64,000 nucleotides of DNA, taken from Methanofollis liminatans DSM 4140 (GTDB lineage Archaea; Halobacteriota; Methanomicrobia; Methanomicrobiales; Methanofollaceae). Location: assembly GCF_000275865.1 (NCBI RefSeq), contig NZ_CM001555.1:618827-682826 (forward strand), written 5' to 3'. Each line of letters opens with the position of its first letter. Within the stretch, counting starts at the first letter, position 1. Positions 1-64,000 of the stretch are shown here, in pieces. Both the position numbers and the translations under genes were made by a program. Below the pieces are notes generated by a model. The model was not told the origin of the DNA. It saw nothing but the letters and a program-made list of their open reading frames with translations, and ran no database searches.

Positions 1-182
1 TCATCTCGATTTTCAGGAACCCTCACGCTCTCAGCGCGAAGATTTGGAACTCGTTCTGTGAGTGGAGCGGACACTGCCTGGGGGTTGCACCCCGGACCCC
101 TGCATGCGATTGCCCTGGATATGCAGGGAACGGGCAGGGCGGTGTGGTTCTCGATGAAAATTCTTGATGGACGTGCCGGAGT
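1..182 (-). repeat. Dispersed repeat, left copy
   Basis: Read on the minus strand, this segment aligns by eye with 54294-54475 on the plus strand. The best-matching blocks are at 5-47 here and 54431-54469 there (shared core GAGCGTGAGGGTT). Other shared blocks are CCCTGCATATCCAGGG-like and a GGGGTGCAAC block. Indels separate the blocks. No convincing gene lies in 1-628, and short open frames here have no recognisable product. The function is unknown. Confidence 0.6.
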
Positions 183-628
183 GTTTTGTGGGTTCCTACC
201 CCAATCGCAGTTTCGAGGGGCAGCAGGCCCTCGGCAGAGGCACACAGGCCCCCATCTGCTTTCGGAAACTGCTGGGCGAATGGCCTCGCCCAGACCATCC
301 CGGAGCCTGGTTCCACGATAAAGGGAAGATCTATCATACCCTCACCAGGGCACCTTCAAGCGATCTCGATCGTTGTTGGAGAGGAGCTTTTTAACAAAGC
401 CGGATAATCCTATTTTTTGACGCGTCGATCTTCTTCTGACCCCGCTCAGGTGAATTGGCTCCTTCTCTATTGATTGCGGAGAGATGTGTGCAGCCCTATC
501 TCGATCCCGCCTCCGCCTTCCCGTTCCAATCGGCACCGTGGGGTGAACCCCTATTGTCCGAATGGTTGCTGTGTTCGATCAAGGGCCGGGTTGCCCCTCT
601 TTTTTTCACCTGAGAGCGGGCTTACGGG

Positions 629-635
629 AAAAAAA
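629..635 (-). terminator. T-run terminator of beta-propeller gene
   Basis: Seven consecutive T on the minus strand lie six bases after the stop codon of the propeller gene. This is typical of archaeal intrinsic termination. Confidence 0.6.
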
Positions 636-640
636 GGTAG

Positions 641-1930
641 TTATCGCCGCCGCAGCAGCAGGACCGCTGCAGCAATGGCCGCCGCCCCGAGGGCTGCAAA
701 GGGCGTGGCCGCGGCCTCTGTCGGTGTCGTCTCTGTCGGTGCTGTCGGGTTCAGCGTGGCGTTCACCGTCACCGTCGCCCCGGCAGAGACCGAAACGTTG
801 CCCGTCCATGGCTCAAAACCCTGGCGTTGCAGGAAAACGGCATAGTTCCCTGGCACAAGATCCTGGAGGGTGAGCGGGGTGATCCCCATATACCTGTTGT
901 CCAGGTAGATCTCCGCCCCTGAAGGTGAGGAGGCGATGGAAAGGGCCCCGGTCTCGATCCCTGTTGTCGTCGGCACCGTCGTGGACACCGTCGTGGTCTG
1001 GACTGGCGACTCGACGGTGAAGGTCCGCACCAGATTGTCGTCCCCGCCGAAGGCGAGATGCTTCCCGTCTGCAGAGATCGCCGCACCTCTGACTGAAGTC
1101 CCGATCGCCTGGTTCCATATAACCAGTCCGTTCCGGTCGAAGAGATAGGCGTTCTGGTCGAGCGAACCGGCAGCAATCCATTCGCCACCCTCGCTCACCG
1201 AAACCGCACTCACCGATCCCCGCGTCGGGGTGCTCCAGAGGAGGGTGCCGTCCCGGTCATAGAGGTAGACCTTTGTGTCGGCCGATCCTGCGGCGACATA
1301 CTTTCCGTCAGGAGAGAGGGCGACGGCGAGGACGTTGGCGAATAAGACACGAGACCAGAGGAGTTTTCCTGTCTGATCGAAGAGATAGACCCGGTCGTCG
1401 TTGGACCCGGCGGCGATCAGACCGGCGTCGGGTGTGATGGCGGCGGCGAGGACGTCGTCCCCGGTCATATAGGACCACGCAGATGCCCCGGTGCCATCGA
1501 AGAGATGGACCCGGTCGTCCGAACCTCCGACGGCGACATAGGCCCCACCGTCCGCAACCCCCACGCCGTATATCCGGGTGGGCAGGACCGTGCTCCAGCG
1601 CAGATCTCCATTGACGTCATAGAGATAGACCCTGTTGTCGCTCCCTCCCGCACCCACGGCGCTCCCGTCAGGTGCGATGGAGACGGCGCCTAATGCTGCC
1701 GCTGCTCCTTTCTGCCACTGGACCGCACCTCCGGCGCCTATCAGGGTCGTCTTTGCATCGTCGCCGCCCGCGACGACCAGCCCCCCGTCTCCGGAGATAG
1801 AGACCGACCGCACGGTTGCCTGGCTCGTATAGGTCCAGTCAGGGGAGACCGTGACCGCCATTGCCGTGCAGCACAGAATGCCGAGCGCGGCAGCGATCAG
1901 GAGGGCCCTGACGATAGTTTGCTGTGTCAT
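641..1930 (-). CDS. Exported WD40/PQQ-like beta-propeller protein with PEGA domain
   Basis: A 429-residue surface protein. The start at 1930 (MTQQTIV) is preferred to an upstream ATG at 2020 because the signal peptide begins directly there (hydrophobic residues 7-25). Residues about 30-315 hold roughly seven repeats of about 40 residues with the theme GGxDxxVYLFDxxG, which suggests a seven-bladed propeller. A PEGA domain follows (about 327-394, SPSGAEIYLDN and GITPLTL). The C-terminus has a Thr/Pro-rich linker and one hydrophobic segment ending in LLLRRR, like archaeal CTERM-type anchors. It probably sits outside the membrane. Ligand unknown. Confidence 0.85.
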   Translation of the reverse strand: MTQQTIVRALLIAAALGILCCTAMAVTVSPDWTYTSQATVRSVSISGDGGLVVAGGDDAKTTLIGAGGAVQWQKGAAAALGAVSIAPDGSAVGAGGSDNRVYLYDVNGDLRWSTVLPTRIYGVGVADGGAYVAVGGSDDRVHLFDGTGASAWSYMTGDDVLAAAITPDAGLIAAGSNDDRVYLFDQTGKLLWSRVLFANVLAVALSPDGKYVAAGSADTKVYLYDRDGTLLWSTPTRGSVSAVSVSEGGEWIAAGSLDQNAYLFDRNGLVIWNQAIGTSVRGAAISADGKHLAFGGDDNLVRTFTVESPVQTTTVSTTVPTTTGIETGALSIASSPSGAEIYLDNRYMGITPLTLQDLVPGNYAVFLQRQGFEPWTGNVSVSAGATVTVNATLNPTAPTETTPTEAAATPFAALGAAAIAAAVLLLRRR

Positions 1931-2016
1931 GGAAGGGAGTATCTGGATCCTTCTATTTATCTTGCGGGGGTTGAAAGCGGTGGGGGGGAAGTCCTTCGAA
2001 AGAAGTGCAGGGCAGT

Positions 2017-2538
2017 TCACATGCGGCGCACCAGAAACGCCCCGACGCCGATGCCGAAGACGGCGACAACCAGGCTGCAGGGCATCTGCGCCGGTGCGGT
2101 CTCAGGCGTCGTCGCCGTGGCTGTTGTTTCCGCAGTCGTCACGGGTGTCGTGATCTCGCTCACCGTCTCTTCGGTGATGGTGAACCCTCCGCTCGTCTCT
2201 GTCCCGCTCTCCATGTGGGTGACCGTCACCAGATAGGTATCAGGCGGGAGGGGGGTTTTGACGGTGAATGTCCATACGTTATACGGGCTCCCCTCCTCCA
2301 CGATCACGGTGCCCGATGCCCCGGAAAACTTTTCTGGCTCGCTCTTATCTGTCGGGGTGAAGGAGGCGGAGACGACCTCCACCAGCAAAATATTCTCCGC
2401 TGCCAGGTTCGTCGTTCCACCGACGATCACTGTACCGTTCTCCCCGCCGGCAACCGTCGAGATCTCCACCCATCCAGCCGCCGCCACCGATACGGGCAGG
2501 CAGGCGAGGATGAGGATCATGAGTGCCATCGTGCGCAT
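2017..2538 (-). CDS. Secreted surface protein with C-terminal anchor, unknown function
   Basis: A 173-residue protein. It has a signal peptide (residues 1-20, cleavage near VAAA-GW), a beta-rich ectodomain containing TYLVTVTHMESG, a Thr/Ala-rich stalk (about 125-147), and a C-terminal hydrophobic helix ending FLVRRM. The architecture resembles the Methanomicrobiales family in which an immunoglobulin-like domain binds at the cell surface, but I do not recognise the domain. It lies just upstream of the propeller gene on the same strand, with the same anchor style, so the two may act together. Confidence 0.75.
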   Translation of the reverse strand: MRTMALMILILACLPVSVAAAGWVEISTVAGGENGTVIVGGTTNLAAENILLVEVVSASFTPTDKSEPEKFSGASGTVIVEEGSPYNVWTFTVKTPLPPDTYLVTVTHMESGTETSGGFTITEETVSEITTPVTTAETTATATTPETAPAQMPCSLVVAVFGIGVGAFLVRRM

Positions 2539-2646
2539 GGGGGGTGATGGCGCTTCATGGGTATTAATGATCTGGTCATTCCTGCCAGCGAGCCCAATGA
2601 AGATCGCTGTGGATGAGATCGCAGAAAAAAGAACGGAGTATTTCCT

Positions 2647-4326
2647 TCACCGGTGGGTGAAGTAGCAGAGCACGCCTGCCTCGTCGGCGCGATCGACCCT
2701 GACAAATCCGAACCGCTCGAACTGGACGGTCCTGCCCTCATACCCGGCGACCTGGGGCTCGCACACCCCGCTCACCTCGCCCTCGGGCGTCAGCACCCGG
2801 CAGGGGATGCCGTAGCCTTCGGGGAGCCACTGTATGATCGGGGCCTTTGCCGCTCTCGCCGCCGCGAGATCGTCGCCGGCGTATTCGGCCTGACCGACGC
2901 CGGTCATCCTGATGTTGAAGAGATCTTTCATCCGGACGAGGGCCGCGCCCTCGGTCTCGGCCTGCGGCAGCACCGCTGCGCCCGCAAAGGCGATCTCTCT
3001 GACACCCCGTGCGGCATCCCCGGGATAGAGCGGGATCTGTGCGACCTGCTCCGGGGCCCCCTCGATCCTGACCGAGACCGGATCAGGGACGAAGAAGAAG
3101 CGGTCAGAGACATGATCGATGACCGCCTTGTTCTTGGCGTAGAGGTTCTCCCAGGAGAAGGAGATATCGGTCTCCCCGATTCCGATCTCCACGACCGCCT
3201 CCCGCACCGCCTCGGGCTTGATGCCGCGGCGTGCGATCGCCCGCAGGGTGCCGAGGTGAATGTCGTCCCACCCGGTATAGGTTCCGGCGTTGATCCCCTC
3301 GCGCATCGACGATGTGGAGAGCACGACCCCCTCGATACCCATGCGCCCGTAATGGCGGTACACCGGTGGCCTCCAGCCGAAATAATCGTAGATATACCGC
3401 TGGCGCCGGGTGTTGGCGATATGGTCCTTCCCCCGGATCACATGGGTGATCCCGAGGAGGTGATCGTCTATAACGACCGAGAAGTTCATCAACGGATAGA
3501 CCCTCGCCTCGATCCGCGGGTGGTGGGGCGTGTCCACGATCCTGAAGATGGAGAAGTCCCGCATCGCCGGGTCAGGATGGGCCAGATCGGTCTTCACCCG
3601 CACTGTCACCTGCCCCTCGGCGAAATCGCCGCCGAGCATCCGGTCCCAGAGGGCGAGGTTCTCCTCGATCGAATGAGAGCGGCATGGACAGGCCTTCTGT
3701 TTGATCTTCAGGTCGCGGAAATATTCGGCGTCGCAGGTGCAGACATACGCGCCGCCGATCTCGATGAGTTTCCTGCCCAGATCGTAGTAGACCTCCATCC
3801 GGTCGCTCTGATAGACAATATCGGTGATGCCGAGCCCCATCCACTCGATGTCCTCCTGCACCATCTGGTAGGCATCAGGGTCGACCCGCCTGGGGTCGGT
3901 GTCCTCGATCCGCAGCACGTAGCGGCCGCCATAGCGTTTCACATAGGCGTCGTTCAGGAAGGCGGCCCTCGCATGGCCGAGGTGAAGAGGCCCTGACGGG
4001 TTGGGGGCAAAGCGCATCACCACGCCGCCCTCGGCCTCCTCAAGGGGGGGGAGCTCCTTTGACCGGTCCTTCTTCCCGCTGTTCGTTTCGCCGGCGAGTT
4101 CAGGAGCGAGTTCCTCCAGCCGCGCCTTCCATGCCTCGGGCGGCATCCCTGCCACCTCGTCGAGCACCTCTGTGAGCACGCCCGGGATCTCTTTTGCATG
4201 CGGGCGGAGCTCAGGGTGGGCGCCGAGCACCTTGCCCATGACCGCCTTTGGATTCGGCACATTGCCGTACTTCACGGCATTCTGGAGCGCGTAGACATAC
4301 AGGACCCTTCTGACCCCTGCATCCAT
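2647..4326 (-). CDS. gltX: Glutamyl-tRNA synthetase (archaeal type)
   Basis: A 559-residue class I synthetase that charges tRNA(Glu), and in archaea also feeds Gln-tRNA formation by transamidation. The HIGH-class motif reads PNPSGPLHLGHARAA at about residue 110. The second signature is the variant LSTSSMREGI, in place of KMSKS, near residue 345. A cysteine-rich insertion (CTCDAEYF, ACPCRSH) in the middle is consistent with zinc binding. The C-terminal beta-barrel anticodon domain is present. It is the last gene of the superoperon, 1 bp after idsA. The start ATG at 4326 gives the usual N-terminal helical extension of archaeal GluRS. Confidence 0.95.
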   Translation of the reverse strand: MDAGVRRVLYVYALQNAVKYGNVPNPKAVMGKVLGAHPELRPHAKEIPGVLTEVLDEVAGMPPEAWKARLEELAPELAGETNSGKKDRSKELPPLEEAEGGVVMRFAPNPSGPLHLGHARAAFLNDAYVKRYGGRYVLRIEDTDPRRVDPDAYQMVQEDIEWMGLGITDIVYQSDRMEVYYDLGRKLIEIGGAYVCTCDAEYFRDLKIKQKACPCRSHSIEENLALWDRMLGGDFAEGQVTVRVKTDLAHPDPAMRDFSIFRIVDTPHHPRIEARVYPLMNFSVVIDDHLLGITHVIRGKDHIANTRRQRYIYDYFGWRPPVYRHYGRMGIEGVVLSTSSMREGINAGTYTGWDDIHLGTLRAIARRGIKPEAVREAVVEIGIGETDISFSWENLYAKNKAVIDHVSDRFFFVPDPVSVRIEGAPEQVAQIPLYPGDAARGVREIAFAGAAVLPQAETEGAALVRMKDLFNIRMTGVGQAEYAGDDLAAARAAKAPIIQWLPEGYGIPCRVLTPEGEVSGVCEPQVAGYEGRTVQFERFGFVRVDRADEAGVLCYFTHR

Positions 4327-4327
4327 C

Positions 4328-5296
4328 CTAAAAACTCCGTGTCACGAAAAACTCTACGAGTTCGTCAAGGTACCTGCGCTGTTTCGAGTCGGGCAGCACT
4401 TTCAGAGACTGTCGGGCGTTCGCCACCTTCTCCGCGGCAATCTTGCGCACCTCTGCGATCACGCCGGCCTCCTCCAGCTCGGCGATGGCGGCGTCGACTT
4501 CGGCGGGCGAGAGCGGGCGGCGGTACTTCGCAAGGTCGAGCCCCTGCTCGCGGGCGATGATGGCGACGAGCGTCTGCTTCCCCTCGCGGAGATCCGAGCC
4601 CCGGTCCTTCCCGCTCTTCTCCGGAGGCGCCAGCAGATCGATGAGGTCGTCCTGGATCTGGAAGGCGATCCCGGCATTCATGCCGTACTGGTAGAGGGCG
4701 CTCACCTGCATGGCGTTTCCGCCGGCAAGAATCGCACCGATACCTGCCGAGGCAGCGTAGAGTGCCCCGGTCTTCTTTGCCGCCATCTCGATGTAATCTG
4801 CGGCCTCCACAGCATCTCCGGCCTTCTCGAAGGTCATGTCCAGGTGCTGCCCCTCGCAGATCTCCGCGCAGGTCCGTGCAAGCATGGCGACCGCCTTCAC
4901 CCTTGCCCGGTCCTCGGCAAGAGCATGGGTGAGGTACTCAAAGGCCTTTGCGTAGAGGACGTCGCCTGCCAGGATCGCCGTCGGCATGTCCCATTTTGTA
5001 TGGACCGTCGGCACGCCGCGGCGGGTGGCATCCCCGTCCATGATATCGTCGTGGACAAGGGTGAAGGTGTGCGTCATCTCAAGGGCGAGGGCGGCGCTCA
5101 TCAGGTCGTCCGAGCTCCCCGGTCTCACCGTCTCGGCCGCGAGGAGCAGCACCGCAGGACGCAGGCGTTTCCCGCCTGCAAGGAGCAGGTGAGCTCCGGC
5201 CTTATAAAGTTCGCCAAACACGTCTCCAAAATACCGGTCAAGGGCCATATCGACCGTGCCGGCGGTCGCCTCAAGATAGGTCTCCAGATCGTTCAT
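4328..5296 (-). CDS. idsA: Short-chain isoprenyl diphosphate synthase (FPP/GGPP synthase)
   Basis: A 322-residue trans-prenyltransferase making the C15/C20 diphosphates for archaeal ether lipids. The first aspartate-rich motif is DDIMDGDATRRG (about residues 80-90) and the second is DDLIDLL (about 215). Flanking Lys and Arg residues contact diphosphate (GGKRLRP near the N-terminus). It lies 12 bp after the RNase J gene and 1 bp before gltX. Together with fni, ipk and mvk upstream, it supplies the last steps of precursor synthesis. Product chain length cannot be read with certainty from the sequence. Confidence 0.95.
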   Translation of the reverse strand: MNDLETYLEATAGTVDMALDRYFGDVFGELYKAGAHLLLAGGKRLRPAVLLLAAETVRPGSSDDLMSAALALEMTHTFTLVHDDIMDGDATRRGVPTVHTKWDMPTAILAGDVLYAKAFEYLTHALAEDRARVKAVAMLARTCAEICEGQHLDMTFEKAGDAVEAADYIEMAAKKTGALYAASAGIGAILAGGNAMQVSALYQYGMNAGIAFQIQDDLIDLLAPPEKSGKDRGSDLREGKQTLVAIIAREQGLDLAKYRRPLSPAEVDAAIAELEEAGVIAEVRKIAAEKVANARQSLKVLPDSKQRRYLDELVEFFVTRSF

Positions 5297-5308
5297 GTCA
5301 ATCCTCCA

Positions 5309-6646
5309 TTATTTGAGCAGAAGCCGCTGCCCGTTCCTCAGCAGGTGGATATCGTTGTTCAGGGTATATCCGCACCCCTCGGCGAACTTCAGGTAGCCGC
5401 CGGTCATATCGATGTCCCCATGGGACGGGATGATGTGCTGGGGGTTTAAGAGATGGATCAATTCGTAGTGGTCCTCCCGGTAGGCATGGCCGCTCACGTG
5501 GAGCTCGTCGTGGATGCGTGCGCCCTTCATCCGCAGGAGCGTCTCGACGAGGTGGCGCTGGCCATAGTTCATCGGGTTTGGGATCACCTTTGCCGAGAAG
5601 AGGATCTTGTCGCCCTTCTCGACCTTGTATGGCGTGTCTCCCTGTGCAATCCTGGTCAGGATCGCCCCGGGCTCGCCCTGGTGGCCGGTGACGATCGGGA
5701 CGAACTTGTCCTTGCCGGTCTTTAAGATGTGACGAAGCGTCCGGTCCACCGTCCGCCTGTTCCCGAAGACCGAGAGCGTCGGCGGGAAAGAGACGAGTTT
5801 TAACTGCTCGGCGGTCGTGGAGTAGCGCTCCATCGAGCGGCCGAGGAGTACGGGCTTTCTCCCCATCTCATGGGCGCACTCGGCGATCGTCTTGATCCGC
5901 GAGATATGGGACGAGAAGGTCGAAACGATCATGGCGCCTTTGTCGTCCTCATAACTGGTCATCGTATCGCGCACCAGATCGCGGGCGATCCGCTCGCTCG
6001 GGCATCTCCCTTTCTTATCGATGTTCGTCGACTCGACGACGAGGGCGATCACGCCCTCCTTGCCGATCTGGCGGAGGCGGGCGAGGTCGGGCGGGTCGCC
6101 GAGCACCGGCGTCCGGTCGAGTTTGAAATCGTTTGCATAGACGATCGCCCCGTCCTTTGTGTGGAGGACAGCCATCACCGTATCGATGATCGAGTGCTGC
6201 ATCTTGACAAATTCCAGGGTGATGTTCTGGGAGATGCGGAAGCGCTGGCCGGGCCGCAGGACCTGCACCTTGTTGTTCACCCCGAACTTCTGCTCGCCCT
6301 GGATCTGCTGTTTGATCAGCTCGACCGTGTAGGGCGTCCCGATGATCGGAGCGTTGTACCGGTGCGCGAGCTTCGGGATCGCCCCGATATGGTCGAGGTG
6401 GCCGTGCGTGCAGACGATCGCCTTCACGCTCCCCTCGACGGTGTTCATCATCGTGTCGTCGGGGATCGCCTTCATCTCGATCAGGTCGAGGGAGTGCATG
6501 TTCTCGAGTTCGGCATCCTCGTGGATCATGATCTGGTCGAGCCTGATGCCCATATCGAAGATGACGATCTCCTTTCCGCAGCGGACGGCGGTCATGTTTC
6601 GACCGACTTCGTTGTAGCCGCCCACTGCAACAATTTCAATATCCAT
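5309..6646 (-). CDS. rnj: Archaeal RNase J (beta-CASP metallo-beta-lactamase ribonuclease)
   Basis: A 445-residue metallo-beta-lactamase fold enzyme with the zinc motif THGHLDHIGAIPKL near residue 80. Later come the beta-CASP and C-terminal motifs (SGHAYREDHYELI and PSHGDIDMTGG). The archaeal aRNase J family has 5'-3' exonuclease activity on RNA. The position between fni and idsA is the common euryarchaeal arrangement, which is why the gene is sometimes misread as an isoprenoid enzyme. The start ATG at 6646 leads straight into the first beta strand (MDIEIVAVGG). Confidence 0.93.
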   Translation of the reverse strand: MDIEIVAVGGYNEVGRNMTAVRCGKEIVIFDMGIRLDQIMIHEDAELENMHSLDLIEMKAIPDDTMMNTVEGSVKAIVCTHGHLDHIGAIPKLAHRYNAPIIGTPYTVELIKQQIQGEQKFGVNNKVQVLRPGQRFRISQNITLEFVKMQHSIIDTVMAVLHTKDGAIVYANDFKLDRTPVLGDPPDLARLRQIGKEGVIALVVESTNIDKKGRCPSERIARDLVRDTMTSYEDDKGAMIVSTFSSHISRIKTIAECAHEMGRKPVLLGRSMERYSTTAEQLKLVSFPPTLSVFGNRRTVDRTLRHILKTGKDKFVPIVTGHQGEPGAILTRIAQGDTPYKVEKGDKILFSAKVIPNPMNYGQRHLVETLLRMKGARIHDELHVSGHAYREDHYELIHLLNPQHIIPSHGDIDMTGGYLKFAEGCGYTLNNDIHLLRNGQRLLLK

Positions 6647-6664
6647 TTTTTATCTCCTATTTAT

Positions 6665-7708
6665 CTAAATTTCAAGCATCTGGCGTGTTTTTCCCGTAAT
6701 ATAGGTCCGTGCCTTTGCAAGATCCGTAATGCTGCCGGATCCTGTCAGGAACATCGCCGCGCGCACCTCTCGCAGGATTGTGCCGACCGCGGCTTCGAGA
6801 GCCTCATCGCTCTGCATCGCAGGGCGCAGGAAAGGAAGCGCCATCCCGCCAAGGCTGGCACCGAGTGCAATCGCCTTCGCGACATCGATCCCGCTCCGCA
6901 CGCCGCCGGTGGCGATCACCGGGCCGGTGCCGCCCACCTCGCCGAGGCTGACCACTGTCGGGATGCCCCAGTCGAGGAAGCGCTCACCGAGTGACCGCAG
7001 GCCTTCGTCTTCGGTCCGCTCCACCTCGACTGCCGCCCATGAGGTGCCGCCTGCGCCGCCGAGATCGATCGCTGCGGCGCCCGCACCCCAGATGAGACGC
7101 GCAGTCTCCCTGGATATGCCTGCCCCGGTTTCTTTGACGATCACCGGCGTTTTAAAGTCTTCGCAGAGCTCGGCGATGGCCGCAAGGCAGCCGCGTGCAT
7201 CGTGATCGCCTTCAGGCTGGATCGCCTCCTGCAGGAAATTGAGGTGGATACAGAGGGCATCGGCATCGATCATCTCGACCGCCAGCTCAGCCCATCCGGC
7301 ACCATGATCGCGCACCTGCACCGCGCCGAGATTGGCGCAGAGAAAGGCGTTGGGCGCTTCGTCCCGGACGACCGAGAAACTCTCGGCCACGTCAGGGTGT
7401 TCGAGCGCTGCGCGCTGGGATCCTACACCCAGGCCGAGACCGAACATTCCGGCGACCCGTGCGAGTCTCCGGTTTACTTCGGTCGTTGCGGGGTGACCGC
7501 CGGTCATTGCGGCGATAAAAATAGGCGCGCCGAGAGAGGCGCCGAGGAATTCTGTCTCCAGTCTGATGTCTTCGAGATCCTGCTCCGGCAGGGCCTCATG
7601 CACCAGCCTGACGTCCTCGAAGCCTGCGCTGCCCGCCTCAACCTCGTGCTCGCAGCAGATCCGGAGGTGGTCCAGCTTCCGCGAGGACGTCTGCGTATTC
7701 TTTCTGAT
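6665..7708 (-). CDS. fni: Type 2 isopentenyl-diphosphate delta-isomerase, probable ATC start
   Basis: An FMN-dependent isomerase converting IPP to DMAPP. Signatures are MTGGHP, the FMN-site segment IVKETGAG, and GGVRSGIDVAKAIALGA near the C-terminus. The first in-frame usual start is a GTG at 7603, but it lies inside the conserved N-terminus: the frame upstream reads SSRKLDHLRICCEHEVEAG, typical of the family. That frame is open up to a TGA at 7748-7750 and contains no ATG, GTG or TTG. A strong GGAGGA (7715-7720) sits seven bases before an ATC at 7708, which I take as the start (347 residues). A conventional annotation would give 6665-7603. A sequencing error or a frameshift from the ATG at 7751 are alternatives. 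Confidence 0.85.
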   Translation of the reverse strand: MRKNTQTSSRKLDHLRICCEHEVEAGSAGFEDVRLVHEALPEQDLEDIRLETEFLGASLGAPIFIAAMTGGHPATTEVNRRLARVAGMFGLGLGVGSQRAALEHPDVAESFSVVRDEAPNAFLCANLGAVQVRDHGAGWAELAVEMIDADALCIHLNFLQEAIQPEGDHDARGCLAAIAELCEDFKTPVIVKETGAGISRETARLIWGAGAAAIDLGGAGGTSWAAVEVERTEDEGLRSLGERFLDWGIPTVVSLGEVGGTGPVIATGGVRSGIDVAKAIALGASLGGMALPFLRPAMQSDEALEAAVGTILREVRAAMFLTGSGSITDLAKARTYITGKTRQMLEI

Positions 7709-7755
7709 AGAGATTCCTCCGTTGTTGTTTGCTGGTGTGCCTGGTCGTCATGCTG

Positions 7756-8511
7756 TTATCTTCTGACGATCGTTCCGCTGTGGTCTTTCCCATCAAGGAA
7801 ATCAGCGGTGCGGGAGATGTGAAATATATGCGACTCGATCCCCTCGTCCGCAAGTGCAAGGAGTTCGTTGATCTTTCCCTTCATCCCGCCGGTGACGTCG
7901 GTGTTCTCTGAACACCCGATAGACAGATGTCTGACTGTATCCCTTGTGATCGCCGGTACCACCGCGCCGCCGTCGAGGACGCCCGCGACATCGGTTGCAA
8001 GCCCGACCCGCCCTGCCCTCAGGGCAACGGCAAGGTACCGGATGATCTGATCGCCTGAAATGATGCAGGCACCGCGGCTCATGTCCGTCACCACGTCCCC
8101 GTGAAGGACCGGGGTGATGCCGAGCCGTACCAGTTGAGTAATAGATATGCACTCACAGGATATGAGCTGTCCGTTGTCTGCATGACACCCCGCGAGGGGG
8201 TGGATACCCACGGCATCGACGCCGTTCGCTCTCAGCGCCGCAACAACGGCCCGGTTCAGGGCGGCGACCGCCTCATGGGTGACGGCGACGCCTGCTCGGT
8301 TCTCCGGGCCGACCCCATCCTGGATACGGTAGTGTTTTGCCTCGGGGTGGCCGCAGGAGCCAGCCCCATGGACGATGATGAGGCGCTGCTCGGGGCGCTG
8401 TGCGATCACGCCGGCAATCTCTGCGAGGCGCGCATGGTCGATCGCTCCGCTGCCTCCCTTGTCGGTGACGACGCTTCCCCCGAGCTTCAGCAGTGTAATC
8501 TCTCTATTCAT
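7756..8511 (-). CDS. ipk: Isopentenyl phosphate kinase
   Basis: A 251-residue amino acid kinase-fold enzyme that phosphorylates isopentenyl phosphate to IPP in the archaeal mevalonate pathway. It shows the N-terminal LLKLGGSVVTDK and the HGAGSCGHPEAKHY segment containing the substrate-site histidine. A glycine-rich TGGMKGKI stretch lies near the C-terminus. The start MNREITLL at 8511 overlaps the mevalonate kinase stop by 8 bp, which favours it over upstream in-frame starts. The stop is four bases before an ATG at 7751 in another frame. Confidence 0.94.
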   Translation of the reverse strand: MNREITLLKLGGSVVTDKGGSGAIDHARLAEIAGVIAQRPEQRLIIVHGAGSCGHPEAKHYRIQDGVGPENRAGVAVTHEAVAALNRAVVAALRANGVDAVGIHPLAGCHADNGQLISCECISITQLVRLGITPVLHGDVVTDMSRGACIISGDQIIRYLAVALRAGRVGLATDVAGVLDGGAVVPAITRDTVRHLSIGCSENTDVTGGMKGKINELLALADEGIESHIFHISRTADFLDGKDHSGTIVRR

Positions 8512-9373
8512 TTTTCTCTCTGCGTATTCCTTCGGTGTCGATGGTGGTGATGATCGAGCGTGCCCCGGTGGCGTCCATTGCGCCTGCCACCCTGCTCTTT
8601 GCGTGTTTGGGGCAGAGTGCAACCATGCACCCGCCGCCGCCGGCGCCGGTTATCTTTGCTCCGAACGCCCCTGTAGCCCTGGCGGTGAGCACGAGCTTTG
8701 AAAGGGCCGGGTGTCCAACGCCGATGGCGTCGAGCAGGGCGTGGTTAACGTCCATGCACTGGCCGAGCTGCTGGGGTTTGTTCATGCTTTTTATTGCCTT
8801 CATGGTCACCGCGCCGATGGCGTCGAGGATCGGGTTGATGATCTCAGGATTGCGCTGCCGCTCCTGCGCCACATGCTCAACCATCTTTGAGGTGGAGTGG
8901 GAGACCAGGCTGTTGCCGATGATCAGATGAAAGTTCTGGGGGGGAAGGCGCCGTTTCGAATCGCCGGTGATCAGCACGATCCCCCCGAAGGTCGTTACAT
9001 AGGTGTCGGTGGGGCTTGCCCGTCCCTTCTGGACCTTCTTCTCGATCGCGTAGGCGCGCTCGGCGATCTCTTCTCTGGTGAACCCGAGATTGAACTCCTC
9101 TGATATCGCTGCAAGGGTGGCCGCCGTCACCGCCGCCGATGAACCGAGGCCAGAAGAACTCGGGAGCTGGGACCTGATATAAACGCTTCCCTGCACGCCG
9201 GTCGAACGGAAACACTCTTCGATATAGGGCGAGCGCGCATGCGGGGGGTTCCGGCTTTTTCTGACCGTCACGGCGACCCTGGGTTTGATCGCCATGGCAA
9301 CGCCTGGTTTACCATATACAACGGCGTGTTCGCCGAAAAGAAAAACTTTGCCGGGAGCGCTCCAGGTAGCCAC
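8504..9373 (-). CDS. mvk: Mevalonate kinase
   Basis: A 289-residue GHMP kinase making 5-phosphomevalonate. Motifs: N-terminal SAPGKVFLFGEHAVVYG, the ATP-binding LPSSSGLGSSAAVTAA near residue 70-85, and C-terminal KITGAGGGGCMVAL. It overlaps ipk by 8 bp and follows the MEMO gene after 1 bp. No phosphomevalonate kinase or diphosphomevalonate decarboxylase is nearby, consistent with the archaeal modified pathway that ends in IPK. Confidence 0.95.
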   Translation of the reverse strand: MATWSAPGKVFLFGEHAVVYGKPGVAMAIKPRVAVTVRKSRNPPHARSPYIEECFRSTGVQGSVYIRSQLPSSSGLGSSAAVTAATLAAISEEFNLGFTREEIAERAYAIEKKVQKGRASPTDTYVTTFGGIVLITGDSKRRLPPQNFHLIIGNSLVSHSTSKMVEHVAQERQRNPEIINPILDAIGAVTMKAIKSMNKPQQLGQCMDVNHALLDAIGVGHPALSKLVLTARATGAFGAKITGAGGGGCMVALCPKHAKSRVAGAMDATGARSIITTIDTEGIRREKNE

Positions 9374-9374
9374 G

Positions 9375-10160
9375 CTACACCACCATGATGGCGGCGTAGC
9401 CGACTACCTCGGGATCCCCGGTCACGTCGCCACTTGTGGCATAGGTGAGCAGGCGGCCCTCGGTCGCCCCGAGTGCTTTGCATACGGCGATCATTGCAGC
9501 AATCGGGCCGTATCCGCATGCTGAAATATCGTACTCCACGATGCTCCGGTAGAGCCCGTCGACATCGAGGCGTTCGATCGCCTCGATTGCCATGGCGTCA
9601 CGTTTGCGTGCCTGACTTTCAGGAATATAATGCGAAAAATCGCTGGATGCAACGATCCTGACCTCGCGCCCGGTTGCCCTTATGGCGCGGACGATCTTAC
9701 CGGCAACCAGTTCGGCACTTGCCGGGCTCTGGTCGCCCATCATAATCGGCGCTATCTGTGCGCGCGGGAAAAAATGTTTGATAAAGGGGGTCTGGACCTC
9801 CAGGGAGTGTTCGTCCTCCATGGAAACCTCGTCCACCCTGATATCAAGCGCTCTCACGAAATCGACGTCTACATCGACGATCCCGAGGGGCGTCTCCCAG
9901 GGTATTGCCGAGGTGCAGGTCAGAAATCCCCGGTGGCTCGGGCCGATCACCACGAATGTCCCGTCAAAATCCGGCCTGATCGCGGAGAACGCCCGGGCTC
10001 CGACCGCACCTGAGTACGGGTAGCCTGCATGGGGGGAGACAATACCGAGTGCATCTGGAGCAGGTCTCTCGACGGGGGTGACCGTTTCGAGGAACTGCTC
10101 GAGATGGCCCGGTTCGCCGGGATAGAACATGCCTGCGAAGGTGCATGGCCTGGTCTCCAT
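9375..10160 (-). CDS. MEMO1 family protein (AmmeMemoRadiSam system protein B)
   Basis: A 261-residue protein of the MEMO family, which is structurally related to class III extradiol dioxygenases. Conserved motifs include SPHAGYPYSGAVGARAF, VVIGPSHRG, EHSLEVQTPF and SSDFSHY. The start METRPCTFAG at 10160 is chosen because conserved sequence (AGMFYPGE) begins there and the N-terminal extension of the longer frame is low complexity. It lies between rps2 and mvk, as in many Euryarchaeota. The cellular role is not settled. A link to the mevalonate genes is suggested only by position. Confidence 0.9.
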   Translation of the reverse strand: METRPCTFAGMFYPGEPGHLEQFLETVTPVERPAPDALGIVSPHAGYPYSGAVGARAFSAIRPDFDGTFVVIGPSHRGFLTCTSAIPWETPLGIVDVDVDFVRALDIRVDEVSMEDEHSLEVQTPFIKHFFPRAQIAPIMMGDQSPASAELVAGKIVRAIRATGREVRIVASSDFSHYIPESQARKRDAMAIEAIERLDVDGLYRSIVEYDISACGYGPIAAMIAVCKALGATEGRLLTYATSGDVTGDPEVVGYAAIMVV

Positions 10161-10185
10161 CCTCTCCTGCCTCCTGGTTGTCCGA

Positions 10186-10797
10186 TTACAGCTCGGTCTC
10201 GAAGTCCTCGGGAGTGAGCGAGGTCGAAACACCGCGCAGACGGAACATCTCCCTGGTCAGCAGGTAGTAGATGAGCGAAAGAGCCTTTCTACCCTTGTTG
10301 TTTGTCGGAATGACAAGATCGAGATAACTTGTCATGTTGTTGGTGTCACAGAGGCCGATGACGGGGATACCGTTCTGAACCGCTTCACGGACGGCCTGAG
10401 CGTCTCCCATCGGGTCGGTGACGATGACGACTTCGGGTTCGATATAGTGCTCGAAGTTCGGGTTGGTCATGAGGCCCGGGATGTATCTCCCGATCGCCGA
10501 GGTGCCGCCGATGGCGTCGGCAAACTTCTTTGCCGGGTACTGGGCGTACTGTCTGGAGGCCACCACCAGGATCTTCGGGGCGTCGTATCCGGAGAGGAAC
10601 TTTGCCACCATCTTGATCCGCTCGTCGGTTGCCTTGATGTCAAGGATATACAGTCCGTCCCCGCGCACGCGGTAGATGAACTTTTTCATGTCCTGGCTCT
10701 TCTGCTGGGTACCAATGTGGACGCCTGCTGCGAGGTATTCTTCCACAGGAACGAGCGGCTCGTTCAACACAATTTCCATCTCACTCTCTTCTGCCAT
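10186..10797 (-). CDS. rps2: Small subunit ribosomal protein uS2
   Basis: A 203-residue archaeal uS2. It shows the N-terminal [19 protein letters not shown] segment, [16 protein letters not shown], and [24 protein letters not shown], the archaeal/eukaryotic signature. The acidic N-terminus (MAEESEME) is common in methanogens. It follows enolase after 2 bp. Confidence 0.97.
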
Positions 10798-10799
10798 TG

Positions 10800-11987
10800 T
10801 TAGATCATCTCCTCAATGCGTATGAGTTCATTCAGTTTTGCGATTCTTTCGCCGCCCACGACTCCGGTCTTCAGGAGTCTGCACTCGAATGCGGTGGCAA
10901 GGTGGGCGATGGTCTCGTCGGTCGTCTCACCTGAGCGGTGGCTCATCACCGTGTCCATCCCCTGGGACTTGGCAAGGTGCACCGACTCGAAGGTGTCGGT
11001 CAGCGTTCCGATCTGGTTGGGTTTGATGAGCACGCAGTTCGATGCTCCAGCCTCGATGCCCTGCGTGATCCGCTCGACGTTTGTCACATAGAGGTCGTCG
11101 CCGCAGATCATGCAGCGGTCTCCGACCTGCGCGGTGATCTCGGCGAAGCCTTCGAAGTCCTCCTCCTGGAGGGGGTCTTCGACATAGACGAGGCCGTAAC
11201 GGTCGACCAGTTCGGCAATATATGCGATCTGATCCTCGGTCGATCTCTTGATGCCGGTGTACGTGTAGGCACTCCCGTCCCACATCTCTGTGGCGGCCAC
11301 GTCGATCCCCATGCTGATGGAGATCTTCAACTCGTCGGAGACGGCGTCGACCGCTCGGGAGAGCAGGTCGAATGCTTCGGCGTCAGCGATTCTGGGGGCC
11401 CATGCCCCTTCGTCGCCCTTTCCGCAGCCTTTGCCCTCCGCGATCAGGAGTTCCTTTACTTTTTTGTGTACGGCCGCGTTTGCAAAGACCGCTTCCTCAG
11501 CACAGGAGGCGCCGGTCGGAATGACCAGGAACTCCTGGATGTCTGTGGCGTTTGTTGCATGAGCCCCGCCCCCGATGACATTTCCAAGGGGCAGGGGGGT
11601 CCGCTGCGTGAATGCGCCGCCAAGATATCTGAAGAGTTCTGTTCCTGTTGCGTTCGCGGCCGCCTTTGCACAGGCGAGGGAGAGTGCCACCGCCACGTTC
11701 GCTCCGATGGCGGAGAAATCGGCGGTGCCGTCCGCATCGTGGAGTGCATAGTCGAAACCCACCTGATCGGCGGCGTCAAGCCCGACGAGCTCGGGGACAA
11801 GGTTCTCGCGTGCAGCGGCGATCGCCTCCCGCGGCGGTCGAACCTTTGCCTCCCAGGTGCCGGTAGAGGCGCCGCTCGGCGCTGCAGCCCGGCCGAAACC
11901 GCAACAGGTGTACACCTCGGCCTCAACGGTCGGGTTGCCCCTGCTGTCCAGGATCGTTCTCAGTACGATTCTCTCAATCTCAGTCAT
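10800..11987 (-). CDS. eno: Enolase
   Basis: A 395-residue 2-phosphoglycerate dehydratase, slightly shorter than the usual 410-430. Visible motifs: [42 protein letters not shown], the catalytic-lysine strand [12 protein letters not shown], and the signature SHRSGETTD. It acts in glycolysis/gluconeogenesis. Position between rpoK and rps2 is standard for Euryarchaeota. Confidence 0.97.
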
Positions 11988-11991
11988 CTGA

Positions 11992-12165
11992 TCACGCCCT
12001 CTTTTTTACGGTGATGGGGATCTGATCCAGTCCGAATTCCTCAAGTGCAATGTTAAGAGGATCAACATTGCCTGTAGGAATGAGAACCGGAGCACCCATG
12101 GAGATCTGAAGTGCGCGTGCTCCGACAATCCGTGCCTTTTCATAGCGAGTATATGGGTCCGTCAT
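11992..12165 (-). CDS. rpoK: DNA-directed RNA polymerase subunit K (Rpo6)
   Basis: A 57-residue protein found by translating the minus strand by hand. It begins [20 protein letters not shown] and ends [11 protein letters not shown]. This is the archaeal homologue of Rpb6/omega, with the typical Y-E[11 protein letters not shown] core that clamps the largest subunits. The TGA stop (11992-11994) lies 4 bp before the enolase start. It is short and easily missed by automatic callers. Confidence 0.95.
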
Positions 12166-12194
12166 ATATCATCAAAACACATAATAGTAGATAA

Positions 12195-12267
12195 TGGGGT
12201 CGCTGAGATTCGAACTCAGGTCAGAGCATCCCGAACGCCCTAGGATACCAGGCTACCCCACGACCCC
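12195..12267 (-). tRNA. tRNA-Pro (anticodon CGG)
   Basis: A 73-nt cloverleaf on the minus strand. The acceptor stem is GGGGTCG/CGACCCC (7 bp), the anticodon loop TTCGGGA gives CGG, and the T arm is CTGAG-TTCGAAT-CTCAG with discriminator A. There is no encoded CCA and no intron. It lies inside the superoperon, directly downstream of the rpoN stop codon, so it must be cut from a polycistronic transcript or have its own internal promoter. Confidence 0.93.
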
Positions 12268-12456
12268 TTACTGGTACGGATTGACGTCGTCTACAGTCTC
12301 CCTGTGTGTGAGTAGCATCCGCCTGCAACAGTAGCGTTTTAAACCGAGATCGTCGAGGATCTCTTTTGGATCCTCGCCGGCTTCCCGACGCCGTTTGAAC
12401 GCCTCCCATGCAGGGGAGATCACTTTGCCGCATGTAACGCATCGAACCGGGATCAT
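12268..12456 (-). CDS. rpoN: DNA-directed RNA polymerase subunit N (Rpo10)
   Basis: A 62-residue zinc-bundle subunit, homologue of Rpb10. It has the N-terminal [13 protein letters not shown] (CxxC) and the second cysteine pair in [12 protein letters not shown]. The start at 12456 gives the exact family N-terminus. The stop abuts the tRNA-Pro 5' end. Confidence 0.97.
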
Positions 12457-12488
12457 ATCTCGATTTACCTCTCTTTAATCTCTCGGTC

Positions 12489-12890
12489 TTAACGGTACGA
12501 TTTCTGGAACTTCTTGCGTGCACCGCGGCCGTGCGGCTTTTTCGCTTCCTTCTGACGTGAATCGTTCACCAGGAGGGTGCGGTCATAGGTGATGAAGACA
12601 TCCTTGACCTTTGGATCGTTGTGCCACTTCAGGATGCCGCGGGCGAGTGCGGTCCTGACGGCCTCGGCCTGTCCCATATAACCGCCGCCATTCACCTCGA
12701 TTGCAATGTCCACGCCGTCAACTGAACCCGGGACAAGGAGCAGGGGCTCGGAGACCTTCATGCGGGCGAGTTCGGTGCCGTAGACCTCAAGGGGGACGGA
12801 GTTGATGCGGATCCGTCCTTTCCCTTCCTTCAGGGTCGCCCGTGCGATTGCGGTCTTTCTTTTTCCACTAGTATTTACGACCTTTACCAT
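12489..12890 (-). CDS. rps9: Small subunit ribosomal protein uS9
   Basis: A 133-residue uS9. It begins [16 protein letters not shown] and ends in the basic tail [13 protein letters not shown] that reaches the decoding site. It lies between rpoN and rpl13, 12 bp from the latter. Confidence 0.97.
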
Positions 12891-12902
12891 CTCTCTTCAC
12901 CT

Positions 12903-13325
12903 CTAGAACCTGGATCCGAGTTTTGTGCTGATCTCACCGAGGGTTACGAACCTGGGGTTGTTCAGCCTATCGATCCCTGCCTTCTCGATGGTCTCGAACT
13001 CTTTGCCCTGGAACTCAAAGGGCACGCCGACGTAGACCTTCACATTTCTGAACGCATCCGCGCCGCGCTGGCGTTTGTACGGGAGCATGCCGCGAATGGT
13101 CCGCTTCAGAATGTGGTCGGGTCTTCTCGGGAAGAAGGGGCCGCCCTCAACAGAGCCGCGTGCCCGCTTCGTCTGGTAGTGCTCGATCACCATGGCCCGG
13201 CGCCCTGAGACGATTGCCTTCTCGGCGTTTAAGATTGCGAACTCTTCGCCCTGAAGTGAGCGCTTTGCGACGTTGCTTGCAAGCCGACCGAGCAGCAATC
13301 CCTCAGCATCAATTATCGTCACCAT
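12903..13325 (-). CDS. rpl13: Large subunit ribosomal protein uL13
   Basis: A 140-residue archaeal/eukaryotic-type uL13. Motifs are [40 protein letters not shown] and [10 protein letters not shown]. It lies 4 bp downstream of rpl18e. Confidence 0.97.
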
Positions 13326-13329
13326 GATC

Positions 13330-13698
13330 TCACCTCAGTATCCTCACACCCGAGCCCTTCGGGTTTGCTGCCACCAGTTCTTCAATGGTCATGCAGTTGC
13401 CCTCAAGACCGGTGATCTTGATGATCGCAGACTCCGAGAAGTTCAGTGCGGCGACCGATACTTTCTGGTCGAGCACGCCACTTCCGAGCACCTTGCCGGG
13501 CACGAGGACGGTCTCTCCATCCTGTGCGTAGCGGTTGATCTTTCCGATGTTCACCTCAGCATAATTGGTGCTGGGTGCTTCCAGACTTTGTGCGATGACC
13601 CGCCATATCTTTGCATCGTTCTCGCGAGCGGTATCTTTCAGCATCGCGATGAGGTTGGAGAGACGGGGGTTCGTCTTCTGGTTTGTCCTCTTTGCCAT
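13330..13698 (-). CDS. rpl18e: Large subunit ribosomal protein eL18
   Basis: A 122-residue eL18 (L18e), lacking in bacteria. It begins with a basic segment ([16 protein letters not shown]) and contains [20 protein letters not shown], the family core. It starts directly after the rpoD stop. Confidence 0.96.
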
Positions 13699-14523
13699 CT
13701 AATTCACTCCGGCTATCTCGCTCAACGTATCAGCCAGATCCGTTGATTGATTCCTGATGTATTCCAGTCCTTTCTCTATGATCGTCGGAACAGGCAGCGA
13801 ACCGTCGCTTTCCACGACAAATATGAACCGTGAGGTGTCGGAGCCGATCGATATTGCGGGCTCCAGGCCTATGCCGGTGGTCAGGCATGCCTTCTCACAG
13901 AGCTTGCAGAGCGAGCACTCCTCAAGTTTCCCGTCGACTACCCGGGCTTTGCGGCCTTTGAGTTCGAGCACGCCGCGCGGGCACTCGTCGATACACATGC
14001 CGCAGGCGTCGCAGTTCTCTGTGATGGTGATGACCGGGTAGGTCTTGTAACCGCAGGCAGTGACGGCCTGCCACTTTGCGTGTTCTGTGCCTGTGTTCAG
14101 GACGGCGCGCGCTTCGAGAACGACTTTCTGACCCTCGAAGAGTTTGACGATAGGAATGTCGTCGTGGACCGGTCTGGTTTCGGGGTCGTCTGATATGAGG
14201 TCGCCTGAATAGACGATCCCCGGCCCCTCGACGCTCATGGTGAATGTCACCGAGCAGAGGGGGCAGCCCGCGCCTTCGCACGAGCATCTGTCCTGTTTTA
14301 CGAAACGGGTCAGGTCGGTCTTTATTGGGATGAGTCCGAGCCTGTGTGCCAGAATCTCATCGAAGAGTACGCTGGAGTTGTCATAGATCCTCAGGTCTTC
14401 GATGGCAAGCGTCGGCACCTCGCCGATCATGGCGCGGCGCAGGGTGTTGGCGAACGCTGGCGTGGCTCCGGAAAGCACGAAACGTGCGGAGTCGCTGTCA
14501 ATTCTGGCGAATTCGATCTGCAT
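13699..14523 (-). CDS. rpoD: DNA-directed RNA polymerase subunit D (Rpo3) with two Fe-S motifs
   Basis: A 274-residue alpha-like subunit that nucleates polymerase assembly. N-terminal alpha signature: ANTLRRAMIGEVPTLAIED. An inserted ferredoxin-like domain (about residues 165-215) carries two complete cysteine sets, CDACGMCIDECP and CSLCKLCEKAC, expected to hold two [4Fe-4S] clusters. A further cysteine-rich stretch (CSCEGAGCPLC, near residue 82) may bind zinc. Fe-S clusters in subunit D are known from several archaea and affect assembly with subunit L. The stop overlaps no neighbour; the start overlaps the rps11 stop by 1 bp. Confidence 0.97.
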   Translation of the reverse strand: MQIEFARIDSDSARFVLSGATPAFANTLRRAMIGEVPTLAIEDLRIYDNSSVLFDEILAHRLGLIPIKTDLTRFVKQDRCSCEGAGCPLCSVTFTMSVEGPGIVYSGDLISDDPETRPVHDDIPIVKLFEGQKVVLEARAVLNTGTEHAKWQAVTACGYKTYPVITITENCDACGMCIDECPRGVLELKGRKARVVDGKLEECSLCKLCEKACLTTGIGLEPAISIGSDTSRFIFVVESDGSLPVPTIIEKGLEYIRNQSTDLADTLSEIAGVN

Positions 14524-14918
14524 CAGACTCTCCTTCCACGTCTCCCGCCCTTCTGGCGAATTGAGTCATGGGGGACCGGGGTGACATCCTCGATCTTACC
14601 GATGCGCATGCCTGCGCGGGAAAGGGCGCGGATTGCTGCCTGGGCGCCGGGGCCGGGGCTGCGCTGTTTGCCCTGTCCGGGAGCGCGGACCTTGACATGG
14701 AGCCCTGAGATCCCCTTTTCTCTGGCCGCGTTGGCGACGTTGATCGCCATCTGCATGGCTGCATAGGGTGAGCTCTCGTTGCGGTCCTGCTTGACGACCA
14801 TACCGCCGCTGCTCTTGGTGATTGTCTCAGCCCCGGAGAGGTCGGTGACGGTGATGATGGTGTTGTTGAACGAGGCAAAGATGTGTGCCACGCCCCATTT
14901 CTCCTTCTCTGCTGCCAT
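14523..14918 (-). CDS. rps11: Small subunit ribosomal protein uS11
   Basis: A 131-residue uS11. Signatures are [24 protein letters not shown] and the C-terminal [23 protein letters not shown]. It overlaps rpoD by 1 bp and follows rps4 after 2 bp. Confidence 0.98.
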
Positions 14919-14920
14919 GA

Positions 14921-15466
14921 TTATCTCCCGGTGATCCTGGTGCGCTCAGCGTGCGATACGGTGGCGAGCGGCGAGTGGCCGTAGTAGCCGATGCTGCCCT
15001 CTTCGCTCTTTGGAACGAGATAGCCGGGGATGTTGACGCGGCGGCCGTTCAGGGCGATGTGCCCGTGGGTAATGAGCTGACGGGCCTGCTTTGGCGAGCG
15101 GGCGAGGCCCTTGCGGTAGACAAGGGTCTGAAGCCGGCGCTCGAGTTCCTGCTGGACCTTCAGGGCGAGGATGTCGTCGATATCGACATCGCCGCTTTCT
15201 GAAACGAGGCCGTAGCGGGCGAGGTGGTTGATCAACTGCTCCCTCTTTGCTTCGGCACGCTTCGGGTCGGTGCCCGCGGACTCAAGGGCGAGGATCTCAC
15301 GGGTGGCCTTGCGGTACTTGCGGAGCACACTCTCGGCTTTCCAGAGCTCGCGCTTGTTCCGGAGACCGTACTCGATAACGATCTTTACCTCGTCCTCCAT
15401 GCGCGTTTTTTCGAACCGGCGCTTGGGGGTTGAGTATTGCTTATGGTTTTTTCCTGGATATCCCAT
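14921..15466 (-). CDS. rps4: Small subunit ribosomal protein uS4
   Basis: A 181-residue archaeal uS4. It shows [20 protein letters not shown] and the S4 RNA-binding domain ([31 protein letters not shown]). It is a primary 16S rRNA binder. Confidence 0.98.
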
Positions 15467-15482
15467 GGTCTCACCGCTGCAA

Positions 15483-15935
15483 TCAGTTCTTCTTCCTCTT
15501 CACGCCGACGGTCGTTCCCGTTCTGCCGGTGGACTTGGTGCGCTGACCGCGAACCTTCTGGCCGGTCTCATGACGAATGCCGCTGTAGGAGCGGACCTTA
15601 CGCATGATGTTGATATCCTCGTCGAGGGTCATCGGGACCTCACTTGCAAGGAGGTGCCTGGACTTGCCCGAGTAGATGTCAATTGGCCGGTTCAGCATCC
15701 AGGTGGGGACGCTTTCAGCATAGTTTTCGACCGCTGCGCGGATCCGCTCGATCTCCTCGTCTGACATTTTGCCGAGGATTGCGTGGGAATTTACGCTGGC
15801 CTGCTCTGCGATTATCTTCGCAGCGTGCCGTCCTACTCCCGTGATGCCGGTGAGGGCGATCTGCACCTGCTTGGTGCCGTCCAGATCGGTTTCTCTAACC
15901 CGGACGAAATACTTGATCTCTTCTTCCTGATCCAT
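15483..15935 (-). CDS. rps13: Small subunit ribosomal protein uS13
   Basis: A 150-residue uS13. It begins after an acidic leader and contains the helix-two-turn-helix core ([17 protein letters not shown]). The C-terminus is basic ([26 protein letters not shown]). It is the first protein gene of the superoperon, 28 bp downstream of tRNA-Ser. Confidence 0.98.
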
Positions 15936-15963
15936 CCAATCTCCTCATCAGATGTGGTCAAAG

Positions 15964-16048
15964 CGCTGAGGGAGGGATTTGAACCCTCGAGTCCCAGGGG
16001 GACACAGGTTTAGCAAACCTGCGCCATACCAGGCTTGGCTACCTCAAC
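15964..16048 (-). tRNA. tRNA-Ser (anticodon GCT)
   Basis: An 85-nt class II tRNA on the minus strand. The acceptor is GTTGAGG/CCTCAGC with discriminator G. The anticodon stem is CAGGT/ACCTG with loop TTGCTAA, giving GCT. It has a long variable arm (TGTCCCCCTGGGACT) and T arm GAGGG-TTCAAAT-CCCTC. No CCA is encoded. It lies just upstream of rps13 and may share its transcript. Confidence 0.94.
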
Positions 16049-16144
16049 CGTTAATGTTCGCATCCATTGACACTCGCAACGCACAGCGCTGCTCCATGAA
16101 TGATGTTCTACTATATACGTGGGAATCTCTAATAAGGGTTGTGG

Positions 16145-17119
16145 TCAGCCCTTGAAGGGCCTCGCCCGTTCCAGTCCGCTCCCGATCAGCGCCGACGTGA
16201 CGATGGGCAGGGCGATGGTGGCGTCGCAGAAACACTGTACCTGTCTTGTCCGGGGTGATTCTTTGCCCCATGAGATCGCCTCTTCAAAGGTGCACCCGGA
16301 GAGTCCGCCCCAGTGTGGGGCGTCGGTGGTGTACTGAACGGCATAGGCGTGCCCGCCGAGTTCGAGGTCGTGCATCGAGGCGATCACCTGGGTCTGCTGG
16401 ATGAAGTTTTTCGGCACTCCTCCGCCGACATAGATGACGCCGGTCTTTTTCGAGTTCTCAACGATCTGCGTCAACTCGTCGGCGTCGGCGATCTGGTCGA
16501 TGCCGATATCGACGCCCCTGCGACGGGCCACAGTCAGGGCGATGCCGATGGATGAGTCGCAGAGGGCGGGAACGAAGATCGGCACGCCCATGGCGGCGGC
16601 TGTGGCGGTGATGGATCGTCCTTCCGGGGCTTTCTCTGTGATAAAGCCTGCGAGCCTGTGTATAAATTCGGCCGAAGAGGCGTGGAAGGGTGCGATCGTC
16701 CCGGCAAAATCTGCGACCCGCCAGTCCACGCTCCTGAATTCTTCTTCGTACGCAAAAACATCGTAAATGCGGTCTATCCCTTTTGTATACAGGGCAGCGT
16801 CATCGACGACATGGTGGCCGGCATAATGGCGGATGCCCAGGTGTTCGACGATGTCGTGAAAGATGTTTGCGCCGGTGGAGACGATCGCATCCACGTAGCG
16901 CCGGCGTACGATCTCGATGATGCACTCCTGCATGCCGGCCGGGATCATGGCGCCTGAGAGGCCGAGCAGGATGGTGCACTCAGGGTCCCGGACCATCTCA
17001 GACCATATTTTTACGGATTCCCCGAGTTTTCTTCCCTGAAATCCGCTCTCGCTCATTTCGCCAAGGAGGGACGATACGTCGTTTGTCGGCATGACCGATC
17101 GGCGTGGGTTCATATGCAT
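16145..17119 (-). CDS. dys: Deoxyhypusine synthase
   Basis: A 324-residue NAD-dependent enzyme that transfers the spermidine aminobutyl group to a lysine of aIF5A. It shows FQGRKLGESVKIWSEM and GLSGAMIPAGM. The catalytic-lysine segment is YVGGGVPKNFIQQ. The start at 17119 has GGGAGGAG six bases upstream and removes an unlikely 58-residue extension present in the longer frame. Confidence 0.94.
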   Translation of the reverse strand: MHMNPRRSVMPTNDVSSLLGEMSESGFQGRKLGESVKIWSEMVRDPECTILLGLSGAMIPAGMQECIIEIVRRRYVDAIVSTGANIFHDIVEHLGIRHYAGHHVVDDAALYTKGIDRIYDVFAYEEEFRSVDWRVADFAGTIAPFHASSAEFIHRLAGFITEKAPEGRSITATAAAMGVPIFVPALCDSSIGIALTVARRRGVDIGIDQIADADELTQIVENSKKTGVIYVGGGVPKNFIQQTQVIASMHDLELGGHAYAVQYTTDAPHWGGLSGCTFEEAISWGKESPRTRQVQCFCDATIALPIVTSALIGSGLERARPFKG

Positions 17120-17306
17120 GGCTCTCCTCCCGATAGTTATCTGGGGTGAGATGTGATTAATTGACTGGTCTGATGTATTGTGGGGGTGGGCATGTTTTTT
17201 CGGCCATGGCGGGGCCGCGTCTGGTCTGTTCTTTCGGTTTTGCCGGACATTCCCTGCAGGGTAATACTGGAATGAGAATAGCCATCGGAGCACTTTGCAT
17301 TACGTT

Positions 17307-17314
17307 AAAAAAAA
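17307..17314 (-). terminator. T8 terminator of the CBS operon
   Basis: Eight consecutive T on the minus strand, 20 bases after the last CBS gene. The remaining stretch 17120-17306 holds the upstream region of dys and no gene I can support. Confidence 0.6.
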
Positions 17315-17333
17315 GTGAAATTAGTCTGTTTTT

Positions 17334-18119
17334 TCACATCGCTTTGATCAGCGACGACCTGGTGATGATGCCGGCGATCTGTCCGTTGCCGCCGGCGACC
17401 GGGAGGGAGCTGATCTTCTTTGCGATCATCAGGTCGATGATCTCGGCGAGCGGTCTCTCTGCATCGACCGAGATCAGCGGGGTCGACATGATGTCGCGGA
17501 CGATGAGGTTTCTGATCCGGTGGTCCTGGTGCTTCCCTTCGACCACCTCGCGGAAGGCCCGCATGGACCTGGCAACATCGGTCTCGGTGACGATCCCGAT
17601 CGCACCGTTATCGGCAGCGACGATGAAGCGGGCGATCCCCTCGTCGACCATCCTGCGGCGGAGGTGAACCACTCTCTCCTCGGCGTTGATGGTGTATGCC
17701 GGCTCCATAACATCTTTTACCGCCGCTGACGGCTGCATGATCTTGAGAAGATCCCCGTAGGTGACCTGGCCGATCAAATTGTGCTCCTGATCGAAGACAA
17801 CAACGATCTTTGCGTGCTGGAGGAGGTCGGGAAGGATCTCGACGCCCTGATCCGGGTAGGCCGCCGTAAAGTCTTCTGAGACCGTGTTTGAAACATGGAT
17901 CTGTGTCGGCGGCATGTCGGCGTTCCTCTTCTTGCCGAGCGTCTCCGCTATCGCCTGTCTGGAGATGGTGCCGACGACCGCTCCGTTGTCGGTGACGATC
18001 AGGGGGTCGATGTTCTCGGAGAGCATTTTGTCGAGGGCATCGGTGATTGGTGCAGACTTTGAGATGGTGAGGGGTTTTGCCATCACGTCTCTGATATAGA
18101 TGTACATCTCTTCGCTCAT
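17334..18119 (-). CDS. CBS-domain protein, four CBS motifs (fifth gene of array)
   Basis: A 261-residue cytoplasmic protein made of about four CBS motifs, i.e. two Bateman modules. Repeats start near residues 10 (VMAKPLTISKSAPI), 85, 145 (VMEPAYTINAEERV) and 205 (IMSTPLISVDAERPL). CBS pairs bind adenosyl nucleotides. No catalytic or DNA-binding domain is attached, so it should act as a free sensor or a regulatory subunit of another protein. The 4-bp start/stop overlap with the previous gene indicates translational coupling. Confidence 0.92.
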   Translation of the reverse strand: MSEEMYIYIRDVMAKPLTISKSAPITDALDKMLSENIDPLIVTDNGAVVGTISRQAIAETLGKKRNADMPPTQIHVSNTVSEDFTAAYPDQGVEILPDLLQHAKIVVVFDQEHNLIGQVTYGDLLKIMQPSAAVKDVMEPAYTINAEERVVHLRRRMVDEGIARFIVAADNGAIGIVTETDVARSMRAFREVVEGKHQDHRIRNLIVRDIMSTPLISVDAERPLAEIIDLMIAKKISSLPVAGGNGQIAGIITRSSLIKAM

Positions 18120-18964
18120 TTTGCCACTTCCTGTAAGATGTTGTCTCTCTTTACGATCCCGAGGATCTCAGATCCTCGCGCGATGACCACGCTGTTGATG
18201 TGGTGGTCGACCATCATCTTCACCGCTGCTGCGGCGGTGGTCTCCGGGTCGGCCGTCACGACAGGATGGGTCATTACGTCTTCGGCGACTGCCGAGGCTT
18301 CCTGAACATATCTGAATGACTTCCTACCGCCAGATGTTTCTTTTCTCAGCATTTTAATATCTTTTTCGGGTATCCCGCCAGCTTCGTTTGCATACTCGTA
18401 AAATGCGAGGTTCGTTTCGGTGATGATTCCGGCGAGCGTTCCGTCGTTGTTGACGACGATCAGTTTTCCTCCGCTCTCGGAGAAGAGATCGACGACGTGG
18501 TCAAGTGAATGATACCGACTGACCGTGACCGCCTCCTCCATGAGGGTGGTGACGGGAACGTCGAGTTTCTGAACCGATGCTGACCTCAGAATGTCGGATT
18601 TTGTGACGATGCCGACCACTTCGCCACTGTTGACGACGGGGATGCCGCTGATCATCCGGTCAAGCATGAGGGCGGCGAGATCCCTGATGCTCGTCTCGGG
18701 GTCCACGACAAGGGGGGCCGGCGTCATCAGTAAGGAAACAGGGATGCGGTCGATTGGTCGTCTCCGCCAGATTGGATCGGTGTTTCTGAGGCGGTAGGCA
18801 AGATCCTTCTTGGTAATGATGCCGGCAAGGCGGTCTCCCTCCATCACCAGAACGCGCGAGATCTTGTGCTTGATCATCTGGTTTCTCGCGTGCGCGACGG
18901 TGTCTTCAGGCGCTACCACTCTGACCGGTGATGACATCACATCCTCTGCTTTCATCTGTATCAC
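18116..18964 (-). CDS. CBS-domain protein, four CBS motifs (fourth gene of array)
   Basis: A 282-residue protein of about four CBS motifs. They start near residue 6 (DVMSSPVRVVAPEDTV), 75 (LLMTPAPLVVDPETSI), 140 (LMEEAVTVSRYHSL) and 225 (DVMTHPVVTADPETT). A basic linker near 200-215 (KMLRKETSGGRKSFRY) separates the last motif. This linker was seen in one array member only and could be an interaction site. Both ends overlap neighbours by 4 bp. Confidence 0.92.
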   Translation of the reverse strand: MIQMKAEDVMSSPVRVVAPEDTVAHARNQMIKHKISRVLVMEGDRLAGIITKKDLAYRLRNTDPIWRRRPIDRIPVSLLMTPAPLVVDPETSIRDLAALMLDRMISGIPVVNSGEVVGIVTKSDILRSASVQKLDVPVTTLMEEAVTVSRYHSLDHVVDLFSESGGKLIVVNNDGTLAGIITETNLAFYEYANEAGGIPEKDIKMLRKETSGGRKSFRYVQEASAVAEDVMTHPVVTADPETTAAAAVKMMVDHHINSVVIARGSEILGIVKRDNILQEVAK

Positions 18965-19902
18965 TTCCCGGAAAATGCTTTCACAAGGTCAAATTCGGTT
19001 ACCAGGCCGATCAGTCTCCCGTCTTCGATGACCGGAAGCGCACCGACCTTCCTCTGCAGCATCTTCAGTGCTGCATCGTTGATATTTGCGTCAGGGACGG
19101 TGGTGATGAGTTCTCCTGACGTGAGGCTCCTCACCGGGAGGGCCATTATCTCGGCAACGTCGCCGGTCGAGAGGCGCTTGAACACTTCGCCGGTGCCGAG
19201 ATATTTCATGATATCCGATGCCGAGACGATCCCGTAGAGTACGTCGTCCATGACCAGAGGGAGACGCCTGAACCCGTGTGCGATCATCTCCCGCGTCACT
19301 GTTCCGATCGGTGTCTCCGGGCCGGTGACCCGCAGCCCCGTGCTCATGATCTCTTCGACCATGATATCGGTCTCCTCGGTTGCAAGCGCCTTCATCACGT
19401 CCCGCTCGGTGACGATGCCGGTGAGGACCTCCTCCTCATCGACGATGGGCAGGCCGCCAATCTTTTTTGTGACGATGATCTCGGTGACGTCGGCGATCGA
19501 TGCGGTGTGCGGGATGGTCGTCACCTGCTGGGTCATGATCTCTCTGACACTTTCGTTGATGGCTGCAAGCAGGTTGCCGTTGTGCTTGACCCTGACCAGA
19601 TTGAAATGATCGCCGCCGCCCAGGAAGTCGATGCTGTCCCGTGCCGTGACGATGCCGCGGAGCCGTTTCGTCCCTGCGTCGGTGATCGGAAGTCGGCGGA
19701 AGCCGTACTCGGTCATCGTCTCGATGGCGCTGATGATGCTCATCGTCGGCGGTACCGATATGACCTCACGCGTGGCGATCGCCATTACCCCGCCTTCGGA
19801 CTCGACGATTCTGGACTTGAACTCGATCGGGCCGCGGTCAAGTTTACCGGGCATTTTCAGGAGTTTGTCTCCCTGTTTCATATTCTGGTTGTTCCTGTGC
19901 AT
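18961..19902 (-). CDS. CBS-domain protein, four CBS motifs (third gene of array)
   Basis: About 313 residues with four CBS motifs preceded by a conserved-looking basic N-terminus (KLLKMPGKLDRGPIEFKSRIV) that is not part of a CBS fold. I chose the ATG at 19902 because an AAGGA-like site precedes it and it clears the upstream stop; an ATG at 19920 would overlap the previous gene by 14 bp and has no such site. Motifs include VISVPPTMSIISAI, IMTQQVTTIPHTASI and IMSTGLRVTGPETPI. Each carries the usual (hydrophobic)-G-I-V-T/S-x-x-D end. Confidence 0.9.
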   Translation of the reverse strand: MHRNNQNMKQGDKLLKMPGKLDRGPIEFKSRIVESEGGVMAIATREVISVPPTMSIISAIETMTEYGFRRLPITDAGTKRLRGIVTARDSIDFLGGGDHFNLVRVKHNGNLLAAINESVREIMTQQVTTIPHTASIADVTEIIVTKKIGGLPIVDEEEVLTGIVTERDVMKALATEETDIMVEEIMSTGLRVTGPETPIGTVTREMIAHGFRRLPLVMDDVLYGIVSASDIMKYLGTGEVFKRLSTGDVAEIMALPVRSLTSGELITTVPDANINDAALKMLQRKVGALPVIEDGRLIGLVTEFDLVKAFSGK

Positions 19903-19906
19903 ACCA

Positions 19907-20665
19907 TCATTCCTTTGCATGAAGCCCGTTCAGCACGCCATGTCTGTCGATCATCCCGACAAGGAGATCGCCGTCGACTACAGGCAGCTGGGAAAGGTCG
20001 TGGCCGACCATCAGCTCCGCAGCGGCGCTGATGCTCTCGTCTTTTTCGATGGTGATGACCGGTGTCGTCATGACGCTTTCGACCGGCACTTTCCCCCCGC
20101 TCTCAAGGCTCTTTCTTACCCTTCCGTTATTTAAGATATCCCTCCGGGACAGCATTCCGATCAGGCTCTTTTCTTTTATGACTGCAAAGGCCGAAATGCC
20201 GCTTTCTATCATTTTCGAATATACCTTGCCCAGATTATCCTCTGCATGGCATACCGGCGGCCGGTTCTCCATGCAGTCCCTGACCGTTCCCCGCAGGTCC
20301 TCACGCGTGCAGAGGATCGGGAAGATCTCGGAGAGCAGGACGCCGCCGAGCACATGGTTTTCATCGTCTACGACGACAGCGATGTCGGTATTTTTCTCCC
20401 TGATCACCTGCGATACGGCGATCAGCGATGCGCCGGGCGGCACGGTTGCGCCGTCTCTGACAAAGCCTTTGATGAGGATGTCGGACTTCGTGTCCGTGAC
20501 CCGCAGGGCATCGGTTATGTCGATGTAGCCGACATACCGCCCTTTTGGATCGGTGACCGCGATTTCGCGAAATATGTCGTCCCGGAGCACCTGGCGTGCC
20601 CGGGTCATGGGTTCGTCTGTGGTGAGGACGGGGATCCTCACCATTACATCTTCGGCCCTTTTCAT
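19907..20665 (-). CDS. CBS-domain protein, four CBS motifs (second gene of array)
   Basis: A 252-residue protein with about four CBS motifs. It begins at residue 1 (MKRAEDVMVRIPVLTTDEP), so there is no extra N-terminal domain. The start at 20665 forms an ATGA overlap with the preceding stop and has GGGAGGAGGA upstream. The second and third motifs diverge from the consensus (VRDGATVPPGASL, CMENRPPVCHAEDNL). Confidence 0.91.
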   Translation of the reverse strand: MKRAEDVMVRIPVLTTDEPMTRARQVLRDDIFREIAVTDPKGRYVGYIDITDALRVTDTKSDILIKGFVRDGATVPPGASLIAVSQVIREKNTDIAVVVDDENHVLGGVLLSEIFPILCTREDLRGTVRDCMENRPPVCHAEDNLGKVYSKMIESGISAFAVIKEKSLIGMLSRRDILNNGRVRKSLESGGKVPVESVMTTPVITIEKDESISAAAELMVGHDLSQLPVVDGDLLVGMIDRHGVLNGLHAKE

Positions 20666-21225
20666 CTCAAACGCTCCTCCTCCCTGCATTCTTTACACAG
20701 CATGACCGCGTCCATAGGAGTAAGGTCATCGCTCATCTTTCCACACCGGTCGCAGATGCCCATGGCATAGTTTTCCTCCCGGTTGATGACGATGAGATCC
20801 GACATGATTTCGTTGAGTTCGTTTGCAACGCCGAGAAGATCTCTGACCGTGACCATGCCCAGGACTTTCCCGCTCTCAACCACCGGAAGTCTGCGCACCC
20901 GGTGTTTGATCATCATCTGTGCCGCCTCCCCCACGGTTTTGTCCAACTCGATGGTGATGAGGGGAGTGCTCATGATGTCTCTGACATAGACCGAACTCGG
21001 CTTGAGATCCCGTGCAACGACCTTGCAGTTCATATCCTGTTCGGAAACGATTCCAATGGGTACGTTCCCCGAAAGGACGATGCAGCTCCCGACCTCATCT
21101 CGGCACATGTGAGCCGCGGCTTTTGCGACCGTTGCTTCAGCCTCGATGGTGGTAGGGTTGACCCTCATCACTTCCTTCAGCGGAACCCTGGTTTCTACGT
21201 ACATTGTTTCTCGTGTGCCGGACAT
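20662..21225 (-). CDS. CBS-pair protein with C-terminal zinc ribbon (first gene of array)
   Basis: A 187-residue protein with two CBS motifs (about 18-75 and 82-140) followed by a short zinc-ribbon-like domain with CDRCGKM and LCKECREE (about 158-182). It is the only member of the array with a possible nucleic acid or protein-binding appendage, so it is a candidate output module. The start at 21225 has GGGGTG upstream. It leads a five-gene operon. Confidence 0.92.
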   Translation of the reverse strand: MSGTRETMYVETRVPLKEVMRVNPTTIEAEATVAKAAAHMCRDEVGSCIVLSGNVPIGIVSEQDMNCKVVARDLKPSSVYVRDIMSTPLITIELDKTVGEAAQMMIKHRVRRLPVVESGKVLGMVTVRDLLGVANELNEIMSDLIVINREENYAMGICDRCGKMSDDLTPMDAVMLCKECREEERLR

Positions 21226-21290
21226 GAGTTCACCCCAGAGGGTCGCTTTACTCCGGATTTAATCCAGATACCTCTACCTATGAGATTCCC

Positions 21291-21300
21291 CTATAAAAGA
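21291..21300 (-). promoter_or_regulatory. Candidate TATA box for the CBS operon
   Basis: On the minus strand TCTTTTATAG lies about 66 bp upstream of the first CBS gene. A second TATA-like site (TATTTATACC near 21369-21378) faces the divergent GTPase operon. Assignment rests on sequence only. Confidence 0.4.
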
Positions 21301-21432
21301 ATACTGTAGGAAATTCATGAATCCATGCCCGTATGCGCCGGGGTTATATCCGGGACAATATGGGGGAGTATTTATACCGGGTGGGGCAATCTTCTACTGA
21401 GTAGCTGTATACTCTGGAATAGGGGATGAACG

Positions 21433-22074
21433 ATGAATTTTCTGGTTCGGGCAAGACAACGGGTATCTAAATTTCTCAATGCGTTTTTTAGAAGAAAGCG
21501 GTCAAGAATTGGTATTTATGGTCCTCCCAATGCTGGTAAGACCACACTTGCCAATAGGATCGTGAGGGACTGGACCGGCGACGCCGTCGGCCCGGTCTCC
21601 GAGATTCCGCATGAGACGCGGCGGGCCCGAAGGAAGGAAGACATCACGATCACGGGCACGAACGGCAATTCGGTGATCATCGATATCGTCGATACCCCCG
21701 GCGTGACGACGAAGATCGATTACAACGAGTTCCTCGAGTACGGCCTTGAGAAGGAGGAGGCGATCAAGCGGGCCAGGGAGGCGACTGAGGGTGTCGCCGA
21801 GGCGATGCACTGGCTCCGCGATGATATCGACGGCGTCATCTACATGCTCGACTCCACCCAGGACCCCTTCATGCAGGTCAATATTATGATGATCGGGATC
21901 ATCGAGAGCCGGAAACTCCCGGTGATCATTGTTGCCAACAAGATTGACCTCCCTGACGCCACCCCCCAGCGCATCAGGAGCGCCTTCCCGCAGCACCCCG
22001 TGATCCCCATATCAGGGATGGAGGGGAGCAATGTTGAGCAGCTCTACGAGAAGATGACCGAGATGTTTGGGTGA
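21433..22074 (+). CDS. Era-like small GTPase, ArvA/OapA type
   Basis: A 213-residue P-loop GTPase. The N-terminus is basic and hydrophobic (residues 1-28), then G1 GPPNAGKTT (about 36-44), G3 DTPGVT, and G4 NKID (about 178). GGGGATGAACG precedes the start. The order GTPase, DUF2073, zinc ribbon is the conserved euryarchaeal cluster known as ArvABC (extracellular vesicle formation) or OapABC (cell shape/motility) in haloarchaea. That assignment comes from recall of the family and gene order, not from a search. It overlaps the next gene by 4 bp. Confidence 0.88.
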   Translation: MNFLVRARQRVSKFLNAFFRRKRSRIGIYGPPNAGKTTLANRIVRDWTGDAVGPVSEIPHETRRARRKEDITITGTNGNSVIIDIVDTPGVTTKIDYNEFLEYGLEKEEAIKRAREATEGVAEAMHWLRDDIDGVIYMLDSTQDPFMQVNIMMIGIIESRKLPVIIVANKIDLPDATPQRIRSAFPQHPVIPISGMEGSNVEQLYEKMTEMFG

Positions 22075-22451
22075 GCAGGATGATCCAGGGAGTTCAGATC
22101 GATTTCCTCTCGGCAGAACGGCTTGATCGGCTGACCATGATGGAGAAGATCAGGCTGATCCTCGACGATGTGCGTTCAGGCACCATTGTCGTGCTTGAGA
22201 AGGGGCTGTTGCCCGAGGAGCAGAGCAAACTCATCGAGCTGACGATGATGGAGATCAAGCCTGACGGCTTTTCCGGGATCGAGCTGGAGACCTATCCTGC
22301 AAAGGGCGGAAAAGAAGGGTTTGGCGGCTTACTTTCACGTCTGATCGGGAAAAAGTCCGAGTCGCGGCTGACGGTGATCGGGCCTGCAAACCAGCTCAAG
22401 ACCCTCAAGAAGGACCAGGACCTGATCAGTGCCTGGGTTTCGTCACGGTGA
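22071..22451 (+). CDS. DUF2073 family protein, ArvB/OapB type
   Basis: A 126-residue cytoplasmic protein of the DUF2073 family, the usual second gene after the small GTPase. It contains IRLILDDVRSGTIVVLEKGLLPEEQ, a KPDGFSGIELETYP turn, and a final ITVIGPANQLKTL-like strand. The ATG overlaps the GTPase stop by 4 bp (GTGA region), suggesting coupled synthesis and a direct complex with the GTPase. No catalytic motif is visible. Confidence 0.85.
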   Translation: MSRMIQGVQIDFLSAERLDRLTMMEKIRLILDDVRSGTIVVLEKGLLPEEQSKLIELTMMEIKPDGFSGIELETYPAKGGKEGFGGLLSRLIGKKSESRLTVIGPANQLKTLKKDQDLISAWVSSR

Positions 22452-22457
22452 GAGGCA

Positions 22458-22853
22458 ATGCCGCACAAGTGCACCAGATGTGGAAGAGAGTTCGAGGACG
22501 GTTCGACCGGGATCCTGAAGGGCTGCCCGAGCTGCGGGGGGAAGAAGTTCCTCTACATCAGGGAATCGACGCGGCACGAGGATGTGCTCGAGGAGAAGAC
22601 GATCGAGGAGATCGCCGAGGAAACCGGTGAGGAGGAACTCGAGGTCAGGGAGGAGGAGGCCCCGAAGCGTGTCGAGTGCTATGACCGCGTCGAGTCGATC
22701 CGTATCGTCGGGCCGGGCTCGTATGAACTGAACATCGAGAAGCTCGCACAGAGCGAGGAGATGGTCGTCAGCCTGGGCAGAGAGGGGAAATATATGGTGG
22801 ATATCCTCTCGATGCATAAAAAGGACCGCAAAAAGTCTTCGAAGAAGCAGTGA
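22458..22853 (+). CDS. Zinc-ribbon protein, ArvC/OapC type
   Basis: A 131-residue protein with an N-terminal zinc ribbon (HKCTRCGREF ... GCPSCGGKKF, residues 2-27), a long acidic Glu-rich middle (about 38-78), and a C-terminal segment SIRIVGPGSYELNIEKLAQSEEMVV, ending in a basic tail (KDRKKSSKKQ). It completes the three-gene GTPase operon, 6 bp after the DUF2073 gene. Confidence 0.87.
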   Translation: MPHKCTRCGREFEDGSTGILKGCPSCGGKKFLYIRESTRHEDVLEEKTIEEIAEETGEEELEVREEEAPKRVECYDRVESIRIVGPGSYELNIEKLAQSEEMVVSLGREGKYMVDILSMHKKDRKKSSKKQ

Positions 22854-22876
22854 TCCCCTTTTTCCTGCAGTCCTAA

Positions 22877-22883
22877 TTTTTTT
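22877..22883 (+). terminator. T7 terminator of the GTPase operon
   Basis: Seven T about 24 bases after the zinc-ribbon stop. Confidence 0.55.
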
Positions 22884-22888
22884 ATGTT

Positions 22889-22914
22889 GTTACCGCTATA
22901 GTGTAACCTGTTAC
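22889..22914 (+). promoter_or_regulatory. GTTAC dyad upstream of kamA
   Basis: GTTAC (22889-22893) and GTAAC (22903-22907) form an inverted repeat, followed by a third GTTAC (22910-22914). A TATA-like TATAG lies inside. The spacing is compact enough for an operator about 115 bp upstream of the start codon. No regulator is identified. Confidence 0.35.
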
Positions 22915-23025
22915 CCTCTGGCAGTGCCCTTCCCCGTACTGGGGCGCTGTTGGCATGCCCGGTCATATGTCTTACCCCCCTTCTGGAATTTGAGAGACCC
23001 GGGTTTAAGAGGAGGTGAAATTAGG

Positions 23026-24150
23026 ATGAAACTGCGATACCTGACAGGCGTCGACCAGATCGATGCATTGAGCCCTGAAGAGAAGATCCTGCTGCAGAAG
23101 GTGGAGGAGAAATTCGCTTTCCGCTCGAACGATTATTATCTTTCCCTCATCGACTGGGACGATCCGGCCGACCCGATCAGGCGGATCGCCGTCCCTGACC
23201 CGATGGAGCTGGAGGAGTCTGGTGTCCTCGATCCCTCCAGGGAGTCGAACTATACGGTTGCTCCGGGTCTCCAGCACAAGTACCGCGAGACGGCCCTGCT
23301 GCTGGTCTCGGACATGTGCGGGACGTTCTGCCGCTTCTGCTTCAGGAAGCGCCTCTTCATGGACCGGGGCGCCGAGGTGACGAGGGACGTCACCGAAGAG
23401 ATCGAGTATATCAGGCATCACCCCGAGATCACGAACGTCCTCCTGACCGGCGGGGATCCCCTGATCATGGCGACCTCGAAGCTCGAACCGATCGTGGCGG
23501 CGATCAGGGGGATCGAGCATGTGGGGATCATCAGGATCGGGTCGAAGATGCCGGCCTTCAGCCCGTACCGGATCCTGGACGATCCGGCCCTGCCCGAGAT
23601 GATCAGGAAATACTCGACGCCCGAGAAGCGGATCTACATCATGGCGCAGTTCAACCACCCGCGGGAACTCACGCCGCAGGCGGTGGAGGCGCTCGGCATC
23701 CTCCTCTCGGCCGGTGCGATCGTGGTGAACCAGACGCCCATCCTGCGCGGGGTGAACGACGATCCGGCGGTGCTCGCCGATCTCTTCAGGAAACTCTCGT
23801 TCATCGGGGTGCCGCCGTATTATGTCTTCCAGTGCCGCCCGACCCTGGGGAACCGGATGTTTCAGGTGCCGGTGGAGGAGAGCTATGCGATCATCGAGGC
23901 GGCGAAGGCGCAGGTCTCGGGCCTCGCAAAGAGGGCGCGGTTTGTGATCTCCCATGCGACCGGGAAGATCGAGGTCGCCGGCCTCACCGACGAGTATGTC
24001 TTCTTCAAGTACCATCAGGCGGCCGACCCGGAGAAGATCGGGGCGGTGATGGTCTTCAGGCGGAACCCTGAGGCGCTGTGGTTCGATGATTATGCCGAGC
24101 CGGCGGTCGATGTGCCGGTGCCGGTGGAGATCGGGGAGGCGTCGGGGTAA
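23026..24150 (+). CDS. KamA family radical SAM aminomutase (lysine 2,3-aminomutase-like)
   Basis: A 374-residue PLP and [4Fe-4S]/SAM enzyme. The cluster motif is CGTFCRFC (about 103-110), followed by LTGGDPL. The PLP-lysine region is probably HATGKIEVAGL near residue 307. The start at 23026 is preceded by GGAGGTGA; the longer open frame lacks a site. In methanogens ablA makes beta-lysine, which AblB acetylates to an osmolyte. No ablB is adjacent and the protein is shorter than classical LAM (about 415), so the substrate is uncertain. Confidence 0.88.
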   Translation: MKLRYLTGVDQIDALSPEEKILLQKVEEKFAFRSNDYYLSLIDWDDPADPIRRIAVPDPMELEESGVLDPSRESNYTVAPGLQHKYRETALLLVSDMCGTFCRFCFRKRLFMDRGAEVTRDVTEEIEYIRHHPEITNVLLTGGDPLIMATSKLEPIVAAIRGIEHVGIIRIGSKMPAFSPYRILDDPALPEMIRKYSTPEKRIYIMAQFNHPRELTPQAVEALGILLSAGAIVVNQTPILRGVNDDPAVLADLFRKLSFIGVPPYYVFQCRPTLGNRMFQVPVEESYAIIEAAKAQVSGLAKRARFVISHATGKIEVAGLTDEYVFFKYHQAADPEKIGAVMVFRRNPEALWFDDYAEPAVDVPVPVEIGEASG

Positions 24151-24167
24151 ATAATGCGTATTCTCAC

Positions 24168-24175
24168 TTTTTTTT
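24168..24175 (+). terminator. T8 terminator of kamA
   Basis: Eight T, 17 bases after the stop codon. The convergent adhesin gene ends 8 bp further on. Confidence 0.6.
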
Positions 24176-24183
24176 GCGAAAAA

Positions 24184-27100
24184 TCAGATGAATGAATATT
24201 CTTTAACTCCTCCATCGTAATGGATTTCTGATGATGATGGTTTATCACTGATATCGAGGTTTAAGGTCCCGTCACTGCCGGGAACAAGGCCCGTTAGGAC
24301 GATGCCTCTTTTATCTTTTCCATAGAGGATTTGATCACCATCGATTTCGAAGCGAGTCCATGCGTTTTTTTGAGGCACTATAAGAGTAAGTGTTGAAACC
24401 ATCCCTGAAGAAGTATTGATCCAGATATCCCCGTCTCCTATGCTCCCGGAACCTTTGGTAAGACCATTGATGGACACGGTTATATCATCGAGTATGAAAG
24501 CGTTGATATCCTGTTCTGCAATGTGGATCTTCCCTGCCTGATCTTTGTTGAGAAGGATGTGAACGATATCTCCCTGATTCAGCTCATAGGATGTCTCTCC
24601 TACCTTGATTCTGGACCAGAGGCCGCTCACGGTGAACTCCATGTACCCTCCATTTCTGAGATATCCTCCTTTTGGATGCTCGGTGATCAGCAGGATGTCA
24701 TATCCTGATGAAGGTGATGTAACCGTAATATAACCCGTTTTTGTCTCAGTTCCTGGCCCGAAAAGGTTCGAGGCCGTGAGGCTGACCGTGTAGGTGCCGG
24801 GGTCTGCGTAGATATGGAACGGGTTCTGCACCCTTGAGGACGTGCCGTCCCCGAAGTCCCAGAGCCATGCGGTCGGGTGGCGGGTCGAGAGGTCGGTGAA
24901 CTGGACGGTCAGGGGTGCGGTCCCGCTCACTACGTCGGCGCTGAATGCCGCATCTGCAGGGCACCCTGCAGGGGTGAAGGCGGCATAGTGTGCGCCGATC
25001 TCCTGCGGGCTGAGGGCGGTGCTGTAGATCGCGGCGTTTGCGATCGAGCCGTTGAACAATTTCTGTGTGTTCGCGTCAGAACCGATGTACACCGGGCTTG
25101 TGCTCGTCTTCAGGGTGCCGGTGAGCGGTGTTGACGCCTTCTCCTCGCCGTCCACGTACAGGCGCAGGGTGCTGCCGTCATAGGTGAGGGCGAGGAGGTA
25201 CCAGCGGTTCAGGGTCGGGCGCCCCTCTCCCCATTCGATGGTGGTCTTGCTCGACGATGTTGTTGTGACGCCCCCCTGCCACCCATTCCATTTGTCGAGG
25301 TCGAGGCCGTGACCGTCCCAGTCTCGCTTCTGGATCACCTTATCCGTGTCATACTCGGTAGGGTAGGCCCATGCCTCGTAGGTGACGGCATTTGTGGGGT
25401 TGAGTCCGGCGCTGTTTGGTATGGAAACGCTGTCGCTGCTCCCGTCGAAGACCAGGTAGCCGCGGTCCGCGCAGGAGATCCAGCCGGCGCCGGTGATCGT
25501 CCCGTTGTACCCGTTCCCGCTCTTGTCATAGACGATAGAGCCGGATCCCTCGTCCATCGGCCAGAAACCCTCGGTGATGGTCGGTGTTTCTGCAGTGATC
25601 AGGTCGGTGCGTGTGGCCGTATCGCTGAAGGCGGCATTCGCAGCGGTGAGGCTGACCGTGTAGGTGCCCGGGGCAGTGTAGATGTGGACCGGGTGCTGTT
25701 CGGTGGAGGTGGTGCCGTCGCCGAAGTCCCAGAGCCATGCGGTCGGTGCGCCGGTAGAGAGATCGGTGAACTGCACCTGGAGGGGGGCGGTGCCGCTTTG
25801 CGGTGCTGCGGTGAAGGACGCGGCCACCGCTATGGGATCATGACAGAAGTCTTCCACCGGTGTTCTCGCAAATGCGGGAGATGACCATTCGAGGTGGAAG
25901 ACTGCCTTTCCAAGGTTCTCAAACATCTTCGCCCTGATCTGATGGGAACCGGCGGTGAGGTGGATATTCGCTGTTTTTGTCGTGCTGCTGTGGTACCCGC
26001 CGTTATCGATGAGTACGGTATCCATGTCGTCGATCCAGAGCCATGAGCCATCGTCAGAGGTGAGATAGAAGGTATAGGTGGCGTCTTCTGGCACGATCAG
26101 GTAGCCCTCATAGATGACGCTGAACTGGTCATCTTTTCCGAGGGTGGCGATGGGCCAGTTGTACTCATCGGTTCCAGATTTTTGCCACGACGTGTTTGCC
26201 TCATTGTCGGCGAACCAGATCCTGGGATCGATCCTGGTCACCCCTTCCCCTATCCACTCCCGGTTCGGGTAGTAGGTGCCGGCAAGCCCCAATCCTGCGC
26301 AGGCTGAGACCCTGATGGTTGAGGTGGCCGTGTCGGTTCCTGCGGCGTTTGAGACGGTGAGGATCACCGTATAGGTGCCTGCGGTAGTGTAGGTGTGGGA
26401 GGGGTTCTGTGCGGTGGCGTTGGTGCCGTCGCCAAAGTCCCATGACCACGATGCCGGTGTGCCGGTGGAGTGGTCGGTGAACTGCACCTCCAGTGGAATG
26501 ATTCCTGAGGTCGTGCTTGCCGAGAAGTTGGCGGTCGGCGGGCCGACCACAGTGATCGTCCGTGTGGTGGTGTCAGAATCGTCTGTGGTTGATGCCGTGA
26601 GCCGTACCGTATAGAATCCAGGGGTTGTGAAGGTGTGCGTCGGATTCTGTACGCCTGATGTGGTGTTGTCCCCGAAGTTCCAGTACCACTCGTTCGGGTT
26701 CCCGGTTGAGGTGTCGGTGAACTGCACTATGAGCGGGGCCGATCCCGCAGTAGAGTTTGCCGAGAACGCGGCCACTACCGTTCCAGGTGTTGGTGATGGC
26801 GTCGGCACTACCGTTACGATCGCGCCTTCCCCGACGAGATGGAGCATCCACGCGGTTCCGCTGCCAGCGATTCCGTCGCTGGTGATCAGCACGCCGTCAG
26901 GTTCGGGGTCGCTGCCCAACCCGAGGGTGAGGGTCTGTCCGTTCTCCCAGTCTGTCCAGTCCGTCGATTCACTCTCTCCTGAAAATTCGTCGGTCCGTTC
27001 TTCGCCGTTGACAAAGATCTGAAATTCCCCCTTCCTGAGGGGATCTCCTCCCTCATGGCGGAGAATCAGGCGGTGATCGTCTGCGGTGCTGTTGTCGTAC

Positions 27101-27246
27101 ATCACGCTCGCAAGCATCGCCGGGGCCTCGTCACCCTGGGGGTTCGAGAGCATGACGACGCCGACGATCCCCGCCGCCACTGCAAACACGGCGATGAGGA
27201 TCACGACGGCGATCACTTCGCTGGCGGCGGCGTCATTGTCCTTCAT
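24184..27246 (-). CDS. Giant pilin-anchored surface protein with PKD, PA14 and LamG domains
   Basis: A 1020-residue protein. The N-terminus (ASEVIAVVILIAVFAVAAGIV) is an archaeal type IV pilin-like class III signal and hydrophobic helix, with the DUF1628-type domain to about 130. Then come PKD1 and PKD2 (about 158-320, each with W-x-F/W-DFGD and FTD motifs), a PA14 domain (about 325-475, YEGYLIVPEDATYTFYLTSDDGSWLWIDD), PKD3 (476-555), a LamG/concanavalin-like domain (560-770), PKD4 (775-850), and a distinct C-terminal domain. PA14 and LamG often bind glycans. It is probably an adhesin, last in a three-gene operon. Confidence 0.9.
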   Translation of the reverse strand: MKDNDAAASEVIAVVILIAVFAVAAGIVGVVMLSNPQGDEAPAMLASVMYDNSTADDHRLILRHEGGDPLRKGEFQIFVNGEERTDEFSGESESTDWTDWENGQTLTLGLGSDPEPDGVLITSDGIAGSGTAWMLHLVGEGAIVTVVPTPSPTPGTVVAAFSANSTAGSAPLIVQFTDTSTGNPNEWYWNFGDNTTSGVQNPTHTFTTPGFYTVRLTASTTDDSDTTTRTITVVGPPTANFSASTTSGIIPLEVQFTDHSTGTPASWSWDFGDGTNATAQNPSHTYTTAGTYTVILTVSNAAGTDTATSTIRVSACAGLGLAGTYYPNREWIGEGVTRIDPRIWFADNEANTSWQKSGTDEYNWPIATLGKDDQFSVIYEGYLIVPEDATYTFYLTSDDGSWLWIDDMDTVLIDNGGYHSSTTKTANIHLTAGSHQIRAKMFENLGKAVFHLEWSSPAFARTPVEDFCHDPIAVAASFTAAPQSGTAPLQVQFTDLSTGAPTAWLWDFGDGTTSTEQHPVHIYTAPGTYTVSLTAANAAFSDTATRTDLITAETPTITEGFWPMDEGSGSIVYDKSGNGYNGTITGAGWISCADRGYLVFDGSSDSVSIPNSAGLNPTNAVTYEAWAYPTEYDTDKVIQKRDWDGHGLDLDKWNGWQGGVTTTSSSKTTIEWGEGRPTLNRWYLLALTYDGSTLRLYVDGEEKASTPLTGTLKTSTSPVYIGSDANTQKLFNGSIANAAIYSTALSPQEIGAHYAAFTPAGCPADAAFSADVVSGTAPLTVQFTDLSTRHPTAWLWDFGDGTSSRVQNPFHIYADPGTYTVSLTASNLFGPGTETKTGYITVTSPSSGYDILLITEHPKGGYLRNGGYMEFTVSGLWSRIKVGETSYELNQGDIVHILLNKDQAGKIHIAEQDINAFILDDITVSINGLTKGSGSIGDGDIWINTSSGMVSTLTLIVPQKNAWTRFEIDGDQILYGKDKRGIVLTGLVPGSDGTLNLDISDKPSSSEIHYDGGVKEYSFI

Positions 27247-27254
27247 TGTAACCC

Positions 27255-28106
27255 CTATTTTAGATTCAGCGTGCCTAGCACAGATTCGTGGGCGATCACC
27301 GTGTCATTTATACCATATACGATTGCTGTCACAGAGATCCGATCTCCATCACTCCCGAGTTTGTTGGTGGTCTTTAAGGTATGATTGTAATAGAAGGCCT
27401 CCACCTCGCTCTGGGTCAGGTTCATAGCGACAATCTGGTTTGGGATTTCGTTATTGTTGCTGTCGAGGAGAACGTTGTAATTGTAGATGACCATATGGAC
27501 GTATTTTGCGGCGATTGTCGAGACATTCACGGAGAAAGTGAAGTCCTTTTTCATATCTATGACATACTCCTGCTCCACATCAGGTCCGACGATCATAATC
27601 GGCGATGTCTCATTCCCGCCTCCCGGCACCGGCGTCACCGTCACCACCGGCAGCGTCCCCGATCCCCCGGCATCCGCATATGCCCCTGCCGTCGCCGCCC
27701 CGAACCCAGAGGGTTCGGCGATCACCGTCTCGCCGCCGCCCGAATCGACGACCGAGACGACGACCCGTTCGGGGGTGCCTCCGCCTGTGTAAGTGAGGTT
27801 CTCGCCGATCGACCAGATATCGTCGCCTGCGAGGGCGAACTCATCGGTCCGGTCCACAAGCCCGCTCCCATTGTCCACGTAGATCCGGTAGTTCCCCGCG
27901 GCGAGGGTGTCGCCGCCCTCGTGGAGGAGGACAAACGTGGTGTTGTCTACTGTCGTTCCCGCCACCACGCTCACGTGCGGGACCTCTGAGGGCGGGGGCT
28001 GGGAGAAGAGCGCCACCGCCACGATCGCCACGCCGAGCACTGCCAGCGATACAAGAAGTATCGCTCCGATCACCTCGGAAACACCCTGTTCGTCTGTCAC
28101 TATCAT
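27255..28106 (-). CDS. Archaeal type IV pilin-like protein (DUF1628 type)
   Basis: A 283-residue protein beginning MIVTDEQGVSEVIGAILLV: the D/E-QGVSEVIG motif and following hydrophobic helix are the archaeal pilin signature cleaved by a prepilin peptidase. The ectodomain has FVLLHEGGDTLAAGNYRIYVD, paralleled in the giant neighbour (RLILRHEGGDPLRKGEFQIFVN), so the two share a pilin head. The ATG at 28106, with GAGGTG upstream, is preferred to a GTG at 28115. It lies 8 bp upstream of the adhesin gene. Confidence 0.88.
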   Translation of the reverse strand: MIVTDEQGVSEVIGAILLVSLAVLGVAIVAVALFSQPPPSEVPHVSVVAGTTVDNTTFVLLHEGGDTLAAGNYRIYVDNGSGLVDRTDEFALAGDDIWSIGENLTYTGGGTPERVVVSVVDSGGGETVIAEPSGFGAATAGAYADAGGSGTLPVVTVTPVPGGGNETSPIMIVGPDVEQEYVIDMKKDFTFSVNVSTIAAKYVHMVIYNYNVLLDSNNNEIPNQIVAMNLTQSEVEAFYYNHTLKTTNKLGSDGDRISVTAIVYGINDTVIAHESVLGTLNLK

Positions 28107-28116
28107 CGTCTTCACC

Positions 28117-29019
28117 TCACTCGATCAATGATGCTGCCGTTGCGATGCTCACCCGATAGTCTGCCTGCACGGTCCTGAGGGTGACGTCCTCCCTGGCGCC
28201 TGTATCCGGGCCTGTGATATTGATATATGCCGTTTCCGCCCCTCTCCCGACCGCATACCATGCAGGCTTGATCCTCTCGCGGAGTGCCGCCTCCTTAAAC
28301 ACCCGCTCCCATGCCCGCGCCATGCCCTCGTCGCCCGCCTCGATCGAGATCTTCACCCAGGGGAAGGTGCCGGTGAGGTTTGCATAGGGCGGCATGTCAC
28401 GCAGCCTTGTTTCGATCCGCACCGGCCCTGACCCGGCGAGGAGGGCCGATCCGGTGATGTTCACCGGCGCGATGCACACTGAGGCGTTGCCGCTGACATT
28501 GTAGAACGAGAAGGAGGGGGAGACCCGCACCGTCGTCCCACCGCTCTGGGTGAGGAAGACCCCGCCCATCTGGTAGGTCCAGGTCTGGTCCACCCAGTAG
28601 TTGTTCCCGGAAACATACTGGAGACTGCCGAGCGGGATCGCCGTTGTGTTGGTCGGCGTCGTGATCGTCAGGGCCGCCCCGCCCGACCTGACGCTCACCG
28701 CCCCGGACGACCCGGCCGGGCTGAGGATCGGGAGGGAGAGTCCTCCTCCCTGCGTCGCCGCCGACCCGGTGCCGAGGTCGAAGGCCGTCGAGAGGGTGAC
28801 GCCGGTCACGTTATTTTTGTTCACCCAGAGCGAATCGAGGGCGATCTTGTAGTCGGTGAAACGGTCCTTCACCATGTTCATATGCTCGATCTCGTTCGCC
28901 CGCCCCTCTGCCGGCACGGCATAGATCTGGTAGACGGAGAGCGCCATGACGAGCACTCCCAGAAGGAGCACGAATCCGACGACCTCGGAGAGACCTTCTT
29001 CGTTCAGGGCGGCAGGCAT
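28117..29019 (-). CDS. Pilin-signal membrane-anchored surface protein
   Basis: A 300-residue protein with the N-terminus NEEGLSEVVGFVLLLGVLVMALSVYQIYAV: a pilin-like cleavage motif and helix, then a Ser/Gly/Thr-rich extracellular domain rich in NVT/NIT sequons. It is first in the operon with the DUF1628 pilin and the PKD/PA14/LamG protein, and its TATA box is visible just upstream. It resembles the halo- and methanoarchaeal DUF7289-like family by N-terminus and size. The assignment is by motif only. Confidence 0.8.
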   Translation of the reverse strand: MPAALNEEGLSEVVGFVLLLGVLVMALSVYQIYAVPAEGRANEIEHMNMVKDRFTDYKIALDSLWVNKNNVTGVTLSTAFDLGTGSAATQGGGLSLPILSPAGSSGAVSVRSGGAALTITTPTNTTAIPLGSLQYVSGNNYWVDQTWTYQMGGVFLTQSGGTTVRVSPSFSFYNVSGNASVCIAPVNITGSALLAGSGPVRIETRLRDMPPYANLTGTFPWVKISIEAGDEGMARAWERVFKEAALRERIKPAWYAVGRGAETAYINITGPDTGAREDVTLRTVQADYRVSIATAASLIE

Positions 29020-29042
29020 TGTACCGGTGTTTTTTTCCCGGG

Positions 29043-29055
29043 CTCTATATATTCC
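29043..29055 (-). promoter_or_regulatory. TATA box of the pilin operon
   Basis: On the minus strand GGAATATATAGAG lies 24-36 bp upstream of the start codon at 29019. That spacing would make the transcript leaderless or nearly so. Confidence 0.55.
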
Positions 29056-29145
29056 TTTCAGAATGTACGCTCCTGCAGACGTGCATAATGTTAAGAAATC
29101 GCCGGTTCATAATTATAAGAAGATAAAATAGCGGGGAATTCCGAC

Positions 29146-30147
29146 GTGTCCGAAATCACAGGCAGCACATCCCGTCTGGCGCGGGGCTGCGTCCTCTGTT
29201 ACGAGGGCGCCAAGATGGTCCTTTTTGTGACCGGCAGGTGCGGGCGGGACTGCTGGTACTGCCCCATCTCTGAGAAGCGGCGGAACGGCGATCTGGTCTA
29301 TGCCAACGATCGCGTGGTGACGTCGCCGGACGACATCATCGAGGAGGCCGAGATGATGAGCGCTCTCGGGAGCAGCATCACCGGGGGCGAACCCTTCCTG
29401 GTGCTCGACGTGGTCGTCAACGCCTGCCGTCTCCTCAAGGAGCACTTCGGGCCCGACCACCACATCCACCTCTACACCGGGATCGCACCGACAGAAAAGC
29501 AACTGCTCCCGCTCCGCGGGCTCGTCGACGAGATCCGTCTCCACCCGCCGCAGGAGGTCTGGGGTCGCATCCTCGACTCGCCCTATGCCCGCTCGGTCGA
29601 GACCGCCCGCCGCCTCGGGTTCTCGATCGGGATCGAGGTGCCATCCCTGCCCGGGATCGAGGCCCTTCGGGCGATCCTTCCAGACCTCGACTTCCTCAAC
29701 ATCAACGAACTCGAGTGGAGCGAGACGAACGCCGAAGCGATGCGTCTGCGTGGCCTTGACCTGGAGGACGGCCTTCACAACGCCGTCGGCGGCGCCGCAG
29801 CGCTCGCAGAACCCCTTCTTGACGATCCGAAAGTGCACTTCTGTTCGTCCGGCTTCAAGGACTCGGTCCAGCTGCGCGAGCGTCTTCGGCGCATCGCCGG
29901 GAACACCGCCCGCCCCTTCGACGAGATCACCGAGGACGGCACCATCGTCTACGGCCTCCTCGAACTGGAAGACGACGTCCTGCCGCCGGTCCTCCGCGAA
30001 CATATTTATGATATCGAGGTCTCTGGTGATAAGGTTGAGATGGCCTGGTGGGTGCTTGCCGAATTGAAAGATGAACTCCCCGGTAAAAAGTCCGTGATCG
30101 AGCGCTACCCCAATGGGGGGATCATCCTGGAGGTGACGCCGCTCTGA
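29146..30147 (+). CDS. Radical SAM protein of unknown substrate
   Basis: A 333-residue protein with GTG start. The cluster motif CGRDCWYCPISEKRR (about residues 29-43) and ITGGEP (about 85) define a radical SAM fold. HLYTGIAPTEKQL and LDFLNINELEWSETNAEAMRLRG follow. It overlaps the cis-prenyltransferase gene (CTGA at 30144-30147), so the two are probably co-translated. The product may be linked to lipid carriers by position only. Confidence 0.88.
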   Translation: MSEITGSTSRLARGCVLCYEGAKMVLFVTGRCGRDCWYCPISEKRRNGDLVYANDRVVTSPDDIIEEAEMMSALGSSITGGEPFLVLDVVVNACRLLKEHFGPDHHIHLYTGIAPTEKQLLPLRGLVDEIRLHPPQEVWGRILDSPYARSVETARRLGFSIGIEVPSLPGIEALRAILPDLDFLNINELEWSETNAEAMRLRGLDLEDGLHNAVGGAAALAEPLLDDPKVHFCSSGFKDSVQLRERLRRIAGNTARPFDEITEDGTIVYGLLELEDDVLPPVLREHIYDIEVSGDKVEMAWWVLAELKDELPGKKSVIERYPNGGIILEVTPL

Positions 30148-30908
30148 GGATCAGAGACCGGATCGATCCGCTCTACGAGCGCTACCTGCAGTGGCAGTGC
30201 AAACATATCCCCGGCCACATCGCCATCATACAGGACGGCAACCGCAGGTATGCCCGCCTCCTCGGGGTCGGAACGATCGAGGGCCATCGTGCAGGCGCCG
30301 AGACGACCCAGCAGGTGCTTGAATGGGCAAAGGAGATCGGGATCAGGACGATCACGCTCTACTCCTTCTCCACCGAGAACTTCAACCGTGACGAGGGTGA
30401 GGTCAACTACCTCTTCGATATCTTCAAGGAGAAGTTCATCGGCGTTCTCAGCGACGAGCGGGTCCATGCAAATCAGATCAGGGTCCAGATGATCGGCGAC
30501 CGATCGATGCTCCCTCCAGACCTTCTTGAGACGATCGAAGCCGCCGAAGAAGCCACCCGCCACTACAGCCGCTTCTTCCTCAACATCGCCCTTGCCTACG
30601 GGGGCAGGAACGAGCTGGTCCATGCCGCCCGGCGGGTGGTCGCCGGCGTCCGCGAGGGCTCAATCGCCTCTGACGAGATCACGCCGCGTACGGTCGAGAA
30701 CTACCTGTACGAGGGCCTCCACCTCCCCCCGGTCGACCTGATCATCAGGACCGGAAACGAGCGGCGCACCTCGAACTTTCTGCCATGGATGGCAAACGGA
30801 AACGAGTGTGCCGTCTATTTCTGTGCGCCGTACTGGCCGCTCTTCAGGAAGATCGATCTCCTGCGGGCGATACGCCTCTATGACCAGCGGATCCGTGCCA
30901 GAGAATAG
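30144..30908 (+). CDS. uppS: Cis-prenyltransferase (polyprenyl diphosphate synthase), probable CTG start
   Basis: Makes the long-chain polyprenyl diphosphate that becomes the dolichol-type carrier for glycosylation. The catalytic motif IAIIQDGNRRYAR lies at codons from about 30219. LYSFSTENFNR and IIRTGNERRTSNFLPW are also typical. The first ATG in frame (30315) lies beyond the catalytic Asp, and there is no ATG, GTG or TTG upstream of it that would keep the motif. A CTG at 30144, overlapping the previous stop as CTGA, has GGAGGTG (30129-30135) eight bases before it, so I take it as the start (254 residues). Confidence 0.88.
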   Translation: MRIRDRIDPLYERYLQWQCKHIPGHIAIIQDGNRRYARLLGVGTIEGHRAGAETTQQVLEWAKEIGIRTITLYSFSTENFNRDEGEVNYLFDIFKEKFIGVLSDERVHANQIRVQMIGDRSMLPPDLLETIEAAEEATRHYSRFFLNIALAYGGRNELVHAARRVVAGVREGSIASDEITPRTVENYLYEGLHLPPVDLIIRTGNERRTSNFLPWMANGNECAVYFCAPYWPLFRKIDLLRAIRLYDQRIRARE

Positions 30909-30914
30909 GGGGCC

Positions 30915-31505
30915 TCAGGCCCCAAAACGTCTTTTTCTTGCTCCGAAGTCCCTTAGTGCCCTGAGAAAATCGATCTTTCTGAACAACGTCCAGTTCACAT
31001 CCAGGAAGAAAAACTCCGAGTATACCGACTGCCAGATGAGAAAATCGGTGAGATAATTGCCGCCGGTCTTGATCACCAGGTCAGGGGCGCACCTGAAGGT
31101 GAGGTGCCGTTCGATCACCGCTTCGTCGATCTCTTCGGCACACGTCTCTTCTGCGGCGATATTTTTGATGCATGCGGCAATCTCTTCCCTTCCGCTCTTG
31201 CCGACGGCGACGATGACGTTCATCCCCTCTCCTGTCGTCTCGATCCGGTCACCGATATGGAGGTTGAGCCTGCCGATAGCGGCGATCTTTCTGATCTCAG
31301 GCAGGCAGGGTGCGATCCGGCCGGGGTCGTCGGTGGAGATGTGAAAGGTGGCGGCCTCAAGCCCGGCGTCCCTGCACCACCCGGCCACCTCGACGATCTT
31401 CTGCGGGGCCTCGATCATATCCTCCTCGGTGATCATGAAACAGATCTCTCGGGGAAGGACGGTGAGGCTGCGCTGCAGCCTCCGTTCATAAAACCAGCGG
31501 ATCAT
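30915..31505 (-). CDS. Cis-prenyltransferase-like protein without catalytic aspartate
   Basis: A 196-residue paralogue of the convergent neighbour. The C-terminal halves align (APDLVIKTGGNYLTDFLIW versus VDLIIRTGNERRTSNFLPW; LFRKIDFLRAL versus LFRKIDLLRAI). At the active-site position it reads ICFMITEEDM instead of IAIIQDGNRRYA, so the phosphate-binding Asp-Gly-Asn-Arg-Arg is gone. Non-catalytic subunits of this kind (NgBR in animals, and a heteromeric enzyme reported in Methanosarcina mazei) pair with a catalytic subunit. It overlaps PolX by 4 bp. Confidence 0.82.
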   Translation of the reverse strand: MIRWFYERRLQRSLTVLPREICFMITEEDMIEAPQKIVEVAGWCRDAGLEAATFHISTDDPGRIAPCLPEIRKIAAIGRLNLHIGDRIETTGEGMNVIVAVGKSGREEIAACIKNIAAEETCAEEIDEAVIERHLTFRCAPDLVIKTGGNYLTDFLIWQSVYSEFFFLDVNWTLFRKIDFLRALRDFGARKRRFGA

Positions 31506-33187
31506 CTCCGCATCTCCAGAAGGGCCTCGGCAGTGCGGGTGTTGAGGACGTCATGGGGCCCGCACCATCCCCGGCGGGCCAGGGCGACGCCATATCTCAT
31601 ATGGGCAAATTCAGGCTTTCGGTGCGTGTCGGTCCCGATCGCAAGTATCACGCCCCTTTCTTTTGCCTGCCTGATATAAATATCATCCAGATCCATCCGC
31701 GCCGGCGATGCGTTGATCTCAAGGGCCGTCCCGGTCGCGGCAGCCGCCTCGATGACCCTTCCGATGTCGAGCGCTGTCCCGGGGCGGTGGCCGATGAGGC
31801 GGGCGGTCGGGTGCCCAAGGATATCTACGTGCTCGTTTTCGAGGGCGGCGATCACCCTCCGCGTCATCGTATCCCCGTCCTGCCTGAAGGCCGAGTGCAC
31901 CGAGGCGACCACCAGGTCGCAGGCTTCAAGTGTTGCATCAGGGAGAGAGAGCCTCCCGTCCGGGAGGATGTCGGCCTCGACCCCGGCGAGAAGGGTGCAG
32001 GACGAGGTTCTGTTCTCCGCCCTGATCGCCTGCCGCTGTTTTTCCAGCCGCCTGGCATCGAGGCCGTGGGTGATCCCGATGCCGGCCGAGTGATCGGTGA
32101 TCAGGATGTACTCGTAGCCCATCCGCTCTCCCTCTGCGGCGATCTCTTCCAGGGAGAGCACGCCGTCGCTCCAGTCCGAGTGGACGTGGAGGTCGCCCCT
32201 GATCCCGGCCTCGTCCAGGAGAGGGGGGAGCGCCCCGCTCAGGGCGGCCTCCACCTCCCCGCGGTCCTCCCTGAGTTCAGGCGGGACCTGGCTCATGCCG
32301 AGGGCGGAAAATACGCCCTCCTCTGTCGGGAAGATCTGGAGGTTTCCCGATCCCCGGTCGGTCAGGCCGTACTCGTTCAGGCGCATCTCCTTTCTCCCGG
32401 CGATCTCCCTGAGCCTGATGTTGAAGGCCTTCGATCCGGTGAGGTAGATCAGCATGGCGCCGATCGATCCCGGGTCGGCAAACCTGATGTCGGCCCGTCG
32501 CCCGCCGACCGTCACCGAGATCTTTCGCTCCCCCTCGTCGATGACGGCGTCTGCAATCCGCCTGAGGGCCAGACTCGTCTCCCGTGGCGGTGCCGTCGTG
32601 ACGATGTCGATGTCCCCGATGGTGGAGCGGCCGCGCCTCAGGCTCCCGGCCACCCATGAATCCCCCGGAATTGCGGCGGTAAGCGCCGCGGCCAGTCGTT
32701 CGGCCTCGGCCCGGTTCATCCGTCCTGCCCCTTCTCTCGCCTCTGCGATCGCCTTCAAGATATCGTCTTCCTTCTTTGCCCCGAACCCTTTCAGGGCCCT
32801 GATCCGTCGGCTTCGTGCTGCAGCCTCAAGGGCTTCGATCCCATCCACCCCGAGGCCGGTCCAGAGTTTCCTGACCGTCTTCGGGCCGACCCCGTTGAGA
32901 TCGAGGAGGCGGATGAGGCCCGGGGGGGTGGCGGCACGAAGCCTCTCCAGCTCGGCACAGGTGCCGGCATTCAGGATATCCTGTATTTTTCCGGCGATCG
33001 CCTCTCCTACGCCGGGTATCGCCTCGAGATCTTCTGTGCTCAGAGAGGAGATCGGCTCTGCGAGATGATCGATCTGTTCGGCCGCCCTCGTATATGCCCT
33101 GATTTTGAAGGGGTTCTCTCCCTGGATCTCCAGCAGCGCTCCGATCTCACCGAGGAGCCGTGCCACCTCCCGGTTGCTCGTCGCCAT
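31502..33187 (-). CDS. polX: PolX: family X DNA polymerase with PHP domain
   Basis: A 561-residue repair enzyme. Helix-hairpin-helix modules come first (AIPGVGEAIAGKIQDI near 55, LLDLNGVGPKTVRKLW near 95). The nucleotidyltransferase core GSLRRGRSTIGDIDIV (catalytic Asp pair) lies near 180-195. The C-terminal PHP phosphoesterase domain has DLHVHSDWSDG (about 340), ITDHSAG and GTDTHRKPEF. It fills short gaps in base excision repair and has 3'-5' exonuclease via PHP. Length fits the family (about 570). Confidence 0.95.
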   Translation of the reverse strand: MATSNREVARLLGEIGALLEIQGENPFKIRAYTRAAEQIDHLAEPISSLSTEDLEAIPGVGEAIAGKIQDILNAGTCAELERLRAATPPGLIRLLDLNGVGPKTVRKLWTGLGVDGIEALEAAARSRRIRALKGFGAKKEDDILKAIAEAREGAGRMNRAEAERLAAALTAAIPGDSWVAGSLRRGRSTIGDIDIVTTAPPRETSLALRRIADAVIDEGERKISVTVGGRRADIRFADPGSIGAMLIYLTGSKAFNIRLREIAGRKEMRLNEYGLTDRGSGNLQIFPTEEGVFSALGMSQVPPELREDRGEVEAALSGALPPLLDEAGIRGDLHVHSDWSDGVLSLEEIAAEGERMGYEYILITDHSAGIGITHGLDARRLEKQRQAIRAENRTSSCTLLAGVEADILPDGRLSLPDATLEACDLVVASVHSAFRQDGDTMTRRVIAALENEHVDILGHPTARLIGHRPGTALDIGRVIEAAAATGTALEINASPARMDLDDIYIRQAKERGVILAIGTDTHRKPEFAHMRYGVALARRGWCGPHDVLNTRTAEALLEMRR

Positions 33188-33270
33188 GCATGAAGGTGGG
33201 TTTGTTCCTATATAGCGCTTGAGTGACCGCCCTCTCTTCTGTCTCCCTTTCTGCAGGGAAGCAAATCCAT

Positions 33271-33288
33271 ATGAGCAAAAAGCTCAAA
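33271..33288 (+). promoter_or_regulatory. Candidate operator of the dtxR-feoB operon
   Basis: ATATGAGC-AAAAA-GCTCAAAT is an inverted repeat (arms match at seven of eight positions) immediately before the regulator's start codon. A TATA-like CTATATAG (near 33210) lies upstream. The position is suitable for autoregulation by the iron-type regulator encoded next. Confidence 0.45.
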
Positions 33289-33296
33289 TGGAATGT

Positions 33297-33923
33297 ATGA
33301 ATTCCTCCGTCCGTGAAGACTGCCTTGAGGCAATTCTCACCCTGACGCAGGCGAACGGTGGCTCTGTGGCCGCAGAGGGGATCCTGGCGGCGGTGGACGC
33401 GGACAGGGCCGAGGTTGAGGCATGTCTCGCAGGACTTGTTGCCGATGGAGCGGTCCGGAAGGACGATAGGGGATATCTCCTCTCCACCGAGGGAAAGCGC
33501 ATTGCCGAAGCGGTCCTCAGAAAACATCGCGTCCTTGAGTGTTTCCTCTGCGAAATGCTTGGTATGGACACCGGGGCCGCTTCAAAAGAGGCCTGTGTCC
33601 TCGAGCACGAGATCTCTGACGAGGCCATCGACCGCCTTTCCAGATATATCGAGCGGCCCGGCCACGGCCCGAGGCGGCACTGTGCCGGGCGCTGCCGCGA
33701 ACACAGCCTGCTGGAGTTTGCCGAGGGCGATCTCCTCGAGATCACCATGATCCGCTGCCTCAGCCGGAACCGCCGTCTGATCGACCTCGGCCTCATCCCG
33801 GGCGAGCAGATCACGATCAGGCGCAAACTCTATAACGACGCCATTGTGGTCAGGGTGAAGGGTGCGGATATCGCACTCTCCCCTGAGATCGCATCGACCA
33901 TCTTTGCGGAGCCGGTCAGATGA
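33297..33923 (+). CDS. DtxR-family metal-dependent regulator with fused FeoA domain
   Basis: A 208-residue regulator. Winged helix residues about 3-65, dimerisation and metal-site segment CVLEHEISDEAIDRLSRYIE (about 95-115), a cysteine/histidine patch HGPRRHCAGRCREHS, and a FeoA-like SH3 domain (about 137-208, LIDLGLIPGEQITIRR). The ATG at 33297 is the most family-like start; an ATG at 33288 is possible. The stop overlaps feoB by 4 bp. It probably represses feoB when ferrous iron is abundant. Confidence 0.88.
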   Translation: MNSSVREDCLEAILTLTQANGGSVAAEGILAAVDADRAEVEACLAGLVADGAVRKDDRGYLLSTEGKRIAEAVLRKHRVLECFLCEMLGMDTGAASKEACVLEHEISDEAIDRLSRYIERPGHGPRRHCAGRCREHSLLEFAEGDLLEITMIRCLSRNRRLIDLGLIPGEQITIRRKLYNDAIVVRVKGADIALSPEIASTIFAEPVR

Positions 33924-35770
33924 GGTGCGCGCTCATCGGCAATCCGAGCGTCGGCAAATCCCTGATCTTCAACCAGCTCACCGGCCTTGGCGTCGAGGTG
34001 AGCAACTACCCGGGGACGACGGTCGAACTGATGCAGGGAAAACTCTGTCACCAGGGTTCGACCCTGCAGGTCGTCGATCTTCCCGGGATCTATTCGATGG
34101 ACGGCGACTCGGCCGAGGAAGAACTCGTCCGGACCTACCTTCTTGCAGAAACTCCCGATGCGGTGATCGCTGTCCTTGACGCCACCAGGATGGAGCGGAA
34201 CCTCTACCTCCTCCTCCAGCTCGCCGAATACGGGATCCCGATGGTCGTCGTCATCAACATGATCGACGAGGCGGCGCAGCAGGGGATCATCATCGACAGC
34301 AGGCGCCTCTCCTCGGTCCTGGGGGCGCCGGTGATCGAGACCGCTGCATCCCTGGGAAAAAACATCGGCGAGATCGTGCCGGCGGTCCTCTCCTCGGCAC
34401 GGCCGGCCGCGATCGCCGTCCCCTATACCCCGCAGATCGAGGCCGCCATCAGGAGCCTTGGCAAACTCTACGGTGCCACCCGCCTCCAGGCACTCCATGC
34501 CCTTCAGGGTATCGGCACCTCCAGTGATCTCATCGAAGGGGCGCGAACGATCGCCGGGGAGATCGAGTCCCTCAACCACATGTCGGCCCACCAGATCATC
34601 GGCGCAAACCGGCACCTCTGTGCCCACCGGATCGCTGCCGATGTCGTCGGGGCGCAGGAACCTGACCGACGCTTCTCGGCCGACCGTCTGCTCACAAAGG
34701 CGTTCCCCGGCATCCCGATCCTTGCCGTGGTCCTCCTCTCGATGCTGCTCACCGTCTTTATCGCCGGCTCGTTCCTGGAAGAGCTGATCGTCGATATTTT
34801 TACCGTCCTTGCGATCGAGCCCTTTCAGACCCTTTCCCTCCCCCCCCTTGCCACCGCCCTCGGGATGGCGGCCCTCCTTGCCATCGTTGCCGGCCTCGGC
34901 ATCGCCTTTCCATTCGTCCTCATCTTCTACCTCCTCCTCTCTATCGTTGAGGATACCGGCTACCTGACGCGGGCGGCGTTCCTTGCCGACCGGTTGATGC
35001 ACGGCCTCGGCCTCCACGGCGGCGCCATCATCCCGATGGTGATGGCCTTCGGCTGCAATGTGCCGGCGGTGATGGCGGCAAGCCAGCTCCGGACGGTGCG
35101 TGAACGGACGATCGCCGCCTTTCTGGTCACGATGGTCCCCTGCTCGGCCAGGACGGTGATCATCACCGGCATCGTGGCGGCGTTTGTCGGGTTGTGGGCG
35201 GCCCTTTCCATTTATCTGATCGTCCTCGTCCTGATCGTACTCACCGGCGTGTTTCTGGCACGGAATATCCCGGGCGGGCAATATGGTATGATCCTGGAGA
35301 TGGCGCCGCTCCGAATGCCCGATCCCGTGCTGGTCATGAAAAAATCGTGGGGGCGGATCCAGGAGTTTCTCTTTATCGCCATGCCCCTGCTGCTCGCGGG
35401 CAGCGTCGTCCTCGGCGCCCTCGATTACTACGGTGTGGTGGATGCATTCTCCCTCATCGTCGCTCCGGTCTCCGAGGGGTTCCTCGGACTCCCTGCCTAT
35501 GTCACGACCGCCCTCCTCTTCGGGATCCTGCGCAAGGAGATGGCGTTTGAAACCCTGGCCGTGCTCTCGGGCACTGCCGATCTCGGTTCGGTGCTGACCG
35601 GCGTCCAGCTCTATACGTTTGCGGTGATCAGCGTGCTGTTTGTCCCCTGTATCTCGACAATCGCCGTGATACTCCGTCAGATGGGGATGAGGGTGACGCT
35701 GGCCGTCTCGGCCTACACGATTACGCTTGGCTTTTTAATAGGGGGACTCATACACTTTATCGCAGGATAA
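33920..35770 (+). CDS. feoB: Ferrous iron transporter B
   Basis: A 616-residue membrane GTPase. G1 GNPSVGKS (residues 7-14), G2 region NYPGTTVE, G3 DLPGIYSM, G4 NMID. The two Gate-type membrane repeats follow, with about nine hydrophobic segments (for example VVLLSMLLTVFIAG and CNVPAVMAASQLRTVRERTI with a conserved Cys). It is shorter than bacterial FeoB (about 770), as in other archaea. It starts inside the regulator's stop (ATGA). Confidence 0.95.
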   Translation: MRCALIGNPSVGKSLIFNQLTGLGVEVSNYPGTTVELMQGKLCHQGSTLQVVDLPGIYSMDGDSAEEELVRTYLLAETPDAVIAVLDATRMERNLYLLLQLAEYGIPMVVVINMIDEAAQQGIIIDSRRLSSVLGAPVIETAASLGKNIGEIVPAVLSSARPAAIAVPYTPQIEAAIRSLGKLYGATRLQALHALQGIGTSSDLIEGARTIAGEIESLNHMSAHQIIGANRHLCAHRIAADVVGAQEPDRRFSADRLLTKAFPGIPILAVVLLSMLLTVFIAGSFLEELIVDIFTVLAIEPFQTLSLPPLATALGMAALLAIVAGLGIAFPFVLIFYLLLSIVEDTGYLTRAAFLADRLMHGLGLHGGAIIPMVMAFGCNVPAVMAASQLRTVRERTIAAFLVTMVPCSARTVIITGIVAAFVGLWAALSIYLIVLVLIVLTGVFLARNIPGGQYGMILEMAPLRMPDPVLVMKKSWGRIQEFLFIAMPLLLAGSVVLGALDYYGVVDAFSLIVAPVSEGFLGLPAYVTTALLFGILRKEMAFETLAVLSGTADLGSVLTGVQLYTFAVISVLFVPCISTIAVILRQMGMRVTLAVSAYTITLGFLIGGLIHFIAG

Positions 35771-35772
35771 AG

Positions 35773-36486
35773 ATGGACCCGTTCAGGACCGGCATCAGGA
35801 AGATCGATGAGAAGACGGGCGGTATTCTGCCCGGATCTAATCTCCTCCTTCTTGCACCTCCGTTTGCCGATGCCGAACGGCTTGCCATGTACCTGGGGCA
35901 ACCCGGCGACTCCGATTATACGGTCGTCATTTCCACCGATCAGGACGCGCAGGAGCTTGTGATGGCCTTTGGCCTTCCCGAGTCTGAGCGCCATCGCCTC
36001 TGGATCATCGACTGCATCACAAAGACCCTGGTCCCGGTCATCGCTGACGAAGATCAGGTGAAATATGTCGGGAGCCCGGTCGACCTGACCGGGATGGGGA
36101 TCAAGTTCACGAAGATCCTCGACGGCATCCAGAGGGCGGAAGCGGCACGAAACGACCTCTCAGGCACGCCGAGAGTGCGCGTATGCATCATTTCTCTCTC
36201 AAGTTTTCTGATCTATACTAAACTTGAGGTGATCTACCGCTTTTTCCATATCCTCTCTGCCAGGATCAGGCGGATGAACGGGATCGGCATTTATCTTCTC
36301 AATCCTGAGGGCGTCGACGAGAAGACGATCTCGACCCTGAAACAACTGATGAACGGCATGATCGAGGTGAAGGAGGATGCGACCGATCCGACGGTGCGGA
36401 TCCTCCGCTGCCAGATGATGAGCGGGGAGTGCGTGCCTTCTGTCCGGTACCGCTTCTCAGGCAGCGACCTTGTGGAGGAGCCATGA
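35773..36486 (+). CDS. RecA/KaiC-like protein without Walker A lysine
   Basis: A 237-residue protein with a KaiC/RAD55-like start (FRTGIRKIDEKTGGILPGSN) but at the P-loop it reads ILPGSNLLLLAPPFADAER, with no GKT/GKS, so it should not hydrolyse ATP in the usual way. Later strands (VRVCIISLSSFLIY, GIGIYLLNPEG) match the RecA fold loosely. It starts 2 bp after feoB and overlaps the next gene, a KaiC-like/GTPase fusion, by 4 bp. The two probably form a complex. Function unknown. Confidence 0.7.
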   Translation: MDPFRTGIRKIDEKTGGILPGSNLLLLAPPFADAERLAMYLGQPGDSDYTVVISTDQDAQELVMAFGLPESERHRLWIIDCITKTLVPVIADEDQVKYVGSPVDLTGMGIKFTKILDGIQRAEAARNDLSGTPRVRVCIISLSSFLIYTKLEVIYRFFHILSARIRRMNGIGIYLLNPEGVDEKTISTLKQLMNGMIEVKEDATDPTVRILRCQMMSGECVPSVRYRFSGSDLVEEP

Positions 36487-37655
36487 TCTATACCGGCATC
36501 ACTGCTCTGGACGAGATGATCGGCGGGGGCGTACCGCGAGGAAAGCGGGTGCTCTTCTCCCTTGCACCGGGTGTCGAGGGGCAGCAGTTCATGTTCAGCG
36601 CCCTGAAATGCGCGCACCGCATGGGGAAGCGCTGTCTTGTGATCGTCCCGCACACCTCGGCTGAGGCCTTCCTCGCCGACCTCTCGGCAACACCTTATGG
36701 CATGGAGGCCGATGAGCGGTTGATCTTCCTGGACTCGTTGGCGTTCGAGGAGATCGAAGCGAATTCCCGTACGCCCGAGGCCGAGTGTGCGGCCTGGAAA
36801 GAACAGATCGATACGATCTGCAGGAGCGGCCCCATCAATGCGATCTTTCTCTACTGCAATCGCCTCTGTGATGAAATCGGGACAGAACATGCCCTCGCCC
36901 TCTTCTTCGGACGGTCTTTGAAGGAGGGGGCGACGCTCTTTGTGGAATACCTCAATCTCTATGACGAGGGGCATCTGGATGATCTGACGGCGTCCTGTCT
37001 CTTCGATCTTGTCCTCTCCATCGGCGAGGGCTATGGAAACATCCTTTTTTTCAATCATTTTATGGTCAGGCATGTGACCTGGACATCCCTCCCGCCCCGC
37101 CAGATCCCCTATATGATCCGCGAAGACAGTTCTGTCGCGCCGCAGATCCCCAAGATCGTCGTCACCGGTCCGACTGATGCCGGGAAGACCACGTTTATCC
37201 AGACAGTCTCGGAAAACTGGGTATCTTCGGACAGGATAGGAATATCCGGGTCTGCGACAACGGTGGCGATGGATTTCGGTCATCCTCTTGTTTCCTGCCG
37301 GGGTTTTGATATCACGCTCGTCGGAACCCCGGGGCAGGAGCACTTCGGTCCGATCATCACCCATCTGCTCACCAATGCGACCGGCGTGATCTTCGTCGTC
37401 GACGGCACGCGTACCGAATCCCTGAGCCGGGGCCTGGACATTCTGGGAACAGTCAGGCGTATGGGGATCCCCTTTGTCGTTGCGGTGAACAAGAGAGAGA
37501 TGCCTGGCCAGATCTCAGATGCGACGCTGCGCACCCTGCTGCGCCTTTCGGAGCGCACCCCTCTCTACCATCTCTCCGCCCTCAACAGGGAGGAGGCGAT
37601 GGGCGTGATCGACGCTCTCATCATGCTTATTACACGTGAAACCTTTCTGGAGTAG
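36483..37655 (+). CDS. KaiC-like domain fused to a Ras-like small GTPase
   Basis: A 390-residue fusion. Residues 1-225 resemble a KaiC/RAD55 domain (YTGITALDEMIGGGVPRGK) but with APGVEGQQFMF in place of a P-loop GKT. Residues 226-390 are a GTPase: G1 VTGPTDAGKTTF, switch II GTPGQEHFGP, and G4 variant NKRE. The start at 36483 makes an ATGA overlap with the previous stop. MglA-like and COG2229-like GTPases are the closest by motif. I know no named family with this architecture. Confidence 0.75.
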   Translation: MIYTGITALDEMIGGGVPRGKRVLFSLAPGVEGQQFMFSALKCAHRMGKRCLVIVPHTSAEAFLADLSATPYGMEADERLIFLDSLAFEEIEANSRTPEAECAAWKEQIDTICRSGPINAIFLYCNRLCDEIGTEHALALFFGRSLKEGATLFVEYLNLYDEGHLDDLTASCLFDLVLSIGEGYGNILFFNHFMVRHVTWTSLPPRQIPYMIREDSSVAPQIPKIVVTGPTDAGKTTFIQTVSENWVSSDRIGISGSATTVAMDFGHPLVSCRGFDITLVGTPGQEHFGPIITHLLTNATGVIFVVDGTRTESLSRGLDILGTVRRMGIPFVVAVNKREMPGQISDATLRTLLRLSERTPLYHLSALNREEAMGVIDALIMLITRETFLE

Positions 37656-37661
37656 GAGACG

Positions 37662-38411
37662 ATGCTGACATTTATCGGGCTTGGCCTCTATGACGAGACA
37701 GATATTTCGATCAAGGGGCTCGACCGCATCAGGCGGTCTGACTATGTGTTTCTCGAATGCTACACCTCGGTGCTGACCGGGACGACGCCTGAACAGATGA
37801 CCGAACTCTTCGGGAAGGAGGTCGGCATGCTCTACCGGGAGGATGTCGAAGGGCACCCTGAGACCTTTCTTGAACTGGCAAAGGAGTCCGACGTGGCGTT
37901 TCTCACGGCGGGCGACCCGATGGTATCGACCACGCATATCGACCTTCGTATCAGGGCCGCCGCGATGGGGATCAGGACAGAGATCATCCATGGCGCCTCG
38001 ATCGTGAGCGCGGTCTGCGGGTTGACCGGGCTGCAGAACTACCGGTTCGGCAAGTCCTGCTCCCTTCCGTTTCCCTATGGCAAATGGGCCCCCACGACAC
38101 CGATCGAGGTGATCGAGCAGAATATCGCCGACAAACTCCACACCCTCGTCTATCTCGACATCCAGCCTGACCGCTATATGCGCATCCCCGAAGCGGTCAG
38201 GATGCTCGAAGAGATGGCCGCGGCGCGGGGGATCTCGATCCCGGTCTATGTCGGCGTGGCCAGAGCCGGTTCGGGCTCGCCCGTGGTGGCGGCCGGCACC
38301 GCCGCCGCTCTTGCCGGGGTGGACTTCGGCGGCCCCCTGCATATCCTGGTCGTGCCCGGCGACCTCCATCTGATGGAGCGCGAGTACCTCGAAACCTTCG
38401 CCGGGCTATGA
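37662..38411 (+). CDS. dphB: Diphthine synthase
   Basis: A 249-residue SAM-dependent methyltransferase of the tetrapyrrole methylase fold. It methylates the modified histidine of elongation factor 2 during diphthamide synthesis. Signatures are [34 protein letters not shown] and [20 protein letters not shown]. It is 6 bp after the GTPase fusion gene. Confidence 0.95.
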
Positions 38412-38971
38412 CGCCGCTTCTCGCCGCCCTTGCCGCCGCTCTCGACTCGATCGAGCCGCTCCCGCCTGAAGAGACTCCTCTCGGGGCGGTCTCGGCCGTA
38501 ATTATGCGGATGGCCCGTTCTTATCTCTCTGATGGGATGGTTTTTTGTGAGCGGGGCGACGATGTCAACGCCCACGCGAGTGCCGCCTATGCATTCGGCT
38601 GGCTGGACGCCGGGTCGTATATCGGCTTTTTTGCAGGTCTGAATCCTGAAGAAAATCGCTCCTTTGACGGTGCGATCCCTGAGGCGCAGCAGCATCGGCT
38701 CCTGGAGAAGACCGGCCGGTATGAACGCCTGCTCTGCGAGGCGACCTGTTCACTCTCGCCGGCGCCTGATCCCGATACCCCGATGTATGCGGCGGCCGGG
38801 CATCTCCTCTTTGAGGGGCAGGGAGCCCTTGAACGCGGGAGAAGGCTCTCTGATGAGGGCAGGACCACTGCTGCCCTCGGGTGGTATTCCTATGGTTTTG
38901 GCTGGCTCGATGCAGGCGTGCAGGCCGGTCTTTTCTCTGTTGTCGGATCGCGGGAGATCTTTACGGTCTGA
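38408..38971 (+). CDS. DUF357 domain protein
   Basis: A 187-residue helical protein with two similar halves. Each contains [21 protein letters not shown] (about 60) and [15 protein letters not shown] (about 170). DUF357 proteins occur across Euryarchaeota without a known role; an HEPN- or TPR-like helical bundle is possible. It overlaps dphB by 4 bp. Confidence 0.8.
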
Positions 38972-39087
38972 TTGCCCGGCAACGCCCCTTTTTCCCGCTC
39001 TCAATCCTCAAAGGGTTTATAGTATGCTCTATAACCTTATGGAACAGAAAGTGCGTGCCGTCTGGATCAGGCATGCTCGAGGACTGC

Positions 39088-40131
39088 ATGAAGAGGTCTC
39101 AATGGAAATGGCTCGGGGTCTCCCTCGGGTTCAGCAGTATTGTGCTCGCACTCGTCCTGTACTTTACCTTCGACGAGTCGACCATTGAGTACATCCTGAG
39201 GCTCAACCCCTGGTACCTCGCCCTTGCCCTTGCCGGGCATGTTGTCGCCCTCGGCTTCTGGGCGCTGCGCCTGAAGACGATGTCCCGCTCCCTCGGGTAT
39301 ACCGTCGGCTTCTTCCACTGTCTCAATGCGGTCTTTGCAAACCTGCTCATCGCCGCCATCACCCCCTCGCAGGCCGGGGGGGAACCGATCCGGATCCATG
39401 AACTCTACCGTGCCGGCGTCAGACTCGGCGACGCCACCGGGGTGGTGATCATGGAGCGGATCCTGGACGGCGCCGTGCTCGTCGGGATCAGCATGATCAC
39501 CATGCTCCTCCTCGGCCAGCAGTGGCAGAGCATCGCCCCTGGCATGGCGGCGTTCATATACATCTCCTGGGGTCTGATCGCCGTTCTGGTCCTGTTCTTC
39601 ATATACTCGGTGAAGAAACCCGAGGTGCTCAAGGGTCTCCTTCACCGGATCTCGCTCTGGCTCGACCGCAGAAAACGCCGCCGCAACGTCGAGAAACTGA
39701 ACGCCCTTCTCGACCGCATCGACGCCGAGGTGGACAATTTTCATGGGAGCCTCGCCCGTTTTGTGAGCCACGGCATTGCCGGACTGATCTGGGGGACGCT
39801 CTGCACCGTGATGTTCTGGTGCATCGAGTTTGCGATCGCCTCGGTGATCCTGATGGGTCTGGGTTCGCAGCCGTTCTTTGTCGAGTCGTTCATCGCCCAG
39901 ATCATCATCGCCCTTTTGATGATGGTCCCCCTGACCCCGGGCGGTTCGGGGATCGCCGAGGTCCTGGCCACCTCGCTCTACGGCATTTTTGTGACCTCCT
40001 CGGTTCTCGGTGTGTTTGTGCTGCTGTGGCGGATGGTCTTCTATTATTTCAATATCGTTCTCGGGCTTGCGGCGAGCGTCGGTATCCTCAGGCGCGAGGT
40101 GGTGAGGACCGACCGTCGCCGCAACCCTTAA
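39088..40131 (+). CDS. Flippase-like membrane protein (UPF0104/LPG synthase TM family)
   Basis: A 347-residue membrane protein with about eight transmembrane segments. It shows ITPSQAGGEPIRIHELYRAGV (the conserved PxxxGGEP family motif), GVVIMERILDG, and LTPGGSGIAEVLATSLY. The start at 39088 follows GAGG at suitable spacing. Relatives in archaea include AglD-type proteins acting in lipid-linked sugar transfer. Substrate not determinable here. Confidence 0.87.
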   Translation: MKRSQWKWLGVSLGFSSIVLALVLYFTFDESTIEYILRLNPWYLALALAGHVVALGFWALRLKTMSRSLGYTVGFFHCLNAVFANLLIAAITPSQAGGEPIRIHELYRAGVRLGDATGVVIMERILDGAVLVGISMITMLLLGQQWQSIAPGMAAFIYISWGLIAVLVLFFIYSVKKPEVLKGLLHRISLWLDRRKRRRNVEKLNALLDRIDAEVDNFHGSLARFVSHGIAGLIWGTLCTVMFWCIEFAIASVILMGLGSQPFFVESFIAQIIIALLMMVPLTPGGSGIAEVLATSLYGIFVTSSVLGVFVLLWRMVFYYFNIVLGLAASVGILRREVVRTDRRRNP

Positions 40132-40155
40132 CTCCCATGAGGATATCTCCTACCT

Positions 40156-40605
40156 ATGGCTGCCGTGGATGCGGTTGTTCGGGGAGTCTTTTTCACCGCT
40201 GCGTCGGGAGGAGCAGTCCCTGCTGTTCTGCTTGATCTTTCCAACGGCAGGTCGCTTCCGATTTATATCGGCCTATGGGAAGCGATCTCAATAAACAACG
40301 CATTGAACCACGATCTTCTCCCGAGGCCGGGTACGCATGACCTTTTTGTGGCCATGCTCGATTCCTTCGGGATCAGGGTGACCGCCCTCCAGATCGACGA
40401 CCTGAGGGACGGCGTTTTTTACGGCCGACTCATCTCGGTCAGAAGCGATACCGAGGAAAGCCTGGACTGCCGGCCGAGCGACGGGATAGCCATCGCTCTT
40501 CGCTCAGGCGCCCCGATCAGCGTGGACCTTGAGGTGGCCGAACAGGCAGGGGTGGATGAGGGCTCCCTCCCTGACTGCGTCGATCTCGCCACCTATCTCT
40601 CCTGA
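40156..40605 (+). CDS. Bifunctional nuclease family (DUF151) protein
   Basis: A 149-residue protein of the DUF151 family. It shows VLLDLSNGRSLPIYIGLWEAISI, HDLFVAMLDSFGIRV, DGVFYGRLISV and RPSDGIAIALRSGAPI, the family motifs. Plant and bacterial homologues have reported nuclease activity; the archaeal role is not established. Confidence 0.88.
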   Translation: MAAVDAVVRGVFFTAASGGAVPAVLLDLSNGRSLPIYIGLWEAISINNALNHDLLPRPGTHDLFVAMLDSFGIRVTALQIDDLRDGVFYGRLISVRSDTEESLDCRPSDGIAIALRSGAPISVDLEVAEQAGVDEGSLPDCVDLATYLS

Positions 40606-40615
40606 AGAAAAGGCG

Positions 40616-40909
40616 TTATTTTCGCCGCGCTGCCAGCTCGGTGAGGATCTCCTCGAACTCGATGCCGGCCGCCCTGAGGGCGATCATGAAGTGAAAGAGG
40701 ACGTCCGCCCCCTCTTCGATGGTGCGCTGGTCCACGCCGTTCTTGACGGCAAGGATAAACTCGGTCGCCTCCTCTCCGAATTTTTCGAGGGACTTATCGA
40801 TCCCTTTCCGGTGGGTGAGCACCGAACTCACGTAGGAATCGGGAGAGGGGTGATCGGCCCGATCATTGATGGTCGTCCAGAGTTCTTCGATCATTTCGAT
40901 GTCTTTCAT
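40616..40909 (-). CDS. hisE: Phosphoribosyl-ATP pyrophosphatase
   Basis: A 97-residue MazG-like all-helical enzyme, second step of histidine synthesis. It shows SYVSSVLTHRKGIDKSLEKFGEEATEFILAVKN and EGADVLFHFMIALRAAGI. It overlaps the NusA-like gene by 4 bp. Confidence 0.95.
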   Translation of the reverse strand: MKDIEMIEELWTTINDRADHPSPDSYVSSVLTHRKGIDKSLEKFGEEATEFILAVKNGVDQRTIEEGADVLFHFMIALRAAGIEFEEILTELAARRK

Positions 40910-41358
40910 GTTTCGCTTGCCTCCTCGTGTGCAAGTACGACGTCGCCGATTTCATGGCCGAAGAATCGTTTTACCAGTAACCTGGCCTTCTCTATGGTGC
41001 TCCCCCCTTTGCCGATCGCGATCCCGAGGTCAGTTCTTTTTCCGACGACGACGTTGATCTTTCCTCCGGGTTCCGCCTCCAGCGACGTCAGCACCTCGGC
41101 AGGCCTGAAGATGTTTGCAATGAATGTTTTCTCGTCCTCGGCGTACTCGACCATCTCGATCCTTCTTCCCAGGACTTTCTGCATCTTTCTGATATTTTCG
41201 CCCTTTTTGCCGATGGCAAGGCCCATGTCCCCGGGCTTAATCACATAGATCACGCGGTCGAACCGCTCGTCGATGAGGCAGTCCACGGCTACCGATTTGG
41301 TGAGGATCCTCAACTCCTCGATATATCTCCTCTCTTTAAAGCCTATATTTCTGTACAT
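40906..41358 (-). CDS. nusA: NusA-like KH-domain transcription factor
   Basis: A 150-residue archaeal NusA with two KH domains: GDMGLAIGKKGENIRKMQKV (about 45-65) and TDLGIAIGKGGSTIEKARLL (about 110-130), each with a GxxG loop. Archaeal NusA lacks the bacterial N-terminal and S1 domains. In many archaea it sits in the rpoB-rpoA2 cluster; here it pairs with hisE. Confidence 0.9.
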   Translation of the reverse strand: MYRNIGFKERRYIEELRILTKSVAVDCLIDERFDRVIYVIKPGDMGLAIGKKGENIRKMQKVLGRRIEMVEYAEDEKTFIANIFRPAEVLTSLEAEPGGKINVVVGKRTDLGIAIGKGGSTIEKARLLVKRFFGHEIGDVVLAHEEASET

Positions 41359-41691
41359 TTCAATATCCCTTTTTATTACGTTTAAGACGCCTTTTTTTCA
41401 GGTTTCATGTATGCGCTCGAAACGCTGTTTCATGAGCGATGTGAATATCTATGCGTTAATCTGTGGTTACTCTGTCAGGTATTCTATATAGTATGTGCAG
41501 GTTCGGAAAAAAAGGTTGGCAGGATTCCTCTGCCGGTATCTCTGCACTGGCAGGACATTATGCATGAGGGTTGAATGGATTCGAAATGGCATGGAGTCGG
41601 TGATATCCCGACGAAGGGTGAGGTTCGGCCGCCCGCCGGATACCACAGGGCCGACATATATTTTTATATTATATATGTCTGTCGGTATTTT
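41359..41691. other. Intergenic region with AT-rich palindrome
   Basis: 333 bp without a supported gene. It holds a perfect 9-bp inverted repeat GACATATAT/ATATATGTC (41653-41661, 41671-41679; 9-nt loop) just beyond the MBL stop. It also has a T7 run on the minus strand (41507-41513) that could terminate MBL transcription, and a palindromic CTATATAG (41484-41491), a possible TATA box for nusA on the minus strand. Confidence 0.5.
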
Positions 41692-42357
41692 TCAGGGGAG
41701 GATATGGTGTATGCCTGCGCCTCCACGGTGGATCCTCCCGCTGTTCTCCTTCACGATGACCTCCAGGTCCTCGGTGCAGTGAGAGGGGGCAAGATAGGCG
41801 AGAGTTTTCAGCGCTGCACGGTCGGCCTCCGATATGGCGTGGAACCCTCCTATCGCCCCGAAGACCGGTCCGTGCCCTTTGACTGCCTCGATGATCCTGC
41901 TGATGTGGGGGTGTGCGCAGCCCGCGACGATCAGGAGGCCCTCAGGTGTCCTGATGGCGAGGGACTGTTCGGGTATGGCGCCGCCGCACGGACCTGTCGA
42001 TGCGATGCCGTCTTCTATCTCCCGCCACTCTCCAATGACCGTTGCTCTGGCCTGTTCCCTGATGGCGGCCAGTTTCTCCTCTGAAAACCCGGCCGGGACG
42101 AAGACCTCGAGGTCGGGATTCTTTCCGAGGACGGCGGAGATTCCGCCGACGTGGTCCCAGTGGTCATGGGAGAGGACGAGCGTTCTGATCTCTGCCGGAT
42201 CGATGCCGAGTGCCCTGAGGTTTGCGGCGAGCACCCCAGCGTCCCCGCCGGTGTCGAAGAGCAGCGAAGCTCCGGGGATATAGCAGGAAAACCCTTTTGC
42301 AGGGGTTAGGGCCGGATCGAAGGGGATGTTGTTGTAGGTCTCGATGATCGTATACAT
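41692..42357 (-). CDS. Metallo-beta-lactamase fold hydrolase
   Basis: A 221-residue MBL-fold protein with the zinc motif LSHDHWDHVGGI (about 66-77), AGCAHPHISRIIE and final GGAGIHHI. Similar archaeal proteins include the dihydropterin/beta-RFAP synthase-related family. The start at 42357 (MYTIIETYNN) is chosen because the longer frame (GTG at 42417) would run through the T-run terminator of the upstream gene. Substrate unknown. Confidence 0.82.
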   Translation of the reverse strand: MYTIIETYNNIPFDPALTPAKGFSCYIPGASLLFDTGGDAGVLAANLRALGIDPAEIRTLVLSHDHWDHVGGISAVLGKNPDLEVFVPAGFSEEKLAAIREQARATVIGEWREIEDGIASTGPCGGAIPEQSLAIRTPEGLLIVAGCAHPHISRIIEAVKGHGPVFGAIGGFHAISEADRAALKTLAYLAPSHCTEDLEVIVKENSGRIHRGGAGIHHILP

Positions 42358-42401
42358 CGAGAAAAGAGGTTTCTGGCCTTGAATAATGGTATCGTTTGAG
42401 G

Positions 42402-42409
42402 AAAAAAAA
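42402..42409 (-). terminator. T8 terminator of SIMPL gene
   Basis: Eight T on the minus strand, five bases after the stop at 42414. Confidence 0.6.
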
Positions 42410-42413
42410 GGGT

Positions 42414-43151
42414 TCACCGGCAGAGGTAGGTGATGCTCACCGATGCCGTGACTTTCACCTCGCCGGACTCGATCGGGGTACGCGCCGCCCCGCCCATCTC
42501 CATGGCGTCGGCCTTGAGGTAACTGGTGTACATCGGGACATAGGTGCTCCCGATGGAAATGTCTTTGACGCCGGTGATGGTCACGCCTGCTGCTGCGGCG
42601 ACGACGTCGGCATCGGTGCGCGCCTGTCCGACGGCTCTGGTGAGGGCTTCACTCCTGAACTGCTGCTCTTTTTCCGGGCTGAGCGTGAAATAGAGGCTGT
42701 TTACCCTGTTTGCACCGTTTGAAACGGCAATGTCGATAATTTCACCGGCCCTGGTGACGTCGACGAGGGTCACCTGCAGGGTGTTGGTGACATGGTAGAT
42801 CGTCTTCTGGCCGCCGAAGGGTCTGTCGCCCTCTGACGTCTCTGCCCAGATGTTGTATCCGGTGGTCTTCATGTCTTCGGCAGCGATGCCGGCCGCCTTG
42901 AGGGCGCTGTTCACGGTATCCATGATCTGTGCGTTTACTGCCTGGGCGACCTTCGGATCGGCGTCCTGTGTCTCGACGGCGAAGGAGATTACGGCGCGGT
43001 CAGGGGTGGTGGTGATCTCGCCGGTCCCTGATGCGTGGATCAACCGCTCGTCGGTGGTGTCTGTGGCGGCGCTGGCGCTCCAGACGCCTGCGGCCAGCAG
43101 CACCATCAGAGCGGCGCAGAGAATGAGTGTTCTGGTTCTCATGGTTATCAT
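42414..43151 (-). CDS. SIMPL domain (DUF541) exported protein
   Basis: A 245-residue protein with signal peptide (MITMRTRTLILCAALMVLLA; cleavage near SASAA) and a SIMPL/DUF541 domain starting at LIHASGTGEITTTPDRAVISF. The TGYNIW and GANRVNSLYFTLS segments are family-typical. It probably sits outside the cell membrane; oxidative stress roles are reported for bacterial relatives. A start at 43142 is also possible. Confidence 0.88.
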   Translation of the reverse strand: MITMRTRTLILCAALMVLLAAGVWSASAATDTTDERLIHASGTGEITTTPDRAVISFAVETQDADPKVAQAVNAQIMDTVNSALKAAGIAAEDMKTTGYNIWAETSEGDRPFGGQKTIYHVTNTLQVTLVDVTRAGEIIDIAVSNGANRVNSLYFTLSPEKEQQFRSEALTRAVGQARTDADVVAAAAGVTITGVKDISIGSTYVPMYTSYLKADAMEMGGAARTPIESGEVKVTASVSITYLCR

Positions 43152-43244
43152 GCTGTATTCTGCTTGCCCTCTAGAAATATCTTCTCTTGACTTCAAAATA
43201 ATTCGCAGTTATAATCGCTTTGATTTCGTATCTGGGCGATTATT

Positions 43245-43952
43245 TCAGTTTTTATCTCCCGTATCCTCCTGGTGGGAAGCAAGGGCTCCGATCAGTCTGG
43301 CGATGAAGACTGCCATGAAGAGCGTGCCTGATACCGCCTCGAGGTAGGCAAGTGAACGGGCCGCTGCGGTGAGGGGCGTGATGTCGCCGTAGCCCACGGT
43401 GGTGAGGGTGATGAAGCTGAAATACAGGAAATCCGAGAATGCAGGCAGATTTTCGGGTCCGTTGCCGTGATTTATGACGAATGCAGAGATCTCTGATCCT
43501 TCTATGGCCATATATGCCGTCGCCCAGGTGATGCCCATCAGAAGATAGACCGAAATGGCGCCGAAGATCATATCGTCGGTCAGACGTCCCCTGATGATGG
43601 ATCTGATAATCATAACTGTGGTGAACGCATAGAGGAGCATGGAAGAGACGCTCTGTGCGAGCACAAACCCGGCGCTCGTATAGACAAGGATGGCCCAGCC
43701 TGTTCCGATCGCCGGTACGGCGAGGATCAGGGCGATGCAGAGGGGGCGTCGCCGGTCGCTTACTGCATAGACGGCGGTGATGAGTGTCGCCGTGGAGAGG
43801 AGTTTTAAAAATATCGTGCCGGCAAAACTGCCCTCAAAAAGGGGGTACAGGATGAGGAGGAGGACAAGAGGGAGGGTAAGGATCAGGTATTTTCTTTTCT
43901 GGATACGGCTGTGAAGCCGTTCTCCCTTCCTCAACAGTTCGCTCCCTGACAT
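43245..43952 (-). CDS. Potassium channel family protein
   Basis: A 235-residue membrane protein with about six hydrophobic segments and the filter motif TTVGYGDIT (about 187-195) before a final helix. No voltage-sensor arginine ladder or cytoplasmic RCK domain is seen, so it should be an ungated or simple K+ channel. GTG at 43964 is an alternative start. Confidence 0.85.
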   Translation of the reverse strand: MSGSELLRKGERLHSRIQKRKYLILTLPLVLLLILYPLFEGSFAGTIFLKLLSTATLITAVYAVSDRRRPLCIALILAVPAIGTGWAILVYTSAGFVLAQSVSSMLLYAFTTVMIIRSIIRGRLTDDMIFGAISVYLLMGITWATAYMAIEGSEISAFVINHGNGPENLPAFSDFLYFSFITLTTVGYGDITPLTAAARSLAYLEAVSGTLFMAVFIARLIGALASHQEDTGDKN

Positions 43953-44170
43953 CTTCTTTTTCACCCTGGCCTGGCGCTTTCCTTTGTATCGGAGATCCCC
44001 CTTATGTTATGAGGCTTTTTCTGTTTTTCTCCGCGTGAAACTCCTGCATTTGTATCGGCGCCAGAGGATCTGATGGGATTTCTCTCTGATTTCATGGGCT
44101 TTTACGGAATATTCCTGTACCCATACAAAAACCTTAATGATGCGGAAAATTCGAGATGTACAGGGGAAAT

Positions 44171-44512
44171 ATGGCGAGAAAATCACGCTCGATGGCCGGT
44201 GCCGGTGTCTCCTCCTGCGGAACGACGGCCGGGGATGACGGCCGCATTCGGGGAGGGGAGTCTGTCCGGCGTGAGGTGTGCGAGCTCTGCGGTGACCTTT
44301 ATGCAGTGACCGCCGGGGATGAGGAGATCGGCGGACTCTGTCCGGCATGCCGCCGGAAGGCAGTTCGGATCTGCCCGTACTGCGAACGGCCCTATCGGAC
44401 CGATGCATGGCCGCACGACCTCTGCCCTGAGTGCTATGAGGAGCAGGAGTGGCGGCAGGGCGCTGAGGGCGACGAATTCGAAGATAATTTCGACCGTCTG
44501 GACGACTACTGA
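44171..44512 (+). CDS. Small zinc-binding protein of unknown function
   Basis: A 113-residue protein with four CxxC knuckles: CELCGDLY, CPACRRK, CPYCERPY and CPECYEE, enough for two zinc sites, followed by an acidic tail (DEFEDNFDRLDDY). The ATG at 44171 has AGGGG upstream. An AT-rich promoter region (44100-44150) precedes it. It overlaps the convergent gene by 7 bp. Family not recognised. Confidence 0.65.
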   Translation: MARKSRSMAGAGVSSCGTTAGDDGRIRGGESVRREVCELCGDLYAVTAGDEEIGGLCPACRRKAVRICPYCERPYRTDAWPHDLCPECYEEQEWRQGAEGDEFEDNFDRLDDY

Positions 44513-45633
44513 TCGGGCGCCTTCTTTTTTTCCTGAGGCGTGAAGACCACCCTCAGGTTTGGAAGGATGATATAAACGGTGAATGCGCCGCCCAGGCGGT
44601 GACGTTCGGGCTGGTACATACTCAGCCGCATGAACTGCCGTTTGAGTTCGTCCAGCTCCTCACATACGTCCGCTCCTTCCTTTGCCGTTCTCTTTTCAAG
44701 GGCTTGTGCGGCCGGGAGAATCTGGTTTTTGAGGATGTTCTGGCGCTCCCTGATGACGCCGGTCAGAAGGATCTGCGAATATTTCCCCTGCAGGTAGCGC
44801 ACGGTGAAGATCTGAGCCAGCAGAAGCGGGACCACCGGCAGGAAGATCTGGAGCAGGCTGATCCCTTCGAGGTCCATGAGTCGGTTGAAGGTCATCCCGG
44901 GCAGGAGCATGGCGGCGATGACCAGGGTACCGGCGATGGCGGTGCCGACACCGATGACGAGGAGGATCGTCACCGCCGATCTGATCCCGCCCCTGATCCC
45001 GGCGCTCACGTCATGGCGCAGGTCGATGACGCTCCTGAAAAAACCCGGTGAGTAGGGTTTCATCCGCCAGATTGCCGCATAAAATGCGATGATCGCAATG
45101 GACTGGACCGCCACCAGCAGGGCGACCCTGAGCCCGAACAGGCCGGTCGCCGCGCCTGCAAGGGCGATGACGATGTCGACCGAGTAGATCAGCCAGAACG
45201 CCGGGGCGAGGGGCTGGCTGTTGATGAAGAAGAGGTTCCAGAATACTTCGGCGATACCGCTGGTGTTGGAGGTGACGGTCCCCTTTAGAGCTCCGATCTC
45301 CTTCAACTTCCGGGTGTAGGCCAGAATCTCCTCCCTATTCGGGAGCGGCGATCCGCCTCCACCGGACGGGATGAACATCACGAACGGGTTGACCATGTAG
45401 AGGAGGAAACTCGCGACGATCCAGAAGAGGAAAAAATCCGGGAGGATGAGGGCGGGGATGACGATCGCCATAGCCGCACCTGTGAGGACGACGCGCTCGA
45501 CCATCCCTGTTTTCAGGCTTTCTCTGAGTGTATTTTCATATGTTTCAGTCTGCCCGAGCGCCTCTGTGATCATGGTGCAGAACGATCGCACCTCGCCGGT
45601 GCAGCCTGCTTGCATGCCTGAAAAGAGGCGCAT
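44506..45633 (-). CDS. Polytopic membrane protein of unknown function
   Basis: A protein of up to 375 residues. It has paired hydrophobic segments (about 50-90, 150-200, 220-270) with soluble loops in between, as in type II/IV secretion or archaellum platform proteins (TadC/FlaJ). I see no diagnostic motif. A C-terminal helical domain (ILKNQILPAAQALEKRTAKEG) follows. Starts at 45615 or 45573 are equally possible. Confidence 0.6.
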   Translation of the reverse strand: MRLFSGMQAGCTGEVRSFCTMITEALGQTETYENTLRESLKTGMVERVVLTGAAMAIVIPALILPDFFLFWIVASFLLYMVNPFVMFIPSGGGGSPLPNREEILAYTRKLKEIGALKGTVTSNTSGIAEVFWNLFFINSQPLAPAFWLIYSVDIVIALAGAATGLFGLRVALLVAVQSIAIIAFYAAIWRMKPYSPGFFRSVIDLRHDVSAGIRGGIRSAVTILLVIGVGTAIAGTLVIAAMLLPGMTFNRLMDLEGISLLQIFLPVVPLLLAQIFTVRYLQGKYSQILLTGVIRERQNILKNQILPAAQALEKRTAKEGADVCEELDELKRQFMRLSMYQPERHRLGGAFTVYIILPNLRVVFTPQEKKKAPDQ

Positions 45634-45663
45634 GTTTCCGGATAAGTGTTTCTATCCGCCTTT

Positions 45664-46116
45664 TCACTCATCTGGAGAGAAAGAGAGTGCCGCCGAGTTC
45701 ATGCAGTAGCGCATCCCGGTCGGCGGGGGGCCGTCGTTGAAGACATGGCCGAGATGGGCATCGCACCGGGCGCAGAGCACCTCGGTTCTGATCATGCCAG
45801 ATCCCCTGTCGGTCCGCGTCCTGATATTGAGGCCTGAGACCGGCGACGTGAAACTGGGCCAGCCGGTGCCTGAGTCGAATTTGTCCCGCGATGAGAAGAG
45901 GTCGGTCCCGCAGCAGACGCAGCGGTAGATCCCTGCCTCGTGACAATCGTGGTATTTTCCGGTGAACGGCGGCTCGGTCCCGGCCTGCCGTGCCACCCTG
46001 AATGCTTCGGGCGAGAGGCGCTTTCTCCACTCTTCGTCGCTTTTGCGGCAGGGCTCGACCTCGATCGTCTCGCCGGTGCCGGCGACGAAGATCCTGATCT
46101 GCTCACCATGGTTCAT
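45664..46116 (-). CDS. msrB: Peptide methionine (R)-S-oxide reductase
   Basis: A 150-residue repair enzyme. Zinc cysteines CVCC and CARC, substrate motif SGTGWPSF, and catalytic Cys in [11 protein letters not shown] at the C-terminus. The start at 46116 has GGAGGGGGA upstream. It repairs oxidised methionine, using thioredoxin. Confidence 0.95.
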
Positions 46117-46153
46117 GCGTCCCCCTCCGCGTTTTCGGGTATAAGCGTTTGCT

Positions 46154-46591
46154 TCACTCCCCGCCGTCCCTGCATATATCCACGAGGGTGATCGCAAAGG
46201 TCAGGTCTTTTCCTGCGAGGGGGTGGTTTGCGTCCACGGTGACCGTCTTCCTATCGGCCTTCAGCACGGTGACAAGGGTGGACGTCCCGCCCTTCAGGCT
46301 GATGCGTGCGGTCCCGCCGGGCACCGGCTCTTCCGGGAGTTTGAGATCCTTGCGCTTCAGCCTGAAGACGAGGTTCTTCCTGTGGGGGCCGTAGGCCTTC
46401 TCCGCGGGGAGGAAGACCGTCTTTGTCTCGCCCGGGGCCATGCCGACAAGCGCCTCTTCGAAGGCCGGGTTGATCTCCCCGGCTCCGAGGGTGATCTGCC
46501 GCGGCTCTTCTGGCCGGTCGAATATGGTGCCGTCCTCGAGGGTGCCGGTGTAGATGACCGCAACGGTGTCGCCTGTTCCTGCCCGATCCAT
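46154..46591 (-). CDS. FKBP-type peptidyl-prolyl isomerase (SlyD-like)
   Basis: A 145-residue isomerase. It shows [32 protein letters not shown], and KAYGPH, then the IF (insert-in-flap) chaperone domain with [19 protein letters not shown] returning to the FKBP core. There is no metal-binding histidine tail. Confidence 0.92.
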
Positions 46592-46641
46592 GCAGACAGG
46601 ATGCGGCGGGGAGGAACATAAAAGGTTGGGAGAATGGGGTT

Positions 46642-46735
46642 TCAGGTGGAGAGCGCGGCCTTTTCTGCTGTCGGTGCCGCATCCCTCTCTTTTCCGGTGA
46701 GGGCCAGGATCGCCGGCATGATGACGATCGCGCCC
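46642..46735 (-). pseudogene. 3' remnant of a membrane transporter (MMPL/RND-like)
   Basis: On the minus strand a short frame reads AIVIMPAILALTGKERDAAP and ends ALST-stop. The hydrophobic PAILAL followed by a charged tail resembles the C-terminus of MMPL/RND family transporters. The frame continues upstream only as sequence antisense to the permease remnant, so the rest of the gene is missing. The family call is weak. Confidence 0.4.
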
Positions 46736-47043
46736 GCTCCCTCGGGATGAGCACGCCCCAGGCGATCACCAGCATCGTCCTGCCGCAGGCGATGCGGATC
46801 GCCCTGCCCGGATGGTCGAACGAGTACCCGATCCTGCTGACCGACTCGGCCGTCTGTTATGCGATCGGGGTGATGGAGATCCTGACGCGCGCCGACCAGA
46901 TCGTGGCGCTCACTGCCGAACCGATGACGATCTATCTTGTGGCGGCGGCGATCTTCATCCTCCTCAACTACGGCGGCGTGTGGATCTTTGCATGGATTGA
47001 AAAAAAGGTGAATATTCCGGGATTCGGAAAAGGAGCTCTGTAG
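46720..47043 (+). pseudogene. 5'-truncated amino acid ABC transporter permease
   Basis: The last 98 codons (from ATG at 46747) match the C-terminus of the intact permease at 49743-50420: LPQAMRIALPGWSNEYPILL versus LPQAVRIALPGWSNEYPTVL, and IPGFGKGAL versus IPGFGQGGL. Upstream ARSLGM also matches, and MTIA (46720 onward) matches in another frame, implying a 1-bp deletion. The first two-thirds of the gene are absent. It sits 4 bp before the ATPase gene. Confidence 0.8.
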
Positions 47044-47047
47044 GTAT

Positions 47048-47821
47048 ATGGAATCAGATGAATACATAGTGCGGGTCGAAGATATCCACAAGGCGTATGG
47101 CGACCGCGAGGTGCTCCGCGGCGTCTCTTTTTCTGTGCGCAAGGGCGAGACGAAGGTGTTCATCGGCCCCTCCGGAACCGGGAAGAGCACCCTCCTGCGG
47201 TGCATCAACCAGTTGACGGTCCCCGACCGGGGCCGCGTCTTCCTGCACGGTGAGGAGGTGACGAACTCCGGTTCCCGGATCAATTATTTCCGGCAGCGCA
47301 TGGGTATGGTCTTCCAGAACTTCTATCTCTTCGACCACCTGACGGCGGTGCGGAACGTTGAGGTCGCCCTGCTGAAGGTGAAGCGGATGGAGCCGAAGGC
47401 CGCCCGTGAAAAGGCGCTCTACGAGCTGCGGCAGGTCGGGATGGAGGACTGGGCCGACCATTACCCGGCCGAACTCTCCGGCGGTCAGGCGCAGCGGGTC
47501 TCGATAGCCCGTGCGCTTGCGATGGACCCTGACGTGATCCTCTTCGACGAACCGACCTCTGCACTCGACCCCGAACTGACGCGCGAGGTGCTCGAGGTGA
47601 TGAAGAAACTCTCGAACGAGGGGATGACAATGCTGGTGGTGACGCACGAGATGGGGTTCGCCCTTTCGGCGGCGAGCGAGGTCCTGTTCATGGAGCACGG
47701 GCTGATCGTGGAGAGGGGGCCCCCCTCGGAGATCCCGACGAGCCCGACCTTCGAGAGGACACGGAAATTCGTGGGAAGATTCACCGAATATAGCGGAGAT
47801 TCCGGAACAAAGAATGATTGA
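47048..47821 (+). CDS. Polar amino acid ABC transporter ATPase, copy A
   Basis: A 257-residue ATPase. Walker A GPSGTGKST (about 40-48), Q-loop VFQNFYLF, signature LSGGQAQR, Walker B VILFDEPTSALD, H-loop VTHEMG. It differs from copy B (50425-51159) by only three residues across the roughly 228 residues RVEDIHK to RKFVG, and has a different C-terminal tail (SGDSGTKND). It should energise the adjacent permease. The substrate family (GlnQ/HisP/ArtP) is polar amino acids. Confidence 0.95.
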   Translation: MESDEYIVRVEDIHKAYGDREVLRGVSFSVRKGETKVFIGPSGTGKSTLLRCINQLTVPDRGRVFLHGEEVTNSGSRINYFRQRMGMVFQNFYLFDHLTAVRNVEVALLKVKRMEPKAAREKALYELRQVGMEDWADHYPAELSGGQAQRVSIARALAMDPDVILFDEPTSALDPELTREVLEVMKKLSNEGMTMLVVTHEMGFALSAASEVLFMEHGLIVERGPPSEIPTSPTFERTRKFVGRFTEYSGDSGTKND

Positions 47822-48482
47822 GGCATCTTTTTTTACCGAAGTCCTCTTCCCGCCCCTGATCAAAGGCGGGGTCATCTCCCTGGAACTGATCGCTCTTGCC
47901 GCACCCTTTGGTCTGCTCATGGGTATTGCCATCGCCGTCGGGCGCACCTACGGCGGCAGACTGGTCTCCCAGGCCTGCAGGCTCTATGTCATATTCATAA
48001 AGGGCTGTCCGCTGCTTCTCCTCCTCTTTATCATCTACTTCGGTCTCCCCTCGCTTGGCATCGTCTTCACCCCTTTTGTCGCCGCCCTTATCGGTTTCAT
48101 CCTCTGCAACGGGGCGTATAACTCCGAATATATCCGGGGGGCCCTCCTCTCGATCAAGGAGGGGCAGATGATCGCCGCCTCGGCACTCGGCATGACCCGT
48201 GCCCAGGCGATCCGGCACATTATCCTCCCGCAAGCGCTCCGCCGGGCGATTCCCGGCATTTCAAACGAGTTCATCTACCTGATCAAGTACTCCTCCCTCG
48301 CCTACATGATCACGGTGATCGAGATCACCGGGGCGGGCAAGCTCGTTGCCGCGAAGTACTTCGCCTTCTTTGAGACCTTCACGGTCATCGGCCTCTTCTA
48401 CCTTGGCCTGGTTAGCATCGCCACCATCGCCCTCGGCTTCCTGGAGCGCAAACTCGCCATACCCGGACTCGTCTCGAAGTGA
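47814..48482 (+). CDS. Polar amino acid ABC transporter permease, copy A
   Basis: A 222-residue HisQ/GlnP-type permease with five transmembrane segments and the EAA-type cytoplasmic loop (IKEGQMIAASALGMTRAQAIRHIILPQA). The ATG overlaps the ATPase stop by 8 bp. Compared with copy B (51176-51832) it is clearly diverged (about 60% identical by eye). Confidence 0.94.
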   Translation: MIEASFFTEVLFPPLIKGGVISLELIALAAPFGLLMGIAIAVGRTYGGRLVSQACRLYVIFIKGCPLLLLLFIIYFGLPSLGIVFTPFVAALIGFILCNGAYNSEYIRGALLSIKEGQMIAASALGMTRAQAIRHIILPQALRRAIPGISNEFIYLIKYSSLAYMITVIEITGAGKLVAAKYFAFFETFTVIGLFYLGLVSIATIALGFLERKLAIPGLVSK

Positions 48483-48838
48483 GTCGCCCTGCACCCGCGG
48501 CGGCGGTGCCCCTCCTGCCGCAGGGCCGTATGCCCCTCGTTTCCGTAACCTGAATGGGGGCTCTGCTCGCCTCGGACACCATTTATCCGGGGCGGTTGAA
48601 GGTTTCATGCATGCCTGCACATGATCGTGAATAGACAATTTTTCCGATATCTGTGCCTTATTTTTGATGAAACCAGGCATTCTCTCTCAATTTCATCGAA
48701 TCTCATATTGAAACACGAGTATGATGAAGTAAGATAATTTGAAAAAAATATATCCTTATGTCGCTCTACGCTGGCATCAGCGCCCTCATGGTTTCAAGTC
48801 ATAAAAATTAAATTAACCTGATGCTTACTTACAGACGA
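48483..48838. other. Intergenic region with AT-rich promoter zone
   Basis: 356 bp with no supported gene. The first 100 bp are GC-rich, then 48620-48838 is strikingly AT-rich for this genome, with AAAAAAATATATCC (48743-48756) and ATAAAAATTAAATTAA (48801-48816) as TATA candidates for the binding-protein gene. A single GTTTCAATATGAGATTCGAT stretch on the minus strand near 48690-48710 looks superficially like a CRISPR repeat but occurs once. Confidence 0.6.
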
Positions 48839-49618
48839 ATGAATGCGAAAAGTGTTGGTGTTCTCCTTGGATGCATGATCGTGCTGGCCGTCGGCATCGC
48901 CGGCTGTACAGGCAACGATCAGGCCGATGTGACCGGAACGAAGGTCTACATCGTTGGTGTCGACGGCAACTACGCGCCCTATTCCTATATTGAGACCGAT
49001 GGAAGCGTCACCGGTTTCGATGTCGAGTCGGTGAAATGGATCGCGGAGAAGATGGGTTTTGAGGTGAAGATCCAGCCGATGGACTGGGACGCGATGATCC
49101 CGTCGCTCAACGCGAACAAGATCGATATGGTCTACTCGGGCATGACCATCACCCCTGAGCGGGCCGAGCAGGTCACCTTCTCGATTCCGTACCTGCGGAT
49201 CAACCAGAGCGTGGCCGTCCACAATGACTCTGCGATCACGATGGCAGACATCATGGCCGGAACCGTCGTCATCGGCGCCCAGAGAGGGACGACCGGCCAG
49301 ATCTGGGTCGAAGAGAACCTGATCGCGAACGGGACCATGCCGAAGGACAACTTAAAACTCTACGACAACTTCCCGCTGGTCATCACCGACCTCCAGAACA
49401 AGCGGATCGAGGCCTCCATCTATGACCGCCCGTCGCACCTTGCAGCGATCGAAGGAAAGCCCATCCACATCATCGGCGAGATCAATACCGGTGAGGAGTA
49501 CGGTGTTGCGATGCGCAAGGACGATGCCGAACTGCAGGAGAAGATAAACACCGGTCTTGACGAACTCATGAAGGACCCGTACTGGCAGGAGCTTCTCGAA
49601 AAGTACAACCTTGCATGA
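48839..49618 (+). CDS. Amino acid ABC transporter substrate-binding lipoprotein
   Basis: A 259-residue family 3 solute-binding protein. The signal peptide has lipobox LAVGIAGC (Cys at about 23). The ligand domain begins VYIVGVDGNYAPYSYI, with GFDVESVKWIAEKMGFEV, MVYSGMTITPERAE, and a C-terminal YWQELLEKYNLA. The ATG at 48839 starts the signal peptide; 48821 is an alternative. It is the only binding protein in the locus and presumably serves both permease/ATPase sets. Confidence 0.93.
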   Translation: MNAKSVGVLLGCMIVLAVGIAGCTGNDQADVTGTKVYIVGVDGNYAPYSYIETDGSVTGFDVESVKWIAEKMGFEVKIQPMDWDAMIPSLNANKIDMVYSGMTITPERAEQVTFSIPYLRINQSVAVHNDSAITMADIMAGTVVIGAQRGTTGQIWVEENLIANGTMPKDNLKLYDNFPLVITDLQNKRIEASIYDRPSHLAAIEGKPIHIIGEINTGEEYGVAMRKDDAELQEKINTGLDELMKDPYWQELLEKYNLA

Positions 49619-49742
49619 GCGCCCTGCCGTTCTGCCGGGCAAAAACCCAAACTATTTTTAAAATGTGTGAGCATTAAGATTATTTGCACCATCCCTGTCA
49701 GAGGGGAGGGCTGCATGGGCGTATTTGCATAGGATCTGAAAC

Positions 49743-50420
49743 ATGGAGATTACATCAATCCTGGTCGAATGGTTCCCTTACCTCTTCTCAGGTATCGTCG
49801 CCACCCTCGGTCTTGTCGCCGCCTCTCTCGGCCTTGGGCTTCTCTTCGGCCTTCCGATGGCCCTGGGTCAGATATACGGTTCAAAACCGGTCAGAAGTCT
49901 GATCGGTGTGTATGTCTGGTTTTTCCGCGGCCTTCCCGTGCTTGTCCTCCTGTTTCTCTTCTTCTTCGGCATCTTCCCCCAGCTCGGCATGGGCGACCTC
50001 CCTCCCTTTTTCGTCGCTGTCGTCGTGCTCGGCCTGAGGGGCGCCGCCTACCAGTCGCAGATCTTCAGGGGGGCGATCCTCTCGATCAGCGAGGGGCAGA
50101 TGACGGCGGCGCGCTCCCTGGGCATGACCCGGTTTCAGGCGATCAGGCATATCATCCTGCCCCAGGCGGTCAGGATCGCCCTGCCCGGCTGGTCGAACGA
50201 GTACCCGACGGTGCTGACCGACACGGCGATCTGCTATGCGATCGGGGTGGCCGAGATCCTGACCAGGACGACCCAGATCGTGGCGCAGACCTATGTGACC
50301 ATGCCGCTCTATCTGGCTGCAGCCTGTCTCTATATCGTCCTCAATTACGCAGGGATGAGGGCCCTGCACTATCTCGAACAGCGGATCAGCATCCCCGGGT
50401 TCGGGCAGGGAGGGCTGTAA
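49743..50420 (+). CDS. Polar amino acid ABC transporter permease (HisM-like), copy B
   Basis: A 225-residue permease. Five transmembrane segments with the EAA loop ISEGQMTAARSLGMTRFQAIRHIILPQA. It is the intact counterpart of the truncated copy at 46720-47043. It lies 4 bp before the ATPase. A 124-bp gap separates it from the binding protein and contains a TATA-like ACTATTTTTAAAATG (near 49652-49666), so it may have its own promoter. Confidence 0.94.
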   Translation: MEITSILVEWFPYLFSGIVATLGLVAASLGLGLLFGLPMALGQIYGSKPVRSLIGVYVWFFRGLPVLVLLFLFFFGIFPQLGMGDLPPFFVAVVVLGLRGAAYQSQIFRGAILSISEGQMTAARSLGMTRFQAIRHIILPQAVRIALPGWSNEYPTVLTDTAICYAIGVAEILTRTTQIVAQTYVTMPLYLAAACLYIVLNYAGMRALHYLEQRISIPGFGQGGL

Positions 50421-50424
50421 TACG

Positions 50425-51159
<735 letters not shown>

Positions 51160-51175
51160 CCGGTGATGGTGGACA

Positions 51176-51832
51176 ATGGATCAGGTCGCATTTATCATAC
51201 AGGTTCTTCTTCCGGCCCTTGCCGATGGGCTCGTGCTGACGCTGGCCCTGATCGCGGTCTCGGCCCCGTTCGGTTTTCTTCTCGGGGCTGGACTGGCGGT
51301 GGGGCGCACCTACGGCAGCCGCCCGCTCTCCTTTACGGCCCGGGCATTTGTCACCTTTGTCAAAGGCTGCCCCCTGCTTCTCCTGCTTTTCATCCTCTAC
51401 TTCGGTCTTCCAGCCGTCGGGGTCAGGTTCTCTCCCTTTGAGGCGGCGGCGATCGGTTTTATCTTCTGCAACGGGGCGTATAACTCCGAATATATCCGGG
51501 GCGCCCTCCTCTCTATCAAGGAGGGGCAGATGACCGCCGCCTTTGCCCTCGGCATGACCCGCAACCAGGGTATCAGGTACATCCTCCTGCCGCAGGCCCT
51601 CCGCCGTGCGATCCCCGGGATGACAAACGAGTTCATCTACCTGATCAAGTACTCCTCCCTCGCCTACATGATCACGGTCGTGGAGCTCACCGGGGCCGGA
51701 AAACTCGTAGCCACCAAATACTTCACCTTCACCGAGACCTTCATGGTGGTCGGTGCGGTCTATCTGGTGCTCGTCACCTTCACCACCGTCGCCGCAAACT
51801 ACCTGGAGAAGCGCTACGCCGTCCCGGTCTGA
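51176..51832 (+). CDS. Polar amino acid ABC transporter permease (HisQ-like), copy B
   Basis: A 218-residue five-segment permease. Shared islands with copy A: VGRTYG, KGCPLLLLLFI-YFGLP, CNGAYNSEYIRGALLSIKEGQM and YLIKYSSLAYMITV. It lies 16 bp after the ATPase and completes the operon. Confidence 0.93.
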   Translation: MDQVAFIIQVLLPALADGLVLTLALIAVSAPFGFLLGAGLAVGRTYGSRPLSFTARAFVTFVKGCPLLLLLFILYFGLPAVGVRFSPFEAAAIGFIFCNGAYNSEYIRGALLSIKEGQMTAAFALGMTRNQGIRYILLPQALRRAIPGMTNEFIYLIKYSSLAYMITVVELTGAGKLVATKYFTFTETFMVVGAVYLVLVTFTTVAANYLEKRYAVPV

Positions 51833-51873
51833 ACGCCGTCAGGTTTATCCCCGCGGCCCCCGCAGGTGAGGGC

Positions 51874-52119
51874 GTGAGAACGAGCCAGGCACTCCTTCTG
51901 CGCTACCGCCACGACCCGTCCTTCGAGTTCTCCCGGGTGCTGGTCACCTACGTGGACCGCGGCGCGCCGGGCGATCTCTCCTCGGTCGGCGGCGGGGAGA
52001 TCGTGCGGCTCGGACCGGGCTTTTTTGACGTCCTCAGGGAGGAGCGGGCGGTGACGGTGCCGTACCACCGGATAAGAAGGATCTCCTATGATGGTGTGGT
52101 GGTCTGGGAGAAGGAGTGA
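51874..52119 (+). CDS. DUF504/UPF0248 family protein
   Basis: An 81-residue basic protein with GTG start at 51874. It shows LRYRHDPSFEFSRVLVTYVDRGAPGD and VPYHRIRRISYDGVVVWEK. The family is widespread in archaea and is fused to PolX-like or poly(A) polymerase domains in some lineages; function is not established. Confidence 0.8.
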   Translation: MRTSQALLLRYRHDPSFEFSRVLVTYVDRGAPGDLSSVGGGEIVRLGPGFFDVLREERAVTVPYHRIRRISYDGVVVWEKE

Positions 52120-52291
52120 GATTCCTCCCTTCTCTGTCCCTCGCGTCGAAGGGTTGATCGATGCACCGTTGCCGGGGGTTACCTCTGTGAAAGGGCGAAG
52201 GATCTTCTGATGCCCCTGAACGGGGGACCGTCGATCTCGTTGCCAGGACATAGCGCAACGATTATTCCGAAAAACTGACGATCAATTCTTC

Positions 52292-53119
52292 ATGAAACCG
52301 ACGTCGCTTATTGCTCTCCTGGTTCTCGTGGCATGCTGCATCCTCGGTGCCGGGTGTGTGCAGTCTCCTGCCTCCGACAACGCCCACGTCGAGATGCTCT
52401 TACTCCTCAACACCATGCAGGGTGAGATCAACGGCGCCCTGACGGCGATCGATCGGTCTGCCGAAATGACCGCCGCAAACCTGAGTCTGACCGGTCTTGC
52501 CGGCCCTGATGTCGATGCCCTCCTCTCAGAGGCCCTCGAAGCCGACCCTTCGGTGATCACCGCCACGGTGATCGCCAGGAACGGGACGGTCACCGCGGTG
52601 CAGCCTTATATCGATGAACTCGCCGGCGCAGACCTCAGCGGCCAGGCGGTGGTGCAGGAGGTCTTCACCCGGGAGGCCCCGGTGATGTCGGATCTTTTCG
52701 CCCTCAGGCAGGGCGGGCATGCGGCGACGATCGAGCACCCGGTCTTCTCCTCAGACGGCGAGGTCATAGGGGCGGTGAGCCTTGCTTTCCAGCCAGATGT
52801 GCTCGTCAGGAGATATGCGGAGCCCGCGGTTGCCGGGACGCCGTACACGGTGATGGCCCTTCAGCCCGGCGGTCTGGTGCTGTATGACGCAGACCCCGGG
52901 GAGATCGGGAAAGAGACGCTCAACGATACCCTGTATGCCGACTTCCCTGAGGTGCTCGATGCCGCCCGCCAGTATGCAGAGAACCGTTCGGGCCATACGA
53001 CGTACTCGTTCTATGCCGCAGGTTCCGGGACGGTCGTGCGAAAAGAGGCGTACTGGACGACCGTCGGATTGCACCGCACAGAATGGCGTTTGTCCGTCAT
53101 CAGGGAGATCGGCGCCTGA
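52292..53119 (+). CDS. Cache-domain (PDC) sensor lipoprotein
   Basis: A 275-residue lipoprotein. The signal peptide has lipobox LGAGC (Cys near 22). A helical stretch is followed by a double Cache/PDC-like domain: SVITATVIARNGTVTAVQP and HPVFSSDGEVIGAVSLAF with the conserved F/G pattern, VLYDADPGEIGK, and a C-terminal WTTVGLHRTEWRLSVIREI. It has no cytoplasmic signalling domain, so it likely binds small ligands outside. The preceding 172 bp (52120-52291) hold no gene I can support. Confidence 0.82.
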   Translation: MKPTSLIALLVLVACCILGAGCVQSPASDNAHVEMLLLLNTMQGEINGALTAIDRSAEMTAANLSLTGLAGPDVDALLSEALEADPSVITATVIARNGTVTAVQPYIDELAGADLSGQAVVQEVFTREAPVMSDLFALRQGGHAATIEHPVFSSDGEVIGAVSLAFQPDVLVRRYAEPAVAGTPYTVMALQPGGLVLYDADPGEIGKETLNDTLYADFPEVLDAARQYAENRSGHTTYSFYAAGSGTVVRKEAYWTTVGLHRTEWRLSVIREIGA

Positions 53120-53163
53120 TCGACCGGCACCCTGATGAACCAGAGCGTTCAACCGATCGTGCG

Positions 53164-53784
53164 ATGCAGCAACCAGCCTGTTACAGCATTGTCGACCTCA
53201 TGGAAATGATGGCCGAGCGGATCGGTGAGGCCGCCCGCTCCCTGAACGGAGACGACGCCGCGGCATTCGTCGACGAACTCCTTGCAGCGCGGCGGGTCTA
53301 TGTCGCCGGGGCCGGGAGGTCGGGGCTTGTTGCACGGGCGTTTGCCATGCGCCTGCGGCATCTCGGGGTGGAGGCGTTTGTGGTCGGCGAGACGATCACC
53401 CCGGCGCTGCAAAAGGGCGATACTCTGGTCGCCTTCTCAGGCTCGGGCGAGACGAACTCGATCGTCGATTACTGCGAGATGGTGCGGGAGATCGGCGGGC
53501 GGATCTGCCTCATCACCGCCACGCCCACCTCGAGGATCGGGCAGATCGCGGATTGCACCGTGAACCTCGGTGATCACGCCCCACGGATCGGCGGGATGCC
53601 GGGCAGGTATGAGGTCCGTCAGCTCACCGGGCAGTACCGCTCTGTCTCCCCGGCCTTCGCCCCCTTCGGCACTCTCTTTGAGATGACCGCCCTCGTCTTC
53701 TCCGATGCCGTGCTCTCGGCCATGATGGAGTTGAAGCACTGCAGCCTGGAGGATATCAAGGGGAGGCTTCCTAATATCCAGTGA
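53164..53784 (+). CDS. hxlB: 6-phospho-3-hexuloisomerase
   Basis: A 206-residue SIS-domain isomerase. It shows VYVAGAGRSGLVARAFAMRLRHLGV, FSGSGETNSIVDYCEM, and a GTLFEM-related C-terminal helix. In methanogens it works with hexulose-6-phosphate synthase (often fused to Fae) to make or use ribulose-5-phosphate for ribose. No partner is adjacent. The start is uncertain; ATG 53200 or 53209 are shorter options. Confidence 0.88.
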   Translation: MQQPACYSIVDLMEMMAERIGEAARSLNGDDAAAFVDELLAARRVYVAGAGRSGLVARAFAMRLRHLGVEAFVVGETITPALQKGDTLVAFSGSGETNSIVDYCEMVREIGGRICLITATPTSRIGQIADCTVNLGDHAPRIGGMPGRYEVRQLTGQYRSVSPAFAPFGTLFEMTALVFSDAVLSAMMELKHCSLEDIKGRLPNIQ

Positions 53785-53883
53785 CGGTTTCCCCTTCCCT
53801 GGAGCCAGGCCCTCTCTCGATCCACGCCATCTCCGGCAACAAAAGGATATTTATCCTCCCGGGGTGGAAAATCTCTGATTGCT

Positions 53884-54204
53884 ATGACCGAAGAGAAGGG
53901 ACATTTCGAGAAAGGGCGCTGGGTACTTGAGCCAGAGCCGGTGGAAGAGGAGAGCGCACCCGGGGCAGAGGACCAGGCGCCTGAAGAGGAGCAGAGTGCG
54001 CCCCAGGTCGAGGACCTCGCCAGAGAAGCCTCGAAGTCCGTGAAAAAGGCGATCGACGACGTGGTCGTGCTCGGCAGGAACCTGTTCGGGACAAAGGAGG
54101 GCCGGGAGCATATCGAGAAGAAGGCTCGCGCCGCAGGTGCTGAACTGGAGCGGGCGATCAACGAGGTCGCCGAGGCAGCAAAAAAGACGATCAAAAACCG
54201 ATAA
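53884..54204 (+). CDS. Acidic hydrophilic protein, unknown function
   Basis: A 106-residue protein with no signal or membrane segment. Residues 18-50 are rich in Glu and Pro; 48-106 form an amphipathic helix with heptads (ASKSVKKAIDDVVVLGRNLF, EKKARAAGAELERAINEVAEAAKKTIKNR). It could be a coiled-coil scaffold. A T7 run follows at 54208. Confidence 0.6.
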   Translation: MTEEKGHFEKGRWVLEPEPVEEESAPGAEDQAPEEEQSAPQVEDLAREASKSVKKAIDDVVVLGRNLFGTKEGREHIEKKARAAGAELERAINEVAEAAKKTIKNR

Positions 54205-54207
54205 CTC

Positions 54208-54214
54208 TTTTTTT
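54208..54214 (+). terminator. T7 terminator
   Basis: Seven T, four bases after the stop of the acidic protein gene. Confidence 0.55.
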
Positions 54215-54293
54215 CGGCCGTTTGACCGGTTGCCCGGGCAGCGGCTGAGGCGATCCCGGGACTGCCGGGGGGAGATATGAGGGGACAGGCACA

Positions 54294-54475
54294 CCGCTCC
54301 AGCACGCCCCCCCATCATGTTCCATTCAACAGATGCTCCGCCCACCCCGTCCCTGCACATCCAGGGGCAATTCGCTCCCATGGGGTGCAACTCCCGTAGC
54401 GGTGTTATCTCCACCCCGAGAAAGTATCACATCTTCGCATCGAGAGCGTGAGGGTTCTGGAAAATCGAGCAGCCC
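54294..54475 (+). repeat. Dispersed repeat, right copy A
   Basis: The plus strand aligns with the reverse complement of 1-182, including CCGTCCCTGCACATCCAGGG, GGGGTGCAAC and GAGCGTGAGGGTT. The 776-bp stretch 54205-54980 carries only repeats and no gene I can support. Confidence 0.6.
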
Positions 54476-54480
54476 CTACC

Positions 54481-54868
54481 GGGGGGCTGCCGCCCCCCGG
54501 TCCCCCTGCACATACGATAGGGACAGGGACGGGAAAGTCACGCCAATCGGACCATCAGGATTTTTTCCGGCAGATTCGCCGCTCGCCCCGCCCCCGTATA
54601 TCCAGGGGAAATCGCACGCGGGGGTCCGGGGGTAAGAGCCCCCGGGCAGAGGCGCGTGTTGTGTGAGCGTACGGGAAATCTGGCTCTGCCTCTCCCGGGG
54701 GGCTGCCGCCCCCGGTCCCCCCGCGAATGCGATAGGGGCAGGGACAGGCAAACCACGCCAGCCTGACCATCAGGATCTTTTCCGGCAGATTCGCCGCTCG
54801 CCCCTCCCCTCACATCCAGGGCAATCCTCGCGCGGGGGGTCCGGGGGTAAGAGCCCCCGGGCAGAGGC
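54481..54868 (+). repeat. Tandem GC-rich hairpin repeat, two units, period about 216 bp
   Basis: Unit 1 (54481-54653) and unit 2 (54697-54868) share long matches (GATAGGG-CAGGGAC, GACCATCAGGAT, TTTTCCGGCAGATTCGCCGCTCG). Each opens with a hairpin (CCGGGGGG/CCCCCCGG-type, 54479-54500 and 54694-54715) and closes with another (CCGGGGG-taagag-CCCCCGG, 54626-54645 and 54841-54860). About 44 bp of different sequence separates them. REP/BIME-like by structure. Confidence 0.75.
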
Positions 54869-54892
54869 AAACGTCGACATTCGTTCTATCGT

Positions 54893-54935
54893 CTCTTCGC
54901 ACCTGGAGGGTGAGGATTCCAGAAGATCGAGCTAC
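54893..54935 (+). repeat. Dispersed repeat core, right copy B
   Basis: TCTTCGCACCTGGAGGGTGA...AGATCGAG aligns with the core at 54431-54469 and with 5-47 on the opposite strand, giving a third partial copy. It directly follows the tandem hairpin unit. Confidence 0.45.
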
Positions 54936-54980
54936 CTCCCGACCCTCCCGGCCAAAAAAATCCAGAGGGAGCCTGGAGCC

Positions 54981-55784
54981 TCACTCCTCCGCCATTGACG
55001 CCTCGAGCATCTCGCGGGCGGCGTCGATCATCGCCCGTGCCGCCCTGAGTTTCGTCCGTACGGCGGTATATTTCCCCTCGTCACAGGCGTCTTCGGCCTC
55101 GTGATAGAGCTTGTCAGCCCGTTCGGCGCGGTTCTTTGCCCGGCTCACATCCTGCCCCTCGCTCTCCAGGAGGTCGATCTCCTCCTGTACGGCGAGCAGG
55201 TCGCCGAGGACGTCTTCGAGTTCGCCGCGGACCTCCTCCTCTTTCTCGTCGTCTTCGGCTTTTTTCTGCCGTCCCCGCTCCCTCAGCGCCTCTCTCGCCT
55301 CCTCCTGCGCACGCATGATCTCCTGGAGTTCGTCCTCGACGTCTTTGACGCAGGAAGCAAGAAGGGCTGCAAACGCCGTCCGGTCCTCCCTCGACTCTTC
55401 CCATCCGCCGTATGCGCCGTAGGCCCCTCCGGCCGCCGCACCGCCGAGGGCGTCTCCGATCCGATCCCCGATCTCGCCGCCGTCCCGTCTCAGGATCCCG
55501 CCGAGGATGCTCCCGACGCCTGCCCCGGCAACAGCGCCCATCACGCCCCTGCCAACCTCTTTTTTCTCCCGGGCGACGGCATAGGCGACCTTTACGTTCT
55601 TCCCCGACACCGTCACTTCCAATTTTCCCTGCTCTCCGGTGTGGCGCACGTCCATCGTCGCCTTCCCGTCCACGTTCTCCTCCCCGGTGATCTCGGTCCC
55701 TTCCAGTGCGAGGCGCGACATCAGGCGCTCAAGGAAATCGTCATAATAATCGGCCACGCCCTGGCCATAATATACAAACGGCAT
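54981..55784 (-). CDS. Glycine-zipper and coiled-coil protein, unknown function
   Basis: A 267-residue protein in three parts. Residues 1-75 form a small alpha/beta region (MDVRHTGEQGKLEVTVSGKNVKVAYA). Residues 80-130 have a glycine zipper (GAVAGAGVGSILGG and GGAAAGGAYGAYGG) that could insert in a membrane. Residues 135-267 are a long charged coiled coil (EIMRAQEEAREALRERG and AERADKLYHEAEDACDEGK). No family recognised. Confidence 0.65.
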   Translation of the reverse strand: MPFVYYGQGVADYYDDFLERLMSRLALEGTEITGEENVDGKATMDVRHTGEQGKLEVTVSGKNVKVAYAVAREKKEVGRGVMGAVAGAGVGSILGGILRRDGGEIGDRIGDALGGAAAGGAYGAYGGWEESREDRTAFAALLASCVKDVEDELQEIMRAQEEAREALRERGRQKKAEDDEKEEEVRGELEDVLGDLLAVQEEIDLLESEGQDVSRAKNRAERADKLYHEAEDACDEGKYTAVRTKLRAARAMIDAAREMLEASMAEE

Positions 55785-55911
55785 CAGTATCGTATGAGGC
55801 TCTCAGGAGGAAAATATAATTCTGCCGGTCCTCATTTCAGGTACCCCAGGAGCAGATTCACCGACCCAAAACCTCACCTTTAGATATTAGTCGTTCCAAG
55901 CGATCTGGACA

Positions 55912-56514
55912 ATGACGTCCTCCTCAGAACACCCCTTTGCAAACCCCGGCCCGGCCGGCCTCATGGTGCTCGCCTTTTATCTCGGCTGTCTCTGGCCGAT
56001 CGCCACCGGCAGCGCACCCCATAGTCTCTCTGTCGTGCTCGTCCCCCTCGGCCTTGCCGGCGGGATCATCCAGCTCGTCGCCGGGATCATCGAGCTTCGG
56101 AACGGCGCAACGATGACCGGCAACATCCTGCTCGCCTTCTCCACCTTCATGTTCCTCGGCATGGGGGAGAACCTGCTCAAGGCCCTGGACCTCATGCCGG
56201 CCGGCACGGCGGCAGTGGACGGATGGATCTTCCTGATCATGGGGATCTTGATGTGCGGGTTTACGATCGGGCACCTTCCCGGCCCCCTCATGCCCCTGAT
56301 CTTCATGGTTGCTACCGATCTCTTCTTCGTACCGGCCGGGCTCTATTTCCTCACCGGGATCGAGTTCTTCTGGTTCGTGGCCGGGTGGGACCTGCCCTTC
56401 GTCGTCGTCTCGATCATCTGGGTGGTCCTCGCGACGGTGCTCAACCCGATCTTCGGGCGACCGATCCTCCCCCTCGGCCCTCCCCTGATCCGGTTAAAGG
56501 ACGGGAAGAACTGA
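55912..56514 (+). CDS. Acetate uptake transporter family (GPR1/FUN34/YaaH, SatP-like)
   Basis: A 200-residue, six-segment protein with the family signature near the N-terminus (FANPGPAGLMVLAFYL, compare NPAPLGL), then GIIQLVAGIIELRNGATMTGN. Methanomicrobiales assimilate acetate for growth, so acetate uptake is likely. Substrate is inferred from the family. Confidence 0.87.
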   Translation: MTSSSEHPFANPGPAGLMVLAFYLGCLWPIATGSAPHSLSVVLVPLGLAGGIIQLVAGIIELRNGATMTGNILLAFSTFMFLGMGENLLKALDLMPAGTAAVDGWIFLIMGILMCGFTIGHLPGPLMPLIFMVATDLFFVPAGLYFLTGIEFFWFVAGWDLPFVVVSIIWVVLATVLNPIFGRPILPLGPPLIRLKDGKN

Positions 56515-56616
56515 CGCCGGCGGTGCTGGTGCAGGGACTCCCTGCTTCCTTTTTCGCCAGGGCCCTTCATAATAGGGGGACTGTACCTGGGCTGTTTTTT
56601 CTCTCCCTCTGATCGC

Positions 56617-56880
56617 TCACAGCGCTACGCCGAGGAGGTGGAGGAGCACCACAATGGCAATGCCGAAGATTCCGCCTATTGCGCTGATGAGCACGGTGAT
56701 CAGGTTGATCGGGATCTCGGGCCTGCCGAAGAGGGCCATGATGTTGAGGAGATTGATCAGGAAGAGGATGACGATGCCGACGATGGCGTTGATGACCAGG
56801 TAGATCGCTTTTTTCAGGAGATGGTAGATCAGCACCGCGATAATAACCGCTATGACGATGCCGAGGAGTGATTCGAGCAT
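56617..56880 (-). CDS. BofA-like membrane protein
   Basis: An 87-residue, very hydrophobic protein with two to three membrane segments and the BofA-type pattern LVINAIVGIVILFLINLLN. In Bacillus BofA inhibits a sigma-K protease; archaea lack that system, so the role differs. The family name is by resemblance. Confidence 0.7.
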   Translation of the reverse strand: MLESLLGIVIAVIIAVLIYHLLKKAIYLVINAIVGIVILFLINLLNIMALFGRPEIPINLITVLISAIGGIFGIAIVVLLHLLGVAL

Positions 56881-57004
56881 GTCTTCAGTCTTGCCCTCAT
56901 CCTATATATGCCGTCGCCAGGGCCAGATCACCTCCTGGCGTCCAGGGGGTCACCCCGCCGTGCGGGGCCGGCAGAACTCGAAAATGGGGGGTGCTGCTGC
57001 TCTC

Positions 57005-57904
57005 CTATGCAGGAAGGACCGTCGAGAGGACGATCAGCCCGCCGAGCAGGAAATACTGGCCGTCGGCAACGAGGTCGTAGACGACCTTCTCGCGATCGCT
57101 CCTGTCGAAGAGCAGGATATAGCCCTGGACATATGCGATGATGCAGGCGATGGCGGCGACGGCGGCCAGGGGGAGGTGGCCTGCACAGATGAGGAGCACC
57201 GCTCCGCCACCGCCGAGGTTCGCCACCGAAAGAAAGAGCCTGGTCCGCCCGACACCAAGGATCGCCGGCAGGGTCTTCACACCCGAGGCGATGTCGCCGT
57301 CCACATCGCGCATGTCGCAGACGATCGTGTTGATCACGGTGAGGAGGAAGAAAAAGAACCAGACGACCGCGGTCATCATCCCGATGGGTGCTCCGATACA
57401 GAGCGGGGAGAGGAGTGCGATCGGCGTCGCCCAGGCAACTCCCACCAGGAGATTTTTCACGCAGGGTATGTCCTTGAGCCGCCTGTATCCAAAGCCGGGA
57501 GGGAGGACGGCCACGCTGTAAAAGATGCCGCTGACCAGCGGGATCGAGGCGACGGCCACGGTGGAGAGCCCTGAAAATCCTGCGATCACGAACGAGAAGA
57601 GGTAGGCGACGACTGCAGCGGCCATCAGGTGGTTCGCATACTTCTGGGTGAATGCGAAGCGCTCGGCATGGTTGATCGCATCCTCGCTCTCATCGGTTTT
57701 CCGGTTCATGTTGTACACCGAGAACGTGGTCAGGAACATGATCAGGCATGCCGCAGCAGAGACCGGGAGATCCTGCATCGCCGAGGAGACGTAGGCCATA
57801 AATACGGCGGCAAAAGAAAGGTACAACGAGCTGTACATGACGACATTCAACACCGCCCGACCATTCAGGCCGGTGTTGCCGGGGGTATGCTCACATACGA
57901 ACAT
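57005..57904 (-). CDS. UbiA family prenyltransferase
   Basis: A 299-residue membrane protein with about nine segments and two Asp-rich motifs: YNMNRKTDESED (about 65-76) and CDMRDVDGDIASG (about 196-208). UbiA members move prenyl chains to aromatic, sugar or glycerol acceptors, including digeranylgeranylglyceryl phosphate synthase in archaeal lipids. The motif spacing supports the family but not the substrate. Confidence 0.88.
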   Translation of the reverse strand: MFVCEHTPGNTGLNGRAVLNVVMYSSLYLSFAAVFMAYVSSAMQDLPVSAAACLIMFLTTFSVYNMNRKTDESEDAINHAERFAFTQKYANHLMAAAVVAYLFSFVIAGFSGLSTVAVASIPLVSGIFYSVAVLPPGFGYRRLKDIPCVKNLLVGVAWATPIALLSPLCIGAPIGMMTAVVWFFFFLLTVINTIVCDMRDVDGDIASGVKTLPAILGVGRTRLFLSVANLGGGGAVLLICAGHLPLAAVAAIACIIAYVQGYILLFDRSDREKVVYDLVADGQYFLLGGLIVLSTVLPA

Positions 57905-57999
57905 ACCCTACGGTGGATGGATATTGGTGACATTAGTACGCTCGGCGAATATTCAGCGGACTGGTGAATAAAAAGGGTTTCTGACGAATGTGTCGGGTT

Positions 58000-58821
58000 T
58001 CAGGGCGGATCGAGAGAAAATTCCTCTGAAATATCTTTGTAATACGAAAACAGCCGCTCACCCCAGGCCAGGGCCTTTCTGTCGGTGCTGAAAAGGTCGC
58101 TTGAGATATCGTATTTCAGGCTCCCTCTCAGGCACATCCCGAAGGAGAGGAAAGAATCGGTCACCGTCAGCCCGATGAGGAGGGGGGCCGGGGCCACATA
58201 TATTCTGAAGTGCCGGTGCTCCAGAAGCGCCTCTATTTTTTTCCTGAACGGATCGTTCCTGAGTTCTTCTGCAATTTTGGCGGTGACCACCATCTCCACG
58301 GGCACGCCCGCCTGTATCTTTGTCCCGAGGGCATCGGCATGGGGATGGCTCATAAACGAGGAGATGATATGGATCCACGATGCGTCTTTCATCATCTCAA
58401 AAAAATACTGGATGACCGAGAAGATGTCTGCATCCGAACTCTCCACGATCTCTGAATCGGCGAGGTCGCCGATGTCGCGGAGAAACGGTTCTGGAATGGC
58501 TTCAAGATAATGCGAAGACCAGAATTTTGGGTTTTTGTCAAAAAGAATCGTTGATCTCAGGTAATCCTGGATCTGGGACGACAGCACCTTTCCCTGAGGA
58601 GTCAGGGCGTAGCCGTCGTTGCGGCTCTCGATATAGTGTCTTTCCTCCAGGAACCGGATCCTGGGGAGAATCGACTGCGACGTGCTTCCGGTAACGCTTC
58701 GGAGATCTGCAAGGGTTTTGTTCCCTTTCCCCAGTGAGAGCAGAATCTGCAAAAGAAGCCGGGATCTGAAGATCTTCTGGACGGTGTCGTGGTGGCGGGC
58801 GAATATCTCCAGGGTGTCCAT
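58000..58821 (-). CDS. HTH regulator with FilR1-type middle domain
   Basis: A 273-residue regulator. The N-terminal winged helix has LLLQILLSLGKGNKTLADLRSVTG (about 23-46). The rest is a DUF1724/FilR1-like ligand domain (AGVPVEMVVTAKIAEELRND, HFRIYVAPAPLLIGLTVTDSFLSFGM). FilR1 relatives in Methanothrix control filament formation in response to acyl-homoserine-like signals; the effector here is unknown. The region 58822-59097 has no supported gene apart from promoters. Confidence 0.85.
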   Translation of the reverse strand: MDTLEIFARHHDTVQKIFRSRLLLQILLSLGKGNKTLADLRSVTGSTSQSILPRIRFLEERHYIESRNDGYALTPQGKVLSSQIQDYLRSTILFDKNPKFWSSHYLEAIPEPFLRDIGDLADSEIVESSDADIFSVIQYFFEMMKDASWIHIISSFMSHPHADALGTKIQAGVPVEMVVTAKIAEELRNDPFRKKIEALLEHRHFRIYVAPAPLLIGLTVTDSFLSFGMCLRGSLKYDISSDLFSTDRKALAWGERLFSYYKDISEEFSLDPP

Positions 58822-59097
58822 CGTATCGTTCGCGGATCATCTGTTTTTGAGATTTAATCATTTTTGGATTTTGTTTTCTGACCGAATCCCTTCGTACCCG
58901 GGGCAGTATCTCCCCCTCTCACGCCCATGTCCCGATCCCTTCCTGTCGCAGGACGGTCTCAGAACGCCTGCCCGGTCCACCCTTTTTGAATTTGCTCCCG
59001 CAGCTCTGGCGTCTTTCGCCGGGCCGATCCCTTCCCCCTCTCGAAACCTATATCATGCCGGTGCGTGAGTATCACCTGTTTTCGGGGGGAAACACAG

Positions 59098-59649
59098 ATG
59101 GCTAAAGTCACGCGAAAGATGGTCGAGGATGCAGGGGTCGATGTCGATCACCTCATCGAACTGCTGGTGAAGAACGCCGCGGCCGAGCTGACCACCTATT
59201 ATTATTACACGATCCTCCGGGCGAACCTGATCGGGCTCGACGGCGAGACGGTCAAGGAGATCGCAGAGACCGCACGGATCGAGGACCGGAACCACTTCGA
59301 GGCGCTCGTGCCCAGGATCTATGAACTCGGCGGCAAGCTTCCGGAGAATATGGTGGATTTCCACAATGTCTCGGGCTGCCCGCCGGCGAGCCTGCCGCCC
59401 GACCCGACCGACACGATGGCGATGCTGAAGGTGCTGGTCGAGGCCGAGCGGTGTGCGGTCAGGCAGTACACGCATATCTGCAACCTTACGGCCGGCAAGG
59501 ACCACCGGACCTATGACCTCGCCCTTTCCATTCTCAACGAGGAGATCGAGCACGAGTCCTGGTTCTCTGAGTTCATGGGCGAGGGGCCGTCAGGGCATTT
59601 CCTGCGGAGAGGAGAGACTTCGCCCTTCGTCTCGAAGTTTCTGCGGTGA
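59098..59649 (+). CDS. Dps-like ferritin family protein
   Basis: A 183-residue four-helix-bundle ferritin-like protein. It shows LTTYYYYTILRANLIGLDGET, IEDRNHFEALVPRIYELGG, and a final iron site EEIEHESWFSEFMG; three cysteines (SGCPP, ERCAV, HICNL) recall the thioferritin/DPSL group. It stores iron and removes peroxide. The start at 59098 has GGGGGGAAA upstream, and the CCTATATC (near 59046) could be its TATA. Confidence 0.87.
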   Translation: MAKVTRKMVEDAGVDVDHLIELLVKNAAAELTTYYYYTILRANLIGLDGETVKEIAETARIEDRNHFEALVPRIYELGGKLPENMVDFHNVSGCPPASLPPDPTDTMAMLKVLVEAERCAVRQYTHICNLTAGKDHRTYDLALSILNEEIEHESWFSEFMGEGPSGHFLRRGETSPFVSKFLR

Positions 59650-59743
59650 ACGGGGGGGTCGTGAGGGTGCACCCCACCCTGTCCCCTGCACCTTTTAATC
59701 GATCAGAGGGTGACCGGGCGGTCGCCCGCCGGGGACATCATCC

Positions 59744-60556
59744 ATGATAGAATCGTTTCAGGCCCTCAACCCTGCATTGCAGGCGCTTCTCGCCGGCATC
59801 TTCACCTGGGGGATGACGGCGCTCGGAGCGGCGGCCGTCTTTCTCAGGCAGGAGATCGACCGGAAGGTGCTCGACTGGATGCTCGGTTTTGCCGGCGGGG
59901 TGATGATCGCCGCTTCGTTCTGGTCCCTTCTCCTCCCGTCGATCGAGATGTCCTCGGGGAGCGGGCTCCCCGAGTGGATCCCGGCCGCGGCCGGCTTTCT
60001 CGCCGGCGGCCTGTTTCTCAGGGGGATCGGCATGACCCTGCCCCATCTCCATCCTGGTCGGCCCTCAGGGGAGACCGAAGGGCCGACGACATCCTGGCAC
60101 CGGCTCACCCTTCTGATCCTTGCCGTCACGATCCACAACATCCCTGAAGGGCTTGCGGTCGGGGTCGCCTTCGGGGCGCTGGCGGCCGGTCACGAGACGG
60201 CAAGCCTTGCCGCCGCCTTCGCCCTCGCCCTCGGGATCGGGATCCAGAACTTCCCTGAAGGGATGGCGGTCTCCATCCCGCTGCGGCGGGAAGGGTTCAC
60301 ACAGATGAAGAGCTTCTGGTACGGGCAATTATCCGGTGTTGTCGAACCTGTCGCCGCCCTGATCGGGGCGGTCGCCGTCATCTTCGCCGCCCCGATCCTC
60401 CCGTACGCCCTCGCCTTCGCGGCAGGAGCGATGATCTTTGTCGTCGTCGAAGACGTCGTGCCCGAGTCCCAGATGCACGGGAACGCCGATCTTGCCACCA
60501 TGGGCGCCCTGGTGGGGTTTGTGGTGATGATGGTGCTGGACGTCGGGCTGGGGTGA
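59744..60556 (+). CDS. ZIP family divalent metal transporter
   Basis: A 270-residue, eight-segment transporter. The metal-site helices read TIHNIPEGLAVGVAFGAL (TM4) and GIQNFPEGMAVSIPL (TM5). HxP/N and E residues in these helices coordinate zinc or other divalents. The region 59650-59743 holds no gene. It ends 12 bp before the convergent MATE gene. Confidence 0.92.
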   Translation: MIESFQALNPALQALLAGIFTWGMTALGAAAVFLRQEIDRKVLDWMLGFAGGVMIAASFWSLLLPSIEMSSGSGLPEWIPAAAGFLAGGLFLRGIGMTLPHLHPGRPSGETEGPTTSWHRLTLLILAVTIHNIPEGLAVGVAFGALAAGHETASLAAAFALALGIGIQNFPEGMAVSIPLRREGFTQMKSFWYGQLSGVVEPVAALIGAVAVIFAAPILPYALAFAAGAMIFVVVEDVVPESQMHGNADLATMGALVGFVVMMVLDVGLG

Positions 60557-60568
60557 GAGGAAAAAAGG

Positions 60569-61978
60569 TTATGGGGTGTGCGGACTTTTCGCGGTGGCGA
60601 TGAGCCTGGCGATATAGAGCCGCGCCCAGAGGTAGCCGACGATCCCGCCGAGGATATCGCCTGCGACGATCCCCCACCAGACCCCGGCCTCTCCCATGCC
60701 CATCGGGATCGCGAGCACCCATGTGAAGAGGGCGATGAAGAGCAGGTTTCGCAGGACGCTGATCGCAAGCGAGGTCGTCCCCTTTCCGGTCCCCTGGAAG
60801 ATCGAGCCCGACATGATCCCCGGCGGCACGAAGGGATAGAAGAAACACATGATCTGAAGAAATACGACGATCCCCGGGGCGAGGTGGGCGCTTTCCGGTG
60901 AGTAGGTGAAGATGAGGGCGATCTGCGGGGCGACGAGCCACGTTATGGCGCTCATTGCGATGGCGATCACCACGCCGAGCCCGACCGAGAAGGTATGGGC
61001 AGTCTTGAGATGTTCGTATTTTCTGGCGCCGTACGCCGCCCCGCCGACCGAGACCACCGCGGTGCTGATGCCGACGAAGGGGATGATCGCGAACATCACG
61101 ACCCGCCACCCGGTCGTATAGATGGCGACGGCGTCGGTCCCTGATATCCCGACGAGGAGGCTGTTGATGATGATGGCAAGGGCCGACATCAGGAAGAACT
61201 CGAGGCTTGCCGGCAGGCCCACTTTCAGGATGTCAATGATGGTGCTCGGGTCGGGAGAGAACACCCGCCGTGAGAGGGAGACATAGGTGTCCTTCCTCAC
61301 AAAGAACCAGAAGAGGATCACCACCGAGACGAGGGCGATCGAGATGACCGTCGCAAGGGCTGCACCGGCGATCCCCATCCCGGCCCCGTAGATGAGGATC
61401 GGGTCCAGGACGATGTTGATGATCGATGAGGCGCCCATGGCGTACATCGTCCGCTTCATGTCCCCCTCGGCCCTGAGGATGGCGTAGGCGATGTTGGTGA
61501 AGAGGACGAAGACGGTGCCGGTGAAGAGGGTCTGCCCGTACACCGTTGCAAGCCCGGTCGTATCGCCGGCGCCGAGGAGGACGGCGACCGGGCCTGCGAG
61601 GAGGATGAGGGGGAGAGTGAGGGCGGCGGAGAGCGTGAGGGAGAGGAGGATGGCGTGGACTGCGGTGTTGTCGGCCCCTTCTCTGTTCCCGGCCCCGATC
61701 CGGCGGGCGATCGCGGAGGTGACACCGGCCCCGAGGCCGACGGAAAGCCCCATGAGGATCATGAAGACCGGGGTCATGAAGCCGACGGCGGCCAGAGCGT
61801 CGGATCCGAGGCCCGCGACCCAGATCGCATCGACGAGGTTGTAGGTCGACATCAGGAGCATGGCGGCGATCATCGGGATCGAGAGTTTGAGGATCGCCCG
61901 CTTGGGGTCGCCGGTGAGGAGGGCGACGCCCGCAGTTGTTCCTGTCCGCTCAGAGGGTTCTTGTCCAGTGTTCTGCAT
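60569..61978 (-). CDS. MATE family efflux transporter
   Basis: A 469-residue, twelve-segment transporter with two similar halves. It shows LSIPMIAAMLLMSTYNLVDAIWVAGLG and the second-half VGLPASLEFFLMS. Drug/cation antiporter. It overlaps the MarR regulator gene by 29 bp, so it is co-transcribed with it. Confidence 0.93.
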   Translation of the reverse strand: MQNTGQEPSERTGTTAGVALLTGDPKRAILKLSIPMIAAMLLMSTYNLVDAIWVAGLGSDALAAVGFMTPVFMILMGLSVGLGAGVTSAIARRIGAGNREGADNTAVHAILLSLTLSAALTLPLILLAGPVAVLLGAGDTTGLATVYGQTLFTGTVFVLFTNIAYAILRAEGDMKRTMYAMGASSIINIVLDPILIYGAGMGIAGAALATVISIALVSVVILFWFFVRKDTYVSLSRRVFSPDPSTIIDILKVGLPASLEFFLMSALAIIINSLLVGISGTDAVAIYTTGWRVVMFAIIPFVGISTAVVSVGGAAYGARKYEHLKTAHTFSVGLGVVIAIAMSAITWLVAPQIALIFTYSPESAHLAPGIVVFLQIMCFFYPFVPPGIMSGSIFQGTGKGTTSLAISVLRNLLFIALFTWVLAIPMGMGEAGVWWGIVAGDILGGIVGYLWARLYIARLIATAKSPHTP

Positions 61979-62435
61979 AGTCGCTGTCTCCTGTTGCCCT
62001 GGTCATGGCGAGGCTGTTGCGTGCGATTTTCCTGAGGAGGGTCTGCATTGTGAGGCGTTCATCTCCGGTGAGTCCGGCGCAGATCTCTTCCTCCCACTGC
62101 CGGTCGATCCTGACGATCTCGGGTACGATCCGCTCTCCTGCATCGGTGAGAGCGACGAGGACTGCGCGACGGTTCCCCGGGTCGACGGTGCGGCTGACAT
62201 ATCCGGCGTCCTCGAGTTTCCTGACGGCCCTGGCAATGGTCGCCTTGTCGACGTGGAAGCGGCGGGCCAGGGTGTCCTGGGTGATCCCCTGTTCGTGCGC
62301 GAGGTGGAGGAGAGTGAAGAGTTGCCCTGAGGAGAGGCCGAACTGCCTCATCCGCTCGTCAACGATGATGTGGTGGGTCCGGTGGATGATGGAGACAAGG
62401 GCCCCGAGGGGGACCGTCTCGCGCGGCTGGTACAT
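61950..62435 (-). CDS. MarR family transcriptional regulator
   Basis: A 161-residue winged-helix regulator. It shows LSSGQLFTLLHLAHEQGITQDTLARRFHVDKATIARAVRKLEDAGYVSR (about 34-83) and DPGNRRAVLVALTDAG (the wing). It probably represses itself and the overlapping MATE pump, released by a small aromatic drug-like ligand. Operator copies lie 34-62 bp upstream. Confidence 0.92.
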   Translation of the reverse strand: MYQPRETVPLGALVSIIHRTHHIIVDERMRQFGLSSGQLFTLLHLAHEQGITQDTLARRFHVDKATIARAVRKLEDAGYVSRTVDPGNRRAVLVALTDAGERIVPEIVRIDRQWEEEICAGLTGDERLTMQTLLRKIARNSLAMTRATGDSDYAEHWTRTL

Positions 62436-62468
62436 GGGGATCAGGTTTGGCGCCCAGGAGGGATAACA

Positions 62469-62497
62469 GTTGTGTGCGCAACTGTTGTGTGCGCAAC
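62469..62497 (-). promoter_or_regulatory. Doubled MarR operator candidate
   Basis: Two identical 14-mers GTTGTGTGCGCAAC (62469-62482 and 62484-62497), separated by one base. Each has inverted GTTG/CAAC ends. The location just upstream of the marR start suits autoregulation. A small zinc-ribbon gene on the other strand starts 69 bp away and could share control. Confidence 0.65.
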
Positions 62498-62565
62498 CTT
62501 GCCTGCCCTGATCACCAGATATATCTTCCGGCCGCGACCATCTGCCGTCCGGGGTGAATCTGCGA

Positions 62566-62733
62566 TTGACCGATGGCCAGAGAGGACCGCCCGGGCGGGG
62601 GCTCGGGCGGCGGGGAGTGCCGCCTGAAGCATGTATCTGCCCCTCGTGCGGCGAGGAAGTGCAAAAGACCCGGGGCGTGCCCTGCCGGGAGATGAAGTGC
62701 CCGAAATGCGGGGCGGTGATGGTTGGAAAGTGA
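62566..62733 (+). CDS. Small zinc-ribbon protein
   Basis: A 55-residue protein found by hand translation. The N-terminus is Gly/Arg-rich (TDGQRGPPGRGLGRRGVPPEA), then CICPSCGEEV and KCPKCGAVMVGK with VPCREM between, giving one zinc ribbon. It resembles small methanogen proteins beginning with a DGTGPxGxGPxTGRGxG-type leader. TTG at 62566 has GGGGTGA nine bases upstream; GTG at 62554 is an alternative. Easily missed by automatic callers. Confidence 0.6.
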   Translation: MTDGQRGPPGRGLGRRGVPPEACICPSCGEEVQKTRGVPCREMKCPKCGAVMVGK

Positions 62734-62814
62734 AAGGGGGCCTGTACCGGTCCGGGGCTGTGAGCGAAGGGTCAAATAAACACTCTTTTTAATCGGTGGA
62801 TTCCTCATGTTTGT

Positions 62815-64000
62815 ATGGATCCATTGCCAGTCAGATCGCGATTTCGTCTTGTGACCCTTTTTTTCACACTGATGCTTTTTCTTTCATCTGCATCGGTATC
62901 GGCGTGCACGATCTTTGCGGTGACGCCCGGCGCCTCAGAGGACGGCACCATGTATCTCGGCCACACCAACGACGGCGTCGGCACCGACTGGCGGAACATC
63001 GACGACATCAGCGTGACCTATATCCCCGCGGCCGACCATCCGGCCGGGGCGAAGAGAGCGGTCCTCTTCGATCCAGACAGCGGATCGGACGCCGCCGGCA
63101 ACAAAGGCGGAGACGCTTCTGAGTGGGTTCTCGGCTCCATCGATCAGGTGCCGCACACCTATGGCTACTACACCGCGTCCTACGGGATGATGAACGAGCA
63201 CCAGCTCCTGAGCGCCGAGTGCACCGACTATGCCAGGATCCAGCTCGATGCAGAGGAGGGCAGGAGGATCTTCTACTCCTCGGAGCTCTCCAATGTGGCG
63301 CTTGAACGCTGCAGAACAGCACGGGAAGCCATCGAACTTACCGGCGCCCTCATCGAAACCTATGGCTATTACGGGACCGGCGAGACGCTCATCTTCGCTG
63401 ACCCAGAGGAGGCATGGGTCATCGAGATCTGCTGCAGCCCAACGGGCACGGGCGGTCTCTGGGTCGCAGAGAGGATACCTGACGGCGAGGTCTTTGTCGC
63501 CGGCAACGAGTTTCGGATCCGCACGGTCCGGGAGGGCGACCCTGAGATGCTGTACGCCCGCAATCTCTTCGCCGTCACCGAAGAGTATGGCCTCTGGTCA
63601 CCCTCAGACGGGGCGTTCGACTGGCTGGAGGTGACGAGCTACGGTGAGTACTCTCACCCCTACTATTCGTTGATGCGGGTATGGAGCATCCAGAACAGGC
63701 TTGCCCCCTCGCTGAACCTGAGCCCGTATGTGGAGGGCTCGTATACGGACGCGCTGCCGTTCACGATCGCACCCGACAGGCTGGTGAACCTCACCACCGC
63801 CCTCTCCCTCTTCAGGGACCACTACGAAGGAACCGACTTTGACCTGACCGGAGGGATCGCCGCAGGGCCGTTCGGGAACCCGTACCGCTCCCTCGGCCCC
63901 GCCGATGCGCACACCGATTTCCAGAACGGATCATTCATCGAGGTGCGTGCCGGTGCGAATCCAAGGCCGGTCTCGGCGATCTTCTGCAGTTACAGCTATG
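62815..64000 (+). CDS. C69 family dipeptidase, partial at window end
   Basis: At least 395 codons with no stop before position 64000. The signal peptide (residues 1-about 40) ends SVSA, and the mature protein would begin with Cys (CTIFAVTPGASEDGTMYLGH), the expected N-terminal nucleophile of the Ntn-type C69/U34 peptidases. YGMMNEHQLLSAECT, and ETLIFADPEEAWVIEI with its Cys pair, are family-like. It is probably exported and degrades peptides outside the cell. Confidence 0.9.
   Translation, partial: MDPLPVRSRFRLVTLFFTLMLFLSSASVSACTIFAVTPGASEDGTMYLGHTNDGVGTDWRNIDDISVTYIPAADHPAGAKRAVLFDPDSGSDAAGNKGGDASEWVLGSIDQVPHTYGYYTASYGMMNEHQLLSAECTDYARIQLDAEEGRRIFYSSELSNVALERCRTAREAIELTGALIETYGYYGTGETLIFADPEEAWVIEICCSPTGTGGLWVAERIPDGEVFVAGNEFRIRTVREGDPEMLYARNLFAVTEEYGLWSPSDGAFDWLEVTSYGEYSHPYYSLMRVWSIQNRLAPSLNLSPYVEGSYTDALPFTIAPDRLVNLTTALSLFRDHYEGTDFDLTGGIAAGPFGNPYRSLGPADAHTDFQNGSFIEVRAGANPRPVSAIFCSYSY

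Follow-up and report, generated by a model that had tools for sequence, protein, structure and literature searches.

What might two adjacent archaeal genes do when both encode KaiC-like proteins without a P-loop lysine and one of them carries a Ras-like GTPase as well? This question is raised by a locus in the window analyzed here, i.e., the whole stretch of 64,000 nucleotides from Methanofollis liminatans DSM 4140. The first gene, P1 (35773..36486, forward strand), encodes a 237-amino-acid protein with a KaiC/RecA fold and no P-loop, assigned to Pfam DUF7504 (PF24336). The second, P2 (36483..37655, forward strand), encodes 390 amino acids in which a pseudo-KaiC domain is fused to an MglA-type GTPase. 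As the first-pass annotation had claimed, the two open reading frames are consecutive, share an ATGA overlap at exactly these coordinates, and lie between feoB and dphB (dph5). The feoB stop codon and the ATG of P1 are 2 nt apart, and the end of P2 is 6 nt from dph5. The surrounding genes, all on the forward strand, encode a DtxR-type regulator with a FeoA domain (33219..33923; Pfam), FeoB (33920..35770; TIGR00437, E 5e-132), the diphthine synthase Dph5/DphB (37662..38411; NCBIfam TIGR00522, E 1e-84), and a DUF357 protein (38408..38971; Pfam). The nearest named relative in our scan, a Methanofollis MAG, is 81% identical over P2. The features of P1 and P2 described below are not due to chance, because the dN/dS ratios of P1 and of each P2 domain against three congeners are about 0.08 to 0.24 and because the pair recurs in other families.

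KaiC-like domains of P1 and P2

Both proteins had been annotated with RAD55/KaiC-type N termini, and this was borne out by confident AlphaFold models that match RecA/KaiC structures. For P1 (pLDDT 90, pTM 0.88), the best PDB matches were of the RecA/KaiC type (3bs4, 2dr3, FlaH 4yds, and KaiC), with E values of about 1e-9 to 3e-11; a P1 profile gave no match among PDB sequences. P1 is a full-length member of DUF7504 (E 6e-26, 92 bits against a cut-off of 27), a family with no described function and no mention in the literature that we found, and its DUF7090 match was weaker. The pseudo-KaiC domain of P2 (residues 1 to 205, 36483..37097, forward strand) is assigned by fold, with a Pfam KaiC match below the cut-off (E 4e-4), and the P2 model (pLDDT 87) matches KaiC and SSO2452 (2w0m). 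Profiles of P1 and P2 matched each other weakly.

Walker A and Walker B positions in both proteins were set by alignment on true KaiCs from related loci. The Walker A motif is degenerate in P1 (APPFADAE, residues 28 to 35, 35854..35877, forward strand), where Ala34 occupies the lysine position, and in P2 (APGVEGQQ, residues 28 to 35, 36564..36587, forward strand), where Gln34 does so and PGVxG is found in most relatives. None of the 61 P1 orthologues and none of the 51 P2 orthologues in Methanomicrobiales has a lysine at this position, so the claim that neither KaiC-like domain retains it stands. The catalytic Glu pair is also lost from both proteins; where KaiC has the Walker B Asp, P1 has Ser and P2 offers no equivalent residue. 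By the measure of a KaiC ATPase, then, the RecA/KaiC fold is present, and the Walker A GxxxxGK[ST], the Glu pair, and the Walker B Asp are absent. A search of both domains for a displaced but intact Walker A found none. The GGxPxGKS sequence of several distant P2 proteins was considered and rejected, being the ordinary KaiC-family GG(I/L/V)PxG motif before strand 1, which reads GGVPRGKR in the window P2. On the strength of the models and their structural matches, P1 and the N-terminal domain of P2 are predicted to be folded pseudo-ATPases.

The P-loop is missing from the KaiC-like domain of P2 in 85 of 85 proteins (51 from Methanomicrobiales and 34 others), a set that includes Asgard archaea, Micrarchaeota, Thermoplasmata, and Methanobacteria and from which L105 was dropped as a true KaiC (GDGGTGKS, 83 bits). 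Since all 34 proteins from outside the order lack it too, the dead P-loop of P2 is judged to be ancestral. Relatives of P1 outside Methanomicrobiales mostly have GPPMSGK[D/E/N] and hence keep the lysine, and the P1 relative at L171 has a canonical GK[ST], as have the KaiC-like partners at L094 to L096 and L159. The lysine loss in P1 is therefore assigned, from the sequences compared, to Methanomicrobiales. These two histories bear on an earlier suggestion that the RecA folds were kept as a scaffold while nucleotide switching moved to the GTPase. P-loops were lost and the G1, TT, and GTPGQ motifs of the GTPase were kept, but there was no move within the pair, because the KaiC domain of P2 is P-loop-less in every clade and the lysine loss in P1 is confined to Methanomicrobiales.

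One alternative is that these folds are alive, and that P1, the N-terminal domain of P2, or both bind nucleotide or another ligand noncanonically at the old site. That site appears to be under selection, because P1 relatives outside the order keep a Lys followed by Asp, Glu, or Asn and because the P2 loop is itself conserved as PGVxG. However, the window proteins retain neither the Lys nor the Ser/Thr, their catalytic Glu pair and Walker B Asp are missing as well, and we consider such binding unlikely.

The GTPase domain of P2

Residues 222 to 385 of P2 (37146..37637, forward strand) form the GTPase domain, with PDB matches to Arl3 and MglA and an above-cut-off match to small_GTP TIGR00231 over residues 222 to 377 (E 3e-13). 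The G1 motif GPTDAGKTT (residues 229 to 237, 37167..37193, forward strand) conforms to GxxxxGK[ST], which is present in every P2. The G3 motif GTPGQ (37323..37337, forward strand; within GTPGQEHF, residues 281 to 288) is of the type found in MglA groups 2 to 5, with the Asp replaced, and recurs in most of the 85 P2 proteins. G4 is NKRE (residues 336 to 339, 37488..37499, forward strand), and NKxD in most relatives. A conserved G2 Thr pair is present; it follows G1 by 17 to 23 residues in nearly all P2s, compared to 28 in a bacterial Curvibacter sequence, and the bacterial insertion between G1 and G2 is absent. The description of this region as a full GTPase domain thus applies to its GPTDAGKTT, GTPGQEHF, NKRE, and switch-I TT elements but has to be qualified for G3, where GTPG stands in place of DxxG and the usual Asp is missing, and for G4, which is not NKxD. 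Some other Methanomicrobiales P2s have damaged GTPase motifs (GIPGG, NRKQ), and four are without the switch-I TT.

GTPGQ, a TT in G2, and a short G1-G2 distance are the marks of archaeal Group 4 MglA proteins in the survey of Wuichet and Sogaard-Andersen (PMC4316618), and P2 resembles that group in its GTPGQ, its G2 TT, and its lack of the bacterial insertion. The survey covered single-domain GTPases and reported no conserved neighbors for Group 4. P2 differs in that its GTPase shares one protein chain with a dead KaiC domain and is accompanied by a coupled gene for a second KaiC-like protein; the fusion to a KaiC-like domain is found in every P2, which places these proteins outside single-domain Group 4.

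The fused P2 GTPases were also placed in a tree alongside solitary archaeal ones, which had very few bacterial rows and long branches; a 99/97 branch separated them from the solitary MglA-type GTPases. Four FeoB/DRG-type sequences also fell on the fused side, and once these four were removed, the free tree put a long bacterial branch in the wrong place. Constraining the fused GTPases to one clade gave a better likelihood than the free tree and was not rejected (p-AU 0.849). An Arg in switch I, present in 79 of the 85 P2s, was discarded as a P2 mark, as solitary GTPases often have an Arg about two residues away. A Rag/Gtr identity was likewise dropped, given that no match of P2 to the Gtr1_RagA profile was listed at an E value of 1 or less. 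The same genome also encodes a solitary MglA-type GTPase of 160 amino acids with GTPGQ (L055, 7006-7488; approximately G000:C1:1585005-1585487), and the stretch read around it contains no adjacent Roadblock gene.

Gene neighborhoods within and outside Methanomicrobiales

The pair had been presented as a two-gene module, which does not hold outside Methanomicrobiales, where relatives carry a third gene. A separate Roadblock/LC7 (MglB-like) gene was found at 32 of the 34 distinct P2 loci outside the order, and a P1-like KaiC gene was found at 32 of 34 as well, counting neighbors within 1.5 kb of P2 on the same strand and excluding L105 as a 35th locus. For L097, L099, and L159, Pfam confirmed the Robl_LC7 assignment, and locus L160 stops at a contig edge. 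In a further locus, L170, KaiC, GTPase, and Robl_LC7 domains follow one another in a single open reading frame of 546 amino acids (5752-7392, reverse strand), a fusion that predicts direct contact of the KaiC fold, the GTPase, and Roadblock. The loci outside the order belong to Methanosarcinaceae MAGs, Alkanophagales, Thermoplasmata, Methanobacteriaceae, Methanomassiliicoccales, Asgard archaea (Freyarchaeota and Jordarchaeia), a Micrarchaeote, and Nanohaloarchaeon SG9. The module context is thereby seen across several archaeal phyla, including Asgard.

Surroundings of the module vary among these loci. In the archaeon isolate Maxine3 (L099, 6738-11588), Roadblock, P2, and P1 lie inside a gas vesicle cluster with gvpA, GvpL/F, and GvpK (Pfam Gas_vesicle, GvpL_GvpF, and GvpK). 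T2SSE and T2SSF genes (secretion/pilus ATPase and platform) are located downstream of the module in a Thermoplasmata MAG (L093, 11061-14530). KaiB-like and full KaiC genes are located upstream in the Asgard loci L097 (6878-7986), L098, and L101, with Pfam run on L097 only. PAS protein genes precede the module in L159, and a CRS1_YhbY gene adjoins it in L158. Each of these contexts represents one or a few loci, and together they hint at signaling and at surface or buoyancy structures. Separately, L178 (7560-13199 and beyond) contains two tandem Roadblock genes followed by a MinD-like gene and then by genes that resemble pilus/secretion genes in sequence.

Within Methanomicrobiales, the co-occurrence search placed P1 in 61 of 151 genomes and P2 in 37 of 151, the window's own included, with P1 present in all 37; the pair is thus conserved in other members of the order. 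P2 is missing from 24 of the 61 P1-bearing genomes (family f4 and part of f5), and family f8, apparently Methanosarcinaceae (L172 to L174), also has P1 without P2. Because it occurs without P2, P1 is not simply a scaffold of P2. A Roadblock/LC7 gene was found near the pair at none of the 51 distinct P2 loci in the order. The absence of this gene from the window locus is a further difference from MglA/MglB. Three Robl_LC7 genes are encoded elsewhere in the M. liminatans genome, away from P1 and P2. One of them, a 126-amino-acid gene beside a response regulator (G000:C1:1988542), gave the best match to the module profile (E 9e-27) and may be the moved partner of P2. Relatives of this candidate also occur in Methanomicrobiales families without P1 and P2, and their tree has long branches.

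The position next to feoB and dph5 could mean that the pair serves its neighbors, by regulating Fe2+ uptake through FeoB or diphthamide synthesis with Dph5. Spacing suggests a single transcription unit, and the order DtxR/FeoA-feoB-P1-(P2)-dph5-DUF357 is kept in several families. dph5 is the steadiest neighbor of P1 across Methanomicrobiales; P1 remains beside it where feoB is absent (L042 and L044) or, in other loci, inverted. A PAXNEB/Elp4 match of P1 (E 2.5e-4, 20.7 bits, under the Pfam cut-off of 28) points the same way, as eukaryotes have a link between Elongator and diphthamide factors. The Elp4/5/6 subunits of Elongator are RecA folds without a P-loop and resemble P1 in this weak match, but we know of no GTPase in Elongator, and an Elp4 identity for P1 was rejected on the subthreshold score. 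Against a role for the neighbors, the run broadly kept throughout the order, x333-uppS-uppS2-polX-DtxR/FeoA-feoB-P1-(P2)-dph5-DUF357, includes unrelated genes. Outside the order, the feoB/dph5 neighborhood is not kept, and the module adjoins CRS1_YhbY, gas vesicle, secretion ATPase, or KaiB/KaiC genes instead. The location that the first-pass annotation had pointed out is therefore real, but its value as a functional clue is weakened by the order-wide synteny and by the other neighbors in distant relatives, and we consider service to FeoB or Dph5 quite improbable.

It should be noted that the window also contains two cis-prenyltransferase genes (Prenyltransf PF01255) arranged tail to tail, at 30315-30908 on the forward strand and 30915-31505 on the reverse strand, which stay adjacent throughout Methanomicrobiales. 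In the second, the PF01255 match is confined to the C-terminal half, and its product may serve as a partner subunit with weak catalytic activity.

A putative switch on dead KaiC folds

We favor, with moderate confidence, the reading that P1 and P2 form a GTPase switch of the MglA/MglB type, with catalytically dead RecA/KaiC folds as its base. It is suggested by GTPGQ and the switch-I TT, the lack of the bacterial G1-G2 insertion, the coupling to Roadblock outside the order, and the L170 fusion. P1 and P2 would be the two surviving members of an archaeal MglA/MglB-like signaling module, in which the Ras-like, MglA-type GTPase of P2 would cycle between GTP and GDP states. What sets this GTPase apart is its permanent linkage to a dead KaiC fold and the second KaiC-like protein encoded alongside it. 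Control of the GTPase cycle in the ancestral module would fall to a Roadblock/LC7 protein, its dimers possibly acting as GAP or GEF. We infer that the KaiC folds of P1 and P2 associate with each other in RecA-type oligomers, providing a scaffold or docking surface, and that the GTP state sets what they bind. In Methanomicrobiales, where the Roadblock gene is gone from the operon, one of the three distant Robl_LC7 genes is a candidate stand-in. As for the output, individual loci suggest surface structures or gas vesicles.

Several findings stand against an MglA/MglB-type switch, i.e., the 51 order loci with no Roadblock gene near the pair, the 24 order genomes with P1 and no P2, the damaged GTPase motifs in some order members, the NKRE of the window protein, and the variable neighbor contexts. 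The same pattern could result if the module were decaying in Methanomicrobiales and a GTPase without Roadblock were turning into either a sensor of GTP or a binding domain that is otherwise inert. Loss of Roadblock from the locus, loss of P2 in f4 and parts of f5, damage to G2, G3, or G4 in several order proteins, and NKRE in M. liminatans would all fit. Decay is a serious rival because the module is pared down and GTPase motifs are damaged in some members; however, G1 and GTPGQ are intact in the window P2, and both of its domains are under purifying selection, which makes this outcome improbable.

More tentatively, with slightly less than even confidence, the MglA/MglB-type reading may extend to an archaea-wide switch of three proteins, as yet undescribed, in which a GTPase on an ancestrally dead KaiC and a second KaiC-like protein are under Roadblock control and which Methanomicrobiales pared to a P-loop-less pair. 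If true, this would connect the archaeal KaiC "hub" with GTPase logic of the MglA/Rag-like kind. In archaea, few GTPase switches are known whose genetic context is stable, and the P1/P2 module supplies one, with testable partners and with gas vesicles and type IV pilus-like machines as candidate outputs. P1 and P2 also show that dead RecA folds can be kept by selection.

The view that no named system has this form agrees with the literature that we found, where no description of a KaiC-GTPase fusion appeared, and holds within that scope; Makarova et al. (2017, mBio), which lay beyond it, may already list the family. Inactivated KaiC domains in archaeal signaling are themselves an established concept in the portion of PMC5847659 consulted, which uses "iKaiC" for inactivated KaiC-like ATPase domains in archaeal signaling and cites Makarova et al. 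Our proteins share with iKaiC the inactivated KaiC folds, a presumed role in archaeal signaling, and, in some P2 relatives, KaiB-like, KaiC, and PAS neighbors, whereas the KaiC-type domains in that portion are joined to receiver, PAS, or HalOD1 domains rather than to a GTPase. The Streptomyces conservons (CvnA-D) and the mycobacterial Mfp system are similar in that an operon combines a Roadblock protein with an MglA-type GTPase, but there the partner is a histidine kinase-like protein in place of KaiC folds.
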